64,000 bases of DNA from Azonexus hydrophilus (GTDB taxonomy: Bacteria > Pseudomonadota > Gammaproteobacteria > Burkholderiales > Rhodocyclaceae). Positions within the stretch are counted from its first letter, which is position 1; each line of letters starts with the position of its first letter. The position numbers were made by a program, and so were the translations under genes. The stretch lies in NCBI RefSeq assembly GCF_905120355.1, contig NZ_CAJHOB010000006.1:1-64000 (forward strand), in the 5' to 3' direction. A model generated the notes under the pieces. That model was not told where the DNA came from, made no database searches, and worked only from the letters and a program-made list of their open reading frames with translations. This document shows, piece after piece, positions 1 to 64,000 of this stretch.

Positions 1-49
1 CGCCAATGATAGTGAGCATCTCGCTCGCGAAAGTAGGTCACCGCCAGGC
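1..49 (+). rRNA. rrf: 5S ribosomal RNA, 3' end (partial)
   Basis: The first 49 bases match the 3' part of bacterial 5S rRNA: the GATAGTG-type arm, a short hairpin, then the conserved GCGAAAGTAGGTCA block and the terminal CGCCAGGC. The 5' part and presumably the rest of an rRNA operon lie before the window. An intrinsic terminator follows 14 bases later, as expected for the end of a ribosomal operon. The exact 3' end is uncertain by a base or two. Confidence 0.9.
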
Positions 50-62
50 AACACATACCAAC

Positions 63-98
63 AAAAGCCCCTAGTTACCAAAGTAACTAGGGGCTTTT
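63..98 (+). terminator. rRNA operon intrinsic terminator
   Basis: A perfect 16-bp stem (63-78 with 83-98) closes a 4-base CAAA loop. The 3' arm ends in TTTT and the 5' arm starts with AAAA, so it could also work in the other direction. It lies directly after the 5S rRNA. Confidence 0.9.
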
Positions 99-191
99 GC
101 GCTTGAAAAAAGAAAATTCGGTGAGGCAATAAATCCGGAACGACAGGTGCTACGTTATTATTCCTGTCACTCATTACCTGAAAATAGCCCC

Positions 192-752
192 ATGTCCATT
201 GACGCGCATTTGATCGAGATTGAACTGCAGACGGAGCAAGTGTTTTCCGGTGGTTTTCTGCAGGTACATCTGGCGCGGGTTGCCTTGCCCAATGGTGCCG
301 AGTCTTTTCGGGAGTTCATTACCCATCCCGGGGCAGTCGTCATTCTGGCCTTTCTGCCGAGTGGTGACTTGTTATTCGAGCGGCAGTTCCGCTACCCGTT
401 GCGGCGCGTTTTCCTCGAATTGCCCGCGGGAAAGATTGATGCGGGCGAAGATCCCCTGCAGACGGCGCAGCGTGAGTTGCGGGAAGAGACGGGTTATACG
501 GCGGCGAGTTGGCACTACCTTGGGGTGATGCACCCGTGCATTGGCTATTCGGATGAGCGGATCGAGATTTTCGCGGCGTATGATTTGGTGCGCGATGGGG
601 AGCAAAAGCTCGATGCCAATGAATTTCTTGAAATAACGCAGCTGTCACCAGAGGCAGCGACGGCCGCTGTTTTTGCTGGCCAGATTACTGATGCCAAGAC
701 GATTTCAGCACTGTTCTGGCTGCCGCGCTGCCAGCAATCGGGCACGAAATAA
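192..752 (+). CDS. Nudix hydrolase, ADP-ribose pyrophosphatase type
   Basis: A 186-residue Nudix hydrolase. The Nudix box fits GX5EX7REUXEEXGU exactly, at about residues 80-102, with the REL-x-EE-x-G core that binds the catalytic metals. The residues before the box (FRYPLRRVFLELPAGK) and the length are typical of the NudF/ADP-ribose pyrophosphatase branch, which hydrolyses ADP-ribose to AMP and ribose 5-phosphate in the cytoplasm; the exact substrate is inferred. I chose the ATG at 192 because the frame upstream (from 147) runs through poorly conserved sequence just after the rRNA terminator. No strong ribosome-binding site is visible. It converges with serB, with two bases between the stop codons. 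Confidence 0.85.
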   Translation: MSIDAHLIEIELQTEQVFSGGFLQVHLARVALPNGAESFREFITHPGAVVILAFLPSGDLLFERQFRYPLRRVFLELPAGKIDAGEDPLQTAQRELREETGYTAASWHYLGVMHPCIGYSDERIEIFAAYDLVRDGEQKLDANEFLEITQLSPEAATAAVFAGQITDAKTISALFWLPRCQQSGTK

Positions 753-754
753 AT

Positions 755-1594
755 TCAATCGAACAGGGCGAGCAAACTGTCCAGTCCGCCGAAGTTGATG
801 CTGATATCGGCTTTGGCACGGGTGGCCGGTTTGGCATGATAGGCAACGGATAATCCCGCCTCAGCCATCATCAGCAGATCATTGGCGCCATCGCCGACGG
901 CGATGACTTGCTCTTTTCTCAGCCCCAGTTCATCGCGCAACCGAGCCAGATGCTGTGCCTTGGCATTGGCGTCAATGATGTCGCCAACGACCCGGCCGGT
1001 CAGTTTGCCTCCAGAAATTTCCAGTTCATTCGAGGTGGCAAAATCGAAGCCGAGTTCAATGCGCAGGCGCTCCGTGAAGTAGGTGAAGCCACCGGAAAGG
1101 ATGGCTGTGCGCAGGCCGGCTTGCTGGCAGGCATCGAGCAACTCACGTGCGCCGGGTGATAGCAGCAGGCGCTCGCCGAACACACGTGCCAGCACGCGGG
1201 CATCAAGGCCTGCCATGAGGGCCAGGCGGCGGCGCAGGCTTTCGCGGTAATCGATCTCACCGCGCATGGCCGCTTCGGTGACGGCCGACACCTCTGCTTT
1301 CTTGCCCGCAAAATCAGCTAGCTCGTCGATGCACTCGATGGTGATGAGCGTGGAGTCCATGTCGAAACAGATCAGGCCGAAATTGCTCAGTTTTGTGTCG
1401 CTGGCGACAAAGGCCCAATCCAGTTTTTCCGCTTCGATCAGAGGCAGCAGCTGTTCGAATTCATTTGTACGGCACGCACCATGGAAATGCGTGCTTTGCG
1501 GCGGGCGAGGTTCGACGCGCTCAGCACCTGTCGCGCGAGCGATGTTCTCGAGCAGGAATGTGGGCAGTGCGGCTCCCTGGAGCACCAGTTTCAT
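755..1594 (-). CDS. serB: phosphoserine phosphatase SerB
   Basis: A 279-residue HAD-superfamily phosphatase that removes phosphate from O-phosphoserine in the last step of serine synthesis. Motif I DMDSTL is at about residues 78-83 (two catalytic Asp). Motif II is the Ser of LSGGFTYF, and motif IV is GDGANDLLMM near residue 232. The N-terminal part is the ACT-like region found in proteobacterial SerB. The start at 1594 (MKLVLQ) is preferred to an ATG ten codons upstream because it fits the family. It is the last gene of a likely mfd-aroG-serB operon, 54 bases after aroG. Confidence 0.95.
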   Translation of the reverse strand: MKLVLQGAALPTFLLENIARATGAERVEPRPPQSTHFHGACRTNEFEQLLPLIEAEKLDWAFVASDTKLSNFGLICFDMDSTLITIECIDELADFAGKKAEVSAVTEAAMRGEIDYRESLRRRLALMAGLDARVLARVFGERLLLSPGARELLDACQQAGLRTAILSGGFTYFTERLRIELGFDFATSNELEISGGKLTGRVVGDIIDANAKAQHLARLRDELGLRKEQVIAVGDGANDLLMMAEAGLSVAYHAKPATRAKADISINFGGLDSLLALFD

Positions 1595-1648
1595 AGTCTC
1601 AATATCTCTATCGCGGCCAGGCACGGGGCGTTACCGCAGTGTGGTCAT

Positions 1649-2725
1649 TCAGTCCGCCAGGCGTCCCGGCAGCACATCGCGTAGCAGGGTGGCTGCTTCC
1701 CGCAGGGATTTTTCCGTGGTGTCCCAGTCGATGCAGCCGTCGGTTACGGAGCAGCCGTATTTCAGTTGCGACAGATCGGCTGGAATCGGTTGATTGCCTG
1801 CTTCGAGATTGGATTCGATCATCACGCCGAGGATGGAATTGTTGCCGGCACGGATCTGACTGACGATGTCGGCCATGACCAGCGGCTGCATTTCCGGTTT
1901 TTTGGAGCTGTTGGCATGCGAACAGTCGACCACCAGGTTGGCCGGCAATTTGGCCTTGGCCAGGGCGGCCTCTGCCAAAGCAATGGAAACCGTGTCGTAG
2001 TTCGGGCCATTTTCGCCGCCGCGCAGCACGACATGCCCGTGCGGGTTGCCACGGGTGCGCACGATGCTGACCTGGCCGTTGCTGTTCAGGCCCAGGAAAG
2101 AGTGCGGACGCGAGGCGGAGAGGATGGCATTGGTGGCCACTGTCAGATCGCCGCTGGTGGCGTTCTTGAAGCCGACCGGGGTGGACAGGCCGGAGGACAT
2201 TTCCCGGTGCGTCTGCGACTCGGTGGTGCGGGCACCGATGGCGGCCCAGGAAATCAGGTCACCATAGTATTGCGGCCCATACGGGTCGAGTGCTTCGGTA
2301 CCGGCCGGTAGGCCGAGTTCATTGACCGCCAGCAGGAAGGCGCGGGCCTTTTCCATGCCGACATCGACCTGGAAGGAGTCGTCCATGAATGGATCGTTGA
2401 TGTAGCCTTTCCAGCCGACCGTCGTGCGTGGTTTTTCAAAATAGACCCGCATCACGATGCACAGCGTATCGCTGACGTCATCGGCCAGCGTCTTCAGACG
2501 GCGAGCGTAGTCGAGGCCGGCTACCGGGTCGTGAATGGAGCAGGGGCCAACGACGACGAACAGCCGGTGGTCGCGGCGATCCAGAATGTCGCGCAGGGCT
2601 TGGCGTCCGGCGGCAACGGTGTCGCCGGCGGCTGCGCTCACCGGCACACGTGCCTGGATTTCGCCCGGACTGGGCATGGGGTCGAACGAGGCGATGTTGA
2701 TGTTTTCGAGTTGAGTTGTAGTCAT
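1649..2725 (-). CDS. aroG: 3-deoxy-7-phosphoheptulonate synthase (class I DAHP synthase)
   Basis: A 358-residue class I DAHP synthase. It condenses phosphoenolpyruvate with erythrose 4-phosphate, the first step of the shikimate pathway. Family blocks seen in order are VVVGPCSIHD, VMRVYFEKPRTT, WKGYINDP, PAGTEALDP, GARTTESQTHR, GFKNATSGD, VDCSHANSSK, GVMIESNL and YGCSVTDGCI. The length is typical. Which aromatic amino acid inhibits it (Phe or Tyr type) cannot be told from the sequence alone. The start overlaps the mfd stop as ATGA, so translation is probably coupled. Confidence 0.93.
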   Translation of the reverse strand: MTTTQLENINIASFDPMPSPGEIQARVPVSAAAGDTVAAGRQALRDILDRRDHRLFVVVGPCSIHDPVAGLDYARRLKTLADDVSDTLCIVMRVYFEKPRTTVGWKGYINDPFMDDSFQVDVGMEKARAFLLAVNELGLPAGTEALDPYGPQYYGDLISWAAIGARTTESQTHREMSSGLSTPVGFKNATSGDLTVATNAILSASRPHSFLGLNSNGQVSIVRTRGNPHGHVVLRGGENGPNYDTVSIALAEAALAKAKLPANLVVDCSHANSSKKPEMQPLVMADIVSQIRAGNNSILGVMIESNLEAGNQPIPADLSQLKYGCSVTDGCIDWDTTEKSLREAATLLRDVLPGRLAD

Positions 2726-5700
2726 TGTGTCAGTTCGCGAAGCATGTCCTTGATGGCGGCCACTTTATCCTGCAGGCTGGGGCAGTGGCGCAAAAGCGTG
2801 ATTTTATCCTGCCCGGCGAGCTTGTAGTGGCGGTTCTTCTGAATCAGTTGAATGATACGCAGCGGTTCGATGGGCGGATTTTTGGCAAATTCGGGGGCAA
2901 ACTGCAGGGTGATCTGGTCGGCGCTGGCATCCAGCTTTTGTACCAGCAAGGGTTGCAGCAGCAGGCGCAGGCGGTGGGTGGCGATCAGGGCTTGTGCCTG
3001 GGGTGGCAAGGGGCCGAAGCGGTCGATCAGCTCTTCCTGCAGGGTGTCGATGTCGGCTCCGTTTTCGCCGTTGGCCAGTCGTTTGTACAGATTCAGACGT
3101 TCGTGTACGTCCGGACAGTAAGCATCCGGCAGCAGCGCCGGGGTGCGCAGGTTGATTTCGCCGGAGACGCCGGGGGGCTGGGTGAGATCGCCCGCATCCA
3201 GCGGTTTGCCCTGCTTGAGGTGGGCAATGGCACGGTTGAGCATGTCGGTGAATACGTTGAAACCGACTTCCTGCATGTTGCCGGATTGATCGTCGCCGAG
3301 GACTTCGCCGGCCCCACGGATTTCCAGGTCGTGCATGGCGAGGTAGAAGCCTGAGCCGAGATCTTCCATCTGCTGGATGGCCTCCAAGCGCTGCCGTGCC
3401 TGCTTGGTCAGGGCCTTGTCGTCGGGAACCAGCAGGTAGGCGTAGGCCTGGTGGTGCGAGCGACCGACTCGACCGCGTAGCTGGTGCAGCTGGGCCAGAC
3501 CGAATTTGTCGGCGCGGTTGATGAGGATGGTATTGGCGTGCGGGTTGTCGATGCCGGTCTCGATGATGGTGGTGCACAGCAGGAGGTTGGCGCGCTGGCT
3601 GGTGAAATCGCGCATGACGCGTTCTAGCTCGCGCTCGTTCAGCTGGCCGTGGCCGACCACGATGCGCGCTTCCGGTACCAGTTTTTCCAGTTTTTCCCGC
3701 ATGTTCTGGATGGTGTCGACTTCGTTGTGCAGGAAATACACCTGTCCGCCGCGTTTGAGTTCGCGCAGCACCGCTTCGCGGATGATGCCGTCGGACAGGC
3801 GGCTGACGAAGGTCTTGATGGCCAGACGCTTGCTGGGGGCAGTGGCGATCACCGAGAAGTCGCGCAGGCCCTCCATGCTCATCGCCAGCGTGCGCGGTAT
3901 CGGCGTCGCTGTCAGCGTCAGTACATCGACTTCGGCGCGCATGGCTTTCAGCCGTTCTTTCTGCCGCACGCCAAAGCGGTGTTCTTCATCAATGATGACC
4001 AGGCCCAGACGGTTGAAGGCGACCTCCTTGCCGATCAGCTTGTGGGTGCCAATGACGATGTCGATCTTGCCTTCGGCCAATTCTTTCAGTGCCAGCGCCG
4101 ATTCCTTGGCAGTGTTAAAGCGTGACAACTCAGCGATTTTTACCGGCCAGTCAGCAAAGCGGTCGCAAAACGTCTGGTAGTGCTGTTCGCAGAGCAGGGT
4201 GGTCGGGCACAGTACGGCGACCTGCTTGCCCCCGGCGACAGCGCAGAAGGCAGCACGCAGTGCGACTTCCGTCTTGCCAAAGCCGACATCGCCGCAGACC
4301 AGTCGGTCCATGGGTTTGCCGCTGCGCATGTCGTCGATGACAGCGGCAATGGCAGCGGCCTGATCGGCGGTTTCCTCGAAACCGAAGCCCTCGGCGAACA
4401 GTGCGTAGTCGTTTTCCTGGAAGGTGAAGGCATGACCTGCGCGGGCGGCGCGTACGGCGTAGAGGGCAAGCAGCTCGGCAGCGGTGTCTCGCGCCTGTTC
4501 CGCTGCTTTGCGCTTGGCTTTTTCCCACTGTCCGGAACCCAGCGTGTGCAGTGGCGCGGCATCGGGATCGGCGCCGGAGTAGCGCGAAATGACGTGCAAC
4601 TGGGCGACTGGCACGAACAACTTGGCGTCGCCGGCGTAGTGCAATTCGAGAAATTCCTGCTCGCCCAGGCCCAGGTCCATATGCACCAGGCCGCGGTAAC
4701 GGCCGATGCCGTGGCTTTCGTGCACTACTGGATCGCCCACTTTCAGTTCAGTGAGGTCTTTCAGCCAGTTGTCGAAACTGGCTTTGCGCTGTGCGTCCTT
4801 GCGGCTGCGTCGAGGGCTGCTGGCGAATAGCTCGTTTTCTGTGAGGAAAGCCAGCGAGTCGAGGATGAAGCCTGTTTGTAACGGGCCGACGGCCAGGGCA
4901 AAGCGGGTGTCGGTGGCGAGAAATTCGCCGAGGTCGGCGCAGGTGCCAGCCTGCAGTCCATGTTCGCTGAGCAGCGAGGCCAGCGTTTCCCGCCGTCCGG
5001 CGGATTCGGCAAGCAGCAGGACCCGCCCGGGAAAACTGTCCAGCCAGTCGCGCAATGCCGCCAGCGGTGTGTCGCTGCGGCGGTTGATGGCCAGGTTGGG
5101 CAGGGAAAGCGGCATCGGTCCGGCGGTGTTGGCGAGGCTACTCCCTTCTTTTGTTTCCTCGGGGCTGCGTCCGATGGCGAGGCGTGGATAGGATTTGCAG
5201 GCGGCGAAGAAGGCTTCATCGCTCATGAACAGTTGGTCGGGCGCCAGCAGGGGGCGTACCGGGTCGCCTTGCAGCAGGTTGTAGCGAGAGCGGGTGTCGC
5301 TCCAGAAGGTGCGCAGTGCGGCAGGCACGTCGCCATGCGTGAGGATGAGGGCGTCCGCCGGCAGATAATCGAAAAAATGCGACGTTTGCTCGAAGAACAG
5401 CGGCAGGTAATACTCGATGCCGGGACTGGGAATGCCGGCAGAAATGTCCTTGTAAATGCCGGAGCGGCCAGGGTCGCCCTCGAAGGTTTCGCGGAACGCC
5501 TGGCGGAAGCGGGTGCGCCCGGCCTCGTCCATGGGGAATTCGCGCGCCGGCAGCAGGCGGATTTCGGGGACCGGGTACAGACTGCGCTGGGTATCCACGT
5601 CGAAAGTCTTGATGCTTTCGATTTCGTCGCCGAAAAGATCAATGCGGAAAGGTAGTGCAGCCCCCATCGGGAAAAGGTCGATCAAACCACCGCGGATGGC

Positions 5701-6201
5701 GTATTCGCCCGGCGCGACTACCTGGGTGACGTGGGCGTAGCCGGCACGGGTGACCTGAGCGCGGAACTTGTCCGCATCAATGTTTTCGCCTTTCTTGAAG
5801 GCGAATGTATAGGCCGCCAGATAGTCTGCCGGCGGCAAGCGGTACAGTGCGGTGGCGGCCGGCACCACAATGATGTCCAGGGCGTTCTGCGTGATGCTCC
5901 ACAAGGTGGCCAGGCGCTCTGACACCAGATCCTGGTGCGGTGAAAAATGGTCGTAGGGCAGGGTTTCCCAGTCGGGCAGCTGACGCACCTTCAGTTGCGG
6001 TGCGAACCAGGCGATTTCTTCAATCAGCCGCTGGGCATCGGCAGCACGGGCCGTGATCAGTGTCAGCAATCGTCCGCGCTGGGCGCTCGCCAGTTCAGCG
6101 ATGAACAGTGCGTCGGCAGAGCCTGAAGGCAGGGTGAGGTCGAGGCGGTGACCCGGTTTGGGTAGTTGTGGCCGGGGAAAAAGCGGAGACGGAAGCGACA
6201 C
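2722..6201 (-). CDS. mfd: transcription-repair coupling factor Mfd
   Basis: A 1159-residue Mfd, the usual full length. This DNA translocase removes RNA polymerase stalled at lesions and recruits UvrA. The N-terminal UvrB-homology modules are present. The RNA polymerase-interacting region follows (LKVGDPVVHESHGIGRYRG), then the RecG-like helicase with GDVGFGKTE (Walker A) near residue 642 and DEEHRFG near 737. The C-terminal TRCF domain is complete. The start codon is GTG at 6201, with no clear Shine-Dalgarno. A TATAAT-like -10 lies upstream at 6231-6236 on this strand. It heads the mfd-aroG-serB operon and is divergent from the GGDEF-EAL gene. Confidence 0.97.
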   Translation of the reverse strand: MSLPSPLFPRPQLPKPGHRLDLTLPSGSADALFIAELASAQRGRLLTLITARAADAQRLIEEIAWFAPQLKVRQLPDWETLPYDHFSPHQDLVSERLATLWSITQNALDIIVVPAATALYRLPPADYLAAYTFAFKKGENIDADKFRAQVTRAGYAHVTQVVAPGEYAIRGGLIDLFPMGAALPFRIDLFGDEIESIKTFDVDTQRSLYPVPEIRLLPAREFPMDEAGRTRFRQAFRETFEGDPGRSGIYKDISAGIPSPGIEYYLPLFFEQTSHFFDYLPADALILTHGDVPAALRTFWSDTRSRYNLLQGDPVRPLLAPDQLFMSDEAFFAACKSYPRLAIGRSPEETKEGSSLANTAGPMPLSLPNLAINRRSDTPLAALRDWLDSFPGRVLLLAESAGRRETLASLLSEHGLQAGTCADLGEFLATDTRFALAVGPLQTGFILDSLAFLTENELFASSPRRSRKDAQRKASFDNWLKDLTELKVGDPVVHESHGIGRYRGLVHMDLGLGEQEFLELHYAGDAKLFVPVAQLHVISRYSGADPDAAPLHTLGSGQWEKAKRKAAEQARDTAAELLALYAVRAARAGHAFTFQENDYALFAEGFGFEETADQAAAIAAVIDDMRSGKPMDRLVCGDVGFGKTEVALRAAFCAVAGGKQVAVLCPTTLLCEQHYQTFCDRFADWPVKIAELSRFNTAKESALALKELAEGKIDIVIGTHKLIGKEVAFNRLGLVIIDEEHRFGVRQKERLKAMRAEVDVLTLTATPIPRTLAMSMEGLRDFSVIATAPSKRLAIKTFVSRLSDGIIREAVLRELKRGGQVYFLHNEVDTIQNMREKLEKLVPEARIVVGHGQLNERELERVMRDFTSQRANLLLCTTIIETGIDNPHANTILINRADKFGLAQLHQLRGRVGRSHHQAYAYLLVPDDKALTKQARQRLEAIQQMEDLGSGFYLAMHDLEIRGAGEVLGDDQSGNMQEVGFNVFTDMLNRAIAHLKQGKPLDAGDLTQPPGVSGEINLRTPALLPDAYCPDVHERLNLYKRLANGENGADIDTLQEELIDRFGPLPPQAQALIATHRLRLLLQPLLVQKLDASADQITLQFAPEFAKNPPIEPLRIIQLIQKNRHYKLAGQDKITLLRHCPSLQDKVAAIKDMLRELTQ

Positions 6202-6325
6202 AGCGGATAAATTCGATCAGGGGGGATGCGATTATAAAGACTCACGCGTGCGCGAACACTTTTACCTTTATGCCGACGGGTATTTTTGCTTGCTACAGGT
6301 AAACGAGTAGTGATTTAATTTGCTG

Positions 6326-6354
6326 TTGACCTGGGGTGGGGATGCCCATATAAG
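6326..6354 (+). promoter_or_regulatory. sigma70-type promoter of the GGDEF-EAL gene
   Basis: TTGACC at 6326-6331 and TATAAG at 6349-6354 are 17 bases apart, five of six matches to each consensus hexamer. Transcription would start near 6361, giving a leader of about 20 bases before the ATG at 6382. A GGAG stretch at 6366-6369 may be the ribosome-binding site. Confidence 0.6.
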
Positions 6355-6381
6355 AGTGGGTTTTTGGAGATTTTTGCAGTA

Positions 6382-8580
6382 ATGAACACCCCTCGGCATA
6401 CTCTGTTGCAACTGAGAAATGTGATGCACGACGTCACGTTGCCGGAATGGTGGGTGGCAATTTTGCAGAGCGCCAACTTCTCCATCATCACGACGGACGA
6501 GAATGGTCTCATTCTCAGTTTTAATCCCGCCGCCGAGCGCATGCTGGGCTATCACGCCGAGGAAGTGATCGGTCGGCATACCCCCGCGTTGTTTCACGAC
6601 CCGCAAGAGGTGGCCGAGCGCGCACGCTATTTGTCCGAAATCAGCGGTCAGCCGATGGACCCCGGTTTCGATGTGTTTGTTGCGCAAGCCCGCCGCGGTG
6701 TGGCGGAAGAGCGCGAATGGACCTATCTGCACAAGGACGGGAAGCGGCTGACGGTACTGTTGTCGGTGACCGCGATGCATGCGGCGGATGGCAGGATTCG
6801 TGGTTTTCTTGGCATCGCAGCGGACATCAGCGAGCGCAAACGTCTGGAGAACAGACTGACAGAGGTGCGCCAGCGCAAGTTGAGCGTGTTCGAACAACGT
6901 CTGCGTCTGGCAGAAAAAGTGTTCGAATACAGCTCGGAAGCGATCATGGTGACCGATGCCAATGGCGTCATCATCCGCGTCAACCCTGCTTTCTCGCATC
7001 TTACGGGTTATGCCTCGAACGAGGCGATCGGGCAGACACCGCGGCTGCTGAGTTCTGGCCGGCACGATGCGGCGTTCTACGAGCGGATGTGGCAAGCCCT
7101 GATCAATGAAGGGCAATGGTCCGGTGAGGTGTGGGACAAACGTAAAGATGGCTCGATCTATCCCAAATGGGCGGTCATCAATGCAGTACGCGAAAATGGC
7201 GTGACGACGCATTTCGTGGCTTTATTCGTCGATATTTCAGAGCGCAAGGAAGCCGACGAGCGCATCCAGTATCTGGCCTATCACGATCATCTGACCGGTC
7301 TTGCCAACCGCCTGATGTTCGAACAGCGCATGCAGCACGCGATTGCCCGGGCGGAGCGGAACGGTAGCCGGCTGGCCCTCATCTTCATCGACCTCGACCG
7401 CTTCAAGAATATCAATGATTCCCTCGGCCACCAGTTTGGTGATCAGCTGCTGATCGAGGCTGCACGCCGGTTGCGGGCTGCCGTGCGGGTCTCCGATACG
7501 GTGGCGCGATTGGGCGGGGACGAATTCCTGGTGGTCCTGGAAAATGTCGGTGACCAGAATCGCTGTGCCCATCTCGTCGTTAATTTGCAGGCAGAGCTGG
7601 CGCAAGCCTACGTCATCAATGGTACGCAGGTGCACGCGCCGCCCTCGATGGGCGTGGCGATCTATCCCACCGATGGTACCCGGGTCGAAACCTTGATGCA
7701 GCACGCCGATATGGCGATGTACCAGGTCAAGGCGCAGGGACGTAATGCCTGGGCATTCTACGCACCGGCGATGAATCAGGCGGTGCAGGAACGTTTGCAA
7801 CTGGAAAATGACCTGCGCCGGGCGTTGGCAGATGCAGAGTTCGTGCTGCATTACCAGCCGCAGTGGGCGATCAGTGAGCGGCGTCTGATTGGTTGGGAGG
7901 CGCTCGTTCGCTGGCAGCACCCGCAGCATGGTTTGGTGCCGCCAGAGAAATTCATTCCCATCGCTGAAGAAACCGGTCTGATCGTGCCGCTCGGGGAATG
8001 GGTGCTGACCACCGCCTGTGCGCAAGCCATGGCCTGGCAGCGGGCGGGGCTGGGGCAGCAATTGATGGCGGTGAACCTTTCTGCCCGCCAATTTACAGAG
8101 CGCAACTTGCTGGAACGGATTGACGCTGTGCTGGCAAACACCGGATTCCCGGCGGAGCAACTCGAACTGGAGATTACGGAAAGCGTCCTGATGGCTGATG
8201 CCGAGCAGGCGGTCGATATTCTCCATGCACTCAAGCAGCGCGGCATCCGCATTGCGATCGACGATTTCGGCACGGGCTATTCTTCGCTGGCTTATCTGAA
8301 GGCGTTTCCGGCGCATAAATTGAAAATCGATCGTTCTTTCGTGCGTGATGTGAATGAAGATGCCAATGATGCAGCGATCGTCTGTGCCATCATCTCGCTG
8401 GCGCGCAGCCTCGGTCTGACAACGCTGGCCGAAGGTGTCGAGAACGAAGCGCAGCGCACGCTTCTCGAGGAACACGGGTGTCATGAGCAGCAAGGCTATC
8501 TTTGGGGTAAACCACTTTCTGCCAGTGCCGCAGAGGCTCTGTTGCGCAGTTTTACTGCCCCTGCTTTTACCGATATCTAG
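6382..8580 (+). CDS. PAS-PAS-GGDEF-EAL c-di-GMP turnover protein
   Basis: A 732-residue soluble signalling protein with no membrane segments. Two PAS domains (about residues 20-150 and 175-290, each ending in a DISERK linker) precede a GGDEF domain with intact GGDEF near residue 378. An EAL domain follows, with EAL near residue 505 and the [10 protein letters not shown] loop. The GGDEF motif and these EAL residues look catalytic, so it could both make and degrade c-di-GMP, with PAS input choosing the direction; that is inference. I start at the ATG at 6382; a TTG six codons upstream is open but sits almost on the predicted transcription start. Confidence 0.93.
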
Positions 8581-8585
8581 ACCAC

Positions 8586-9803
8586 GTGCGTGAAATCATC
8601 ATCATTGGCGGTGGCCCGGCGGGTTTGATGGCTGCCGAGCGTTTGTCCTGCAGCCCGGGGGTGCAGGTGACAGTTTATGACGTCATGCCTTCCCTGGGGC
8701 GTAAATTCCTCATGGCCGGCGTGGGCGGCATGAACATCACCCACAGCGAAGCGCTGGATACCTTTGTCTCCCGTTATGGCCCGCAGGCGGCAGAAATCCG
8801 CCCCTGGCTGGATGCATTCGGGCCGCAGGCCATTCGCGAGTGGATTCATGGCCTGGGTATCGAGACCTTCGTCGGCAGTTCAGGCCGGGTCTTTCCGCGC
8901 GAGATGAAGGCGGCACCGTTGCTGCGTGCCTGGTTGCAGCGCTTGCGCCAGCGCGGCGTGCGTTTTCAGGTACGCCATCGCTGGCAGGGTTGGTCCGCAG
9001 ATGGACGGTTGCGTTTCCAGGGGCCGGAGCAAGAGGTACTGGTGCGTGGTGCCGCAGTCTTGCTTGCGCTGGGAGGCGGCAGCTGGCCGCAGCTGGGTTC
9101 GGATGCCGCCTGGGTGCCGGTGTTTGCGGCAGCGGGTATTCCGGTGACGCCGCTCAAGCCGGCCAATTGTGGTTTTACGGTTGCCTGGAGTGAGCATCTG
9201 CGCACACGTTTTGCCGGTGCCGCCGTCAAAACGGTACGTGCAAGCTGCTGTGGTCCAGCGCCGGAAGGGCGGCAAGGTGAATTCAACATCACCGAGTACG
9301 GGATCGAAGGGGGCCTGATTTATGCACTTGCAGCACCGTTACGCGATGCCTTGCTCGCCGGGCAACCGGCGGTGCTGTATCTCGACCTGTTGCCCGGGCG
9401 CTCCTTGGCTGATGTGCAGGCGGCCCTGCTGCAGCCGCGAGGGCGCGATTCGCTGGCCAACCACCTGCGTCGGCGGCTGGGCATAAGTGGTGTCAAGGCG
9501 GCGCTGCTGCATGAACTGCTGCCCGCAGCAGGGCTGCGTGACATGGCTGAGCTGGCTCGCCATATCAAGCATCTGCCTTTGCCGGTGGTAGCCGCCCGAC
9601 CCTTGGCGGAGGCCATCAGCACGGCGGGCGGGGTTGCCTTCAGCGCGGTAAACGCAGATTTGATGCTGACGCAGCATCCGGGTGTGTTCGTGGCAGGGGA
9701 AATGCTTGACTGGGAAGCGCCTACAGGCGGCTATCTGCTCACCGCCTGTCTGGCCAGTGGTTACCGCGCTGGAGAGGGCATCCTGCGCTGGCTGCAGGCA
9801 TAG
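8586..9803 (+). CDS. HI0933/BaiN-family FAD-dependent flavoprotein
   Basis: A 405-residue flavoprotein. The N-terminus IIIIGGGPAGLMAAE (residues 4-18) is a Rossmann FAD-binding motif. GRKFLMAGVGGMNITHSE is the family's second block, and the C-terminal GGVAFSAVNADLML / GVFVAGEMLDWEAPTGGYLL closes the FAD site. This matches the HI0933-like group of uncharacterised NAD(P)/FAD oxidoreductases; the substrate is unknown. The start is GTG at 8586, five bases after the preceding gene's stop, so the two genes are probably co-transcribed. Confidence 0.88.
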   Translation: MREIIIIGGGPAGLMAAERLSCSPGVQVTVYDVMPSLGRKFLMAGVGGMNITHSEALDTFVSRYGPQAAEIRPWLDAFGPQAIREWIHGLGIETFVGSSGRVFPREMKAAPLLRAWLQRLRQRGVRFQVRHRWQGWSADGRLRFQGPEQEVLVRGAAVLLALGGGSWPQLGSDAAWVPVFAAAGIPVTPLKPANCGFTVAWSEHLRTRFAGAAVKTVRASCCGPAPEGRQGEFNITEYGIEGGLIYALAAPLRDALLAGQPAVLYLDLLPGRSLADVQAALLQPRGRDSLANHLRRRLGISGVKAALLHELLPAAGLRDMAELARHIKHLPLPVVAARPLAEAISTAGGVAFSAVNADLMLTQHPGVFVAGEMLDWEAPTGGYLLTACLASGYRAGEGILRWLQA

Positions 9804-9835
9804 CCTGAAAGGCTGCCGGCGCCAGCAGGGCAGGT

Positions 9836-12409
9836 CTACAGTGCTGCCAGAGCCTCGTCCAGCAAGGCGGCAGCGGCACCTGTATCGAAATGCTCGATAT
9901 GCTGCTGGAAGCGCAGGAATTTATCTCCGAGGAGTTGCTGCAAGGCGTCGTTTTCTTTCTGTAGACGCTGGTGTACGGCGAAATCCCCTTCGTGCAGCAA
10001 CTGGCTCAGGCCGTTCAGATGCTGGCGCAAGGCGTGTGGGTCGAGGCGGGTGGCCGGTAGCTGCTCACGCGTTTGCGCGAGGATGGGGCGCAGGGCATCC
10101 TGCAGGGCCTGGTAGTGCGTTTCAGTTTGCGCAATATGCTGCAACACGACCTCGGCTGGCTGCCCCTGACGGAAAGCCTGGTCGGTGGCCGCCGCACTTT
10201 CGAACACCACGTTTGCGCCGAGGGTGGCGGCGGCGCCTTTGATGGAGTGGGCCAGGCGGCGCGCTTCCTCGTGCTGGTTGGTGGCGAGCAGGGTCCGCAT
10301 CTGTGCGAAATCACCGCTGTGTGTCTGGATGAAGGTTTCGAGCAGGCGCACATACATGGCGCGTTTGCCCCGTACGGCATGCAAACCGGCTGCGGCATTG
10401 AGGCCGGGGACTGTATTCAGCGGTTCGCTGCCCGGATTCTGGGGGACACTTGCCGATGCGGTTTGCGCCGTTGTCCCCGGGCGGTGCAGCGGAACAGTGA
10501 ACCAGAAGGTGCTGCCTCGACCGGGGGTGCTGTCGACCCCGAATTCTCCGTGCAGCAATTCGATCAGACGGCGACAGATGACCAGTCCCAGGCCGCTGCC
10601 ACCATGCTGGCGGGTGAGCGAAGGGTCGCCTTGTTCGAAAGGAAGGAACAGGCGCTGCTGCGCTGCTGTGCTGATGCCGGGACCGGTATCGCTGACTGAA
10701 AAACGCAGGAAATCGCGCCCGCTGGTGTCTGTTTCCTGCGTCACCATCAGGCCGACCATGCCGTCCTGGGTGAACTTTATGGCGTTCGAAAGCAACTGAT
10801 AGAGAATCTGGCGGATGCTGCTGGTGTCAGAAAGGGCGCGGGCAGGGAGGTTCAGCGGGTGCTCGATGGTGATGGCCAGACCTTTGCCGGTGGCCTGCTG
10901 CAGCTGTTGTGAGCGGCATTCCTGAAGCAGGGCGAGCGGCGAAAATTCCTGTGTTTCGCTCGAAACAATACCGGCTTCCAGGCGCGACAATTCAAGAATG
11001 TCGTCGAGCAGTTGCAAGAGTTGCTGCGCCGCCTGATCGATGCGCGTCAGGCGCGTCTCGCTTTCATCGAGCGGCGCTGTGTTCAGATCCCGTTGCAGGA
11101 GATGGGTGAGGCCGATGATGGCATTGAGCGGGGTGCGGATTTCGTGGCTCATGTTGGCCAGAAAGGCGCTCTTCGCACGATTGGCTGCCTCGGCCTCTTC
11201 CTTTGCACGCAGATACTGGCCGGTACGCTGGGCAACTTGCTGTTCGAGTTCCTTACGGTAACGGGACAGCTCGGCTTGCTCGGCCTTGCGTTCGGTGACG
11301 TCCTCCTGAATCGACAGGTAATGGCTGATGCTGCCGTCTTTCTGGCGGATCGGCGAAATGATGGCGTGCGAAATGTAGTTGCTGCCATTCTTGTGCTGGT
11401 TGCGGAATTCGCCTTCCCAGGTCTGCCCGGCAGCGATCGCCGCCCACAGGGTTTTCGCCTGCATCGGATCATGGTTGCTGCCAGCCAGGAATTCCGCATT
11501 GCGGCCGATGCTTTCCGCTGCACTGTAGCCGCTGACTTTCTCGAAGTGTCGATTGACATATTCGATCCGGCCCTGCAGATCGGTGATGAGTACGCTGTTC
11601 GGGCTTTGCTCCAGGGCGCGCCACAGCTTGTTCAGGTTGATTTCGCTTTCTGCCACGGCAGCGCGTGCCCGCAGGCGTTCGATGCCCAGGCTGATTTCAT
11701 CGGCGAGTTCGGCGAGCAGGGTTTTTTCTTCTGCATCCGGTTCGTTGTCGGGCTGATATTTCAGACTCAACTGCAGGCTGAGCCCCCCTTCCACCAAGAT
11801 GGGGAGGCGCAATTCGTGCACCGCGGGCGGCTGCGCTTCTGCCTCTTGCAGCGAGAGGAAACGCGCATCCAGGTAGGTTCCGGTCGTGATGAAGAGCTGG
11901 CACAGCTCGGCCAGAAACTGAGCTTCTTCGCTGGCCCGCACTGCCTTGCGTGCGATGCCGGCCTGCAGCGCGAGCGCCCGGTGCTGGCGGGCGATGTGCT
12001 GGCGGTCGTGATAGTGCGCGCTGATGTCGGTCAGGATGCCGTGGAACAATTCCGTGCCGGTATCGGCGAGATGGCTGCGCTGCCCGCAGTCACGCACCCA
12101 GATCCAGTTGCCGCTGGCATGGCGGATGCGGTACTCAAGGGTGTGCCCGGGGTGTTCGCCGCGTTGCAGTGCCGCCATGGCTGCCGCGTACGCCGCTCGG
12201 TCTTCCGGGTGAATACGGGTTTGCCAGCTGCTGAGCGGGTAGCTCGTGGTGGCACAATCTTCGCCGAGAATGCGGTGCAGATTGCAGCAGCAACGCAGTA
12301 GGTCCTGTTCCGGCAGGTATTCCCACACGCCCGCTTGGGCGGTACCCAGGGCCAGCGCCAGGTGAGAGTCAAGGTGGCGCAGCATGCCGGTGGCGTCCGA
12401 AGCGCTCAT
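9836..12409 (-). CDS. PAS sensor histidine kinase with C-terminal HPt domain
   Basis: An 857-residue kinase without obvious membrane segments. Domains in order: a PAS_3-like domain ([24 protein letters not shown]); a central GAF-like stretch; a second PAS ([13 protein letters not shown] to DVTERK); HisKA with [14 protein letters not shown] (phosphorylated His near residue 421); HATPase_c with DTGPGI and GSGLGLVI; and an HPt domain with [13 protein letters not shown] (His near residue 720). There is no receiver domain between kinase and HPt, which is unusual. The start at 12409 lies five bases after the stop of the HD-GYP regulator, which is the natural phosphorelay partner. The longer open frame upstream overlaps that gene and looks like out-of-frame noise. 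Confidence 0.9.
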
Positions 12410-12414
12410 GATGG

Positions 12415-13497
12415 TTACTCGGCGTAGTTGTCGGCGATACGTTTGAAGGTGTCGAATTCGCGGATAAAGGCGTCGACGACATCCGGGTCGAAGTGCGTAC
12501 CGCTGCCGGAAACGATGATCGAGTAAGCCTCTTCGTAAGGCATCGGGGGTTTGTACACCCGCGCGCAGATGAGCGCGTCGAAGACGTCGGCCAGCGCCAT
12601 GAGGCGGGCGGAGATGGGAATGCCATCGCCAGCAAGGCCACGCGGATAACCGCTGCCGTCCCATTTTTCGTGGTGACCGCGGGCGATTTCCTGGGCGATC
12701 TGCAGGAATTCCACCGGTCGGGCAGAATCGGCGATGGCCTGGGCAATGGCCTCGGCACCGATTTCGGCGTGCGTTTTCATGATGGCCCATTCATCCGGTG
12801 TCAGCTTGCCGGGTTTGAGCAGGATGTGGTCGGGGATGCCGACCTTGCCGATGTCGTGCAGCGGCGCCGATTGTGCCAGCTGGCCGATGGTGCGTTCGTC
12901 GAGGTAATGCGAGAAACGCGGGTGGTGCTTCAGGCCGCGCGCCAGGGTGCGGACGTATTCCTGCGTGCGACGCAGGTGGTTGCCGGTTTCCGGGTCGCGT
13001 GTTTCTGCCAGGTGGGCCAGGGCATGGATGCTGACTTCCTGGATCAACTGGTTTTCTGCCATGCGGCGCGCCACTTCCTGCTCGAGATAGGCGTTGTGGT
13101 CGCTCAGGATGTCGCGCGCCCGTTTCAGTTCAAGCTGGGCGCGGACACGGGCAAGGACGATGGCGGGGCGGATGGGTTTGGTGATGTAATCGACAGCGCC
13201 CAGGTCGAGGCCTTTTTCTTCGTCATCGGTGCCATCCATGGCGGTGACGAAAATGACGGGAATGTCACGCGTCGTGGCGTTGTCGCGCAACTCGCGGAGC
13301 ACCTGATACCCATCCATACCCGGCATCATGACGTCGAGCAGGATCAGATCCGGTGGTGGCGGGCTGTTGGCGATCTGCAAGGCGCGGGCCCCGGAGTTGG
13401 CGGCGCGGACGCGGTAGGTGGGTTGCAACAGCTCGCCGAGGACACTCAGGTTTTCGGGTACGTCGTCAACAATCAGGATGTTGGGTTGGGCTTGCAT
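12415..13497 (-). CDS. response regulator with HD-GYP c-di-GMP phosphodiesterase domain
   Basis: A 360-residue RpfG-type regulator. The receiver domain has NILIVDD, the phospho-acceptor Asp in LILLDVMMPGMDG near residue 55, and the Lys of DYITKP. The HD-GYP domain has HDIGKVGIPD near residue 214 and GSGYPRGLAG near residue 284, with the HHEKWDGSGYP run intact, so hydrolysis of c-di-GMP is expected. The start MQAQPNIL at 13497 gives the receiver its usual N-terminus; the open frame beyond it lies opposite rsgA codons and is not conserved. The adjacent kinase with an HPt probably controls it. Confidence 0.92.
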   Translation of the reverse strand: MQAQPNILIVDDVPENLSVLGELLQPTYRVRAANSGARALQIANSPPPPDLILLDVMMPGMDGYQVLRELRDNATTRDIPVIFVTAMDGTDDEEKGLDLGAVDYITKPIRPAIVLARVRAQLELKRARDILSDHNAYLEQEVARRMAENQLIQEVSIHALAHLAETRDPETGNHLRRTQEYVRTLARGLKHHPRFSHYLDERTIGQLAQSAPLHDIGKVGIPDHILLKPGKLTPDEWAIMKTHAEIGAEAIAQAIADSARPVEFLQIAQEIARGHHEKWDGSGYPRGLAGDGIPISARLMALADVFDALICARVYKPPMPYEEAYSIIVSGSGTHFDPDVVDAFIREFDTFKRIADNYAE

Positions 13498-13580
13498 GGA
13501 CGTTTTCCGTATGTCGCAACAGTTTGCCGAATTATGTCTGTTTTTGCGTTTTCTACCTATAGCACCGATGGGCGGCCCGG

Positions 13581-14441
13581 TTATACACCAGTGAGCCGGG
13601 CATAGCTGGCGAAGCGGCTTTTGTCGATTTCGCCTGAGTCCAGGGCCGGGCGCAGGGCGCAGCCGGGCTCCTGGCCGTGGCGGCAGTTGCGGAAACGGCA
13701 GTGTCCGAGGTAGGGGCGGAATTCGCGGAAGGCATATTCGATTTCGCCTCGTTCTAGGTGCGCCAGTCCGAATTCCTGCAGGCCAGGGGAATCGATCAGG
13801 AAACTTTCGGCATCCAGTGGATAGAGGGTGGCGTGTGTGGTGGTGTGCTTGCCGGAATCGAGTGCTTTGGAAATTTCCCGTGTGGCGGCACCGGCATCCG
13901 GGATCAGGGCGTTGATGAGGGTTGATTTGCCCATGCCCGATTGCCCGACCAATACGCTGGTCTTGCCCTGCAGTCGGGGACGTAGCAGGTCGGCGCTGCT
14001 GCGGGCGGACAGTTCCAGGACCGGGTAGCCGAGATCGGCGAATACAGAGAGCTGTTTGCGGGCACGTGGCAGGGTCTCCGTCAGGTCGCATTTGTTGAGC
14101 ACGAGATGAACTTCAATTTCCTCGCTCTCGGCCGCAATGATGGCGCGGGTGATGAGGTCGTCGGAAAAGGCCGGCGCACAGGCAACGACGATGACGACCT
14201 GGTCGACATTGGCGGCAATCAGTTTCTGCCGCGTTTCGTTGGAGCGGTAAAGCAGTTGCCGACGTGGCAGGATGTTTTCGATGACCCCCTGATCGTCGGA
14301 GGTGCGCATGATTTCCACCCAGTCACCGCAGGCGACATCGCTCTTTTTGCCGCGCGTTACACAGGGTAGATGCTCACCATTGCCGGTATCGACCAGATAG
14401 TGTCGTCCGTGGGCGGCGATGATGCGTCCCTGCAGGGTCAT
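13581..14441 (-). CDS. rsgA: ribosome small subunit-dependent GTPase A
   Basis: A 286-residue circularly permuted GTPase that acts in late 30S subunit maturation. The G motifs come in the permuted order: NKCD (G4), GQSGMGKSTLINAL (G1), TTTHATLYPL (switch) and DSPGLQEFG (G3). An N-terminal OB fold precedes them. A C-terminal zinc site (Cys/His in CRFRNCRHGQEPGC) follows. The start overlaps the stop of the upstream protease gene as ATGA. Confidence 0.95.
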   Translation of the reverse strand: MTLQGRIIAAHGRHYLVDTGNGEHLPCVTRGKKSDVACGDWVEIMRTSDDQGVIENILPRRQLLYRSNETRQKLIAANVDQVVIVVACAPAFSDDLITRAIIAAESEEIEVHLVLNKCDLTETLPRARKQLSVFADLGYPVLELSARSSADLLRPRLQGKTSVLVGQSGMGKSTLINALIPDAGAATREISKALDSGKHTTTHATLYPLDAESFLIDSPGLQEFGLAHLERGEIEYAFREFRPYLGHCRFRNCRHGQEPGCALRPALDSGEIDKSRFASYARLTGV

Positions 14442-15682
14442 GCCTGTACTCCCTGCAGGCGGAGAATGCGCAGCGCCGCCGGGGGGTGGGAATCGTAAAA
14501 GAGCGAATGCAGAGGGTCCGGGGTCAGCGTGGCGGCATTGTCGTCATAGAGTTTGACCAGTGCGTGTACCAGTTCACCAGCGGCAGTGTGTTCGGCGGCG
14601 TAGGCATCGGCCTCGAATTCGTGGCGGCGCGACCAATAGCTGGTCAGCGGTGTCAGCGGAAAGAGGAAGACCGGTACGACCAGGAAAAACAGGGTCAGTG
14701 CCAAGGCCGTGCTCTGCGCCGGGACGCCCAGTCCGGCGTAGAACCAGGGGGCGTCGATCAGTTGGCCGAGTAGGGCGAGGAACAGGAGCGAGCTGGCAAA
14801 CATCAGCAACATGCGCTGCAACACGTGGCGTTTGCGGAAGTGCCCCAGTTCGTGCGCCAGCACGGCTTCGGTTTCGCTGGGTGAGAGGCGCTCCAGCAGA
14901 GTGTCGAAAAAGACGATGCGCTTGTTGTTGCCAAAACCGGTGAAATAAGCGTTGCCGTGGGCCGAACGCTTCGATCCGTCCATTACGAACAGGCCGTTGC
15001 TGCGAAAGCCGCAGCGTTTCAACAGGGCTTCGATGCGCTGTTTTGCTTCGCCGTCAGGCAGGGGCGTGAATTTGTTGAACAAGGGGGCGATCCAGGTCGG
15101 GAAAATGAACAACATGAGCAGGTTGAACACGCTCCAGAACAGCCAGACATAGAGCCACCACAGGCTTCCCATGGCTTCCATCAGCCACAGTACGGTCGCC
15201 AGTACGGGGGCGCCGATGACGAGGCCGAGCAGGGTCTGCTTCAGCAGGTCGCTGGCGAACAGCGCCACCGTCATCCGATTGAAACCGTGCCGGGCTTCGA
15301 TCACGAATTGCTTGTAGAGCGAAAACGGTAGATCGACCAGACCGCTGAGCAGCATCACGCTGAACATCAGCGCCAGGCCGTAGGAGATACCGTCGAGGCG
15401 GGCGGCCCAGAAGTCATGCAGGGCGAGCAGGCCGCCACCGAGGGTCAGCGCGAGCAGCCAGGCTGTATCGACGGCGATGTCGACCAATGCCACCTTGCTG
15501 CGGTCGATGCCGTACGCCGCCGCTTTCTGATGCGAAGCCAGGCTGATGTGTTCGCTGAATTGCGCCGGGACCGTGGAGCGGTGGGCAGCAATGTGACGCC
15601 ATTGGCGTAATTTCAACCACAAGCGGATGCCGCAGGTCAGGGCCAGGATGCAGAGGAACAGGAGGCGGAAAGTGTCGGGCAC
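14438..15682 (-). CDS. M48-family (Ste24-type) membrane metallopeptidase
   Basis: A 414-residue integral membrane zinc protease. VLAHELGHFRKRH holds the HExxH zinc motif near residue 280, and EFEADAYA near residue 360 supplies the third ligand. Several hydrophobic segments surround them, as in Ste24/CAAX protease 1 homologues. In bacteria this group is thought to handle membrane-protein quality control, but the substrate here is unknown. It is joined to rsgA by a four-base overlap and divergent from orn. Confidence 0.9.
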   Translation of the reverse strand: MPDTFRLLFLCILALTCGIRLWLKLRQWRHIAAHRSTVPAQFSEHISLASHQKAAAYGIDRSKVALVDIAVDTAWLLALTLGGGLLALHDFWAARLDGISYGLALMFSVMLLSGLVDLPFSLYKQFVIEARHGFNRMTVALFASDLLKQTLLGLVIGAPVLATVLWLMEAMGSLWWLYVWLFWSVFNLLMLFIFPTWIAPLFNKFTPLPDGEAKQRIEALLKRCGFRSNGLFVMDGSKRSAHGNAYFTGFGNNKRIVFFDTLLERLSPSETEAVLAHELGHFRKRHVLQRMLLMFASSLLFLALLGQLIDAPWFYAGLGVPAQSTALALTLFFLVVPVFLFPLTPLTSYWSRRHEFEADAYAAEHTAAGELVHALVKLYDDNAATLTPDPLHSLFYDSHPPAALRILRLQGVQA

Positions 15683-15761
15683 GGGAAGGAACTAAGGGAG
15701 AGGGAGGAGGTGTGCGAGAATTGCGGCTTAGGCAACATTATTCTTGATTACGGGCAATTAT

Positions 15762-16322
15762 ATGGCAGGCAACGCAAACAACCTGGTATGGCTGGATATG
15801 GAAATGACCGGTTTGAATCCGGAGGGCGATCGCATCATCGAACTGGCCATGGTGGTGACCGACAGCGAGTTGCGGATGGTGGCGGAGTCGCCGTCCTGGG
15901 TGGTGCATCAGTCGGACGCCACGCTGGCGGCGATGGATGAATGGAATCAACGCACGCACGGCCGTTCCGGGTTGATTCAGAAGGTGCGCGAATCGACCTT
16001 GTCCGAAACGGATGTGGAAGCTGCCGCCCTGGAGTTCCTGCGGAAATACTCCGGCAAGGGCCATTCGCCGATGTGCGGTAATTCGATTGGTCAGGATCGT
16101 CGCTTCATGGCGCGCTACATGCCGACCCTGGAAGCTTTCTTCCACTACCGCAACCTTGATGTCAGCACCCTGAAAGAATTGTGCAAGCGCTGGCAGCCGC
16201 AGATTTACAAGGGGTTCAGCAAAAAGAGCAAACATACCGCGCTGGCGGATATTTACGAGTCGATCGATGAGCTGAAGTACTACCGGGCGCATTTTCTTGT
16301 GCCCCGATCTGCCGACGCTTGA
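15762..16322 (+). CDS. orn: oligoribonuclease
   Basis: A 186-residue DEDDh 3'-5' exonuclease that degrades short RNAs, including pGpG from c-di-GMP breakdown. [11 protein letters not shown] holds the first Asp/Glu pair, [10 protein letters not shown] the middle Asp and [12 protein letters not shown] the His/Asp of the fifth motif. The ATG at 15762 matches the family start; a TTG six codons upstream is open but not needed. Its presence fits the several c-di-GMP phosphodiesterases in this window. Confidence 0.95.
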
Positions 16323-16328
16323 GCTGCG

Positions 16329-16363
16329 TGATTCCGGCAAGGCGGGCAGGTACGCCGGAATCA
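16329..16363. terminator. inverted repeat between convergent genes
   Basis: A perfect 10-bp inverted repeat (16329-16338 with 16354-16363) with a 15-base loop spans the gap between orn and the glycosyltransferase gene and overlaps the latter's stop codon. There is no U-run, so its role as a terminator is only suggested by position. Confidence 0.4.
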
Positions 16364-17989
16364 ACGCTGGAACAGACGGAATTTCTCGCGCCGCTCACCC
16401 GGGCGGTTGCCTTGCCAGACGAGTCGCCAACTGGCATCTGGTGCGCTGAGTTCGCTGCTTTGGTCGCCGACCACCAGCAGCCAACGGCACTGCTGGCCGG
16501 CGCGGGTGCTCCAGTCCAGCGGTGCCAGGTTGGCGAAGTACGCCAGTGAAGCGCGCTGTGCCGGGCTGAGATGGCGTTCGGCCAGGCAGGTGGTGCCCTC
16601 TGGCAAGGCCTTGGCGACGGCTTCGGCAACCGGACGATAACTGCGGCCGTAGTCGAACCAGGGCAGGATCAGGGTGGTGGCAAGCAGCCAGAAAGTGGTG
16701 AAACCCAGGGTCCAGTGCGTCAGGCTGCGGTAGGGAGAGCGTGGCGCGGTGACGATCAGCCACCACCACCAGACACTGATGGCAATCCCCAGCAACAGGT
16801 GCCAGGCATTCAATTCACCGACGAAACCTGGGCGTAATTCCACCACGCGTTGTGCCAGTCGCGGTGGGAAATCGAGCGCCATGGCCGACCAGGCCAGCCA
16901 GACGAGCGCCGCCAGCAGGCTGAACAGGCTCATGGCGAACCAGTCGAAGGCGTTGGCCGCGCCGCGGCGCAAATTCAGGGCGCCGGGGGCGGCGAGCAAG
17001 GCCAGGGGCGGGAGCAGTAGCAGGGCCGGGATTTCCCGGGGCCGGTACGCCCAGGCAAGTAGCAGCAAGGTCAGGAAAAAGAGGATCAGTGGCAGCAGTT
17101 GCGCCGGATGGCTCGCCTGTTTTCGTTGCCGCCACGCGTGCCAGAGGGCCCACAGCGCGAGCGGCAGGGCTGGAAAGGCAAATGTGGGGAGCAGGCTGCT
17201 GAAACGTGCGAGACCTGTGAAGGAGAAGGGCGTGGCCAGCGGTGTGAGTTCGGTGTGCAGCCAGGCATCGAGACGGCCGGGGCGCCATTGGTCGAGTGCC
17301 AGCAGCCAGGGGGCAACGAGCAGGGTGGCCAGGGCGAGGCCGAGCAGCAGGGTCTGCGCTGCCTGTGTGCGCTGGCCGGCGAAATACCAGGCGAAAGGTG
17401 CGATCGCCAGCAGCGGCAGGGTGGGAGCGATGCCGGCGCCGAGCAGGCAGGCGGCCAGGGCGAGGCCGTAGAACAGGCCGGCGGCCCACGGCTTGCGTGC
17501 CATCAAGGCGCCGGCGCCGATGGTTCCGGCGTAGGCGGCGAGGGCAACCAGCATCGGCTGTGCGTCGTGGGCATGCAGCAGCAGGCCGGCCGAACCAGCC
17601 AGCACCATGGGGGCCGCCGCGGCGTGTTCATCACCGTGCAGTTCGCGGCCGGCGTAATACAGGGCCACCAGGGTCAGGGCAACCCAGGCGCCGCTGGCTA
17701 GACGCAAGGCGTCGTGCAGAGGCAGGATGTGGCCGAAGAGCCAGCCACTGATGGCGGCGCTCCAGTAGTAGAGGGGAGGCTCGTGAAATGGTCTGCCGGC
17801 GAGCATGGGGGCCAGCCAGTCGCCACTGGAGAGCATTTGCCAGGCGGTGGCAATGTGGATGGCGTCTTCGCCCTTCCACGGATCGCGGCCAAATAAACCG
17901 GCCAGTACGTAGAGCGCCAGCATGCCGGCCAGCATCCAGCCGGACGGTGGCAATTGGATTCCCTGGCGTAGTTTCTGGAGACTGGGCAT
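16361..17989 (-). CDS. ArnT/PMT-family lipid-linked glycosyltransferase
   Basis: A 542-residue inner-membrane protein with about a dozen hydrophobic segments. The first periplasmic loop has GRDPWKGEDAIHIATAW and GRPFHEPPLYYW, the acidic and PP-x-YYW signatures of the ArnT / protein O-mannosyltransferase superfamily (GT-C fold). Such enzymes move a sugar from an undecaprenyl carrier to lipid A, protein or another periplasmic acceptor. Neither donor nor acceptor can be read from the sequence, and no arn genes are nearby. It is convergent with orn. Confidence 0.82.
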   Translation of the reverse strand: MPSLQKLRQGIQLPPSGWMLAGMLALYVLAGLFGRDPWKGEDAIHIATAWQMLSSGDWLAPMLAGRPFHEPPLYYWSAAISGWLFGHILPLHDALRLASGAWVALTLVALYYAGRELHGDEHAAAAPMVLAGSAGLLLHAHDAQPMLVALAAYAGTIGAGALMARKPWAAGLFYGLALAACLLGAGIAPTLPLLAIAPFAWYFAGQRTQAAQTLLLGLALATLLVAPWLLALDQWRPGRLDAWLHTELTPLATPFSFTGLARFSSLLPTFAFPALPLALWALWHAWRQRKQASHPAQLLPLILFFLTLLLLAWAYRPREIPALLLLPPLALLAAPGALNLRRGAANAFDWFAMSLFSLLAALVWLAWSAMALDFPPRLAQRVVELRPGFVGELNAWHLLLGIAISVWWWWLIVTAPRSPYRSLTHWTLGFTTFWLLATTLILPWFDYGRSYRPVAEAVAKALPEGTTCLAERHLSPAQRASLAYFANLAPLDWSTRAGQQCRWLLVVGDQSSELSAPDASWRLVWQGNRPGERREKFRLFQR

Positions 17990-18003
17990 GCAGACGAGAA
18001 ATG

Positions 18004-18026
18004 AAAAAGGCAGCCTGCCGGCTGCC
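18004..18026 (-). terminator. rpmE intrinsic terminator
   Basis: Seen on the minus strand, a 7-bp perfect GC stem (18020-18026 with 18009-18015, 4-base loop) is followed by five T (18008-18004). It lies 22 bases after the rpmE stop. Confidence 0.7.
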
Positions 18027-18048
18027 CCTGGTATTCGTGAACTGCGGA

Positions 18049-18273
18049 TCAGGCTGCGGTCTTGCGACGCATGGCGCCGAATTTCTGGTTGAACTTCTCA
18101 ACACGACCGGCGGTGTCGACGATCTTCTGCTTGCCGGTGTAGAAGGGATGGCAGGCGGCGCAGACTTCGATGTGGAAGGCGTCCTTGGCCATGGTCGACT
18201 TGGTGGCGAAGGTGTTGCCACAGGAGCAGGTGACCTGCACTTCGTGGTAGTTCGGGTGGATTTCGGCTTTCAT
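18049..18273 (-). CDS. rpmE: 50S ribosomal protein L31
   Basis: A 74-residue L31 of the zinc-binding type: four cysteines at 16, 18, 38 and 41 (VTCSCGN and EVCAACH). The N-terminus [12 protein letters not shown] is characteristic. Because this form carries zinc, cells often also have a zinc-free paralogue used in zinc shortage; none is visible here. An AAAGGA ribosome-binding site precedes the ATG at 18273; the ATG six codons further up is rejected on that ground. Confidence 0.96.
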
Positions 18274-18494
18274 TTCATTTCCTTTAGTCAAGCGACCGGC
18301 GGTATTGGCCGATCTGGGAAGCGCGGGATTATCAATGATTTGCGGTCGCCGTGCAATGCCTGCTGCAGGTATTTTTATCGTTTTTTCTGGAAGACATCGG
18401 AAAGGTGCAGTTTTTTACTGTGCGGATGTTTTGGGTGAGGGTGGCCGTTTTGTCTCCGACCATGGCACCGGATGTGGGAGCACGGACTGGATCT

Positions 18495-18508
18495 TTGATG
18501 TCAATCAA
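18495..18508 (+). promoter_or_regulatory. FNR/DNR-type box upstream of receptor-ABC-nnrS operon
   Basis: TTGATGTCAATCAA is a perfect match to TTGATNNNNATCAA, the palindrome bound by FNR, ANR and the nitric-oxide regulators DNR/NnrR. If transcription starts at 18543 (TAGAGT -10 at 18531-18536), the box is centred at -41.5, the class II activating position. nnrS, a typical member of such regulons, is the last gene of the operon. Confidence 0.75.
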
Positions 18509-18510
18509 GG

Positions 18511-18525
18511 TGAGAATTGTTATCA
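18511..18525 (+). promoter_or_regulatory. Fur box upstream of receptor-ABC-nnrS operon
   Basis: TGAGAATTGTTATCA agrees with the 7-1-7 Fur consensus TGATAATNATTATCA at 12 of 14 fixed positions. It starts two bases after the FNR-like box and covers the promoter between -35 and -10, so bound Fur should block transcription when iron is plentiful. Confidence 0.75.
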
Positions 18526-18565
18526 TTAACTAGAGTCTGCTTTTCTTTGTTCAACACCTCACCGG

Positions 18566-18594
18566 CAAGCCAGCACGACGCCAGCCAGCCATGC
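18566..18594 (+). repeat. receptor-gene leader element, copy 1
   Basis: These 29 bases share 25 identities with 27381-27409, in front of the second TonB-dependent receptor gene. The core is GCCAGC, five bases, then GCCAGCCAG. A looser version sits before the third receptor gene (36896-36924). The element lies between the Fur box and the start codon, so it is probably transcribed. Confidence 0.5.
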
Positions 18595-18610
18595 TTTCCG
18601 GAGTTATTTC

Positions 18611-20683
18611 ATGGATCTGCCCCGTATTTCCCCGTTGGCGTTGGCGCTGTTATGCGTGTTCGCCCCTGTCCGTGCTGAAGAAGCGACGCTGGCCACAGTT
18701 AACGTCACCGCCAAGGGTTATGCCGCGGCGGATCTGGAAACGCCGGTCAGCACGTTGTCGCTCGATCGGGAAGAGATCGCACGGCGCGGCGCGGCCAACG
18801 TCGGCGATGCCTTGCGCGGCGAACCGGGGATCGCCGTTTCCAACGATAGCGCGCAGGGGCAGAACCCGGTCATCCGCGGCCTAGGCAAGGAAAGCATGGT
18901 GCTGCTGGTCGATGGCATGCGCTTCAATTCGGCGCAGCCGGCCGGTGCGATTGCCTCGTTCATGACGCTGGGTCTGGCGGAGCGCATCGAGGTGGTCAAA
19001 GGCGGGGCGTCGGTGTTGTACGGGACGGGGGCGCTCGGTGGCGCAATCAACGTGCTGATGCCGCAGGCGCGCTTCACGCCGGGCGTTGGCGTCAATGCCG
19101 GAGCCAGCTACGACAGTGTCAGCCAGGGCTGGCGTGGCACGGCGGTGATGAACGCCAGCGCGGGCGACCACGCGCTGATGCTGGGTGCGTCGCTGGCGCG
19201 CATCGACGATTACAAGTCGCCGGAAGGCCGCGTCAAGCGCACCGGTTACGATTCCGATGCCGTCATCGGCCAGTACCGCTTCCGCATCGACAGTCAGCAG
19301 CAGTTGCGCGTTTCAGCGCAATGGCACCGGGATGAAGATGTCTGGTACCCGGGTTCGACCCGCCCCATCAATCCGGCCAATCCGGCGGTTGGTACGAATA
19401 CCGTGCATTCGCCGAAACAGGAGCGCCGTCTGTACGAAGCGGGTTACAGCCGCAAGGGGGACGGGGCGGCGCCGTTCAATTTTGATGTGCGTGTCTATCG
19501 TCAGGAGATGGAGCGCAGCATCTACTCCTGGGCCAATCGCTTCAACCGTGACATGGTCACCAATGAGGTCACCTTCCGTACCGATGGCGTCGACGCCAAG
19601 GCGGATTGGTGGGTTCACCCGCAGCATCAGCTGGCGCTTGGTGTGAACGCCTGGAAAATGAGCGGTAATCCAGACCGGCGCATGAGTTCGCCGCCGGCAT
19701 TTCCAGCACCGGTGGTGAACAATCCGTTTCAGGATGCTGAAATTCGGGCGTTGGGTTTGTATCTGCAGGATGACATGCGTTTTGGCCAGCTCAATGTGCT
19801 TGCCGGTTTGCGCTGGGATCAGGTTGAGGGAAGTGCAAAAAGTATGAATCCCAATGCAGCCAATCCGGCGATGCGCCGTTTTTCCGGGCTGAAAGAGAAG
19901 GAAAGTGCCGTTTCCGGCAGTCTGGGGGCGATTTATGAAGTGGCGCCGCTGTTGCGTCCGTATGCCAGTTATGCCCGTGCCTTCCGTGCTCCCGGCATGC
20001 GCGAGCGTTTCGAATCCGGGCCACGGGGCGATGGTTACTATTACACCGGCAGTCCAGAGGTCGAGGCAGAGCAGGCGGATCAGTATGAAATCGGGATCAA
20101 GGGTGAGACCTCAGCGTTGAATTACCAAGTGTCCGCCTTTTACAACAAGATCGACAATTACCTCACCGGCCAGATCATGCCTGCCGCCACGACGCCGGCT
20201 TGTGCCGGGAATGCCTTCTGCAAGAAGACCGTCAACCTCGGCAGTGCGACGATCAAGGGTTTCGAGGCGAAAGTGGCCTGGCAGGTCAGCGGCAGTCACT
20301 GGCTGAACGCCAGCTACTCGCGCATTCGCGGCGAGAACGACGACATGAACGAGCCGCTGTTCCAGATGCCGGCAGATGAAGTCTCGCTTGGCTGGATCGG
20401 TCAGATCATGCCCGGCGTCAAGGGCGATTTCACGCTGCGCCTGGTCGATGAGCAGAAACGTGTCGCCACCCGCTTTACCAATGGTACGGAAAACCGTACG
20501 GCGGGGTTCGTCACCGCCGATCTGGGGGCAACCTGGCAGTTCGCGAAAAACCAGAGCCTGCGGCTGGCAGTCAGGAATATTGCCGACAAGACCTATCATG
20601 AGCATTTGAGCGAAGGGCTGTCCGGCAGCGAGATCAAGGCGCCGGGGCGTAATGTCCAGATTGCCTGGCGTGGCAGTTTCTGA
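18611..20683 (+). CDS. TonB-dependent outer-membrane receptor
   Basis: A 690-residue receptor: signal peptide (ALALLCVFAPVRA, about 20 residues), plug domain with NPVIRGLGKESMVLLVDGMRF and IEVVKGGASVLYGTGALGGAIN, then a 22-strand barrel ending in a C-terminal Phe. FRAPGMRERF and GSPEVEAEQ are like the conserved barrel blocks of FepA/HmuR-type heme and siderophore receptors, but I cannot name the ligand. The start at 18611 follows a CCGGAG ribosome-binding site. FNR-like and Fur-like boxes lie upstream, and an ABC transporter and nnrS follow. Confidence 0.9.
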   Translation: MDLPRISPLALALLCVFAPVRAEEATLATVNVTAKGYAAADLETPVSTLSLDREEIARRGAANVGDALRGEPGIAVSNDSAQGQNPVIRGLGKESMVLLVDGMRFNSAQPAGAIASFMTLGLAERIEVVKGGASVLYGTGALGGAINVLMPQARFTPGVGVNAGASYDSVSQGWRGTAVMNASAGDHALMLGASLARIDDYKSPEGRVKRTGYDSDAVIGQYRFRIDSQQQLRVSAQWHRDEDVWYPGSTRPINPANPAVGTNTVHSPKQERRLYEAGYSRKGDGAAPFNFDVRVYRQEMERSIYSWANRFNRDMVTNEVTFRTDGVDAKADWWVHPQHQLALGVNAWKMSGNPDRRMSSPPAFPAPVVNNPFQDAEIRALGLYLQDDMRFGQLNVLAGLRWDQVEGSAKSMNPNAANPAMRRFSGLKEKESAVSGSLGAIYEVAPLLRPYASYARAFRAPGMRERFESGPRGDGYYYTGSPEVEAEQADQYEIGIKGETSALNYQVSAFYNKIDNYLTGQIMPAATTPACAGNAFCKKTVNLGSATIKGFEAKVAWQVSGSHWLNASYSRIRGENDDMNEPLFQMPADEVSLGWIGQIMPGVKGDFTLRLVDEQKRVATRFTNGTENRTAGFVTADLGATWQFAKNQSLRLAVRNIADKTYHEHLSEGLSGSEIKAPGRNVQIAWRGSF

Positions 20684-20747
20684 GTTGCCGGCGCTATTGC
20701 AGGCGGGGGGATTGATGGCGGCGTTTGTGTTTACGAGGAAGAGAGAA

Positions 20748-21800
20748 ATGAAGTTGGCTTTTCTTGCCCGCTATATCGGGTTGTTGGCGGCATGTGTGGT
20801 GTCCGTCAGCGTCGGTGCGGCGGCTCCCGGAGCGGCCGCAACAGCGGCCTCTACCCCCGCCAGACTGCCGAAACTGACCTTGTCCGGTCCATTTGCCGCC
20901 GTCTCCTTTCCGCTCATCCACATGGTCGAAAGCGGCGCTTTGAAGGACGTGGCGGAAACGGTCGAGTTCGTACCCTGGAAAGATCCCGACCAGCTGCGCG
21001 TGCTGGCGCTGGACAGCAAGCAGCCGGCGGATTTCATTGCCATGCCGAGCAATGTCGCGGCCAACCTGTACAACCGCGGCGTGAAGCTCAAGCTCATCAA
21101 CATTTCCACCTGGGGCGTGCTGTGGCTGGTGTCGCGCGATCCCAAGCTGAAAACCCTGGCCGATTTCCAGGGCAAGGAAGTGCTGATGCCCTTCCGCGCC
21201 GACATGCCGGACATCGTGTTCCAGACGCTGGCCGCCAAGGCCGGGCTGGACCCGAAAAAGAATTTCCGCCTGCGCTACGTCGGCACTCCGCTCGATGCCA
21301 TGCAGTTGCTCATTGCCCGGCGGGCCGATCACGCGTTGCTGGCCGAGCCGGCCGTGTCGATGGCCCTGCGCAAGACCAAATCCTTCCCGGTCAGCCTGAT
21401 CGCGCCCGATTTATACCGCAGTGTCGATGTGCAGCAGGAATGGGGGCGGCTTTTGCGGCGTGAGGCGCGCATTCCACAGGCGGGGATCGTGGCGATGGGG
21501 AAGGTGCTTGCCCACCCGGCGCTGATCGAGCGTTTTCAGAAGGCCTATGCCGCCTCCCTGCGCTGGTGCGAGCAACAGCCGCAGGAGTGCGGTGCGCTGG
21601 TCGCCCGGCGGATCGATCTGCTGACGCCGGAAGCTGTCGCCGATTCGGTGCGCGTCGATAATGCCGTGTTCGTCACCGCCGCTGATGCGCAGCCCGAACT
21701 GACATATTTCTTTCAGCTCCTGTACGAGCGCCAGCCGGGTCTGATCGGCGGCAAACTGCCGGCGCCGGATTTCTACTATCACCCTGACTCCGCCCGATGA
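20748..21800 (+). CDS. ABC transporter periplasmic binding protein, NitT/TauT (NMT1) family
   Basis: A 350-residue secreted protein. The signal peptide (MKLAFLARYIGLLAACVVSVSVGAAA) is followed by an NMT1/SsuA-like fold: FPLIHMVESGALKD, PADFIAMPSNVAANLYNRG, LADFQGKEVLMPFRADMPD and LIARRADHALLAEPAV. The family binds nitrate, sulfonates, thiamine precursors or unknown small molecules. The ligand here is open, and the Fur control points to a metal complex or a heme-related compound. The start at 20748 follows GAGGAAGAGAG; an in-frame ATG at 20715 would spoil the signal peptide. The gene lies 64 bases after the receptor. Confidence 0.85.
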   Translation: MKLAFLARYIGLLAACVVSVSVGAAAPGAAATAASTPARLPKLTLSGPFAAVSFPLIHMVESGALKDVAETVEFVPWKDPDQLRVLALDSKQPADFIAMPSNVAANLYNRGVKLKLINISTWGVLWLVSRDPKLKTLADFQGKEVLMPFRADMPDIVFQTLAAKAGLDPKKNFRLRYVGTPLDAMQLLIARRADHALLAEPAVSMALRKTKSFPVSLIAPDLYRSVDVQQEWGRLLRREARIPQAGIVAMGKVLAHPALIERFQKAYAASLRWCEQQPQECGALVARRIDLLTPEAVADSVRVDNAVFVTAADAQPELTYFFQLLYERQPGLIGGKLPAPDFYYHPDSAR

Positions 21801-21840
21801 TCCCCCGATTACCTGTTCTTCTGCCCGCTCCGTACTCCCC

Positions 21841-22650
21841 ATGAAACTCCTGCGCGCCTGGCTGGCCGGCATTCCGGCTTATCTGTGGAGCGGCTGGGGG
21901 GCGCTCGCCAGCCTCTTTCTCCTGCTCGCCGCCTGGGAAGCGGGAAGCGCCCTCTACGGCGCCTTGATCCTGCCCGATCCTCTGAGCGTGTTCGCCACCC
22001 TGGGCGACTTGCTGGGGAGTGGCGCGGCCTGGCCGGAACTCTTCGTCACCGCCCGCCGCGCGCTGATCGGTCTGGCGCTGGCGATTGCCGCGGGCAGCCT
22101 GCTCGGCATGCTGGCTGGGGTGTCGCTCACCGCCTCGATGATGGCGCGCCCGCTCGTCACCGTGCTGCTCGGCACGCCGCCGATTGCCTGGCTGGTGCTG
22201 GCGATGCTGTGGTTCGGCGCGAGCGACGGCACGCCGGTATTCACCGTGTTCATCGCCTGTTTTCCGGTGATTTTCGTCGGCGCGCTGCAAGGCACGCGCA
22301 CCCTGGACGGGCAGTTGAAGGACATGGCGACGGTGTTCCGCTTGCCGGCGCGCATGAAATTCTTCGACCTCTACCTGCCGCACGTCATTTCCTACCTGTT
22401 TCCGGCCTGGATTACGGCGCTCGGCACGTCGTGGAAGGTGGTGGTGATGGCCGAATTGCTGTCGTCCGCCGACGGCGTCGGCGCGGCGCTGGCGGTGAGC
22501 CGCTCGCAACTGGACACAGCCGCGACGCTGGCCTGGATCGCCGCCGTGGTGCTGGCCCTGCTGGCGGTGGAATATCTCTTTCTGGAGCCGATCAAGCGCG
22601 AACTCGAACGCTGGCGCAGCCAGGAAGGCGGCGGGGAGCGGATGCGATGA
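21841..22650 (+). CDS. ABC transporter permease, NitT/TauT type
   Basis: A 269-residue inner-membrane permease with about six hydrophobic segments and the cytoplasmic EAA-like loop (GTRTLDGQLKDMATVFRLPA, about residues 150-170). It resembles SsuC/TauC. It should form the channel with the ATPase, whose start overlaps its stop (ATGA), and take the ligand from the binding protein encoded 40 bases upstream. Confidence 0.88.
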   Translation: MKLLRAWLAGIPAYLWSGWGALASLFLLLAAWEAGSALYGALILPDPLSVFATLGDLLGSGAAWPELFVTARRALIGLALAIAAGSLLGMLAGVSLTASMMARPLVTVLLGTPPIAWLVLAMLWFGASDGTPVFTVFIACFPVIFVGALQGTRTLDGQLKDMATVFRLPARMKFFDLYLPHVISYLFPAWITALGTSWKVVVMAELLSSADGVGAALAVSRSQLDTAATLAWIAAVVLALLAVEYLFLEPIKRELERWRSQEGGGERMR

Positions 22651-23486
22651 GTCAGGCGCTGGAAATCCGTGGCTTGAGCCACAGCTATCCGCCGCGTACG
22701 GTGCTGGAAGATATTGAATTCAGCGTCCCGGCCGGGCGCACGGTGGCGCTGGTCGGGCCTTCCGGCTGCGGCAAGACCACCTTGCTGCACCTGTGCGCCG
22801 GTCTGTTGAGCGTGCAGAAAGGCGCGCTCGGCAATCCTTTCGAGCGTTCGGCGGTGATGTTCCAGCAGCCGCGCCTGTTGCCCTGGAAAACTACACAGGA
22901 CAACATCGCGCTCGGCTTGCAGGCGCTCGGCGTGCCGGTGGTAGAGCGTTTGGACAGGGCGAAAGCGCTGGCCGAGGCGGTGGGGCTGGATGCGCTGGCG
23001 CTCGGCCAGTTTCCGCACGAACTGTCCGGCGGCATGCAGAGCCGGGCGGCGCTGGCTCGGGCGTTGGTGCTGGCGCCCGATCTGCTGCTGATGGACGAGC
23101 CGTTCTCGGCGCTCGACATCGGCCTGAAACAGCAACTGCATCGCCTGCTGCTCGAACATCAGGCGGCGCACGGGCTGACAGTGCTGATGATTACCCACGA
23201 CCTGATGGAAGCGGTGCGGCTGGCCGACAGCATTCTCGTCATGGCGGCAGAGCCGGGGCGCATCGTGCATCGCCTGGAATTGCAGCAACCGGCCCGCCTG
23301 CGCAGCGATGCCGAGGTGTACCGCCTGACCGCCGAATTTCTGCAGCACCCGGCGGTGTGCGCGAGCTTCGACATTCTGCCGCCGCAGCTTGGGGCGGCGC
23401 AGGTGCGGTCGACGCAAATCGAGTCGACGCAAATGCAGGTGACACAGCAGACGCCATTGACGCCGCCGCAGGAGCGCCGGACATGA
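22647..23486 (+). CDS. ABC transporter ATP-binding protein, NitT/TauT type
   Basis: A 279-residue ATPase. Walker A GPSGCGKTT, Q-loop FQQPRLLPW, signature LSGGMQSR, Walker B LLLMDEP and switch His MITHD are all intact. The last 40 residues form a polar tail rich in Gln and Thr. There a 12-base unit occurs twice (23408-23419 and 23423-23434), giving repeated STQ. Start and stop both overlap the neighbours as ATGA-type junctions, so permease, ATPase and nnrS are translated together. Confidence 0.9.
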   Translation: MSQALEIRGLSHSYPPRTVLEDIEFSVPAGRTVALVGPSGCGKTTLLHLCAGLLSVQKGALGNPFERSAVMFQQPRLLPWKTTQDNIALGLQALGVPVVERLDRAKALAEAVGLDALALGQFPHELSGGMQSRAALARALVLAPDLLLMDEPFSALDIGLKQQLHRLLLEHQAAHGLTVLMITHDLMEAVRLADSILVMAAEPGRIVHRLELQQPARLRSDAEVYRLTAEFLQHPAVCASFDILPPQLGAAQVRSTQIESTQMQVTQQTPLTPPQERRT

Positions 23487-24739
23487 TGAAAATGCAGCTG
23501 CGAATGTATTTGCCAAGCGCCCCCGTCTGGATGTGCGGTTTCCGCTCCTTTTTCCTGGCCTCGGCGGGCATGGCCGTGGCCTTGCTCGGCTGGTGGGTGC
23601 TGTTTCTCCTGACCGGCGGCGCGCTGCCGGTGCCGCAGGTGCCGGGCGGGCCGTTCATCTGGCACGCGCATGAGCTGATTTTCGGCTTTGCCCTGGCGGC
23701 GCTGGCCGGTTTCGCGTTGACCGCTTTCCCGGAATTCACCGATACGCCGAGCATCGCACCGTGCACGGTGCGCCGGCTGTTCGGGCTGTGGCTGCTCGGG
23801 CGGCTGGGCTTCTGGTTGTCCGGGCTGCTCGGCGCGCCGGCGCTGGCCTTGTCCGGGGCGGCGCATCTGGCCTTGCTCGGCGGGCTGCTTTATCTGCTGG
23901 CCCCGCGTCTTTTCGCCGCGCCGGACCGACGGCACATTTCCTTCGCCTGGGCCTTGCTGGCGCTGGCCGGCGTGGTGGCGGGCTTCTATGTCGACGCTCT
24001 GCGCGACGAGCCGCCGGGGCGCTGGCTGCATGTCGCCCTGGGCCTGTTCATGATTTTCATCGTGCTTGCCATGAGCCGGATTTCCATGCGCATCATGAAC
24101 GACGCGCTGAACGAGGAAGCCGCCCGGCGCGGCGAGGCGGCGGATACCGTGTATCGCGCCCGCCCGCCCAAGCGCAATCTCGCCATCGTCTGCATCGCCG
24201 CCTATACCGCCGCTGAATTCTTCCTGCCCGGCAACCGTCTGGGCGGCTGGCTGGCGCTGGCAGCCATGGCGGCACTGTTGCATCTGCAGAGCGACTGGCA
24301 CCTTGGCCGTGCTTTGTTGCGCCGTTGGCCGTTGATCCTGTTTTCGGTGTACTGCTTGATGGCGGCAGGTTATGCCCTGATCGGCTGGGACCTGTTGCTG
24401 GCCAGCGGTACATTTTCTGCCGGGCGTCACCTGCTGACCGTGGGGGGGCTGGGGATTGCCGTCTACGCTGTGTTGAATATTGCCGGGCGCATTCATAGCG
24501 GTCATCCGCTCGAGCGACGCGCCTGGGTGCCGATTGGCGCTGCGGCGCTGGTGTTGGGGGCGCTGCTGCGCGCCGCCAGTGCCTGGCCGGTGCTGCCGGC
24601 CGGGGTGGTGTGGGGCGCGTCCGGTGCCTGCTGGGCTCTGGCCTACGCGCTCTGGCTATGGCACATGTTCCCCATTCTGAGCACGGCGCGTAGCGATGGC
24701 GGGACGGAGTGCGAGGAAATTCTTACGCCGCAGGAGTGA
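23483..24739 (+). CDS. nnrS: NnrS family protein
   Basis: A 418-residue membrane protein with about twelve hydrophobic segments. WHAHELIFGFALAALAGFALTAFPEFT is the NnrS signature, whose histidines are thought to bind heme and copper. In other bacteria NnrS is made under FNR/NnrR control during denitrification and protects against nitric-oxide damage to iron metabolism. Here it ends an operon with a TonB-dependent receptor and an ABC transporter, behind an FNR-like and a Fur-like box. The start ATG at 23483 overlaps the ATPase stop. Confidence 0.88.
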   Translation: MMKMQLRMYLPSAPVWMCGFRSFFLASAGMAVALLGWWVLFLLTGGALPVPQVPGGPFIWHAHELIFGFALAALAGFALTAFPEFTDTPSIAPCTVRRLFGLWLLGRLGFWLSGLLGAPALALSGAAHLALLGGLLYLLAPRLFAAPDRRHISFAWALLALAGVVAGFYVDALRDEPPGRWLHVALGLFMIFIVLAMSRISMRIMNDALNEEAARRGEAADTVYRARPPKRNLAIVCIAAYTAAEFFLPGNRLGGWLALAAMAALLHLQSDWHLGRALLRRWPLILFSVYCLMAAGYALIGWDLLLASGTFSAGRHLLTVGGLGIAVYAVLNIAGRIHSGHPLERRAWVPIGAAALVLGALLRAASAWPVLPAGVVWGASGACWALAYALWLWHMFPILSTARSDGGTECEEILTPQE

Positions 24740-24775
24740 GCCCGCATTTCCGGTGTTGCCGGCGGGAGGCGAGGG

Positions 24776-25225
24776 TCAGCTGGCAGCAGGGGCGTTGCTC
24801 GGTTCCGCTGTGGCGGGAGCCGCAGGAGCCGGCTGCGGAGCAGGCACAGCCGGGGGGGCTGCTTCTGGCACGAGGTCGGTGTCGGCACTGCTCGCCTTCT
24901 TTTTCTTTTTGCTTGCGTTTGGCGGTTGCGGTGGCGGAAGTTGCGGGGCGATGGTGTCCAGCTTGTTTTCCCGCATGTACTCGTCCATTTCGCGCCAGCC
25001 GGCATAGATGCTTGATTTTGGTAGCCAGGCGTAGATCGAATAGCAATCTTCGATGGCCCGTCCGGAATGGCGGCAGGCGCTGCCGACAGCGCGTCCCTCG
25101 GAGTCGTTCTTGGCTTCTTTTTGTGCCGGTGTTTCCACCCCCAGCGTTGAGGACAACTGGTCGCAGCCATTCAGCAGCAACGCGACCGGCAGGAGCAGAC
25201 AGAGGAGGGGCGAAGATTTTTTCAT
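24776..25225 (-). CDS. lipoprotein of unknown function
   Basis: A 149-residue predicted lipoprotein. The signal peptide ends in the lipobox LLNG-C (Cys21). The mature part has a compact domain with two Cys (SACRHSGRAIEDCYSIY) and the acidic EMDEYMRENKLD. A KKKKK patch and a long Ala/Pro tail follow, likely disordered and reaching into the periplasm. I do not recognise the family. It lies alone between nnrS (convergent) and metY (same strand, separated by a terminator). Confidence 0.75.
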   Translation of the reverse strand: MKKSSPLLCLLLPVALLLNGCDQLSSTLGVETPAQKEAKNDSEGRAVGSACRHSGRAIEDCYSIYAWLPKSSIYAGWREMDEYMRENKLDTIAPQLPPPQPPNASKKKKKASSADTDLVPEAAPPAVPAPQPAPAAPATAEPSNAPAAS

Positions 25226-25258
25226 GGGCAGGATTTTCGCATAAGCCCCGGGGCTTGC

Positions 25259-25288
25259 AAAACAGCCCGGGCAGTCACCCGGGCTGTT
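25259..25288 (-). terminator. metY intrinsic terminator
   Basis: A perfect 11-bp stem (25261-25271 with 25278-25288, 6-base loop) ends in a run of four T on the minus strand. It lies 22 bases after the metY stop codon. Confidence 0.7.
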
Positions 25289-25310
25289 GTTCCGCGGCTG
25301 GCGCAGAGGA

Positions 25311-26594
25311 TCAGGCGGCGTTGAGGGCCTGATCGAGATCGGCGATGAGGTCGTCGATGTGCTCGATGCCCACCGACAGGCGGATCATGTCTTCGGAGAC
25401 ACCGGCCTTGGCCAGTTCTTCCGGCGACAGCTGGCGGTGCGTGGTCGAGGCCGGGTGGCAGGCGAGCGTCTTGCAGTCACCGATGTTCACCAGGCGGGTG
25501 ACCAGCTTCAGTGCATCCTGGAACTTGCCGCCGCCTTCGCGGCCTCCGCAGTTCGTTCCCTTGACACCGAAGTTGAGGATGCCGGAGGCGCGGCCACCCA
25601 TGTACTTCTGCACCAGTGCATGGTCCTTGTGGTCGGGCAGGCCGGCGTAATTGACCCAGCTGACCTTCGGGTGCTTCTGCAGGAACTGGGCGATCTTCAG
25701 CGAGTTGTCGCAGATGCGGTCCATGCGCAGCGCCAGGGTTTCGATGCCCTGCAGGATCAGGAACGAGTTGAAGGGCGAAATCGCCGCGCCCATGTTGCGC
25801 AGCGGCACGACGCGGGCGCGGCCGATGTAGGCGGCGGCACCGAGGGCTTCGGTATAGACGACGCCGTGGTAGGACACGTCCGGTTCGTTGAGACGCTTGA
25901 ACTTGGCCTTGTGCTCGGCCCACGGGAACTTGCCGCTATCGACGATGATGCCGCCGATGGAATTGCCATGGCCGCCGAGGTACTTGGTCAGGGCATGGAC
26001 GACGATGTCGGCGCCGTGCTCGAACGGGCGGCACAGGTAAGGCGAGGGCACGGTGTTGTCGACGATGACCGGCACGCCATGCTTGTGGGCGATCTCGGCG
26101 AGCTTTTCGAAGTCGGTGATGTTGCCGAGCGGGTTGCCGACCGATTCGCAGAACACCGCCTTGGTCTTGCCGTCGATCAGTTTTTCGAAGGCTGCCGGGT
26201 CACGGTAATCGGCGAAGCGCACCTCGATGCCATATTGCGGCAGGGTGTGGGCAAACAGGTTGTAGGTGCCGCCATACAAGGTGCTGGACGTGACGATGTT
26301 GTCGCCGGCTTCGGCAATCGTCTGGATCGCAGCGGTGATCGCCGCCATGCCCGAGGCCATGGCCAGCGCCGCAATGCCGCCTTCCATCGCGGCGACGCGC
26401 TTTTCCAGCACGTCGGTGGTCGGATTCATGATGCGGGTGTAGATGTTGCCCGCGACCTTGAGGTCGAACAGGTCGGCGCCGTGCTGGGTGCTGTCGAAGG
26501 CGTAGGAAGTGGTCTGGTAGATGGGTACGGCAACCGATTTGGTCGTTGGGTCGGGACTGTAGCCGCCGTGTACGGCAAGCGTTTCAAGTTTCAT
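25311..26594 (-). CDS. metY: O-acetylhomoserine sulfhydrylase
   Basis: A 427-residue PLP enzyme of the Cys/Met metabolism family. It makes homocysteine from O-acetylhomoserine and sulfide. METLAVHGGYSPDPTTKSVAVPIYQTTSY-like sequence at the N-terminus and the PLP lysine in VHALTKYLGGHGNS are characteristic. The length and the block SRLVNIGD-like LVTRLVNIGDCKTLACHPAS are typical of MetY rather than MetB/MetC. It appears monocistronic. The 267 bases upstream contain no gene, and I see no SAM or SAH riboswitch there. Confidence 0.93.
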   Translation of the reverse strand: MKLETLAVHGGYSPDPTTKSVAVPIYQTTSYAFDSTQHGADLFDLKVAGNIYTRIMNPTTDVLEKRVAAMEGGIAALAMASGMAAITAAIQTIAEAGDNIVTSSTLYGGTYNLFAHTLPQYGIEVRFADYRDPAAFEKLIDGKTKAVFCESVGNPLGNITDFEKLAEIAHKHGVPVIVDNTVPSPYLCRPFEHGADIVVHALTKYLGGHGNSIGGIIVDSGKFPWAEHKAKFKRLNEPDVSYHGVVYTEALGAAAYIGRARVVPLRNMGAAISPFNSFLILQGIETLALRMDRICDNSLKIAQFLQKHPKVSWVNYAGLPDHKDHALVQKYMGGRASGILNFGVKGTNCGGREGGGKFQDALKLVTRLVNIGDCKTLACHPASTTHRQLSPEELAKAGVSEDMIRLSVGIEHIDDLIADLDQALNAA

Positions 26595-26861
26595 GATGGC
26601 GTTTCCGTTGTTGAGTGAATGGTGTGGAGAAAAAGCGCAGGGCGGAGCTTACGGCGAAGCGATAGGCGATTCAATAATATTGCCCACTATGCTTATGCCT
26701 TCCATTGCCTGTCGCTTTTTTCGGCAACTGCGAAAGCGGTGGATCTGAGCAAGGGATGTCAGTGCCTGTGGCAGGATAATTGATGCGTCGTGGGCCAAAG
26801 CATGTCATCTTTCGTCGTCGAACCGCGGGCTCGGCAGGGATAACTTCATGGGAAAGTCAGG

Positions 26862-27308
26862 ATGAAAATTTGGGTGGATGCCGATGCCTGTCCGGTGGCG
26901 GTCAAGGAAATTCTCTATCGTGCGGCCAATCGTACCCGGATCGAGCTGACGCTGATTGCCAATCAGATGTTGCGGGTGCCGCCTTCGCCGTGGATCAAGG
27001 CGCTGCAGGTGCCTGCCGGTTTCGACGTGGCGGACCAGAAAATTGCCCAGGAAGTCGTGGCGGGTGATGTCGTCGTGACGGCCGATGTACCGCTGGCGGC
27101 CTTGGTGATTGCCAAAGGCGCAGTGGTGATCGATCCGCGCGGTGAATTGCTGGATAAGGGCAACATCCAGGAGCGGTTGAGCATGCGTAATTTCATGGAA
27201 AGCTTGCGCAACAGCGGCGTTGAAACCGGTGGCCCGGCGTCGCTTTCAAGTGCTGACCGACAGGCTTTTGCCAATCAGCTGGATCGCTTGTTGTCCCGCG
27301 CCTGCTAG
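26862..27308 (+). CDS. YaiI/YqxD family protein (UPF0178)
   Basis: A 148-residue protein of the DUF188 family. [16 protein letters not shown] at the N-terminus, [25 protein letters not shown] and the [19 protein letters not shown] block are family hallmarks. The fold resembles a PIN-like nuclease with conserved Asp, but no activity is firmly known. The gene stands alone. The ATG at 26862 follows AGTCAGG. Confidence 0.92.
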
Positions 27309-27359
27309 GTTCCGGCGCCGATGTCTCGTCTCTGTGTCGACTTGTAAAAGCAAGGCGAA

Positions 27360-27374
27360 TGAGATAGATTCCCA
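27360..27374 (+). promoter_or_regulatory. Fur-like box upstream of PiuA-like receptor
   Basis: TGAGATAGATTCCCA agrees with the 7-1-7 Fur consensus at 9 of 14 fixed positions and is flanked by AA and TT that extend the symmetry. It lies about 240 bases before the receptor start. The 308-base gap 27309-27616 has no other convincing gene. The leader element copy 2 begins seven bases after this box. Confidence 0.5.
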
Positions 27375-27380
27375 TTCTGA

Positions 27381-27409
27381 CAAGCCAGCCCAACGCCAGC
27401 CAGTTATGC
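27381..27409 (+). repeat. receptor-gene leader element, copy 2
   Basis: 25 of 29 bases are identical to 18566-18594, including GCCAGC-N5-GCCAGCCAG and a following ATGC. Here it is 207 bases from the start codon, unlike copy 1 (16 bases), so a fixed distance to the gene is not needed for whatever it does. Confidence 0.5.
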
Positions 27410-27616
27410 CGCGGAGGGGTCGAGCGCGCCGCATTGTGCTGCGCACAGCCGTTCTCTTTCGCGATGACGGTAGTCGATCCACCCCGGCAGTTCGCTCCTC
27501 CTTTCTCTATGTCTGTCGCAGGATGCCCCGTGCTGGCGTGCTTCTGATGCCTTGAACCCTGTTCCTGGTTTTCCGGTACGTTCGGTACAGGTGTTGGTGC
27601 GGCGTTTTGCGGATCA

Positions 27617-29899
27617 ATGAAGATGCACGATAACAACCAGAAAATCAGGGTTCCGGGGTCGTTCCGGACCCAGCCCCTCGCCTCGTCGGCAAGCTCTGGC
27701 GCCCCGGGTGCCCTCAGGAAAACGGGGATCGCCCTGGGAATTTCATCGACCATGCTGGTGCCCGGCGTGGCGCTGGCGCAGGAGGTCGAAATGGCGCCGG
27801 TGACCGTGGTGGAGCGGGCCTATGATCACAACCCTTATTCCGAAGCGGATGCGCCGTACAAGGCGCGCATTTCCGGTGATGAGCGCCGGACCCGGCCACT
27901 GGCTGAAACACCGGCCACGATCAGCGTCCTGACCAAGACGCAGATCGAAGACTCCGGTTACACCGATCTGCGCGACATTCTCGACACGCAACCCGGCATC
28001 ACGCTCGGGACGGGCGAAAACGGCAATGCCTTTGGTGACCGCTACATCATCCGTGGTCAGGAAGCACGCAGCGACGTGTTTGTGGACGGACTGCGCGATC
28101 CCGGCATGAGCATCCGCGAGAGCTTTGCCGTCGAACAGGTCGAGATTTCGAAAGGCCCGAGTTCCAGTTTTGCCGGTCGCGGCACGGCGGGTGGGGCGAT
28201 CAATTCGATCACCAAGCAGGCAACGACCGATTTCGATTTCACCAAACTGTCGGTCGGTGTGGGTACCGACAAGCACCATCGTCTGACGGTCGACACCAAC
28301 TACACCCTGACCGATAGCGTTGCCCTGCGCGCCAATCTGCTCTACGCCAAGGAAGATGTGCCGGATCGTGCGCCGGCCAACCGCGAGCGCAAGGGCGTGG
28401 CGCTGTCCGCCCTGATCAAGCCGAGCGAGAATCTCAATATCCTGCTCGATTACTACGGTTTCCGCGGTGAGGACCGCCCCGATCTGGGCTCGTATCTGTA
28501 CGGCACGGTGCCTAACCGCAAGCCCTTCAAGAAGGAACCGGTCTATGCGCAGATGCAGGATTTCCTGACCTCTGACGTGGATACCTTCACCGCACGTCTG
28601 AAATATCGCATCAATGATGGGGTGACTCTTACCAATGCCACCCGCTACGGGCGCACTGACAATGGCTACGTGACGACGGGTGCGGGCTATGTCAGCGACA
28701 GCAGTCTGCGTCTGTCCACGCACAACGGCTGGCAGGAGGTGGATTATCTGGCCAATCAGACCAACCTCTTCGTCAATACCGTCTTGGGTGGCATGAAACA
28801 TGAGCTCAACTTCGGGTTGGAATACACCGATCACAGCGTGCTCAACGGGGTGTACCGTTTTGTCGGTGCAACCAGTGCCAACCCGGTCGCGTTCGACCAG
28901 GTACGGGGTGCCGTGTCGCGCAACATGAGCAAGGGCGGCTGGGATCAAGACTGGCAGGCCAAGACGGTTTCCGCCTATGTCATGGATACGGTTGATCTGA
29001 GCGAGAAGTGGACCGCTTTTGCCGGTGTCCGCTACGACCGCACCAAGCTGTCCCTGGTCACGCGTAATGCTACGACCGCAGTGCGGACGGGTGATTACAA
29101 CTACAGCGACGACATGTGGAATGGTCATGTTGGCGTGACCTACAAATTCCTGCCCTATGCCAACGTTTATCTGACCTATGCCACGGCCAAGGACATCAAT
29201 GGCGGCGAATCCGATGTCGGGACCAGTGGCGGTTACGGCGGCTTGATCACCTTCAATGGCCAGGCCGCCGGGGCGAAGCCGGAAAAAACCGAGAATGTCG
29301 AACTGGGAACCAAGTGGAACCTGCTGGGCGGCAAGTTGCTGGCGACGGCGGTGGTGTTCCAGATTACCAAGTCGGATGTGATGGAAGGCGCGGATTACGG
29401 TATTGCCGGTACCTTCAATAGCGGCAAGAACCGGGTGCGCGGCATCGAGTTCGGCCTGTCCGGCAACCTGACGGATAAACTGAGCGCCTTTGCCGGGGTG
29501 GCCTTCATGGATGCCGAAGTGCTCAAATCGGCAACGCCCGCCAGCCGTGGTAAGACCTTGAGCAACTTTGCCGACAAGACGGCGTCGGCGCAGTTGCGTT
29601 ACCAGGCGACGGAAAAATTTGCTCTGGGCGCTGCGGTCAAATACGAGAGCAAGAAATATGCGGGACAACCGGACAGTGCGGCGGCGTTTAATGCCCAGGG
29701 GCAGTATTCGCAGCCGGTGCCCGGCTATACCGTCTGGGATTTCTTTGCCGATTACCGTCTGAACAAGGCAGCCAAGTTGCGTTTGAATGTAGGTAACGTT
29801 TTCGACAAGGATTATTACCTGGCGGCCTACCGTTCGGGTTCCTTCCTGTACAAGGGCGATGCGCGTAACGCCCGGCTGACGTTCAATTACGAGTTCTGA
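27617..29899 (+). CDS. TonB-dependent siderophore receptor, Fiu/PiuA-like
   Basis: A 760-residue receptor. A long polar N-region and hydrophobic core (TGIALGISSTMLVPGVALA) make the signal peptide. The plug has ETPATISVLTKTQIED, DILDTQPGI, DRYIIRGQEARSDVFVDGLRD and VEISKGPSSSFAGRGTAGGAIN, typical of the catecholate receptors Fiu and PiuA. The barrel ends in RNARLTFNYEF. PiuC, the usual partner of PiuA, is encoded two genes downstream, which supports the call. The ligand is presumably a mono- or tris-catecholate ferric complex; this is inference. A GTG-free ATG start at 27617 or 27623 gives the same signal peptide. Confidence 0.9.
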   Translation: MKMHDNNQKIRVPGSFRTQPLASSASSGAPGALRKTGIALGISSTMLVPGVALAQEVEMAPVTVVERAYDHNPYSEADAPYKARISGDERRTRPLAETPATISVLTKTQIEDSGYTDLRDILDTQPGITLGTGENGNAFGDRYIIRGQEARSDVFVDGLRDPGMSIRESFAVEQVEISKGPSSSFAGRGTAGGAINSITKQATTDFDFTKLSVGVGTDKHHRLTVDTNYTLTDSVALRANLLYAKEDVPDRAPANRERKGVALSALIKPSENLNILLDYYGFRGEDRPDLGSYLYGTVPNRKPFKKEPVYAQMQDFLTSDVDTFTARLKYRINDGVTLTNATRYGRTDNGYVTTGAGYVSDSSLRLSTHNGWQEVDYLANQTNLFVNTVLGGMKHELNFGLEYTDHSVLNGVYRFVGATSANPVAFDQVRGAVSRNMSKGGWDQDWQAKTVSAYVMDTVDLSEKWTAFAGVRYDRTKLSLVTRNATTAVRTGDYNYSDDMWNGHVGVTYKFLPYANVYLTYATAKDINGGESDVGTSGGYGGLITFNGQAAGAKPEKTENVELGTKWNLLGGKLLATAVVFQITKSDVMEGADYGIAGTFNSGKNRVRGIEFGLSGNLTDKLSAFAGVAFMDAEVLKSATPASRGKTLSNFADKTASAQLRYQATEKFALGAAVKYESKKYAGQPDSAAAFNAQGQYSQPVPGYTVWDFFADYRLNKAAKLRLNVGNVFDKDYYLAAYRSGSFLYKGDARNARLTFNYEF

Positions 29900-29916
29900 T
29901 CGCATGGAGTAGTTAG

Positions 29917-29946
29917 CGGACGGATCAGTTGATCCGTCCGTTTTTT
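29917..29946 (+). terminator. intrinsic terminator after the PiuA-like receptor
   Basis: A perfect 11-bp stem (29917-29927 with 29930-29940) is followed directly by six T. It lies 17 bases after the receptor stop and 13 bases before the oxidase start, so the downstream pair is either expressed by readthrough or from its own start. Confidence 0.85.
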
Positions 29947-29959
29947 CAAGAGGCTTCCG

Positions 29960-31078
29960 ATGCAAGAAAACCGTCCTGCGCTGACCTCGCTACCTGCCGA
30001 CATTCGTTGTGCGCAGGATTATGTCTGGGCGGCGGAACATTTTCTGTCGCCGGAGCGGCATGCCTACATTGCCGGCGGTTGTGGCCGGGAGGTGACGCTG
30101 GCGGCAAATCATGCGGCGTTTGATGCCGTGCGCCTGTGGCCGCGGCTGTTGCGCGATGTGCGGCACGGACACTTGGCGCGCACGCTCCTCGGTCGTCCGC
30201 TGCAGCATCCCATTTTGCTGGCCCCGGTGGCCTACCAGACCCTGGCGCACGCGCGGGGCGAGATCGAAGTGGCGCGCGCGGCAGCGGCGACCGACAGCGG
30301 TTTCGTGCTGAGTACCCTGGCCGGTTGCAGCCTTGAGGCGGTGGCGGAGCAGGCGGGCGAAGAACGCTGGTTTCAGCTGTATTTTCAGGAAACGCGGGAA
30401 ATCACCCTCGACCTGCTCCGGCGGGCAGAGGCTGCCGCCTACAAGGTGTTGGTGGTGACGCTCGATAGCGCCATCAAGCTGCCCAGCCCGCGTGCGCAGC
30501 GGGCCGGGTTCCGGATGCCGGACGATGTCCAGGCCGCCAATCTGGCGCATTACCCGCCGGTCGCGCCGATCACTCTTGAGCGGGGGCAGAGCCGGATATT
30601 TCAGGGCGTGATGCAACGGGCGCCAGGTTGGGATGATCTGGCCTGGCTGTTGCAGCAGACCGATCTGCCGGTGGTCGTCAAAGGTGTCTTGCACCCGGCG
30701 GATGCGACCCGCCTGCAGTCTCTCGGGGTGGCCGGGCTGATCGTCTCCAACCACGGCGGGCGCGGCCTCGATGGCGTTCCCGCCAGTCTGGACGTCCTGC
30801 CCTGCATTCGTCAGGCGGTTGGAGCGAATTACCCGTTGTTGCTCGATAGCGGCATCCAGGCCGGTAGCGATGTGTTCAAGGCGCTGGCGCTGGGGGCGGA
30901 TGCCGTTCTGGTCGGGCGGCTGCAAACCTATGCGCTGGCGGTGGCCGGGGCGCTCGGCGTGGCGCACATGCTGCGCTTGCTGCGCGAAGAGCTGGAAGCC
31001 TGCATGGCGCAGGCGGGCTGTGCGACGCTGGCCGATATCAGCAGCGCAATGATTTTCAAGGCAACGCAAGAGGACTGA
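29960..31078 (+). CDS. FMN-dependent alpha-hydroxy acid oxidase/dehydrogenase
   Basis: A 372-residue enzyme of the lactate dehydrogenase/glycolate oxidase family. It has [25 protein letters not shown] and VVTLDSAI, the FMN lysine in VVVKGV, and the catalytic His with the binding Arg in [11 protein letters not shown] near residue 265. [27 protein letters not shown] is the phosphate-binding end. It would oxidise an alpha-hydroxy acid to the keto acid; the substrate is not known. Its place between a PiuA-like receptor and piuC, two bases from piuC, suggests a role with iron-hydroxycarboxylate uptake. Confidence 0.87.
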
Positions 31079-31080
31079 CT

Positions 31081-31764
31081 ATGTTGATTCCGATCGCAGG
31101 TGTTCTGAGCAAGGATGAAGTCCGGCAGTTTCGTGCCCAACTCGCCACGGCCCCCTGGGAAGATGGCCTGAAGACGGCCGGCACGCTGGCCCGGGCAGTC
31201 AAGCGCAACCAGCAGCTGGCCGACGGTTCGCCGCTGGCGGTGGAGCTGGGCAACCAGATCCTGCGCAAACTGGGCAACCATCCTTTGTTCATTTCGGCGG
31301 CTTTGCCGAGCCGGATCTACCCACCCAAATTCAACCGCTATGCCGATGGAGGCACCTATGGTGCGCATGTCGACAGTGCGGTGATGCAGGTGCCGGGCAC
31401 GTCGATTTCGGTACGCAGCGATCTTTCCGCCACGCTTTTTCTCGCTGAACCCGAGGAATACGAAGGAGGGGAGCTGGAAATCGAAGGGCCGTTCGGCATT
31501 CAGGCGGCCAAACTGGCGGCGGGCGACATGGTGCTTTATCCGTCGAGCAGCTTGCATCGGGTGACGCCGGTGACGCAGGGCGCGCGCATTGCCTCCTTCA
31601 TGTGGATTCAGAGCATGGTGCAGGATGATGGCGCCCGTACCTTGCTGTTTGACCTCGACCAGTCGATCCAGGGCATGACCAGCAGTGTGGCGGCCGATGA
31701 TCCGCGCTTGCTGAAACTGACCGGGGTGTATCACAACTTGCTGCGCCGCTGGGCCACGCCCTGA
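31081..31764 (+). CDS. piuC: PiuC-type Fe(II)/2-oxoglutarate-dependent hydroxylase
   Basis: A 227-residue dioxygenase of the PKHD/YbiX family. The iron-binding triad is His96 and Asp98 (YGAHVDS) with His159 (SSSLHRVTP). Arg169 (QGARIASF) should hold 2-oxoglutarate. PiuC genes commonly accompany Fiu/PiuA receptors and are thought to modify the incoming siderophore, but the reaction is not established. Two bases separate it from the oxidase gene, so the two are co-translated. Confidence 0.92.
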
Positions 31765-31789
31765 CAGCGGGCGGCCTGCTGCTTGGCAG

Positions 31790-31999
31790 ATGCCCTTTGT
31801 ACTGACCATCCTGCTGGCGGAAGCAGCGACACTCGGTCATGCCACGGCGCATGGTCTGATTCAGGAACGTTTTTTCGATACCCTGCTGGGCTGCCTGGTC
31901 GGTCTGCTGGGCGCTGTGGCCCTGCACAACCCTGTGTTTCGCCGGGTAGGCAGCCGCCTGCTGCGTCAGCTCATTCCCGACCGCTTTCTGCAAGTCTGA
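31790..31999 (+). CDS. short membrane protein, possible FUSC-family C-terminal remnant
   Basis: A 69-residue open frame with two hydrophobic stretches. QERFFDTLLGCLVGLLGAVAL resembles the Arg-x-x-Asp-Thr-x-x-Gly segment near the end of FUSC/YccS aromatic-acid efflux proteins, which are many times longer. No matching upstream part is visible, since piuC ends 25 bases before. It could be a decayed gene tail or a genuine small membrane protein. No strong ribosome-binding site is seen. Confidence 0.4.
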   Translation: MPFVLTILLAEAATLGHATAHGLIQERFFDTLLGCLVGLLGAVALHNPVFRRVGSRLLRQLIPDRFLQV

Positions 32000-32023
32000 G
32001 CCAGATCCGGCGCTGCCGGGTCG

Positions 32024-32266
32024 TCAACGTACGACCCAGATGTGGCGGGCGACACTGTGTTCGAGGGCGAGTTCGACTTCTTCGGCCAGGATGACGGTCA
32101 TCGGCTTTTGCTGCAGGACGCGCAAGGGGCGGTTTTCGGCCAGGCCGTAGGCGGTGAGTTGTTCGCGCTGCAAGGCGTCGATTTCATCGCCCAGGCCGGC
32201 CAGACGGACTTCTTCGCCGGGAGGAATGAAGGCGAGCGGCAGGCGGGCGTCGTGGTGAGGGCTCAT
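32024..32266 (-). CDS. feoA: FeoA ferrous iron transport protein
   Basis: An 80-residue SH3-like FeoA. LAFIPPGEEVRLAGLG, LTAYGLAENRPLRVLQQKPMTVILAEEVELALEHSVARHIWV shows the family's beta-barrel pattern. It helps FeoB in Fe(II) uptake at the cytoplasmic face. It follows feoB by six bases and is the last gene of the operon, the reverse of the common feoA-feoB order. Confidence 0.9.
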   Translation of the reverse strand: MSPHHDARLPLAFIPPGEEVRLAGLGDEIDALQREQLTAYGLAENRPLRVLQQKPMTVILAEEVELALEHSVARHIWVVR

Positions 32267-32272
32267 GTCGGT

Positions 32273-34213
32273 TTACCAGAGGGCGGTCAGGACGAGGTTG
32301 CACAGGCCGCCCACCAGGAAGGCGAACGGCACGATGATGGCGAGCATCGCCAGCCCGGTCTTCAGGCCGCGTTCCTTGATCATCATCAGCAGGCTGGCGA
32401 AACAGGGAACGAACAGGGTGATGGTGATCATGCCGACAATGGCCTGCACCGGGCTCAAGGCGTCGGCCAGCATGAACAGGCCGGTGGCACCGAAATCGCG
32501 GCGCAGGAAACCCATCACGAAGGCGGCGGAGGCTTCCTTGGGTAGTCCCAGCCAGCCGCTGACCAGCGGTTCGCCGGCTTCGATGATGGCTGGCAGAATG
32601 CCGAGCCGGTCGAGCAGATACATCAGGAAAGTGCCGATCAGGAACAGCGGAATGACTTCGATCAGATACCACTTCAGGCGACCGGTGGTTTTTTTCAGGA
32701 CGTTGCCGGCAATCGGCAGGCGCATCGGTGGCAGCTCCGTCACCAGGGGGATGCGTCGGCCGGGGACCAGACGGGCGGCCAGGAAACCGCTCAGGAAAAG
32801 CACGCCGACCATGGCCAGCGCCCAGACCAGCAGGGCGGAGAAGGAGACGCCGCCAAGCATGCCGAGCACGACCCCCAGTTGGGCTGAACAGGGAATGGCC
32901 AGCGCCAGTAGGAAAATGGTGATCAGGCGCTCACGCGGGCTGTGCAGAATGCGGGTGGTGAGCGTCGCCATGGTGACACAGCCCAGCCCCAGCACCATCG
33001 GCAGCACGGCGCGCCCGTTGAGGCCCATGCGGGCGAAGATGCGATTGGCAATGACCGACAGGCGCGGCATGTAGCCTGAATCTTCGAGGATGCCGAAAGC
33101 AATGAAGAAGGTGCTGACGATGGGCAGGATCAGCGCCAGCGCGTAGGTCATGCCCATGGTCCACAGGCCGTACTGGCCGACCAGCAGATCGCTCAACCCG
33201 TTGTTGCCGATCTGCGTGGTGACGAAATCGGTGACGGCCGGGTTGAGAATGCCGTCGAACAGGTCTTCCTCCAGCAGGCCGACCAGCGTGGTGGCACCGA
33301 AGACGCCGACGAAGAGATAGACCGCGTAAAGCACGCCGAGCAGGATGGGAATACCCCACAGCGGGTGCACCACGGCCTGGCCGATGCGCTGCGCCAGCAG
33401 CGGTGAGCTGCGTACGGCGCGCTGACTGACGCTGGTGGCGAGCGCATCGGCAGCTTCGGTGCGCTGGCGGGCGAGCAATCCGGGCAGGTCCTCTTCGGCG
33501 CGCTGGCTGGCGGCGCGCCGCAGTGCGTCGAGCTGGGCGTAGGCCGGGCCGGCGTGCTGGCGCAACCAGCTGTCCACCTCGGTGTCATTGCCGAGGAAGA
33601 GGATGGCGAGGCCACGGGCGGCCAGGCTGGGGTGCGGCGCGTGCGTTGCGATGGCTGCCGCCAGGAGCGTGATTTCTTCTTCCAGCAGCGGGTCGTAATG
33701 CAGCAGAGGGTCGGGCACGGCGGCGCGGGCGATGCTGCTGGTGAGTTCGCCCATGCCTTCACCGCCGGTGGCGACGGTGGCCAGTACCGGAATGGCCAGC
33801 TCCTCCGCCAGTGCCGGAATATCCACCGTTACGCCGCGGGCCATGGCTTCGTCGTGCATGTTCAGGGCCAGCACCATGGGAACGCCCAGTTCAGCCAGGA
33901 GTGCGGTCAGGGTCAAGGTTCGGCGCAGGTTCTTGGCGTCCCCCACCTGCACCAGGCAGCGGCTTGTTTCATTGAGCAAGGCGCGCATGGTGGCGCGCTC
34001 ATCGTCGCTGCGCGAGGGCAGGGCGAGTACGCCGGGCGTGTCGAGCAGCGTGGCACTGGCGTCAAAACGTGCCGGAGCCTGAGTGACTTCGACCGTCGTG
34101 CCCGGGTAGTTGGATACGTTGACGTAGGCACCGGTCAGGCGGTGAAAGAGTACCGACTTGCCGACATTGGGATGGCCGACCAGGAGGATGGCCGGAGCGG
34201 TGGAGGTGTTCAT
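32273..34213 (-). CDS. feoB: FeoB ferrous iron transporter
   Basis: A 646-residue inner-membrane Fe(II) transporter. The N-terminal G domain has G1 GHPNVGKS (residues 13-20), the switch YVNVSNYPGTTVE, G3 DTPG and NMHDEA (G4-like). The membrane domain has two Gate regions, with LGCVTMATLTTRILHSPRERL and related pore segments. The length is at the short end of the family, with a reduced C-terminal tail. The start MNTSTAP at 34213 overlaps the stop of the thioredoxin-like gene by four bases; an upstream extension in frame is not conserved. Confidence 0.94.
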   Translation of the reverse strand: MNTSTAPAILLVGHPNVGKSVLFHRLTGAYVNVSNYPGTTVEVTQAPARFDASATLLDTPGVLALPSRSDDERATMRALLNETSRCLVQVGDAKNLRRTLTLTALLAELGVPMVLALNMHDEAMARGVTVDIPALAEELAIPVLATVATGGEGMGELTSSIARAAVPDPLLHYDPLLEEEITLLAAAIATHAPHPSLAARGLAILFLGNDTEVDSWLRQHAGPAYAQLDALRRAASQRAEEDLPGLLARQRTEAADALATSVSQRAVRSSPLLAQRIGQAVVHPLWGIPILLGVLYAVYLFVGVFGATTLVGLLEEDLFDGILNPAVTDFVTTQIGNNGLSDLLVGQYGLWTMGMTYALALILPIVSTFFIAFGILEDSGYMPRLSVIANRIFARMGLNGRAVLPMVLGLGCVTMATLTTRILHSPRERLITIFLLALAIPCSAQLGVVLGMLGGVSFSALLVWALAMVGVLFLSGFLAARLVPGRRIPLVTELPPMRLPIAGNVLKKTTGRLKWYLIEVIPLFLIGTFLMYLLDRLGILPAIIEAGEPLVSGWLGLPKEASAAFVMGFLRRDFGATGLFMLADALSPVQAIVGMITITLFVPCFASLLMMIKERGLKTGLAMLAIIVPFAFLVGGLCNLVLTALW

Positions 34214-34722
34214 CGGCTGGGGGCTTTCTGCGCTGCGCAAAGCGCGAGTTGCTGCTGTAGCCAGTGGGCATTGATCTCGCCACTGTGATGGGCACAACTG
34301 TGGCGATGTGCGTTGAGGATGACTGTGTGGGGCAGGGCGCCGCTGCGGTTGCCGAAACGAGCCAGCAGGCCACGCGGTTCGCTGGGGCCGTGCAGGGCGA
34401 GTAGAGGGGGGCGCAAGGCGTTCAGGACATGCTCCGGGGCGTTGGCGGTTTCACTCGGACGCTGCAGGGCGATGGTGATGACGCGGGCAGTACCCTGACT
34501 GGCGAGGGCAGCGAGCAGCGGCAGTTCGCGCAGGCAGGGGGGGCAGTCGGCGCGCCAGAAATTGACTACGGTAGGGCGTTCTGGGAGCGCCGCCAGGCGT
34601 ACGAAGCGGGCGCCATCGGACAACTCGAAATCGAGTGCCGGCGGCACCCCGGCATGCCCAGGAGGACTCAGGGTGAGGGCAAGGACAAGCGCGACAGGAA
34701 GCGCTTTTCGGTCGTGGTGCAT
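34210..34722 (-). CDS. TlpA/ResA-like periplasmic thioredoxin-fold protein
   Basis: A 170-residue secreted protein: signal peptide (KALPVALVLALTLSPPGHAG), then a thioredoxin fold with WRADCPPCLRELPLL, a CPPC active site at Cys60 and Cys63. ALPHTVILNAHR includes the expected Pro loop. Such proteins reduce periplasmic disulfides or deliver electrons to metal-binding cysteines. It sits between a receptor with a CSIC motif in its plug and feoB, which suggests a redox role in iron entry; this is inference. The ATG at 34722 is chosen over a TTG at 34737. Confidence 0.82.
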   Translation of the reverse strand: MHHDRKALPVALVLALTLSPPGHAGVPPALDFELSDGARFVRLAALPERPTVVNFWRADCPPCLRELPLLAALASQGTARVITIALQRPSETANAPEHVLNALRPPLLALHGPSEPRGLLARFGNRSGALPHTVILNAHRHSCAHHSGEINAHWLQQQLALCAAQKAPSR

Positions 34723-34738
34723 GCGGTGGCTGGGCAAA

Positions 34739-36874
34739 TTAAAGGCTCAGTTTCAGGCCGCCATATACGAAGCGGCCACGATTTGGCCCCCAGATCTGGG
34801 TGACATCGAAGTTGCCGTGGCGATCGACCCACAACATGCTTTCCTTGTCCGACTGCTTGAAATCGGTCAGGTTATCGATACCGAGAAAGGCCGTCCATTG
34901 TTTGTTGATGCGATATTCACCCCGCAGGTCGAGCGTCCAGTAGGCCGGGCTTTTGTCCAGCTTGCGCGTGCCGTCGAAGTTGTAGCGTGGGGTGTTGGCG
35001 TAGTCGTAAAACTTTTTCAGGTCCATCGGGCCGGTCCAGGTGCCGCGCAGCATGCCGGTCCATGGCCCGCTTTCGTAATCCAGACGCAGGTAGGCGCGAG
35101 TTTCCGGGCGGGCGAAAGCGAGGGTGCCGGGTTCCGTGAAACGGTATTTGAAGTGTTCCGCCGCAAGCGTGGTTTCCAGTGCCGGGGTCAATTTGTAGGT
35201 GAGGGTCAGATCACCACCGACCACGGTGACGGGCTTGTCGGCAGAAGTGAAGATGGTGATGGGCCTGCCTGCGGCGTCGGTGGCGCCGGAATCAAGCAGC
35301 GCCATGTTCTTGATGCGGTTGTAATTCAGGGAGCCGACCCAGGCCAGCCGGTCGCCGGCGTAGGAGAGGGCATAGGAAGCGTTGTCGGAAATTTCTGCTT
35401 CCTTGATCTCGCGCACGATGCGTGAGGTGTCGAGGATGCCGTGATCCTGTTCGAAGAAGGAGGTCGGGGCGCGGAAGCCGCGACCCACGGCGAAACGGCT
35501 GTTCAAGGCGTGATTGTGGTTCCACAGCACATTGAAGCGTGGGCTGGTGATGCCGCCAAAAATGTTGTGATCGTCGTAGTGCACCGAGCCGTTGATTTCC
35601 ACTTTGCCGTCGAGAAAGGCGTGGTAGGCCTGCAGGAAGACGCCTGGCGTTTTGTATTCGTAGTTGTCGATGCCGTCGTTCGGTGTGCCGTCGGCCATTG
35701 CCCCTTTGCTCTTCAGGTCTTCATAACGGTAGGTCAGGCCGCCGGTGACGAGCGTTGCGCCCAAGGGCTGTTGGGTGCTCGCTTCCAGGTAATACTGCGT
35801 CTGCTCGGCTTTGTAGAGCGAGTGTTCGTAGTAGGAATCCTGCTTGTGTTTGGCCAGTCCCAGGGCCAGGCGCAGTTTGCCGGCCCCGAGGGCATGCGTG
35901 GCGCTGCTCACGAACTGCTGGCGGTCGGTGAAGATGATCTCCGACATGCCGCCCTGGCCGCCGCTGTAAGGCACGATGCCGCCGGGGGCTACCGTGCCAT
36001 CCTCCGTGCCGGCCACGGCAACCCAGCCGTCCGGACTTGGTGACGCATTCTTTCCCTTGTTCCAGCGGAACGGGTTGCCGCTTTCGTCGCGTTTGACCTT
36101 GCCGTAGTTGTCGCCCATGGCGCCGCCCATGCGTTTTTCATCAACCAGATCGAGACGGCCGCGAATCTTGAAGCCGCCCACATCGTCGAAGAAGAAGCCG
36201 ATGCCGCCGAGTTTGCGCTCATAGCCGGAGTATTCCGATACCTTGTTGCCATCGGCATCGACGGTGTCGTGCGTGTTGTAGTTGAAATTGGCGGTCAGGG
36301 CGCCGCCGGAGAACGCACGGGCTGCGAAGAGTTCGGTGTTGGCCTGACCAAAGGCGCCGAATTGTTGTACCGCCTTGAATTCGTCGGTTGTTGGCCGACG
36401 CGTCACCATATCCACCGACCCGGCCAGGGCTTCCGGCGCGATCAGGCTGGTGCCGGCCCCCCGCGAGATGTCGATGCGCTCGACCCCGCCCAGGCTGACG
36501 CTGTCCAGTCCGTAGGCGGTGGAGACGGAAGAAAAGATGGGAATGCCGTCGATGAGGAGCGTGGTGTAACGTCCCGGCAGATTGTTCAGCACGACATTGC
36601 GCACATTGCAGATCGAGCATTCGGTCTGCACCGAAATGCCGGGGCGCTTGTCGAGCGCCTCGGTCAGCATGGTGGCGCCGGTCTTTTCCAGCTCACGCGC
36701 GCCGAGCGATTCGGTGGCGATGATTTCGTCACGCAACACAGGCCGGGTACCGACCGTCTTGCCACTGCTGACGGTGATTTCACTGAGTTGTTTGTCGGCG
36801 AGCGCCGGTCCGCTCAGCGTGACGAGGATAGCCAGAGTCAGTGGACTTAGAGCAAATTCCTTGTAGGCAGACAT
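34739..36874 (-). CDS. TonB-dependent receptor with CSIC motif in the plug
   Basis: A 711-residue receptor with a signal peptide (LTLAILVTLSGPALA), a plug and a barrel ending GRFVYGGLKLSL. The plug carries ECSICNVRNVVLNNLPGRYTTLLIDG, that is Cys86-Ser-Ile-Cys89, in the place where other receptors have the RG-x-GG-type loop. VERIDISRGAGTSLIAPEALAGSVDMVTRRP follows. The thioredoxin-like gene, feoB and feoA are packed behind it within a few bases. The ligand is unknown; ferric or ferrous iron complexes are the obvious guess from context. Confidence 0.9.
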   Translation of the reverse strand: MSAYKEFALSPLTLAILVTLSGPALADKQLSEITVSSGKTVGTRPVLRDEIIATESLGARELEKTGATMLTEALDKRPGISVQTECSICNVRNVVLNNLPGRYTTLLIDGIPIFSSVSTAYGLDSVSLGGVERIDISRGAGTSLIAPEALAGSVDMVTRRPTTDEFKAVQQFGAFGQANTELFAARAFSGGALTANFNYNTHDTVDADGNKVSEYSGYERKLGGIGFFFDDVGGFKIRGRLDLVDEKRMGGAMGDNYGKVKRDESGNPFRWNKGKNASPSPDGWVAVAGTEDGTVAPGGIVPYSGGQGGMSEIIFTDRQQFVSSATHALGAGKLRLALGLAKHKQDSYYEHSLYKAEQTQYYLEASTQQPLGATLVTGGLTYRYEDLKSKGAMADGTPNDGIDNYEYKTPGVFLQAYHAFLDGKVEINGSVHYDDHNIFGGITSPRFNVLWNHNHALNSRFAVGRGFRAPTSFFEQDHGILDTSRIVREIKEAEISDNASYALSYAGDRLAWVGSLNYNRIKNMALLDSGATDAAGRPITIFTSADKPVTVVGGDLTLTYKLTPALETTLAAEHFKYRFTEPGTLAFARPETRAYLRLDYESGPWTGMLRGTWTGPMDLKKFYDYANTPRYNFDGTRKLDKSPAYWTLDLRGEYRINKQWTAFLGIDNLTDFKQSDKESMLWVDRHGNFDVTQIWGPNRGRFVYGGLKLSL

Positions 36875-36895
36875 GTCTTGAATTCCATAAGGTTT

Positions 36896-36924
36896 CTCTG
36901 GCTGGCATTGCCACGGCTGGCTGG
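36896..36924 (-). repeat. receptor-gene leader element, looser copy 3
   Basis: On the minus strand, CCAGCCAG occurs twice about 20 bases apart, ending in GCCAGCCAGAG, 22 bases before the CSIC receptor start. It shares the GCCAGCCAG core with copies 1 and 2 but not the rest. No Fur-like or FNR-like box is evident in the 85 bases between the exbD terminator and this gene. Confidence 0.35.
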
Positions 36925-36959
36925 AGTGGGGATGGTTTAAGAAAAGTCGAAAGAGGTGG

Positions 36960-36993
36960 AAAAACGACGCCCCCGGTGAGAGTCCAGGGGCGT
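36960..36993 (-). terminator. exbD intrinsic terminator
   Basis: On the minus strand a 10-bp stem with one G-T pair (36993-36984 with 36976-36967) encloses a 7-base loop and is followed by C, G and five T. It closes the hemP-tonB-exbB-exbD operon 18 bases after exbD. Confidence 0.8.
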
Positions 36994-37011
36994 GTGGTGC
37001 TGCGGTACGGC

Positions 37012-37431
37012 TTACTCGTGTGTCGGCTGGGTGACGAAACCGATCTTGCTCAGGCCGGCGCGGCGGGCGGCGCTCATGGTTTCGGCGACACTTTCATAGC
37101 GGCTGTCACGGTCGGCTTTCAGGTGCAACTCGACATTGCTGTCCTGGGCGACGGCATCGCGGAAGCGGGCTTCGAGCTGCTGGCTGTCGACCGGTTCGCT
37201 GCCGACGAAGACACGGTTGTCAGCCGTGATGGCGACCTGCAGGACCATCGGCTTTTCCGGCGTCGGTGTACTCGATGCGCGCGGCAGATCGACCTTGACC
37301 GAGTGCGTCATCAGCGGCGCAGTGATCATGAAGATGATGAGCAGCACCAGCATGACGTCGATCAACGGGATCATGTTGATTTCTGCGGTCGGCATCTGGC
37401 TGCCGGTGTTGTTGAAGCTGCCGATGGCCAT
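37012..37431 (-). CDS. exbD: biopolymer transport protein ExbD
   Basis: A 139-residue ExbD. One N-terminal membrane helix (INMIPLIDVMLVLLIIFMITAP) contains the conserved Asp needed for proton use. A periplasmic domain follows (VQLTITADNRVF-like VLQVAITADNRVFVG). With ExbB it powers TonB. The start MAIGSFNN at 37431 lies one base from the exbB stop. Longer readings upstream fall in exbB codons and are rejected. Confidence 0.93.
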   Translation of the reverse strand: MAIGSFNNTGSQMPTAEINMIPLIDVMLVLLIIFMITAPLMTHSVKVDLPRASSTPTPEKPMVLQVAITADNRVFVGSEPVDSQQLEARFRDAVAQDSNVELHLKADRDSRYESVAETMSAARRAGLSKIGFVTQPTHE

Positions 37432-37432
37432 G

Positions 37433-38179
37433 TCAGGCGGCTCCTTGCGCGGCGCGGGCACGCAGCGGGTGGATCTGGGCGCTGGTGGCGAGCAGTGGCT
37501 TGCCGACGGTGAAGAAGGCGTGCAGGTCGTGGGCAAAGGCGTCGAGATCGGCCAGGATCAGGCGGTTGGCGCGCGTAAATGTGTTGTAGGCGAACACGGC
37601 CGGCAGAGCGACGGCCAGGCCGGCGGCCGTCATGATCAGCGCTTCACCGACCGGGCCGGCGATTTTTTCCAGCGCCGCCTGGCCGCTCATGCCAATGGCG
37701 ATCAGGGCGTGATAAATCCCCCACACCGTACCGAACAGGCCGACAAACGGTGCCGTAGCGGCGGTGGTGGCGAGAAAGGTGAGACCACTTTCCATGCCGG
37801 CCTGGGTGGTGGCGAGTTGCTGGCGCAGGGCGCGTTCCATCTGTTCGGACGGGTCGAACTGCGACACCAGGCGGCCGCTCACTGCTTCACAGTCGCAGTT
37901 ACAGCAGTTGGCCTGATTGGCCAGCTGTGCATAAGGGCTGTCTTCGCCGGCAGCGCGCAGCTGGTCGATGCCTTCGGTCACGCTCTTGGCCGCCCAGAAC
38001 GACGCCACGGCTTTGGAGGCTTTGCGCAGTCGCCACCAGTCGAGCGATTTGGCAAGAATCAGGTACCAGCTGATCACGGACATGAGGACGATGAGGATGG
38101 CGATGGCGTGGGAAACGTTGTCTCCCTGCGCCCATAGGTGGGCAAGGCCGAAGACGTTGCCAGTGGCGGTTTCCTGCAT
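37433..38179 (-). CDS. exbB: biopolymer transport protein ExbB with Cys cluster
   Basis: A 248-residue MotA/TolQ/ExbB proton-channel protein with three hydrophobic segments. LTFLATTAATAPFVGLFGTVWGIYHAL and EALIMTAAGLAVALPAVFAYN are the signature helices. Residues 92-97 read CCNCDC, four cysteines in six residues, in the cytoplasmic loop after the first helix. I know of no such cluster in model ExbB proteins. It lies between tonB and exbD with gaps of a few bases. Confidence 0.93.
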   Translation of the reverse strand: MQETATGNVFGLAHLWAQGDNVSHAIAILIVLMSVISWYLILAKSLDWWRLRKASKAVASFWAAKSVTEGIDQLRAAGEDSPYAQLANQANCCNCDCEAVSGRLVSQFDPSEQMERALRQQLATTQAGMESGLTFLATTAATAPFVGLFGTVWGIYHALIAIGMSGQAALEKIAGPVGEALIMTAAGLAVALPAVFAYNTFTRANRLILADLDAFAHDLHAFFTVGKPLLATSAQIHPLRARAAQGAA

Positions 38180-38182
38180 GGT

Positions 38183-38830
38183 TTACTGCTCCAGTTTGAA
38201 GATGATGGGGACAAGCACCCAGCTGGACACGGCGGTGTCGCCCTGCTTGGCGGGGATGAATTTCCAGTTGCGCACTGTTCTTTGTGCCGATTCATCCAGG
38301 CGCGTGCTACCGGAAGAGGTGTGAATCTGGACTTCGGAGGCGCTGCCTTGAGGGGTGACCGCAACGCGTAGCACCACCTTGCCTTCCTCGCCCATGCGGC
38401 GGGCCAGAGGGGGGTAGGGCGGCGGCGGGTTGCGCAGGTAATCGGCGTCGAACCGCGCCTGGGTGACGGCAGGCGGTGCGGGCGGCGGTGGTGGAGTTTC
38501 GATGACGGGCGGTGCAACCGGAGCGTGCTCGGCGGGCGCCGTGCTCTGGGTGGTTTCCAGTACCGGCGCCGGCATTTCCTTGGGTTGCGGGCGGGGGCGG
38601 GGCTGCGGTTTGACCGGGGTGGGGGCGGCTACCGGCAGGGGTTTGGCTTCCGGTGGGGCTTCGATTTCAGGCGCGGGCAGCAAATCGACGATCAGGGGCA
38701 TTTCCATGATCTGCGGCGCGATGGTTTTGGCTGCCAAGACGAGTAGCAGAACGCCGACATGCACGGCAATGACGATGCCAAGCAGGCCGCTGCGCTGGAA
38801 CGTGGATTTCTGGGAGAGGGCGTAGCTCAT
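38183..38830 (-). CDS. tonB: TonB energy transducer
   Basis: A 215-residue TonB: N-terminal membrane anchor (GLLGIVIAVHVGVLLLVLAA), a Pro-rich spacer with PKPQPRPRPQPKE-like repeats that spans the periplasm, and a C-terminal domain (YPPLARRMGEEGKVVLRVAVTPQG to RTVRNWKFIPAK). It passes proton-motive energy to the outer-membrane receptors, three of which are encoded within 20 kb. I start at MSYALSQ (38830); the 14-codon extension upstream is not conserved. No clear ribosome-binding site is seen. Confidence 0.92.
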   Translation of the reverse strand: MSYALSQKSTFQRSGLLGIVIAVHVGVLLLVLAAKTIAPQIMEMPLIVDLLPAPEIEAPPEAKPLPVAAPTPVKPQPRPRPQPKEMPAPVLETTQSTAPAEHAPVAPPVIETPPPPPAPPAVTQARFDADYLRNPPPPYPPLARRMGEEGKVVLRVAVTPQGSASEVQIHTSSGSTRLDESAQRTVRNWKFIPAKQGDTAVSSWVLVPIIFKLEQ

Positions 38831-38953
38831 GGGCGGGAGGGGAAGATTTTCGCACGGAGCTGAAAAGGCCACTGGCTTGCTGGCATATCGGCGGGCTGGC
38901 TGTGGGAAAAGTCTTGCAACGGAGAGAAAAAACTGTGCGGCAAGGATGAAGGC

Positions 38954-39127
38954 TTACTTGGTCAGGATGAGCTTGTTTTCGCGCGTGACGCGTAACAGGT
39001 AGCGCTGGCCGGCATGCTGGATTTCAACGGAACTGGCGCCTTTCAGTAATTCGGCGCTATTCATCTGTGGTGCCGGCGCTGGTGCAGGCTGCGGCGACTG
39101 GAGCGGGGGTTGGGCGGTACTGTGCAT
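38954..39127 (-). CDS. hemP: hemin uptake protein HemP
   Basis: A 57-residue HemP. After a Pro/Gln-rich start, the conserved core reads LLKGASSVEIQHAGQRYLLR, then VTRENKLILTK at the C-terminus. HemP proteins are found at the head of heme or iron uptake operons in proteobacteria; in Burkholderia the homologue acts in gene activation for heme uptake. Here it is the first gene before tonB-exbB-exbD. The start at 39127 lies about 26 bases after the predicted transcription start. Confidence 0.9.
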   Translation of the reverse strand: MHSTAQPPLQSPQPAPAPAPQMNSAELLKGASSVEIQHAGQRYLLRVTRENKLILTK

Positions 39128-39159
39128 GATTGAAGTGGGTCCGCAGAGTGGCGTGAGTT

Positions 39160-39182
39160 TATATAAATAAGAACCATTGTCA
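39160..39182 (-). promoter_or_regulatory. hemP promoter -10 and Fur-like box
   Basis: On the minus strand, TGACAATGGTTCTTA (39182-39168) matches the 7-1-7 Fur consensus at 10 of 14 fixed positions. TATATA (39165-39160) is the -10, with start expected near 39153. Fur bound here would cover the space between -35 and -10. Confidence 0.6.
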
Positions 39183-39187
39183 ATAAC

Positions 39188-39201
39188 TTGATCTAGATCA
39201 A
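39188..39201 (-). promoter_or_regulatory. FNR/DNR-type box upstream of hemP-tonB-exbBD
   Basis: TTGATCTAGATCAA is a perfect TTGATNNNNATCAA site inside an 18-bp perfect palindrome (39186-39203). Its centre at 39194.5 is 41.5 bases upstream of the start predicted from the TATATA -10, the class II position where FNR-family proteins activate. Confidence 0.78.
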
Positions 39202-39264
39202 GTTGGCGTGGGCCGTGGTTTTTCGTTAGAACATGCTGGCATGCGCTCCAGTACGGCACGCTTT

Positions 39265-39468
39265 TCAAGCGGCGCAAGCATGGCGCATTCCCGAAAGATC
39301 GAGACGCTGGCTGGCGCGCTCGCACAGCAGGCGGGTCTGGGGATCAATTTCCTGTTCGCACAGATGGTCGAGCAGGCGAGCTGCATGCAGGGCCGAATGG
39401 CGGCAGCCGGTTTCTGCGTGAATCAACACCTGGCTGAGGACGGCAGCCCATAATTCCGGGTTCGGCAT
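39265..39468 (-). CDS. small protein of unknown function, Fur-controlled
   Basis: A 67-residue protein starting MPNPELWAAVLSQVLIHAE. It looks helical and soluble, with four Cys/His-rich spots (TGCRHSALHAARLLDHLCEQ, LLCERASQRL). An AGGAGG ribosome-binding site lies six bases before the ATG at 39468, which overrules the in-frame codons upstream. I do not recognise the family. It follows the 24-residue peptide gene by ten bases and would be read from the same Fur-controlled promoter; the FNR-like box of hemP lies after it. Confidence 0.65.
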   Translation of the reverse strand: MPNPELWAAVLSQVLIHAETGCRHSALHAARLLDHLCEQEIDPQTRLLCERASQRLDLSGMRHACAA

Positions 39469-39478
39469 GACCATCCTC

Positions 39479-39553
39479 CTACGCGGCAATGCTGGCAACA
39501 GCCAGCCAGAGGAGTAGGGCAGCGAGACTGGTATGGAGTAACAAACTCTGCAT
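39479..39553 (-). CDS. 24-residue predicted membrane peptide
   Basis: A very short gene: MQSLLLHTSLAALLLWLAVASIAA is a single hydrophobic helix of 24 residues followed by TAG. AAGGAGG lies four bases before the ATG, one of the best ribosome-binding sites in the window. A near-consensus sigma70 promoter and a Fur-like box lie directly upstream. These signs together argue for a real small membrane protein. It may bind another membrane component of iron uptake, but nothing in the sequence shows which. Confidence 0.6.
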   Translation of the reverse strand: MQSLLLHTSLAALLLWLAVASIAA

Positions 39554-39570
39554 GATGCCTCCTTGGTTGT

Positions 39571-39613
39571 TGAGAATGGCTCTCATTGTAGAGGTCTTGT
39601 GTTGTTTTGTAAA
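39571..39613 (-). promoter_or_regulatory. sigma70 promoter with Fur box for the small-protein operon
   Basis: On the minus strand TTTACA (39613-39608) and TACAAT (39590-39585) are 17 bases apart, five of six matches each. Start is expected near 39578. The Fur-like palindrome TGAGAATGGCTCTCA (39571-39585; 10 of 14 fixed positions) covers the end of the -10 and the start site. Confidence 0.7.
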
Positions 39614-39631
39614 CAAGAATTGTTCTTGTTT
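39611..39631. terminator. AT-rich inverted repeat after fbpC
   Basis: A perfect 9-bp inverted repeat (39611-39619 with 39623-39631) with a 3-base loop lies 13 bases after the fbpC stop. The stem is AT-rich and lacks a clean U-run, so it is a weak terminator at best. It overlaps the -35 of the next promoter, so it could also be an operator. Confidence 0.35.
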
Positions 39632-39644
39632 GTTTTGTTCGTAT

Positions 39645-40688
39645 TTATTCGTGCGGAAAGATGATGGAGTGCTGTGGGGCCAGCCGGATGCCGATGGTGG
39701 CTCCAGGCGGATAGTCCTGGTTTGCCGGCAGAAGTGCCGGAATTTCGCAGCCGTCGGGCAGGCGCAGGGTGTACAGGATGTCGGCGCCACGGAAGGCCCG
39801 CTGGCGGATCGTGCACTGCAGTGGGCTGAGCGGGTCGGCATGAATGTCATCCGGGCGCAGCAACAGATCGACGTGGGTGCCGGCCGGGGCTGCGACCGGG
39901 GCGGCCGGGCTGACCGTGCCGAAGCTGCAGCACAGGTGGCCGGCGGCGCCGACTATGGCGGGTAGCAGCGTGCCACCGCCGATGAAGCCGGCGACAAAAC
40001 GGTTGGCAGGTTGCCGGTACAGTTGTGCCGGCGTATCCCATTGCCGGATGCGGCCGTTCTGCATGACCCCGATGTCGTCGGCGAGCGCAAAGGCTTCGTG
40101 CTGGTCGTGTGTGACCAGCAGCGCCGTCGAGCCTTCCCGCTTGAGGATGTCGCGTACTTCGAGCGAGAGTCGCTCGCGCATATCCACATCGAGATTGGAA
40201 AAAGGTTCGTCGAGCAGCACCAGTTCGGGCCGGGGCGCCAGGGCGCGGGCCAGTGCCACGCGCTGTTGCTGGCCACCGGAAAGCTGATGGGGAAACTTGT
40301 CTCCCTGGCCGGTCAGACCGATGGTGGCGAGCAACTCGTCCACTCGCCGGGCGTTGGCGGCGTGTTGGCGGCGGTCGAGGCCGAAGGCGATGTTGCGTGC
40401 CACGCTCAGATGAGGAAACAACGCGTAGTCCTGGAAAACCATGCCGATACGGCGTTTTTCCGGTGCCAGGGAAAAACCGGGCGCAGCCACGCGTTCGCCG
40501 TGCAGACGGATTTCGCCGCTGACAATGTCTTCAAAGCCGGCGATGCAGCGCAGCAGGCTCGTTTTGCCGCAGCCGGAAGGGCCGAGCAGACAGGCGATGC
40601 GTCCGGCGGCGAGCTGGAAGCCAACACCATCGACCGCGATGTGCTTGCCATAGCGCTGGACGACGCCACTAAGTTCGAGTCGGTTCAT
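39645..40688 (-). CDS. fbpC: Fe(III) ABC transporter ATP-binding protein FbpC
   Basis: A 347-residue ATPase. It has Walker A GPSGCGKTS (residues 36-44), Q-loop FQDYALFPHL, signature LSGGQQQR, Walker B LVLLDEP and switch VTHDQHEA, followed by a C-terminal TOBE-like domain (residues 240-347). This long form with the TOBE region is typical of FbpC/PotA-type importers, and the divergent partner is an FbpB-type permease. No gene for the iron-binding protein FbpA is present nearby. The predicted transcript starts at or next to the ATG. Confidence 0.88.
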   Translation of the reverse strand: MNRLELSGVVQRYGKHIAVDGVGFQLAAGRIACLLGPSGCGKTSLLRCIAGFEDIVSGEIRLHGERVAAPGFSLAPEKRRIGMVFQDYALFPHLSVARNIAFGLDRRQHAANARRVDELLATIGLTGQGDKFPHQLSGGQQQRVALARALAPRPELVLLDEPFSNLDVDMRERLSLEVRDILKREGSTALLVTHDQHEAFALADDIGVMQNGRIRQWDTPAQLYRQPANRFVAGFIGGGTLLPAIVGAAGHLCCSFGTVSPAAPVAAPAGTHVDLLLRPDDIHADPLSPLQCTIRQRAFRGADILYTLRLPDGCEIPALLPANQDYPPGATIGIRLAPQHSIIFPHE

Positions 40689-40694
40689 GGGGCG

Positions 40695-40724
40695 ATTATA
40701 ATTCGCGATTGAATACGATTCTCA
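40695..40724. promoter_or_regulatory. shared divergent fbpC/fbpB promoter with Fur box
   Basis: ATTATAAT (40695-40702) reads as TATAAT on both strands and can be the -10 for both genes. The plus-strand start would be near 40709 and the minus-strand start near 40688. TGAATACGATTCTCA (40710-40724) matches the Fur consensus at 10 of 14 fixed positions and ends three bases before the fbpB ATG. Confidence 0.6.
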
Positions 40725-40727
40725 ATC

Positions 40728-42404
40728 ATGCGCACAATTACTCTTTTGCAAAAGCTCCGCGGATTCCGCCCGTCGCCTCTGCTGCTTGGCGGACTGTGCA
40801 TCGCCTTCCTGGTGGCGCTGCCGGTGGTCGGTATCGGTGCCAACCTGTTCCAGGGGGGCACCAGCGCCACCCTTGAGCATCTGGCGGCGACGGTGTTGCC
40901 GGCGTATGTGCTCAATTCCCTGGCGCTGTGTCTCGGGGTGGGGCTGGGTGTGGCCTTGATCGGGGTGACAACGGCGTGGCTGACTGCGCTGCACGATTTT
41001 CCCGGGCGGCGAGTGTTCGAGTGGGCGCTGTTGTTGCCGATGGCGGTTCCGGCCTATGTCATGGCGTACATGTATACCGATCTGCTGACCTTTGCCGGAC
41101 CGGTGCAGAGTGCGCTGCGCGAAGCGTTTGGCTGGCGTTACGGCGACTACTGGTTTCCCGACGTACGCACCTTGCCCGGTGCGGTGCTGATGTTCGTGTT
41201 CGTGCTTTATCCCTACGTTTACCTGCTGGTGCGTACGGCCTTTCTTGAGCGCGCCGGACGGGCGATGGAAGCGGCACGCAGTCTTGGTCAGGGACCGTGG
41301 CGGGCTTTTTTCAGTGTTTCCCTGCCGCTCGCCCGCCCCGCCATTGCTGCGGGTGTGGCGTTGGCGTTGATGGAGACGCTGGCCGATTTCGGGACGGTGG
41401 CCTATTTTGCGGTCGATACCTTCACCACCGGCATCTACCGCGCCTGGTTCTCGCTCGGCGACCGGGTGGCAGCGGCACAACTGGCGGCGCTGCTGCTGGC
41501 GGTGGTCCTGCTGCTGCTGGCGGGCGAACGTCTGTCACGTGGGCGGGCGCGTTACCACGACAGTGCCGGCGGCAAGCATGCGGTACAGCGCCGGCCTTTG
41601 CGCGGCTGGGCTGCCTTGGCAGCGGTGCTGGCCTGTGCGCTGCCACTGCTGTTTGGCTTTTTGCTGCCGGCCGCCTGTCTGCTCGATATGGCGATCAACG
41701 ATGGCGATGCGCAATTTGGCTGGCGTTTCCTGACACTGGCGCGCAACAGCTTTTTGCTGGCCGGGGTGACGGCAGTCATCGGTGTTCTGCTCGCCTTGCT
41801 GCTGGCCTATGGCGCGCGCTGGGCCAAGGCCGGGCTGGCGGCACGCCTGGCGACCCTGCTCAATCGCGTGGTCGGGCTGGGCTACGCCGTGCCCGGCTCG
41901 GTGATTGCGGTAGGGGTGCTGATTCCGGTGACGCGTCTCGATCTGTGGCTGGCGGGCTGGTGGGCAAGCTGGTTCGGCGCGGCGCCGGGTCTGCTGCTCA
42001 GCAGTGGCGTGGCGGCACTGGTCTATGCCTATCTGGTGCGCTTCCTGGCCAGCGCCCTGCATGCGGTGGAAGCCGGTCTGGCACGTATCACGCCGGCCAT
42101 GGACGACGCTGCACGCAGTTTGGGCATGGGGCAGGCCGGGGTATTGCGCCGGGTACATGCGCCGTTGCTGCGCGGCAGCCTGTTGACGGCGGGACTACTG
42201 GTGTTTGTGGATGTAATGAAGGAATTGCCGGCGACGCTGGTGATGCGACCGTTCGATTTCGATACGCTGGCCGTGCAGGCCTACACCCTGGCGTCAGACG
42301 AGCGGCTGGCAGAAGCTTCGACGGCATCCTTGGCCATTGTCGTGGTCGGTCTGCTGCCGCTGATCTTCCTGTCGCGCCAGATTGCCGCCGGGCGGCGCGA
42401 CTGA
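40728..42404 (+). CDS. fbpB: Fe(III) ABC transporter permease FbpB
   Basis: A 558-residue permease made of two homologous halves, each with about six membrane helices and a cytoplasmic EAA loop (EAARSLGQGPWRAFFSVSLPLARPA; DDAARSLGMGQAGVLRRVHAPLLRG). This fused form is typical of FbpB/SfuB/HitB ferric-iron importers. It is divergent from fbpC with a 39-base shared control region. A periplasmic FbpA must come from elsewhere in the genome, or another binding protein is used. Confidence 0.88.
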   Translation: MRTITLLQKLRGFRPSPLLLGGLCIAFLVALPVVGIGANLFQGGTSATLEHLAATVLPAYVLNSLALCLGVGLGVALIGVTTAWLTALHDFPGRRVFEWALLLPMAVPAYVMAYMYTDLLTFAGPVQSALREAFGWRYGDYWFPDVRTLPGAVLMFVFVLYPYVYLLVRTAFLERAGRAMEAARSLGQGPWRAFFSVSLPLARPAIAAGVALALMETLADFGTVAYFAVDTFTTGIYRAWFSLGDRVAAAQLAALLLAVVLLLLAGERLSRGRARYHDSAGGKHAVQRRPLRGWAALAAVLACALPLLFGFLLPAACLLDMAINDGDAQFGWRFLTLARNSFLLAGVTAVIGVLLALLLAYGARWAKAGLAARLATLLNRVVGLGYAVPGSVIAVGVLIPVTRLDLWLAGWWASWFGAAPGLLLSSGVAALVYAYLVRFLASALHAVEAGLARITPAMDDAARSLGMGQAGVLRRVHAPLLRGSLLTAGLLVFVDVMKELPATLVMRPFDFDTLAVQAYTLASDERLAEASTASLAIVVVGLLPLIFLSRQIAAGRRD

Positions 42405-42410
42405 GCCAGA

Positions 42411-43712
42411 TCAGGCCGGCTGTTCCTGCAGCGCCGCCGTCAGGGCGTCGATCAGCCAGGCATGGTCGGCGCAGCCGGCGCTTTCGCGCAGACTGTGCAT
42501 GGCCCACAGCGGGCTGCCGATATCGACTGCCGGTACGCCAAGACGGGCCGCCAGGATGGGGCCGATGGTGCTGCCACAGCCGAGGTCGCTGCGATGCGCG
42601 TACTGTTGACAGGGCACCTTGGCCTGGGCGCAGATGGCCATGAAACGGGCGGCACTTTCGGCATTGGTGCTGTAACGCTGGTTGGCGTTGTGCTTGATGA
42701 CGGGGCCGCCATTCATGCGGATGCGGTGGCCGGGTTCGTAGGCCTGGGGGAAATTGGGGTGCCAGGCGTGTGCCATGTCGGCACTGATGAAGAAACTGCG
42801 GCGCAGCGCGCGCTGCTGGTCTTCGGCATCCAGTGCCTGCTGCTGGGCGATGCGCGCCAGCACATCCTCGAGGAAACGGCCGCCTGCGCCGGTACCGCTT
42901 TCCGAGCCGACTTCTTCGTGATCGAACAAGGCGATCAGTGCTGTTTTCTGCGGTTGCTGGCAGGCGAGCAGGGCGCGCAGGGCGGCGTGGCAGGAGGCGA
43001 GATTGTCCAGTTGCGGCGCGGCGATGAATTCTTCATCGGCGCCCCAGAAGCAGCCTTTCTGCGTGTCGCAGACGGCAAGTTCCCAGGTCAGGATGTCGCT
43101 GGCGGCAACGCTCAGGTGTTCGGCCAGTAGCTGCCGGAAACGTTCGCTCGCCAGCAGCGCCGTGCTGAGGGCAAAAATCGGCGGCAGTTCGGTCTGCTTG
43201 TTGAATTTGAGTCCTGCTTCGTTGACCTCACGGTTCATGTGGATGGCGAGATTGGGCAGGCGCAGCAGGGGGCGATCGATGTGCAGCAGGCGCGTCTGTG
43301 GTCCCGTCGGGGTGTCCACGACGACACGCCCGGCCAGGCTGAGATCGCGGTCGGCAAAAGTGGCGAGGATGGGACCACCGTAAACTTCGACCGCCAGTCG
43401 GTCTACACCGTGCTGGCTGTCCGCCGGCTGCGGTTTGACGCGCAGTCCTGGCGAATCGGTATGGGCGCCGATCAGGGTCAGGCCCGCCGCCGGGTCGTGG
43501 CCGAGGCGAAAGGCAATCAACGCACTGCCACCGCGGCTGACGTAATAGCTGCCACCCTCCGCAAGTGTCCAGCGCTGGCTTTCGTCGAGGGCCGTGAAGC
43601 CGGCGGCGTCGAGCTCGGCACTGGCACGGCTGACGGCATGCCAGGGACTGGGGCTGGCGGCGATGAAATCGACAAGCTGTTGCGCTTCGGTACGTTGCTG
43701 CGGGCTGGGCAT
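42411..43712 (-). CDS. apeB: M18-family aminopeptidase
   Basis: A 433-residue zinc aminopeptidase. The metal ligands lie in IGAHTDSPGLRVKP, APQLDNLASC, LFDHEEVGSESGTGA and ISADMAHAWHPN, with SDLGCGSTIGP and the final DIGSPLWAMHSLRE. It removes N-terminal residues, often acidic ones, from peptides in the cytoplasm. It is convergent with fbpB, seven bases apart, and appears to be its own unit. Confidence 0.93.
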   Translation of the reverse strand: MPSPQQRTEAQQLVDFIAASPSPWHAVSRASAELDAAGFTALDESQRWTLAEGGSYYVSRGGSALIAFRLGHDPAAGLTLIGAHTDSPGLRVKPQPADSQHGVDRLAVEVYGGPILATFADRDLSLAGRVVVDTPTGPQTRLLHIDRPLLRLPNLAIHMNREVNEAGLKFNKQTELPPIFALSTALLASERFRQLLAEHLSVAASDILTWELAVCDTQKGCFWGADEEFIAAPQLDNLASCHAALRALLACQQPQKTALIALFDHEEVGSESGTGAGGRFLEDVLARIAQQQALDAEDQQRALRRSFFISADMAHAWHPNFPQAYEPGHRIRMNGGPVIKHNANQRYSTNAESAARFMAICAQAKVPCQQYAHRSDLGCGSTIGPILAARLGVPAVDIGSPLWAMHSLRESAGCADHAWLIDALTAALQEQPA

Positions 43713-43766
43713 GACGGGTGCTCTCGGAGAAGGCGGAAAGGGCGGAAATGAAGGGGTTGCCGGTGA

Positions 43767-44633
43767 TCAATCGCGGCAGAGTGAGATCAATTGATCGGCA
43801 ATCCGCCGGTCGTAGAGGGCGCTCAGGTGGCCGACGGGGGGCGTGGTGAGATTCTGCGCTTGCGGCAGGCGTTGCCCGGCGCGCGGCATGATGAAGTTGT
43901 CGAGCGGGTTTTCCAGGGCAATGACGGGGATGCTGGGCTGTTCATGCGCCAGATCTCGTAGCCAGTGCGAATCGACCTGCATCTCGCGGCTGTTCTGCCC
44001 CCAGCCGTAACGGGCCAGGTGGGTGCCGCCGTTGGGCGTGGCCAGCGTGATCAGGCGGCGGATGCCCTGGCCACCGTAGCGGGCCAGCCAGGATCGGCAG
44101 ACCAGGCCGCCCATGCTGTGGCCGACGAGAATCAGCGGCGCATTGCGACAGTGCTGGCGCAACGCCTGGATGCGCTCTTCCAGCAGCGGCACCATGCGTC
44201 CCATGCTGGCCAGCGGCGGGCCGAGGGTGACGCTGGCAACCGTCAGGCCGCCCGCTTCCAGGCGCCGGCGCAGCAGCCACCAGACGGCACGGTTACAGGT
44301 GTAGCCGTGCACCAGCAAGACGATGGGGCGGCCGGCAACGATGCGGTCCGGCGGCATCCACAGGCTGGGCAGGGGCAGGACCAGGAGTTGTGTGAATACG
44401 CTGGCGCCAGCTTCCCGCAGGATCTGGCCGAAAGTGGGGCGTGGCTCAGCGGGGCTGGCGTAGTACGCAGCAAAGAGCCAGGTGCTCAGGCTTTGCCACA
44501 CGCGCAGGGCAACCAGTCCGCCGCTGCCGGCGAGGAGGGCCTGCCCGGGTGTCAGTGCCAACAGCCAGTGGCCGAGAAGGGCATACAGGGTGAGTTCGAG
44601 CAGCAGCCAGAGCTGCAGTTGCAGGGCCGGCAT
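43767..44633 (-). CDS. alpha/beta hydrolase, lipase-like, membrane-anchored
   Basis: A 288-residue hydrolase. Two hydrophobic helices lie in the first 60 residues, likely an inner-membrane anchor. The catalytic fold has PIVLLVHGYTCNRAVWW (oxyanion region), ILVGHSMGGLVCRSWLARYG (nucleophile Ser173) and TLATPNGGTHLAR. HLSALYDRRI near the end may hold the catalytic His. This resembles bacterial triacylglycerol lipases/esterases; the substrate is unknown. The start MPALQLQ at 44633 lies four bases after the dnaQ stop. Confidence 0.82.
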   Translation of the reverse strand: MPALQLQLWLLLELTLYALLGHWLLALTPGQALLAGSGGLVALRVWQSLSTWLFAAYYASPAEPRPTFGQILREAGASVFTQLLVLPLPSLWMPPDRIVAGRPIVLLVHGYTCNRAVWWLLRRRLEAGGLTVASVTLGPPLASMGRMVPLLEERIQALRQHCRNAPLILVGHSMGGLVCRSWLARYGGQGIRRLITLATPNGGTHLARYGWGQNSREMQVDSHWLRDLAHEQPSIPVIALENPLDNFIMPRAGQRLPQAQNLTTPPVGHLSALYDRRIADQLISLCRD

Positions 44634-44637
44634 TGTT

Positions 44638-45366
44638 TCAGCCGCCTGCCGCAGTGGCCGCTGCCGCGTTTTGTGCCAGCCACAGGCACTGCCCCTTGCT
44701 TTCCTTGTCGATGTCGGCCAGCAGGCGGGCATGTTCGCTTTCTTCTTCGGCGCTGGCCCGCAGCACCTGCAGCGGTTTCCGCTGCCGCGCCTTGCCGTCG
44801 GCGTCCAGGCGTACCGGCGGCGCGTCGTCGGCATCGATCATCAGGCTGTTCTGGCCGCGCGTCATGGCGAGGTACACCTCGGCCAGCAGTTCGGTATCGA
44901 GCAAGGCGCCGTGCAGGGTGCGGCCGGAATTGTCGATGGCGTAGCGCTCGCACAGCGCATCGAGATTGTTGCGCTTGCCCGGATGCAGTTCCTTGGCGTC
45001 CTTCAGGGTGTCGATCACGCCCTGGCACAGGGTCTCCACCGGAACCCGACCCAGCCGGTCGAGTTCAGCGTTGAGAAAACCCAAATCGAACGGCGCGTTG
45101 TGGATGATGAGTTGGGCGCCGTTGATGAATTCAAGGAACTCGTCGGCGATATCGGCGAATTTCGGTTTGTCGGCAAGAAACTCCAGACTGATGCCGTGCA
45201 CCCGTTGCGCCTCGGCGTCGATCTCGCGCTCGGGGTTGATGTATTTGTGCAGGTGGTTGCCGGTCAGGCGGCGGTTGACCAGTTCGATACAGGCCACTTC
45301 GATGATGCGGTGGCCCTGGCGCGGGTCCAGCCCGGTGGTTTCGGTGTCGAGAACGATCTGGCGCAT
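44638..45366 (-). CDS. dnaQ: DNA polymerase III epsilon subunit
   Basis: A 242-residue proofreading exonuclease of the polymerase III core. ExoI is DTETTGLDPRQGHRIIE (residues 7-23), ExoII IIHNAPFDLGFLN and ExoIII HGALLDTELLAEVYL, with the catalytic Asp/Glu/His set complete. The C-terminal tail with KESKGQCLW is expected to bind the alpha subunit. The start overlaps the rnhA stop by one base, the usual dnaQ/rnhA pairing although here in tandem. Confidence 0.95.
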   Translation of the reverse strand: MRQIVLDTETTGLDPRQGHRIIEVACIELVNRRLTGNHLHKYINPEREIDAEAQRVHGISLEFLADKPKFADIADEFLEFINGAQLIIHNAPFDLGFLNAELDRLGRVPVETLCQGVIDTLKDAKELHPGKRNNLDALCERYAIDNSGRTLHGALLDTELLAEVYLAMTRGQNSLMIDADDAPPVRLDADGKARQRKPLQVLRASAEEESEHARLLADIDKESKGQCLWLAQNAAAATAAGG

Positions 45367-45827
45367 CACGCTTCCTTCAGCAATTCGTCGATGCCGCGAT
45401 TGGCGAGGGCATCGGCGCGTTCGTTTTCCGGATGGCCGGCATGGCCCTTGACCCAGATCCATTCCAGCTGGTGCGGGTGGCGCAGGCTATCGAGCTTCTG
45501 CCATAGATCGGCATTCTTCACGGGCTTCCTGTCGGCGGTTTTCCAGCCATTCTTTTTCCAGCCATGAATCCATTCGCTGATGCCTTTCAGCACGTATTGC
45601 GAGTCGCTGTGCACGCGGGCATGCACCGGCCGTTTCATGGCTTCCAGGGCGCGGATGACCGCCAGCAGTTCCATGCGGTTGTTGGTGGTGGCCGCTTCGC
45701 CGCCCCACATTTCCTTTTCGTGCCCGCCGCTTTTCAGCAGGACGCCCCAGCCGCCCGGGCCGGGGTTGCCGCGACAAGCGCCGTCGGTAAAGATGTCGAC
45801 CGCAGTGTGCGCCGGATTACTGACCAT
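45366..45827 (-). CDS. rnhA: ribonuclease HI
   Basis: A 153-residue RNase HI that cuts RNA in RNA-DNA hybrids. Catalytic residues are the Asp of [18 protein letters not shown], the Glu of [10 protein letters not shown], the Asp of [12 protein letters not shown] and the Asp of [12 protein letters not shown]. The basic handle [20 protein letters not shown] is present. The start MVSNP at 45827 overlaps the methyltransferase gene end by 11 bases. Confidence 0.95.
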
Positions 45828-46605
45828 GGATTTCCTTTGGGGTTTTACGCACAACAGGCTGCAAGGCCTTGTTGCGCAGGGTTTTCTTTTGCCAGCAGGG
45901 AGTGATCAGGCGCATGCCGGGCACTCGTTTGACGGCGCGCAGCATATAGACAGCACCGGAAAATTTCCACCAGCGGCGCCCGGCCTGCTCGGTGAACTGC
46001 CAGCGTTGCAGCCATTTCTGTTGCTCGAACGGCGGGGCATAGCAGCCGAACTGGCAGGATTCGATTTCAAAGCCGAGCAGGCTCAGCCAGTCCTTGAGCC
46101 GTGGCAGGGCAAGATAGCGCCCGCGCCAGGGAAAGCTTTCCCGGCGCCGGGCCTGTTTGCGCAGGCCCCACAGTGACAGGGGGTTGAAGCCGCAAATCAC
46201 GATCTGTCCTTCGGCAATCAGCACCCGCTCCACTTCGCGCAGCACTTGGTGCGGGTCGGCGGAGAATTCCAGCACGTGCGGCAGGACCACGAGATCAATG
46301 CTTTGTCCGGCAAAGGGCAGAGCTTCCGGCTGGCATTGGGCGGCCACCGGGGCTGCCGGATGCGTCGTCTCACCCAAGCCGATCCGTGCCCGCATCGCGA
46401 TGCGGTTGGCACGCAGGAAGTCCTGCTGGGGTAGTCCGATCTGGACGGCATTGAAACCGAAAATGTCGGCCACTTCGCTATCGATCTGCGTACTTTCCCA
46501 GTCCACCACGTAACGGCCGAGCGGTGAACGCAGCCAGCGTGCCAGTTCCTGTTCGGTCAATGGTCTATTTGACAAGCCTGAGTCTGGACGGGATAGTTCC
46601 GGCAT
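45817..46605 (-). CDS. SAM-dependent methyltransferase (class I)
   Basis: A 262-residue protein of the methyltransferase_11 type often found next to gloB and rnhA in beta- and gammaproteobacteria. [14 protein letters not shown] near the N-terminus and [34 protein letters not shown] are typical; the glycine-rich SAM loop is poorly conserved. The methyl acceptor is unknown. As drawn, its ATG (46605-46603) overlaps the gloB ATG (46604-46606). A TTG about 12 codons inside (LSNRPLTEQ) is an alternative start. Confidence 0.82.
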
Positions 46606-47362
46606 GTTTCAAATCTCGTACATTCCTGCTTTCAAAGACAACTACATCTGGGTGTTGCAACGCGGCCAGGAAGCCTTTGTTGTCGATCCCGGAGAGGCGG
46701 CGCCGGTGCAGGCCTATCTGGCGGCGGCGCAGCTGCGGCTAGCGGGCATTCTTGTGACGCACCACCACGCCGATCACCAGGGTGGGGTGGCGGAACTTGC
46801 CGCCTACTGGTCCTGCCCGGTGTTTGCACCGGCCGACGAGTCTATCACAGGGGCCAGCCAGCATTTGCGCGGGGGTGAAACGATCGATGTACTCGGGGTA
46901 CCGGTCAGTGTCCTTGCCATTCCCGGGCATACCCGCGGGCATCTTGGCTATCTGGCGCCGACGGCCTTGTTTTGTGGTGACACCTTGTTCGGCGCCGGTT
47001 GTGGTCGCTTGTTCGAAGGTACGCCGCAGCAGATGCATGCCGCGCTGGCATGCATTGCCGCGTTGCCGGCAGAAACGCGCATTTATTGCGCCCACGAGTA
47101 CACGCAGATGAACCTGCCGTTTGCCCTGACCGTCGAACCGGGGAATCCGGCCATCCTGGCCCGCCTAGCACGGGTCGATGTCCGCCGGCAGGCAGGCCTG
47201 CCTACCGTCCCGCTCGATCTGGCGGAAGAGCTGGCGACCAATCCCTTCCTGCGCTGCGATCAGCCCGCGGTGATTGCCGCTGCCCGTGCCCACGGCGCCG
47301 CGAGTGCTGACCCGGTCGAGGTGTTCGCCGCCTTGCGCGCCTGGCGTAACGTTTTTGCCTGA
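46604..47362 (+). CDS. gloB: hydroxyacylglutathione hydrolase (glyoxalase II)
   Basis: A 252-residue metallo-beta-lactamase-fold enzyme that hydrolyses S-lactoylglutathione to lactate and glutathione, completing methylglyoxal detoxification. THHHADHQGG (residues 52-61) binds the two metals, with PGHTRGH, FCGDTLFGAGCGRLFEG and CAHEYTQMNLPFA completing the site. The start [16 protein letters not shown] is the family's usual N-terminus. It is divergent from the methyltransferase gene with overlapping start codons. Confidence 0.96.
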   Translation: MFQISYIPAFKDNYIWVLQRGQEAFVVDPGEAAPVQAYLAAAQLRLAGILVTHHHADHQGGVAELAAYWSCPVFAPADESITGASQHLRGGETIDVLGVPVSVLAIPGHTRGHLGYLAPTALFCGDTLFGAGCGRLFEGTPQQMHAALACIAALPAETRIYCAHEYTQMNLPFALTVEPGNPAILARLARVDVRRQAGLPTVPLDLAEELATNPFLRCDQPAVIAAARAHGAASADPVEVFAALRAWRNVFA

Positions 47363-47436
47363 GCCCCGGAATAAAGACTTCCCTGGGGGGACTGCGCGTG
47401 CGTGCAGTCGCAAACACAGCAGTTTTTCCCTGCCTG

Positions 47437-47464
47437 TAAAGAAGCATTAACACTGCGCTGTTAA
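47437..47464 (+). promoter_or_regulatory. possible sigma28-type promoter of the chemoreceptor gene
   Basis: TAAA (47437-47440) and GCTGTTAA (47457-47464; 6 of 8 with GCCGATAA) are 16 bases apart, close to the flagellar sigma28 pattern (15). The downstream gene is a chemoreceptor, a typical target. The match is modest. Confidence 0.3.
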
Positions 47465-47549
47465 CTTTCCGCTGAGGTCTGCCAGCGGGTTAGCGCCACG
47501 TCTGGCAGCGTCGTTGCGCCGTCCATGCAACGCAACTTACAGGCCAGGC

Positions 47550-49640
47550 ATGAAGAACAATCACCCCGTCACCCAGAATGAAGTTCCCTTTCCCGGGAAT
47601 ACCTACATCGTTTCGCGGACTGATCTCAAAGGCATCATCACCTACGTCAACGATGCCTTTACCGAGATCAGCGGTTTTTCCAGGGCGGAATTGATCGGTA
47701 AAAACCACAATGTGATCCGCCACCCGGACATGCCGGAAGCAGCGTTTCGCGATATGTGGGCTACTTTGCAGGCGGGTAAACCGTGGCGTGGTGCGGTCAA
47801 GAACCGCTGCAAGAATGGTGATTTCTACTGGGTTGAAGCGTTTGCCATGCCTTTGAAACGCGATGGGCAAACCGTGGGCTATCAATCGGTACGCACCCCC
47901 CTGGGCGTCAGCAAACGGGCGCTGGCAGAACAGTTGTATGCCAGTGTCGGGCAAAAAGGCAGCTTGCCCGGCACGCGCCGGCGCCGTCTGTCCCTGCGTG
48001 CCTTAATCGGCGGCACGATGCTGTTGTTGCTGGCGATGATGGCGGTACTCGGCTTTACCGGCTTGTCCGGCCTCAAGGCCACCAATGCACAGCTGGTGAG
48101 CATGTATGAGGAAGGAATGCAGCCCACCAATCTGGTCAATCGCATCAATTTTCTGCTGGCGGACAATCGTACGCAGCTCATGCTGGCCATGCAGTACGAT
48201 CCTGCCAATGCGGCGTCCGCCCTGCATGACGAGCCGCAGGAGCGTTATTTCGCGGTGTATCGAAATAACCGCCAGGAAATCGAAAGCTTGTTGACCCAAC
48301 TGCACGCCACCGAACTTCGCCCCAGCGAGAAGAACCTGCTGGATCTGGTGCTGGCGGCGCGTGAGAATTATTCGCGCGATGGTCTTGATCCGGTGTTCGA
48401 GCTGCTACAGGCCGGACAGTATTACAACGCCAGCGTGATGCTGCTGACCAACGTCAATCCGTTTTACCTTGAACTGGAAAGTGCGACACGCGCCTTGATT
48501 GATGAGCTTGCAGCCGGTGCCAGCGCGCGTTATCAGGAATCGGAGGCGCGTTATCAATCGGTGCGCAACCTGAGTGTTGGTCTGCTGGTACTGGCTGTGC
48601 TGCTGGCCATCAGTGCAGGTGCTGTCCTCATCCTTGGTATTGCCGGACCGATCCGTAAAACTGTGGCACTTTTTGAACGTATCGCCGAAGGGCGGCTGAC
48701 CGATGAGATCGAAATCGATGGTGATAATGAAACCGGCCAGCTGTTGAGCCACCTGGCAGTGATGCAGAACAACCTCAAAGTGGTGCTCGATGAAATCAGT
48801 AGCGCAGCGCATACCATCGATGCGCGCAGCCAGCAACTGGAAACCAGAATGCAGCAGGTGAGTCGCCAGTCGGAGCAACAGCAGAGAAGCGTCGAGGGGG
48901 TGGCGGCCGTGACCGAGGAATTTAGCCAGTCGGTTCAGGAAGTGGCGGCCAGCGTGCAGGACACGGCGCAGGCTGCCACGGAAGCGCAAGTACAGGTGGT
49001 GGCGAGCAACCGTCATATCAGCGAAAGCATGGCAGCGACGGTACGGGTGGTCGATGCCGTGCAGGCCTCCAGCCAGACAATTGACCAGCTCGACCAGGCG
49101 ATTGCCAGGATCGGTGACATTACCAGCGTTATCAGCGACATCGCTGGTCAGACCAATCTGCTGGCCCTGAACGCAGCGATTGAGGCGGCCCGGGCCGGCG
49201 AGCAGGGGCGCGGTTTTGCCGTGGTGGCAGACGAGGTGCGCAAACTTGCCGAGCGAACCACACTATCCACCGCTGACATCAAGGCGACGGTGGAATCTAT
49301 TCAGACGGTGACGGCTCGTGCGGTAAGCAGCATGGGGGTGGCGTGCAGCGAGGTTGAGGCGGGTATTGGCATGCTGCACGAGAGTGTCGCAGGGCTGGAA
49401 GGGGTGGCCCAGGCCTCGGCCCGGGTGTCGCAGATGACTGGGCAGATTGCTGATGCTGCGCAGCAGCAGGGGCACGCCAGCGAAGAAGTGGCGGTGAACA
49501 TGCAGCAGATTACCGATCTGATCGAGCGTAATACCGACTCGGCACGTGCCGCCCGGCTGGCGGCAGAACAACTGCTGGGAACAGCGCAAAGCCTCAGTCA
49601 GTTGCTCGCGGGGTTCGAGTTGCACCGCAGGGAGTGTTGA
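47550..49640 (+). CDS. PAS-domain methyl-accepting chemotaxis protein
   Basis: A 696-residue chemoreceptor. An N-terminal cytoplasmic PAS domain resembles Aer ([35 protein letters not shown]), so it may sense redox state through FAD. It is followed by a first membrane helix, a periplasmic helical domain, a second helix ([27 protein letters not shown]), HAMP, and a signalling domain with the hairpin tip ([31 protein letters not shown]). A normal Aer has no periplasmic domain, so this is a dual-input type. The start MKNNHPV at 47550 is preferred to the ATG 12 codons upstream. Confidence 0.92.
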
Positions 49641-49717
49641 GATGGATTGGGCGCGGGGGGCGGGAGTTTTCTGGCCGTGCCCGAGTCCGCCAGGTAGGCT
49701 GCGTAGTGATAAATCGA

Positions 49718-49746
49718 TTGGCTTGTAGCGTTTATTCTGGTCTAAT
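49718..49746 (+). promoter_or_regulatory. possible promoter for tRNA-Thr
   Basis: TTGGCT (49718-49723) and TCTAAT (49741-49746) are 17 bases apart. The start would be near 49753, about 110 bases before the tRNA, which is long but possible. Nothing else is seen in the 222 bases between the chemoreceptor and the tRNA. Confidence 0.35.
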
Positions 49747-49862
49747 GCGCGCCTTCGTGCCCGCACCCACCTCTGGGTTATCGTATGTGTGGGGCGCGCG
49801 TCTTGACCGCCTTGTCTCTCTGTTTCTGTTTTTATCAGGCGAGCGGGCAGTCATCCGGCAGT

Positions 49863-49937
<75 letters not shown>

Positions 49938-49993
49938 CCCTTCCCGGCGTATTGCCGCCGGTGAGTTTCGGGACCAAAGTTCCCGGTCCGTTG

Positions 49994-51424
49994 TCAGGCG
50001 TTTTCTTCTTCGTGGATGAAGGGGCGGTACAGCTGATCCTCGCCGAGGATGTGGTTGCGTAGCCAGTCGCGCAGGTAACCGAGAATTTCGCTGCCCAGTT
50101 GGTAGCGTGTGCGGTAGGTGAATTCCTCACGCACCTGACGGATCCAGCGCACAAATCCCTGGTGGATGCGTCGGTGCTGCTCGAGGTCGGGATAGCCGGC
50201 CGCAGCGATCAGATCTTCTTCGTACTGGAAGTGGAACACCGTGTAGTTGATCAGCTCATCGATGATCATCGCCACGATGGCGCGGTCGTTCTGAATTTCG
50301 GCGTTGGCCAGCTGATTGATGGTGTCGATCAGGATCTGGTGCTGTTCATCGATGTGGGTATTGCCCACACTCATCCTGGGATGCCATTCGACCAGTTTGA
50401 CCTGGTTGCGTCCCTCGACGACCTCGAGGAAAGCGTCAACGACCACGGGGTCGAACTGGGTGCCGCTCAGGTTGCGGATCTGTTCGATGGCCTGCAGGAT
50501 TTTCCAGGGGGCTTTGTAGGGGCGGCGCGACGTGAGGGCGTCGAAGACGTCAGCAAGGGCGCAGAGTCGGCCGGAAAGCGGGATTTCTTCCCCGGCCAGC
50601 CCGTTGGGGTAGCCGTTGCCGTCATACCACTCATGGTGGGTGAGGGCAATTTCCGCACCGAGGGCAAGGTAGCGGCTGTTGTCCATGAGCAGGCTGGCCT
50701 GGGTCAGCATGCGCGCACCGTCAGCGGCATGCTGGCGCATGGTGTTGCGCTCGCTGGTGTCGAGCGGTCCGGCCTTGAACAGGATGCGGTCTGGCGTCGC
50801 GATCTTGCCGACATCGTGCAGGATGCTGGCGGTGGCGACCTGGTCGATATAGGCGTCGTCGAGGATTTCGGGAAAAAATCCGCGCCGTTGCAGCAGACGG
50901 GCGGTTTCACCGACCAGACGGGCGACCCGCAGAACGTGGGCGCCGGTATCCGTGTCACGGTGTTCGGAAAAGTTGGCAAAGGCGACCACCGTGGCCTTGG
51001 CATTGCGACGCAATTCCTCAAAGGCACGGCTTTCGCCGCTGATGTCGGTGTAGGTGAAGACATAGCCGCCGCTGGCGAGGGGGCGGCAATTGACTTTCAG
51101 GACGGTGCCATTGGGCCGCACACGGGTCAGCTGCCAGCGCTCCCGGTTCTGCATCCGGCGCAGGCTGTCGGCAATGTAGTTTTCCTGCTCCGCTTGTTCG
51201 ATCAATTCACCGCTGTCGTGCATCTGCTGTAGCAGATCGTTGAACGGGCGTCCGATCAGCGGCTCGAATTCATTGAAGCCGAGCAGGTGCAGGTAAGTCT
51301 GGTTGAAGCCGCTGATGCGGAACTGTTCGTCCAGCCAGACGATACCTTCGTCAAGGTGATCGAACACCTCGCAGATCTGCTCAGGGTGGTTGGTGAGTTG
51401 AGTGGTGAAGGTACGGGTGTCCAC
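49994..51424 (-). CDS. PAS / HD-GYP / bacteriohemerythrin fusion, c-di-GMP phosphodiesterase
   Basis: A 476-residue soluble protein. PAS covers about residues 16-130. The HD-GYP domain has HD at 203-204, HHE at 263-265 and GNGYPNG at 269-275, so it should be active. The hemerythrin domain (about 345-470) has all seven diiron ligands: His362, His398, Glu402, His417, His421, His458 and Asp463. Oxygen or nitric oxide binding there probably sets phosphodiesterase activity; similar fusions with c-di-GMP enzymes are known in Vibrio cholerae. The start codon is GTG at 51424 with a weak ribosome-binding site. Confidence 0.92.
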   Translation of the reverse strand: MDTRTFTTQLTNHPEQICEVFDHLDEGIVWLDEQFRISGFNQTYLHLLGFNEFEPLIGRPFNDLLQQMHDSGELIEQAEQENYIADSLRRMQNRERWQLTRVRPNGTVLKVNCRPLASGGYVFTYTDISGESRAFEELRRNAKATVVAFANFSEHRDTDTGAHVLRVARLVGETARLLQRRGFFPEILDDAYIDQVATASILHDVGKIATPDRILFKAGPLDTSERNTMRQHAADGARMLTQASLLMDNSRYLALGAEIALTHHEWYDGNGYPNGLAGEEIPLSGRLCALADVFDALTSRRPYKAPWKILQAIEQIRNLSGTQFDPVVVDAFLEVVEGRNQVKLVEWHPRMSVGNTHIDEQHQILIDTINQLANAEIQNDRAIVAMIIDELINYTVFHFQYEEDLIAAAGYPDLEQHRRIHQGFVRWIRQVREEFTYRTRYQLGSEILGYLRDWLRNHILGEDQLYRPFIHEEENA

Positions 51425-51592
51425 GGTCAGATGAGTGTCAGGGTTCAGGGGCTAAAAGAATTGCTCCAGTCCGCTCTGCGTACTGCAGGCTTCTGCTGTA
51501 AGCATCTGGCGTTTGCGGATAACTGATGTTGTTACAGTGTTTCGCATTCTAGGTCTTGGGCAAGGCACGCTCTATTCCCGGAAATGCTTAGG

Positions 51593-51616
51593 TGATTACC
51601 GGTAAACACGTAATCA
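51593..51616. repeat. inverted repeat between regulator and HD-GYP genes
   Basis: TGATTAC (51593-51599) and GTAATCA (51610-51616) form a 7-bp inverted repeat around a 10-base loop; TTACCGGTAA (51596-51605) is also a perfect palindrome. It lies 18 bases after the LuxR regulator stop and about 170 bases before the HD-GYP start, so it could end one transcript or be an operator for the next. Confidence 0.35.
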
Positions 51617-51633
51617 TGTTGGCATTTGGTGGC

Positions 51634-52272
51634 TCAGACCGAGGGTATCAGGCGGTGACGGATGGCGTAGTGAGTCAGCCCGACGGCACTGTCGATGCGC
51701 AGCTTGCGCATGATGTTGCGGCGGTGGACTTCGACGGTGGATTGGGCAATACCGAGTTTCTCGGCAATTTGTCCTGAAGTCAGGCCGCTGGCGACCAGGC
51801 GCAGGACTTCGGTTTCCCGGCCGCCGAGTTTGCCGGTGGCCAGTTTGTTGCGGTCGCCCAGAACATCGCGGATGGCCTGCGTGGCGTCCGGGCAGAGATA
51901 GGTGCGGTTGTAGCAGACAGCTTCGATGGCGCGCAGCAATTCGGAGCTGGCGGCTGCTTTGGTGACGTAGGCCAGGGCGCCGGCACTGAGCATGTCGGAG
52001 ATGTAACCCCGGTCAGCAAAAATCGACAGGGCGATGATGCGCACATGTGGGCGTTCGGCGCGCAGGCGGCGGGTGATTTCGATGCCGTTGATGCCCGGCA
52101 GGTCGATGTCCATGCAGACGATGTCGGGCAGCAGGGTGCGCGCCAGTGCCAGTGCTTCGTTCCCGTCGCCGCTTTCGCCCACGATTTCCAGGCGCGGATT
52201 GCGCTCCAGCAGAAGATGCAGAGCTTCGCGGAACATCTGGTGGTCATCCACTAACAGCAAGCGAAAAGTCAC
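51634..52272 (-). CDS. LuxR/NarL-family response regulator
   Basis: A 212-residue two-component regulator. The receiver domain has LLLVDDHQMF, the phospho-acceptor Asp55 in CMDIDLPGI and the Lys of YVTKAAAS. The C-terminal LuxR helix-turn-helix reads LGGRETEVLRLVASGLTSGQIAEKLGIAQSTVEVHRRNIMRKL. The start is GTG at 52272, overlapping the kinase stop as GTGA, so it is translated with its kinase. Targets are unknown. Confidence 0.92.
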   Translation of the reverse strand: MTFRLLLVDDHQMFREALHLLLERNPRLEIVGESGDGNEALALARTLLPDIVCMDIDLPGINGIEITRRLRAERPHVRIIALSIFADRGYISDMLSAGALAYVTKAAASSELLRAIEAVCYNRTYLCPDATQAIRDVLGDRNKLATGKLGGRETEVLRLVASGLTSGQIAEKLGIAQSTVEVHRRNIMRKLRIDSAVGLTHYAIRHRLIPSV

Positions 52273-54272
52273 GCAATTTCTCCTTGTATGGGCAGTACGA
52301 TGCGTAGGGTCGTGCCACGTCCCGGTTGGGTGTCGATGTGGCATTGGCCGCCGGAAAATTCGGTCAGATCGCGCACGGTGAGTATACCGAGGCCAGCGGA
52401 ACCTGTGCTCTGGCCGAGTTCTTCGAGGACGAAGCCGCAGCCGTCATCTTCGATGCGCAGTTCGATGTGATCGGGGTGCCGCAGCAGATGCACATCGACC
52501 CGATTGGCCTGGGCATGCTTGGCGCAATTGGTCAGGGCTTCCTGGGCGATCCGGAAAAGAATCGATTCCTGCGCCGCCGGCAGCCGCGTCTCCTCTTCAG
52601 AGCAGTGGAGTTGGGCTGCGACACCCGTGCGGCTGGTAAATGCCTGCAGATGGCTGGTCAGGGCAGCGCACAGGCCGGCGTAATCGAGAATGGGGGGGCG
52701 CAGGTCGTTGGAAATGTCGCGGATGCTGGCGTCGGTGTCTTCCACCAGGGCGCGGATATCCTCCAAGCGTAGCGCCAGCTCGGGGTCGTCATGCGCCGCC
52801 AGGCGGTCGAATGCATCATCCAGATGGATGCTGAGGGCCGCCAGGTTGGGGCTGGTGCGGTCGTGCAGTTCGCCCGCCAGGCGGCGGCGGGCACTTTCCT
52901 GCACACTGATCAATTGCCGTGACAGCTCGCTCAGGCGGCGCTCGGTTTCCTTGCGCTCATGGATGTCCTGCTTGACGGCAATGAAATGGCGGATGCCGCC
53001 GTTGTCGTCATGGACGGGCGTAATGGTCTGGTCTTCACTGTACAGACTGCCATCGCGCCGGCGGTTGAGGATTTCACCGCGCCAGACCTGACCAGACAGG
53101 ATGGTTTGCCACATCCGTTTATAGAAGCGGCTGTTCTGGCTGGTGGAATTTTGCAGCTCGCCGGGGGTGCGGCCCAAGATTTCTGGCATGTTGTAACCGC
53201 TCATGTTGCAGAAGGCGGGGTTTGCCCACTCGATGCGCCCCTCCTTGTCAGTGATGATGATGGCGTTGGCAGCAGCGGAAAGCGCCGCGTGATGCAGACG
53301 GATCTGTTCGGTATCAGCAGCCCGCTGGCGGGCAATCCGCTCGTAGCGGAAAAAGTACAGGCTGCTGGCCGCGAGCGTCGCCAGCAGCAGGAGCAGGGTG
53401 GTAGCGGTGCTGTGCCAGGCTGCCTGTTGCCAGCTGGCCATGGCTTCTTTTTCATCGATCTGCATGCTGACGAAAAACGGGGTTTCACGGGCCTCGAAGA
53501 AACTTCCCGGGCCGGCGGCCTGGCCCTGCCGTTCGCCGGTGAAGCGTCCGCTGACCTGCTTGGCCAGTGTCTGTGCATCCGGGGCGCCAGTCAGCAGACT
53601 ACCGGGGCGGCGTTGTGGATCCGTCGAGAGCAGCACACTGGCGTCGTAACGCAGCACCTCGACGATGTTTTTCGGGTGGCCACGGTGTTGTTCGTAGTAA
53701 TCAAGAAAGTAACCCGGGTTGATGGCGGCAAGAAAGCTGCCGGCTTCCCCGGCGGTGCTGTCAATGTGGCGCAGGACGGGGATCAGAAACTGGCTGTCGG
53801 CCGCTGCCGGCTGTTGCGCCGAGGTTTGCCGGCCCTGGTTGAAATCGCGCCCCGCCCAGGGGAGGGCGGCACGCAGGAAGTGACCGGGAAATTCGTTGTC
53901 CGGCAGGAAGGTCTGCAGGTCGATCCGGGTGCCGACGTTGGCTGGATTGGAACTGGCCACGATCATCCCCTGGGCATCCAGGCGTGACAGGGAACGCAGG
54001 TAGGGGGCGTGCAGCAGGGCCAGCTGCAGGCTGCTGTCGGTGGCGTGTGGGTCGAGTTGTTCCAGGGTCAGGCGGACGGCATTGAAGGTGTGCGCCAGCT
54101 GGGTGGCGAATACCTGGGCGTAGAGATCGCTGCTGGCAGCGATGCGGTTCATGGTTTCTGCGTGCAGGCGCCACAGGGTGTAAGCGGTGCTGCCCAGGAA
54201 CAGCAGGCTGACCAGCGTCAGCACGCTGAAGAAGATGCGGCGGGGTGACCAGGGTTTAGCGGGCATGGGCAT
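52269..54272 (-). CDS. membrane sensor histidine kinase, NarL-partner type (HisKA_3)
   Basis: A 667-residue kinase: membrane helix (FFSVLTLVSLLFLGSTAYTLW), a periplasmic domain of about 260 residues resembling dCache/PDC sensors, a second helix (ATTLLLLLATLAASSLYFF), a PAS domain (AANAIIITDKEGRIEWANPAF), HisKA_3 with ARRRLAGELHDRTSPNLAAL (phospho-His in GELHDR) and an HATPase (EDDGCGF, GLGILTVRDL). The start MPMPAKP at 54272 or the ATG two codons later overlaps the stop of the binding-protein gene. It should phosphorylate the LuxR regulator that follows. Confidence 0.9.
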   Translation of the reverse strand: MPMPAKPWSPRRIFFSVLTLVSLLFLGSTAYTLWRLHAETMNRIAASSDLYAQVFATQLAHTFNAVRLTLEQLDPHATDSSLQLALLHAPYLRSLSRLDAQGMIVASSNPANVGTRIDLQTFLPDNEFPGHFLRAALPWAGRDFNQGRQTSAQQPAAADSQFLIPVLRHIDSTAGEAGSFLAAINPGYFLDYYEQHRGHPKNIVEVLRYDASVLLSTDPQRRPGSLLTGAPDAQTLAKQVSGRFTGERQGQAAGPGSFFEARETPFFVSMQIDEKEAMASWQQAAWHSTATTLLLLLATLAASSLYFFRYERIARQRAADTEQIRLHHAALSAAANAIIITDKEGRIEWANPAFCNMSGYNMPEILGRTPGELQNSTSQNSRFYKRMWQTILSGQVWRGEILNRRRDGSLYSEDQTITPVHDDNGGIRHFIAVKQDIHERKETERRLSELSRQLISVQESARRRLAGELHDRTSPNLAALSIHLDDAFDRLAAHDDPELALRLEDIRALVEDTDASIRDISNDLRPPILDYAGLCAALTSHLQAFTSRTGVAAQLHCSEEETRLPAAQESILFRIAQEALTNCAKHAQANRVDVHLLRHPDHIELRIEDDGCGFVLEELGQSTGSAGLGILTVRDLTEFSGGQCHIDTQPGRGTTLRIVLPIQGEIA

Positions 54273-55113
54273 CAGCCGCGATGATGGGAAGCAGGGAGTG
54301 TTTCCGGGCTGCCTTGAACAGTCGGCCATCGGCCTTGATGTCGGCGACGAACTGCTCCAGCCGGCTGTGCCAGACGGGGTCGCCCGGTTTCAGGGCAAAG
54401 GCGTAGGGGATTTTTTCCATCTCCGGTGGCGGTTCGATCAAACGTGCCCAGGTGGTTGTTTCCAGCATCCGCCGGCTGTAGGGGTAATCGGTCATGAAGA
54501 CGTCGGCGCGGCCCGACTGCACTTCTTCCTCGCGCCCATTGGGGCGCTGGGTGACCAGCAGCTGCGCATGACGTAACTGGCGGCGCATGACGTTTTCGTG
54601 ATAGGTGCCGCGTGCTACGGCGACCACATTGCCCGGCTGGTCAATGTCCTGCCAGGTGCGGATGCGCCGGTTGCTGCGCGTGGTGATGGCATAGGTGCCG
54701 CTGTTGAGGTGAGGCTGGGTGAATTGCAGGTATTTCTGCCGCTCCGCAGTGATGCCGATGGCGAAAATGGCGACATCGCAACGTTCGGAGAGCAGGTCAT
54801 CAATCAGGCGTGAGAATGAGCTGTCGATGAAGCGTGGTGTTACCGCCAGATCCGCCGCCAGCGCATGCGCCAGATCAATCCCGATGCCTGATATCTCACG
54901 GGTTTTGGGATTGCGGTAGGAAATCCCGTAGTAATCCGGCCAGATGCAGATATCAACGGCATTGCGTGTCTTGATGCGGGTCAGCGTGTCCGCCTGTGCT
55001 GGCAGGGGCAGCAGGCAGGCGATGCAGCAGGCGGCAGGCCCCCAGAAGGTTCGTCCCAGATGCCACCAGCGACGAGTGCAGTGCAGGGGGCGGGCGTTGG
55101 TGAGCAGGCGCAT
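54256..55113 (-). CDS. periplasmic solute-binding protein, SBP_bac_3 family
   Basis: A 285-residue secreted binding protein of the amino-acid type: signal peptide ending AQA, then VDICIWPDYYGISYRNPKTREISGIGIDLAHALA, DDLLSERCDVAIFAIGITAERQKYLQFTQPHLNSGTYAI and DVFMTDYPYS. No permease or ATPase gene is next to it. Its stop overlaps the histidine kinase start, so it probably presents a ligand to the kinase's periplasmic domain rather than to a transporter. It heads the three-gene signalling operon. Confidence 0.85.
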   Translation of the reverse strand: MRLLTNARPLHCTRRWWHLGRTFWGPAACCIACLLPLPAQADTLTRIKTRNAVDICIWPDYYGISYRNPKTREISGIGIDLAHALAADLAVTPRFIDSSFSRLIDDLLSERCDVAIFAIGITAERQKYLQFTQPHLNSGTYAITTRSNRRIRTWQDIDQPGNVVAVARGTYHENVMRRQLRHAQLLVTQRPNGREEEVQSGRADVFMTDYPYSRRMLETTTWARLIEPPPEMEKIPYAFALKPGDPVWHSRLEQFVADIKADGRLFKAARKHSLLPIIAADAHAR

Positions 55114-55192
55114 GGCAGGGCTGCGATGTAACGGTATCAGGTGAAACAGCGCGAAGTGAATATCTTGCTGGAGGGGGACTGTGCTAGATTCA

Positions 55193-55244
55193 GCGAATTA
55201 TTTTTATCCTGCGCTGGAATTTAGCATGAACACAGCTAATTCGC
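55193..55244. repeat. inverted repeat before the DUF748 gene
   Basis: GCGAATTA (55193-55200) and TAATTCGC (55237-55244) are perfect inverted repeats 36 bases apart in AT-rich sequence, followed by six T (55246-55251). This non-coding look supports starting the downstream gene at 55280 rather than at the ATG at 55226. Confidence 0.35.
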
Positions 55245-55279
55245 ATTTTTTAATGAAATTGTCACAGATTTGTAAGCGA

Positions 55280-58200
55280 ATGGATACGCCGAAAAATCGC
55301 CGGCGCGGGCAATGGCTGTTGGGCAGTTTTGTCGTGTTGGTGCTGCTGGGCTTTTTTGTGCTGCCGCCGATCCTGAAAAACATTCTGTTGCAGCAACTGA
55401 GTGCCAGCCTGCAGCGCGAGGTCGTGATTGAGCGGGTCGAGATCAATCCGTTACGGCTTTCCTTGCGCCTGAACGGTGTGTCGGTGCGCGCCAGACCTGG
55501 CGAGGCGACGGACGCTACGGTGGTGGCGGCACCGGTGGAAATCGCTGGATTCGATGAGCTGTTCGTCAACCTTTCCTCAGCCTCATTGTTCAAGCTGGCT
55601 GTGGTGGTGGATGAATTGCAACTGCGGCGCCCGCGCCTGGCGATCAGCCGCTATGCCGACGGGCGGTTGAACGTGTCAGATCTACTCGATGCATGGATGC
55701 AGCCAGACGATACACCGGCCGGTCCGCCGCCGCGTTTTTCCCTTAACAATATTCGCATCGAGGAAGGCGAGATCCTTTTCGACGACCAGCTGCATGGCAA
55801 GCTGCACCGGATCGATGGTGTGCAGCTGGGTCTGCCTTTCGTCTCCAGCCTGCCGTATCAGGCTGATGTCGAGGTGCAGCCGTTGTTTGCCGCCAACATC
55901 AATGGCGCCCCGCTGCGTCTGGAAGGCGAGAGCACGCCGTTTGCCGAGGACCGGGAGAGCCGGCTTAACCTGACGCTGGACGCTTTCGATCTGGCGGGTA
56001 TCGGTGCATACCTGCCGGCAAACTTTCCCCTGCGTCTGCCGGCGGCAAAACTCGACAGCCGTGTGCAGGCGGTGTTCCGCGAGCTTCCTGGTGGTGTCAA
56101 CTCGCTGGTGCTGACCGGTCAGCTGGCGCTGAACGGTTTGCGTCTGACCGATTCGGCGGGTGCGCCGCTGCTTGCCTGGCAGAAGCTGAGCGTTGATGTG
56201 GCAGAAATCGATCCGTTCAACCAGAATTTTGCGCTGCGTCAGGTGACGCTGGATGGCCTGGAAGTCGATGCGGCGGTGAACCAAAGGGGGGAACTCAATT
56301 TTCTGCGAGTGATCGAGCGTTTGCAGGCGGATTCGCAGGCCACCGGCAAGGCAGAGGAGGCAGTGCAGCCGGCGGCGGGAGACGCCAGCAAGACGCCGTT
56401 GCGTTGGTCGCTGGGCGGATTGCAGCTCAACGATGCGCGCCTGCGTTGGCAGGATGCGTCGAATACGCCCCCGGTCGTCGGTAGTGTGGATGGCGTGACG
56501 CTGCGCCTGGCGGCGCTCGATCAGGATTTGAAAAAAGTGCAGGTGGACTCGCTGACGGCTGCCATCGATTTTGCCGACGCCTTGCGCGCCAGCCAGCTGG
56601 CCGTGGAAGGGGTGCAGCTTGATCTTGCTGGGCAACAGGTCGAGGTCGCCGCCGTGCGTCTGCAGGGTGCCCGGCTGAGCGTGTTGCGCGCGGCGGATGG
56701 CGCCGTGCATTGGCTCAGTCCGCCGCAGTTGCAAGCCGGCAAACGTAGCGCGAACAAGGCGCCCGCCAGTCAGACGCCACCCTGGCGCGCCACCCTGGCG
56801 CGCCTGCAGGTGTCCGATCTGGCCGTGCGGTTTGAAGATCGGAGTGTGCAGCCGAACGCCGTGCAGGAAATCGATGCGCTCGAACTGGTGGCCGACAATC
56901 TGGGCACAATTCCGCAACAACAGGCGCAGCTGCAGCTGAAAGCACAACTCAACCGGACCGGCCAGTTGGAGGTGAGCGGCGGTGTCCAGGTGGAGCCGCT
57001 CGCCGGCAAACTCAAAGTCAGTACCACCGGTGTGCCCATCGACGTGCTGCAGGGGTATATCGATCCCCACCTGAATGCCAATCTGCAACGCGGCCAGTTT
57101 TCCAACACTGGCGAGCTGGAGTTTTCGCTCAACCCCAAGGCGGCAAAAGACGCGCTGAAACTGGCCTATCGTGGCTCGGCCACACTGGGCAACCTGCAGC
57201 TGGTTGACCGGGAAAACAAGAATGACTTCCTGAAATGGAAGTCGCTGCACGTTGGCAAAATCGACTTCCAGCTGGCACCGATGAAAATCGATGTCGGCGA
57301 AATTGCCCTCAGCGATTTTTTCTCGCGCCTGATCCTGAATGCCAATGGTCGCCTCAACCTGGCTGACATCCTGCGCCAGGAAGCTGCTGCCACGCCAGCG
57401 GACGGTGCTGCGTCCGGCAATGCCTCTGCAGTCGCAGCGGTTGCGGCCGCCCCGGAAGTCACGCCGGCCGTGGCACCACCCGCCGGGTCGTCGCTGCCGA
57501 TCAGGATCGGCAAGATCACGCTGAATAACGGCCGGGTCAATTTCTCGGATTATTTCGTCAAACCTAATTACACCGTCAATGTCGGCAAGCTCTCCGGGCG
57601 TGTCACCGGGCTGTCTTCAGAGGCCGGGACGCTGGCCGACATGGAATTGCGTGGTACTTACGGTAGTGCTGCGCCCGTGCTGGTGACGGCAAAACTGAAT
57701 CCGCTGGCAGCTGAATCCTTCCTCGATCTGAAGGCAGAAGTGAAAGGGGTGGATCTGACGGGTTTCTCGCCGTATTCGGGCAAATACGCCGGCTACCTGA
57801 TCGAGAAAGGGAAACTCAGCCTGGATGTGGCGTACAAGCTGGAAAACCGGGTGTTGAGTGCGGAAAACCATCTCTTCATCGACCAGTTCAACTTCGGGCA
57901 AAAGGTGGACAGCCCGGATGCCACCAGCCTACCGGTGAATCTGGCCATTGCCCTGCTGCGCAACAACCGGGGCGAAATCGATATCCGCCTGCCGATTTCC
58001 GGCTCCCTGGACGATCCGCAGTTTTCTCTCGGGGGCTTGATCGTCAAGGTGATCGTCAATCTTTTCGTCAAGGCGGTGACCTCGCCTTTCGCCTTGCTTG
58101 GTTCGATGTTCGGTGATGGGCAGGAACTGTCGAGCATTGCATTCGAACCGGGACGCTGGCTCCCCGATGCCGCGGCACAGAAGAAGTTGCAGGCGCTGGC

Positions 58201-58675
58201 CAAGGCCATGAATGAACGCGACGCGCTCAAACTTGACATCACTGGCTTTGCCGACGCCGAAATCGACCGTGAAGGGATCAAGCGGGTGGGGGTCGAGCGC
58301 CTGATGCGGCGTGAAAAATTGGCCGACCTGCAGAAAAAAGGGGGCGACAGTATTGAAATGCGTGATGTGCGTATCGCGCCGGAAGAATATGCCAGCTACT
58401 TGACCCGGGTGTACAAGGCCGCAAAGTTTCCCAAACCACGCAATTTTGTCGGTTTGCAGAAAACCTTGCCGGTAGAGGAAATGGAGCGCCTGCTGCTGGC
58501 CAATATACCGGCGGCGGACAGTGATCTGGGCGCGCTGGCCAATCAGCGTGCGGAAAGCGTGCAACGCTGGCTGGTGGAGGAGGGCAAGGTTGATCCTGAG
58601 CGGGTATTCCTGGTGCCCGCCAAGGCCGGGCAGGCGGCACCTGCCGGTGGCCAGGTCATGTTCAATCTGCATTGA
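55280..58675 (+). CDS. DUF748 (AsmA-like) envelope protein
   Basis: A 1131-residue protein with one N-terminal membrane helix (WLLGSFVVLVLLGFFVLPPIL) and a long periplasmic part. It shows the repeating beta pattern of the AsmA/DUF748 superfamily: VIERVEINPLRLSLRLNGVSV, then IRIEEGEILFDDQ and ITLNNGRVNFSDYFVKPNY. Such proteins form long grooves thought to carry lipids between membranes. An Ala/Pro-rich linker lies near residue 720. The C-terminal 200 residues (FADAEIDREGIKRVGVERLM, NQRAESVQRWLVEEG) resemble an OmpA-like domain, although poorly conserved. ATGs at 55181 and 55226 are in frame, but the sequence there looks non-coding. Confidence 0.85.
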   Translation: MDTPKNRRRGQWLLGSFVVLVLLGFFVLPPILKNILLQQLSASLQREVVIERVEINPLRLSLRLNGVSVRARPGEATDATVVAAPVEIAGFDELFVNLSSASLFKLAVVVDELQLRRPRLAISRYADGRLNVSDLLDAWMQPDDTPAGPPPRFSLNNIRIEEGEILFDDQLHGKLHRIDGVQLGLPFVSSLPYQADVEVQPLFAANINGAPLRLEGESTPFAEDRESRLNLTLDAFDLAGIGAYLPANFPLRLPAAKLDSRVQAVFRELPGGVNSLVLTGQLALNGLRLTDSAGAPLLAWQKLSVDVAEIDPFNQNFALRQVTLDGLEVDAAVNQRGELNFLRVIERLQADSQATGKAEEAVQPAAGDASKTPLRWSLGGLQLNDARLRWQDASNTPPVVGSVDGVTLRLAALDQDLKKVQVDSLTAAIDFADALRASQLAVEGVQLDLAGQQVEVAAVRLQGARLSVLRAADGAVHWLSPPQLQAGKRSANKAPASQTPPWRATLARLQVSDLAVRFEDRSVQPNAVQEIDALELVADNLGTIPQQQAQLQLKAQLNRTGQLEVSGGVQVEPLAGKLKVSTTGVPIDVLQGYIDPHLNANLQRGQFSNTGELEFSLNPKAAKDALKLAYRGSATLGNLQLVDRENKNDFLKWKSLHVGKIDFQLAPMKIDVGEIALSDFFSRLILNANGRLNLADILRQEAAATPADGAASGNASAVAAVAAAPEVTPAVAPPAGSSLPIRIGKITLNNGRVNFSDYFVKPNYTVNVGKLSGRVTGLSSEAGTLADMELRGTYGSAAPVLVTAKLNPLAAESFLDLKAEVKGVDLTGFSPYSGKYAGYLIEKGKLSLDVAYKLENRVLSAENHLFIDQFNFGQKVDSPDATSLPVNLAIALLRNNRGEIDIRLPISGSLDDPQFSLGGLIVKVIVNLFVKAVTSPFALLGSMFGDGQELSSIAFEPGRWLPDAAAQKKLQALAKAMNERDALKLDITGFADAEIDREGIKRVGVERLMRREKLADLQKKGGDSIEMRDVRIAPEEYASYLTRVYKAAKFPKPRNFVGLQKTLPVEEMERLLLANIPAADSDLGALANQRAESVQRWLVEEGKVDPERVFLVPAKAGQAAPAGGQVMFNLH

Positions 58676-58699
58676 GCTGCCGTGGCGGGATGATCAACC

Positions 58700-59125
58700 A
58701 TGACACAGAGTGAATTGGCCGCGGCCTATGCCGCGACCTGTTACCGGGTCTATCTGCCGGGCGGCGTGATCGATTTGCGGGTCGGCAAAACGGATGCACG
58801 ACTCGCCGCTTGGCTGGCGACCACTGGTGCCCGTTGTTTTGCCGTGCTGACGGCCTGCAATCCGGGTAGCGTCGCCTCGGTCGAGCGCAACGCCGAACAA
58901 CAGGCGGCCTTGGTCGCTGACTTGCTGGAGGGGAATTACGATACCTTCAGTGGCGAGAACATTGCCGATGATGCTGCGTGGCCGGTGGAAGAAAGTGTGT
59001 TCGTGCCCGATCTCGAACGCCTCGATGCACTGGCGTTGGCGGCCGATTACGGCCAAAATGCAATCCTGTGGGGGACTGCGGCGGGCACCCCGGAGTTGGC
59101 CTGGACTGCCGAACTGGATGCATGA
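58700..59125 (+). CDS. DUF3293 domain protein
   Basis: A 141-residue soluble protein. YRVYLPGGVIDLRVG, AVLTACNPGSVASVERNAEQQAAL, PVEESVFVPDLE and DYGQNAILWG match the DUF3293 family pattern. No function is known. It ends in a four-base overlap with the protein kinase gene, so the two are translated together. The ATG at 58700 is 24 bases after the DUF748 stop. Confidence 0.85.
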   Translation: MTQSELAAAYAATCYRVYLPGGVIDLRVGKTDARLAAWLATTGARCFAVLTACNPGSVASVERNAEQQAALVADLLEGNYDTFSGENIADDAAWPVEESVFVPDLERLDALALAADYGQNAILWGTAAGTPELAWTAELDA

Positions 59126-61491
59126 TGCAAAAAATCGGTCGTTTTGAAATTCGTGGCGAACTCGGGCGTGGTGCGCAGAGCGTGGTCTATCGTGCCTGGG
59201 ACCCGCAGCTGGAGCGCGAGGTGGCGATCAAGACCCTGCATTTCCAGCAGCCCAAACCGGGGCAGAATCGGGCGCTGCTGGCGGAGGCGCGTTCAGTCAG
59301 CCGCTTGCGTCACGCCAATCTGGTACCGATATTCGAGGCCGGCGAGGAAGAGGGTGATCTTTACCTCGTATTTGAATATGTGCCCGGGCGTAACCTGGCC
59401 GAGTTCCTGCGCATTCATGGTGCCCTGCAGCCGGTGCGCGCAGCCGGCATCATGCGCGACATCCTGGAGGCGGTGGCGCAGGCGCACGCAGCCGGGGTCA
59501 TTCACCGCGATCTGAAACCGTCAAATATCCTGCTCGATGCGGACGACACGCCGCGGGTCATGGATTTCGGCATTGCTACTCCGGTCGATGCGCCGAGCGA
59601 GCGCATGGATCAACTTTCCGGCACCCCCAATTACATGGCGCCGGAGTATGTGCTGCGGCGCGAATTGAGTGAACGTTCCGACGTCTTTACCGCCGGCCTC
59701 ATCCTTTACGAGATGCTCTCTGGCCGCCGTGCCTTCAGTGGTGGGGACCTGCAAGGTTTGTTGCAGCGCGTGGCCAGCGAGACCGTGCGTCTGCCCGCCG
59801 AGATACCAGTGGATGAACGTCTGGCTGCGATTACCCACAAGGCGCTGGCCGTCGATCCGGCGCTACGCTATCAGAGTGCCGAACAATTTGCCGCCGCGCT
59901 CGACGATTATCTCGAGCCGCCGCTGGAGGTGCCGAGTGGCGAGGTCAATGCGCAGGCGACAGTGGAATTCCTGTTGCGTCGCATGCGCCACAAGAGCGAT
60001 TTTCCCGCCCTGTCCGAATCGGTTACGGCGATCAACCGCATTGCCAACAGCGAAACGGAAAGCGTCAACCGTCTTTCTAGCACCATTCTGCGTGATTTCG
60101 CACTGACTAATAAAATCCTGCGCCTGGTCAATTCGGTGCATTTCCGCACCGCCGGTGGCGGCAACATCAGCACCGTCTCGCGGGCGGTGATCGTGCTGGG
60201 GTTTGAAGCGGTACGCAACATCGCGATTACGGTCCTTCTATTCGAACATTTGCAGAACAAGGGGAATGCCGGCCAGTTGAAGGAAGCTTTCCTGCGCACC
60301 AATCTGGCCGCCGTGCTGGCGCGCGACCTGAGCCAACTCACCCGCCTGGCCGACCCTGAGCAGGCCTTCATCTGCGCGCTGTTCCACGGTCTGGGGCGAT
60401 TGCTGGCGCTCTATTATTTCCCTGAGGAAAGCGACGAAATCCGCCGTCAAATGCTGCAGAAGAACTGCAGCGAGGAAACCGCCGCCCGCTCGGTGCTGGG
60501 GATCGGCTTGCAGGATCTCGGCGTGGCAATCGCCCGGCAATGGGGCTTCCCGCAACTGATCGTCGACTCCATGCGCGACCTGCCGGCAGGCCGGGTGCGG
60601 CACCCGGCCAGTGCCGAAGAACGGCTGCGAGTGCTGTCCGGCATGGCCGAGCAGTTGTGTGACATGCTCGGTGATGCCACGCCGGAAACCCGCGTGCGGG
60701 AAATGAAGAAAATCCAGATGCGATTTGCCACTGCCCTGCCGGTCGCAGACGAAGAGCTGAACCAGAGCCTGCATCGTTCGATTGCCGAAGTGGGTGAGTT
60801 TGCCCGCATCATCCAGTTGAACGTCAAGCAAACGGCTTTTGGCCGGCAGATCCAGAATTTCGTCAGCGACAATGCGCCGGACGGGGAGGACGCCGGTACT
60901 GCCAGCACCTTCAGCGGCACGGTATTGCATGAAGGAGAGGGGGTACTGGCCGATGCGCCGACCCTGTCCGAGCAGCCTGACGCCCAGGCCGTGCTGACCG
61001 CCGGCATTCAGGACATTAGCAACAGTCTGGTCGATGATTTCAAGCTCAACGACATCCTGCGCATCATTCTCGAAACCATGTACCGCGCCATGGGGTTCAA
61101 GCGTGTCCTGCTGTGCATCCGCGATGCGCGCAGCAACAGCATGCAGGGGCGCTTTGGCCTGGGACCGGATAGTGTCGCCTTGTCGCGCAGTTTCCGTTTC
61201 TCACTGGAGCACGGTAATGACGTGTTTTTCGCTGCCTGCGCACGCGGTGCCGATATTCTCATCAGCGATACCGACGATCCCAAGATTGCAGCGCGCATTC
61301 CTGAGTGGTACCACAAGCTGACGCCCGCCCGCTCGTTCATCCTGCTGCCGCTGACCATCAAGGGCAAGCCGGTGGCGCTGATTTATGCCGATGCCGATGC
61401 CGCCAACAGCATCATCATTCCCGAGAAGGAATTGTCGTTGCTGCGCACGCTGCGCAATCAGGCAGTGCTGGCGATCAAGCAGGGAGGCTGA
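59122..61491 (+). CDS. Ser/Thr protein kinase / HDOD / GAF fusion
   Basis: A 789-residue soluble protein of three modules. The N-terminal Hanks-type kinase is complete: glycine loop GELGRGAQSVVY, Lys37 in VAIK, HRDLKPSN near 127-134, DFG near 148, and MAPEY. An HDOD domain (about 290-480) has the degenerate HD fold used in signalling, not in catalysis. A GAF domain (about 640-785) ends the protein. The substrate and ligand are unknown. The start overlaps the DUF3293 stop (ATGATG), and the Gate-domain gene follows at once. Confidence 0.92.
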   Translation: MMQKIGRFEIRGELGRGAQSVVYRAWDPQLEREVAIKTLHFQQPKPGQNRALLAEARSVSRLRHANLVPIFEAGEEEGDLYLVFEYVPGRNLAEFLRIHGALQPVRAAGIMRDILEAVAQAHAAGVIHRDLKPSNILLDADDTPRVMDFGIATPVDAPSERMDQLSGTPNYMAPEYVLRRELSERSDVFTAGLILYEMLSGRRAFSGGDLQGLLQRVASETVRLPAEIPVDERLAAITHKALAVDPALRYQSAEQFAAALDDYLEPPLEVPSGEVNAQATVEFLLRRMRHKSDFPALSESVTAINRIANSETESVNRLSSTILRDFALTNKILRLVNSVHFRTAGGGNISTVSRAVIVLGFEAVRNIAITVLLFEHLQNKGNAGQLKEAFLRTNLAAVLARDLSQLTRLADPEQAFICALFHGLGRLLALYYFPEESDEIRRQMLQKNCSEETAARSVLGIGLQDLGVAIARQWGFPQLIVDSMRDLPAGRVRHPASAEERLRVLSGMAEQLCDMLGDATPETRVREMKKIQMRFATALPVADEELNQSLHRSIAEVGEFARIIQLNVKQTAFGRQIQNFVSDNAPDGEDAGTASTFSGTVLHEGEGVLADAPTLSEQPDAQAVLTAGIQDISNSLVDDFKLNDILRIILETMYRAMGFKRVLLCIRDARSNSMQGRFGLGPDSVALSRSFRFSLEHGNDVFFAACARGADILISDTDDPKIAARIPEWYHKLTPARSFILLPLTIKGKPVALIYADADAANSIIIPEKELSLLRTLRNQAVLAIKQGG

Positions 61492-62430
61492 GTGGATGTC
61501 CTGATCGAAGTCCTGCTACGGGCAGGGCGCTCGGCGGTCGAGCTGTCCCTGTTCGTACTGCTGCCGGTGATGGTGGTGATGCTGTCCCTGATGCGCTTTC
61601 TCGAAGCGCGCGGGGTGCTCGACTGGCTGGTGGATAAGACGGCCCCGGTGGTGAAACCTTTCGGGTTGACCGGACTGGGGGTGTTTGCGGCCCTGCAGAT
61701 CAATTTCGTCAGTTTTGCCGCGCCGCTGGCGACGCTGGTGATGATGGCCCAGCGCGGTGCCTCCGACCGCCACATTGCGGCCACGCTGGCCATGGTGTTT
61801 GCCATGTCCCAGGCCAATGCGGCCTTGCCGATGCTGGCGATGGGGCTGGATATCGGGCTGACTTTGCTGTGGTCGCTGCTGGGCGGACTGGCGGCGGCCA
61901 GCGCCACCTATTATTTCTTTGGGCGCCGGCTGTCTTCTGCCGAAGGCGTGCTGGACGAGCATCTCGACCACCCGGTGGCAGATAGCGCCAAAGGCATTCT
62001 CGATGTCATCAATCGTGCCGGGGCGGAAGCCTTCCGCCTGGCGACCGGGGCGATTCCCATGCTGGTACTGTCCCTGGTTGCCGTCAGCGTGCTGCGTGCC
62101 TACGGTGCGATTGACGCCCTGACGGCCCTGCTGGCGCCGCTGCTGGACTGGGCAGGCATCGATCGGATGCTGGTGCTGCCGGCGCTGACCAAGTACCTGG
62201 CGGGGGGTACGGCGATGATGGGCGTGGTCGATGAAATGCGCCGTGCCGGGCAGATCAGCATTGAACTGCTCAACCAGAGTGCCGGTTTCCTTATTTCTCC
62301 ATTCGATTTGCCCGGTGTGGCCGTGCTCATTTCTGCCGGCCCGCGCATCGCTCAGGTTTGGAAGCCGGCCGCCTGCGGTGCCTGTGTCGGCATTGCCCTG
62401 CGTACGCTGGGGCATGTCTGCATGGGCTGA
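61492..62430 (+). CDS. Gate-domain (nucleoside recognition) membrane protein
   Basis: A 312-residue membrane protein with about eight hydrophobic segments. INFVSFAAPLATLVMMAQRGASDRHIAATLAMVF and KYLAGGTAMMGVVDEMRR are the two halves of the nucleoside-recognition/Gate fold found in SpmA/SpmB and FeoB-like proteins. The transported substance is unknown. The start is GTG at 61492, directly after the kinase stop, with GGGAGG seven bases upstream. Confidence 0.82.
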   Translation: MDVLIEVLLRAGRSAVELSLFVLLPVMVVMLSLMRFLEARGVLDWLVDKTAPVVKPFGLTGLGVFAALQINFVSFAAPLATLVMMAQRGASDRHIAATLAMVFAMSQANAALPMLAMGLDIGLTLLWSLLGGLAAASATYYFFGRRLSSAEGVLDEHLDHPVADSAKGILDVINRAGAEAFRLATGAIPMLVLSLVAVSVLRAYGAIDALTALLAPLLDWAGIDRMLVLPALTKYLAGGTAMMGVVDEMRRAGQISIELLNQSAGFLISPFDLPGVAVLISAGPRIAQVWKPAACGACVGIALRTLGHVCMG

Positions 62431-62462
62431 AGGCGACAGTTACAGTCAGCAAAGGAAGCCAC

Positions 62463-62891
62463 ATGGCGCGTATCAAGATCGTAGTCCCGGATGAATTCGT
62501 TTTTTCCACCGAACTGCCGCTCTACATCCAGCACATCAATTATGGTCAGCATCTCGATAACGCTGCGTTGTTGATGCTGGTTGCCGAAGCGCGCGTGCGG
62601 TTTTTCCGTCACTTCGGCTGGAGCGAACTCGATGTCGATGGCGTCGGTATCGTCGTTGCTGATGCCGCCGTGCAATACCGTTCGGAAGCCTTCTACGGCG
62701 ACACGCTGCGCCTGTCGCTGGCGACCGCCGATTTCAACGATTACGGCTGCGATCTGGTCTGGCTCGCGGTGGAAACCAGCAGTGGCCGCGAGGTCGCACG
62801 GGGCAAGCAGGGCATCGTTTTCTTCGATTACAGCGCCCGCTGCAAGGCCAGGGTGCCAGACGTATTCCGGGCCCGGACGGCAGGCGCATGA
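62463..62891 (+). CDS. thioesterase, 4HBT hotdog family
   Basis: A 142-residue hotdog-fold protein. HINYGQHLDNAALLMLVAEARVRFF is the hot-dog helix with the usual catalytic Asp/Glu region, and AAVQYRSEAFYGDTLRL forms the following strands. It should hydrolyse an acyl-CoA thioester; the acyl group is unknown. The ATG at 62463 follows AAGGAAG. It overlaps the radical SAM gene start by four bases. Confidence 0.87.
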   Translation: MARIKIVVPDEFVFSTELPLYIQHINYGQHLDNAALLMLVAEARVRFFRHFGWSELDVDGVGIVVADAAVQYRSEAFYGDTLRLSLATADFNDYGCDLVWLAVETSSGREVARGKQGIVFFDYSARCKARVPDVFRARTAGA

Positions 62892-63772
62892 TTCCGATCC
62901 GTTACGTCGAACCGGTCTACCGTCCGCCTTCTGAAGCGGAGTCCCTGATTCTGCCGGTGACTGATGGCTGCTCCTGGAATCAATGTACTTTCTGCGAGAT
63001 GTACACTGCGCCGCAGAAGAAATTCCGGGCGCGTAGCGAAGCGGAAGTGCTGGACAACATCCGGGCCCTGGGCGCGCGTTACGGTAGCCAGCTGCGGCGG
63101 ATTTTTCTGGCCGATGGCGACGCTCTGGTTCTGCCTACCCGGCGTCTGCTGAACATTCTTGCGGCCATTCGCGAACATCTGCCGGCAGTGCGCCGCGTTT
63201 CCAGCTACTGTCTGGCGCGCAACCTGGCCAAGAAGAGCGTTTCCGAATTGCAGGCTCTGGCTGCGGCCGGACTCGGACTGGTCTATCTGGGTGCTGAATC
63301 GGGGGATGACGAGGTGCTGGCGGCGGTCAACAAGGGTGAAACCTATGCCACGACTCTGGATGCCCTGGAAAAACTTGGCGCGGCGGGCATCAGCCGCTCG
63401 GTAATGATCCTGAATGGTCTGGGCGGGCAGTCGTTGTCGTTGCAGCATGCTGAAAACTCAGCCCGTCTGATCAATGCGGCGCAGCCGGAATATCTGTCTA
63501 CCCTGGTGGTCAGTTTTCCCCTCGGCGAAGCCCGTTTCCGTGCCGGTTTCCCGAACTGGGAACCTCTGGAACAGCCGGCGTTGTTTGCCGAAATGCGGCA
63601 TTTCATCAGCGCGCTGGAACTCCGGCGTACTGTTTTCCGCTCCGACCATGCCTCCAACTGGTTGATCCTGAAAGGCACCCTGGGGGCTGACAAGGCGCGT
63701 TTGCTGGCCGAGATCGACGCCGCCCAGGCAGGCCAGGCACCGTTACGACCCGCCTGGGCCCGCGGTTTGTAG
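62888..63772 (+). CDS. radical SAM protein with CX4CX2C cluster motif
   Basis: A 294-residue radical SAM enzyme. DGCSWNQCTFCEMY places cysteines at 28, 33 and 36, CX4CX2C instead of the usual CX3CX2C. IFLADGDALVLP, YLGAESGDDEVLAAVNKG and MILNGLGGQ are typical of the TIM-barrel Fe-S oxidoreductases of the B12-less COG1032-like kind. The reaction is unknown. It is probably translated with the thioesterase by their ATGA overlap. Confidence 0.88.
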   Translation: MIPIRYVEPVYRPPSEAESLILPVTDGCSWNQCTFCEMYTAPQKKFRARSEAEVLDNIRALGARYGSQLRRIFLADGDALVLPTRRLLNILAAIREHLPAVRRVSSYCLARNLAKKSVSELQALAAAGLGLVYLGAESGDDEVLAAVNKGETYATTLDALEKLGAAGISRSVMILNGLGGQSLSLQHAENSARLINAAQPEYLSTLVVSFPLGEARFRAGFPNWEPLEQPALFAEMRHFISALELRRTVFRSDHASNWLILKGTLGADKARLLAEIDAAQAGQAPLRPAWARGL

Positions 63773-63907
63773 CCGTTAGCGCGTATGATCTGACAGAATT
63801 TGTGCATGCCTTCACTTTGCCAATTCCCTGGCGTGGCATGTTTTCAACCGTTCGGGCGCTATTGGTCAGGAGGGAGGCTGGCTATATAGGCAACTGCAGC
63901 CAGGCAC

Positions 63908-64000
63908 TTAGAGTGCCAGCGCGCGGGCGATGAAATCGCGTTTGACGCGGGGGCGGGGAACGCGTTGTTCAAACCAGCCACGCACATCGTCGTCCAGGCA
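63908..64000 (-). CDS. C-terminal end of an unidentified protein (partial)
   Basis: On the minus strand a frame enters from beyond the window and ends in TAA at 63908-63910 after 30 residues (CLDDDVRGWFEQRVPRPRV, then KRDFIARALAL). The codon use fits coding sequence of this genome. It is too short to name. The 135 bases between it and the radical SAM gene hold no feature I can support. Confidence 0.5.
   Translation of the reverse strand, partial: CLDDDVRGWFEQRVPRPRVKRDFIARALAL

Follow-up and report, generated by a model that had tools for sequence, protein, structure and literature searches.

The window analyzed here, a 64,000-nucleotide (64-kb) stretch of an Azonexus hydrophilus genome, contains a five-gene operon on the forward strand. 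The first gene encodes a TonB-dependent receptor (18611–20683), whose ATG start codon at 18611 was read directly from the sequence. It is followed by genes for a periplasmic SsuA/NMT1-like substrate-binding protein (20748–21800, start codon picked by eye), an ABC permease (BPD_transp_1, 21841–22650), an ABC ATPase (22647–23486), and NnrS (23483–24739), the start codons of the last two each overlapping the preceding stop codon in an ATGA. Pfam profiles matched a TonB receptor plug and barrel, an NMT1-like binding protein, a BPD permease, an ABC ATPase, and NnrS (PF05940, 260.8 bits). The receptor/ABC/NnrS operon proposed in the original prediction was confirmed.

Gene order was surveyed at 14 loci, comprising the best 13 NnrS matches in other genomes (100 searched) and the second NnrS of the same genome. 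The order receptor–binding protein–permease–ATPase–NnrS was complete at ten of them, each in a congener. The remaining loci comprised one on a contig that was too short, two with the last four genes and no adjoining receptor, and the second NnrS (contig C12), alongside which no such operon was found. The receptor was detected at E ≤ 1e-100 in nine of 60 sampled genomes, own genome included, and the named orthologues include those of Azonexus hydrophilus, A. fungiphilus, Dechloromonas denitrificans, D. hortensis, D. agitata, Rhodoferax antarcticus, and Azoarcus taiwanensis.

The substrate of the system was approached through the receptor and the binding protein. The receptor was closest to the heme-receptor family, with a score of 283.5 bits against the curated cut-off of 316.85 for heme/hemoglobin receptors (TIGR01785), and heme was set aside as a substrate call for this reason. 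The predicted model of the binding protein (mean pLDDT 75.8) had 3hn0 and the PQQ-binding protein PqqT (9b1v; compared with the protein encoded at 20748–21797) as its closest PDB folds, followed by thiamin, taurine, and sulfonate binders. These folds were not decisive for a substrate, and PQQ-like cofactors or metallophores are candidates worth testing. An iron-related compound is likely, because the operon has a Fur box and a leader common to iron genes, while NnrS presumably ties the operon to nitric oxide (NO).

Upstream of the receptor gene, all elements of the predicted promoter were found at their claimed coordinates when the sequence was re-read. The conserved FNR/DNR-type box TTGATGTCAATCAA occupies 18495–18508, and the Fur box TGAGAATTGTTATCA occupies 18511–18525 (neither was assigned a strand); the latter agrees with TGATAATNATTATCA at 12 of 14 scored positions, i.e., with two mismatches. 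A weak -10 hexamer, TAGAGT (18531–18536, + strand), matches TATAAT at four of six positions. A start 7 nt past this hexamer would lie at 18543 (+ strand), which agrees with the claimed start and with the claimed box center of -41.5 computed from it; the Fur box would then cover about -32 to -18, and the transcript leader would measure about 68 nt. Relative to this predicted start, a TTGAT-N4-ATCAA-type box is found near -41.5, as in class II FNR/DNR promoters, and a Fur box lies across the core promoter in a genome that encodes Fur, the arrangement looked for in Fur repression. A Shine-Dalgarno sequence, GGAG, was read directly at 18600–18603 (+ strand) and aligned across orthologous promoters.

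Both boxes were rare. Exact TTGATNNNNATCAA was found at seven places in the 2,882,318-base (2.88-Mb) genome, compared with none for the reversed control pattern, and two of the seven fall inside the 64-kb window. The Fur box at 18511–18525 was the only one in the window with at most two mismatches, and the mean in 20 mononucleotide shuffles of the window was 0.0. The genome scan for FNR-type boxes with a Fur box nearby, which the original prediction had proposed as a check, was carried out: only one of the seven sites, that at 18495, had a Fur box with at most three mismatches within 60 nt. The site at 39188 had a Fur-like box with four mismatches 5 nt away, and an AT-rich site at C18:39739 had two four-mismatch Fur matches, both overlapping the site itself. 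At the remaining four, no Fur-like box with up to four mismatches was found within 60 nt. The five sites outside the window were L001, L004, L005, L006, and L007, and that of L004 lies upstream of a cytochrome c-like ORF with a TATAAT downstream.

Conservation was evaluated in 23 upstream regions of the orthologous receptor gene, from the window and 22 relatives, a number that overstates independence, as the set holds the near-duplicates L045/L046 and L180/L181. In each promoter, the best Fur-like 15-mer was picked blind to the FNR-type site, and TTGA-N6-TCAA with at most one mismatch was then scored. This site stood ahead of the Fur-like box in 18 of the 23 promoters, at a gap of 2 nt in 15, 1 nt in two, and 0 nt in one. 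At all other offsets from -60 to +99 the count never exceeded two, and in 500 dinucleotide shuffles of the 80 nt upstream the expectation at gap 2 was a mean of 0.01 with a maximum of 1. The Fur-like boxes had two to five mismatches. The best -10-like hexamer located 2–8 nt past the Fur box had at most two mismatches to TATAAT in 22 of the 23 promoters, and its offset was 5 in 19. The FNR-site test was failed by five promoters, namely L177 from Rhodoferax antarcticus (3 mismatches), L178 (2), L183 (4), L184 (2), and L188 (5), among which L183 and L184 also had poor Fur-like boxes (5 mismatches).

Because box and spacing are kept in 18 of 23 orthologous promoters, a chance origin of the FNR-Fur arrangement appears very unlikely. 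The box had been called perfect, and at 18495 it is exact; this perfection is partly species-specific, as most relatives keeping the site have TTGA-N6-TCAA with one mismatch. The earlier conclusion against chance was upheld by the orthologous promoters rather than by the second operon on which it had relied. That operon, on the minus strand, was said to have the same plan. Its box at 39188–39201, TTGATCTAGATCAA, is fully palindromic, and the Fur-like box at 39168–39182 has four mismatches and a 5-nt gap. The genes behind it are labeled, most of them tentatively, as hemP-like, tonB, exbB, exbD, a TonB receptor, thioredoxin-like, and feoB. The relatives' hemP-tonB promoters numbered 24 (25 loci minus the window's own, drawn from the 35 of 59 other genomes with a match). 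Fur-like boxes with at most five mismatches were found in all 24, and in none of them did TTGA-N6-TCAA with at most one mismatch occur in the 40 nt preceding any Fur-like box. The shared plan did not hold, and this operon was dropped as independent support.

Seven HTH_Crp_2 matches above the cut-off were obtained in the genome. One of these regulators, L208, has Cys20/23/29/122 and the helix ETVSR, which we take to be the FNR pattern, so that an FNR-family regulator is encoded. Three further CRP/FNR-family proteins (L210, L211, and L212) have an EHFSR recognition helix, which presumably marks them as DNR-type. Two Fur-family proteins are also encoded.

The best-conserved part of the promoter region, missed in the earlier reading, is a leader element. 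In the 14 of 23 promoters that were aligned, the best-conserved non-coding block was GGCAAGCCAGC-spacer-GCCAGCCAGCC, located between the predicted start and the Shine-Dalgarno sequence, and its conservation exceeded that of both promoter boxes, FNR-type and Fur. In the window, the best-conserved columns correspond to GGC-AAGCCAGC-ACGAC-GCCAGCCA-GCC (18564–18590, + strand), a candidate hairpin with a conserved A/C-mismatch core. In 22 of the 23 promoters, at least two GCCAGC repeats lay 3' of the Fur box. The exceptions to the usual form were L186 (both repeats in the second half only), L183 (halves about 41 nt apart), and L188 (none). A second copy, GAC-AAGCCAGC-CCAAC-GCCAGCCA-GTT (27379–27405, + strand), lies 3' of a Fur-like sequence and is followed at about 240 nt by a TonB receptor ORF; the outer stem of this copy, GAC/GTT, is changed and can still pair, with one G-U.

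The distribution of the leader was determined in 60 genomes (own genome, 35 congeners, and 24 others of the order). The looser pattern AAGCCAGC-N2-9-GCCAGCC matched in 44 of them, with far fewer matches of the reversed control, and 80 stretches were then retrieved. In the DNA collected, AAGCCAGC-N2-9-GCCAGCCAG occurred at 66 distinct places: nine before the receptor of the NnrS operon, 19 before bacterioferritin, two before P19-type genes, 28 others, and eight judged by eye to be coding. Three of the 28 others had no ORF start (at least 90 aa) within 110 nt; all five downstream ORFs tested with Pfam (L063, L085, L161, L041, and L102) were TonB receptors, and most of the remaining ORFs had a similar-looking N-terminus. 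Single representatives of the bacterioferritin and P19 groups matched Pfam Ferritin and Iron_transport, respectively. Looser variants, outside the 66, were found before FTR1 (L100) and before a DUF2325 gene (L040). The latter gene lies directly past NnrS in A. hydrophilus, and its leader (about 2627–2690 of L040, - strand) combines a Fur-like sequence with AAGCCAGC repeats.

Beyond the genus, the element was matched at 29 places in 26 of 297 genomes, compared with seven reversed-control places in the same 300. Among the 27 that were inspected, four were leaders, in four other Burkholderiales families, and 23 looked coding or were without assignment. The four precede one bacterioferritin-like gene and three TonB receptors, and in L238 and L242 the outer stem has just 2 bp. 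Leader copies share the direction of the downstream gene. A separate locus, L280 (G000:C4:115855-115886, - strand), has a Fur-box-like sequence and then a leader variant in which GCCAGCC and GCCAGCCAGC are the repeats, preceding a small ORF (MESVTLPF...) that had no Pfam match.

For the receptor set, RNAalifold predicted the pairings GGC/GCC, GC/GC, and GC/GC, with A/C mismatches between them. No covariation was found within this receptor-operon alignment, because the paired columns never vary. Single-sequence folding energy was no better than in shuffles for four of five leaders, the fifth, L107, reaching a z of -2.0. Stems were scored by class in 61 leaders (58 pattern matches and L177, L182, and L187). 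An outer stem of at least 3 bp was present in 58 of the 61, compared with one of eight coding controls, where the search pattern itself fixes the first 3' base of this stem in 58 of the 61. By class, it was present in 12/12 NnrS-operon receptor, 27/28 TonB-receptor group, 19/19 bacterioferritin, and 0/2 P19 leaders. Outer pair 3 was paired in 58 of 61 leaders, compared with 52.6 when shuffled (0 of 5000), and was maintained through substitutions, for example to A-U or C-G. Pair 2 was weak (59 compared with 58.0, 154 of 5000), pair 1 was uninformative, and pairs 4 and 5 were unsupported in the 61 leaders (741 and 4142 of 5000, respectively). In L232, from outside the genus, the stem is GCAC/GTGC and compensatory.

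The repeat spacing ranged from 4 to 9 nt and varied with gene class. In 23 TonB-receptor leaders (five of the 28, L040, L043, L063, L102, and L104, had no nearby start and were dropped), the spacer paired with its own Shine-Dalgarno region at a mean of -8.73 kcal/mol, compared with -5.99 kcal/mol for those of others (0 of 5000). The result held with one leader per distinct spacer (n = 15, 0 of 5000). In L085, L143, L107, L149, and similar TonB-receptor leaders, the spacer showed complementarity to either the ribosome-binding site or the start codon, with which it co-varied. As a general property this pairing was rejected, with 3086 of 5000 for bacterioferritin (18 leaders) and 4666 of 5000 for the NnrS operon (9), in a permutation that has little power where the Shine-Dalgarno sequence is uniform and that ignores kinship. 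Taken together, the sequences suggest a hairpin and, in one TonB-receptor class, a pseudoknot of the H type that involves the ribosome-binding site; the structure is called a candidate because the pair counts are sequences, not events.

A leader peptide was rejected, as no shared reading frame is compatible with repeat spacings of 4, 5, 6, 7, 8, and 9 nt. A search of 4227 Rfam models returned one chance-level match (E 4.7) at 18200–18800 of the window and nothing at E ≤ 1 at ten other leader loci, and the NrrF model had no match over its cut-off in 21 genomes. Inspection of 30 of the 39 places with tandem GGCTGGC in the genome itself revealed no clear small RNA acting in trans; as a by-product, one further leader-like site with a Fur-like box ahead was found on contig C4.

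We consider it probable that the locus combines an AND-type promoter with a leader, i.e., that it is an FNR/DNR-activated, Fur-repressed five-gene operon with a conserved leader. This appears the best reading of the promoter, as originally proposed, because the box-Fur spacing and the -10 position are conserved in most of the 23 promoters, and the sites and the five-gene operon are real. RNA polymerase would be recruited in the class II manner by an activator of the FNR family bound at -41.5, either FNR itself, a DNR-like paralogue that responds to NO, or both, and Fe-Fur, between the activator site and the -10 hexamer, would block the polymerase. Because the two sites combine, the operon would be expressed under low oxygen (or NO) together with iron shortage. 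The transcript leader, from start site to start codon, would add a probable post-transcriptional layer common to bacterioferritin and other iron genes, and NnrS on the same transcript would connect uptake with NO stress. Read in the sequence itself were the sites with their spacing and conservation, the operon, the genes for the regulators, and the leader; from these we infer that the regulators bind, in which direction they act, where transcription starts, that the leader works as RNA, and what kind of substrate is taken up.

The main reader of the box could instead be a DNR/NNR-type NO sensor rather than FNR, in which case this would be an NO-stress operon with NnrS as its core gene. Three EHFSR-helix proteins are encoded, NnrS is the last gene of the operon, and the relatives' boxes are often not symmetrical and TTGAC-N4-ATCAA-like, presumably the type used by EHFSR/DNR-type proteins. 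However, FNR and DNR boxes overlap, and because the four-cysteine FNR is encoded as well as DNR-like proteins, the sequence of the box cannot separate an oxygen from an NO signal; we hold this alternative to be possible, with somewhat more doubt than belief. Far less probable is that the box is a chance palindrome and Fur the sole actor. L177 and L184 do keep a Fur-like box and the leader without an FNR box, and the 39188 box is not conserved, but such an accident would have to be repeated near the same spacing in 18 of 23 orthologues, where shuffles gave a mean of just 0.01 at gap 2, with a box present exactly only seven times in the genome.

For the leader, the alternative to RNA is that a further transcription factor binds the DNA just past the start site. 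The shared orientation of leader copies with the downstream gene and the resemblance of the repeats to a direct-repeat operator would fit such a site. It is rendered unlikely by the repeat spacing, which differs by gene class, by the compensatory outer stem position, likewise seen in L232, and by the spacer of TonB-receptor leaders, which covaries with the Shine-Dalgarno region and for which RNA pairing is the simplest explanation. Read as RNA, GGC-AAGCCAGC-loop-GCCAGCCA-GCC may represent a new cis-acting class at Burkholderiales iron genes (TonB receptors, bacterioferritin, and, more loosely, P19), a proposal we see about equal reason to accept and to doubt. It would consist of a mismatched hairpin core with an exchangeable loop, which in one TonB-receptor class would form an H-type pseudoknot with the Shine-Dalgarno sequence and close translation. 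Uptake and storage would then be tuned together, atop Fur and FNR, by whatever binds the invariant core, be it a metal, a metabolite, a protein, or a small RNA.

The Azonexus/Dechloromonas group is known for denitrifiers and perchlorate reducers. The promoter would be a clean, conserved case of AND-type logic, in which low oxygen or NO has to coincide with a lack of iron, in control of an NnrS-bearing uptake system, and a link between NO, oxygen, and iron shortage thereby becomes testable in this group. The leader is the larger prize, being short, near-invariant, placed before both uptake and storage genes, and equipped with spacers specific to gene class; should it act as RNA, it would add a further, new layer to the control of iron.

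Among the open PMC matches listed, which do not prove absence, no prior description of the leader or of a Fur-controlled receptor/ABC/NnrS operon was found. Like riboswitch-like leaders and the targets of NrrF-type Fur sRNAs, the leader is a short conserved element before iron genes and near the ribosome-binding site; unlike them, it has no credible Rfam match, nor was NrrF found over the cut-off in the 21 genomes. The binding protein shares its best PDB folds with PqqT and SsuA/TauA-type binders in the predicted model, whereas its identity to the first five PDB matches is just 18–23%. Within the NnrS family (PF05940), the Azonexus protein is set apart by ending a TonB-receptor/ABC operon behind a Fur box; one report (PMC9409073) discusses the Paracoccus NnrS, at the nar locus, as a protein of heme and copper. 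For E. coli, another report (PMC3688515) describes FNR activation masked by Fur repression at feoABC and proposes nine more operons of this kind ("Category 4"). The Azonexus promoter resembles these, as FNR activation is proposed there to be masked by Fur at iron-uptake promoters. It differs in that the sites are 2 nt apart with class II spacing kept in most orthologues, and in that the operon encodes a receptor, an SsuA-like ABC system, and NnrS behind a conserved leader. Judged by its sites, the promoter alone joins the known FNR-activated, Fur-masked type, to which it adds a strict conserved spacing, and the leader may be the new part.
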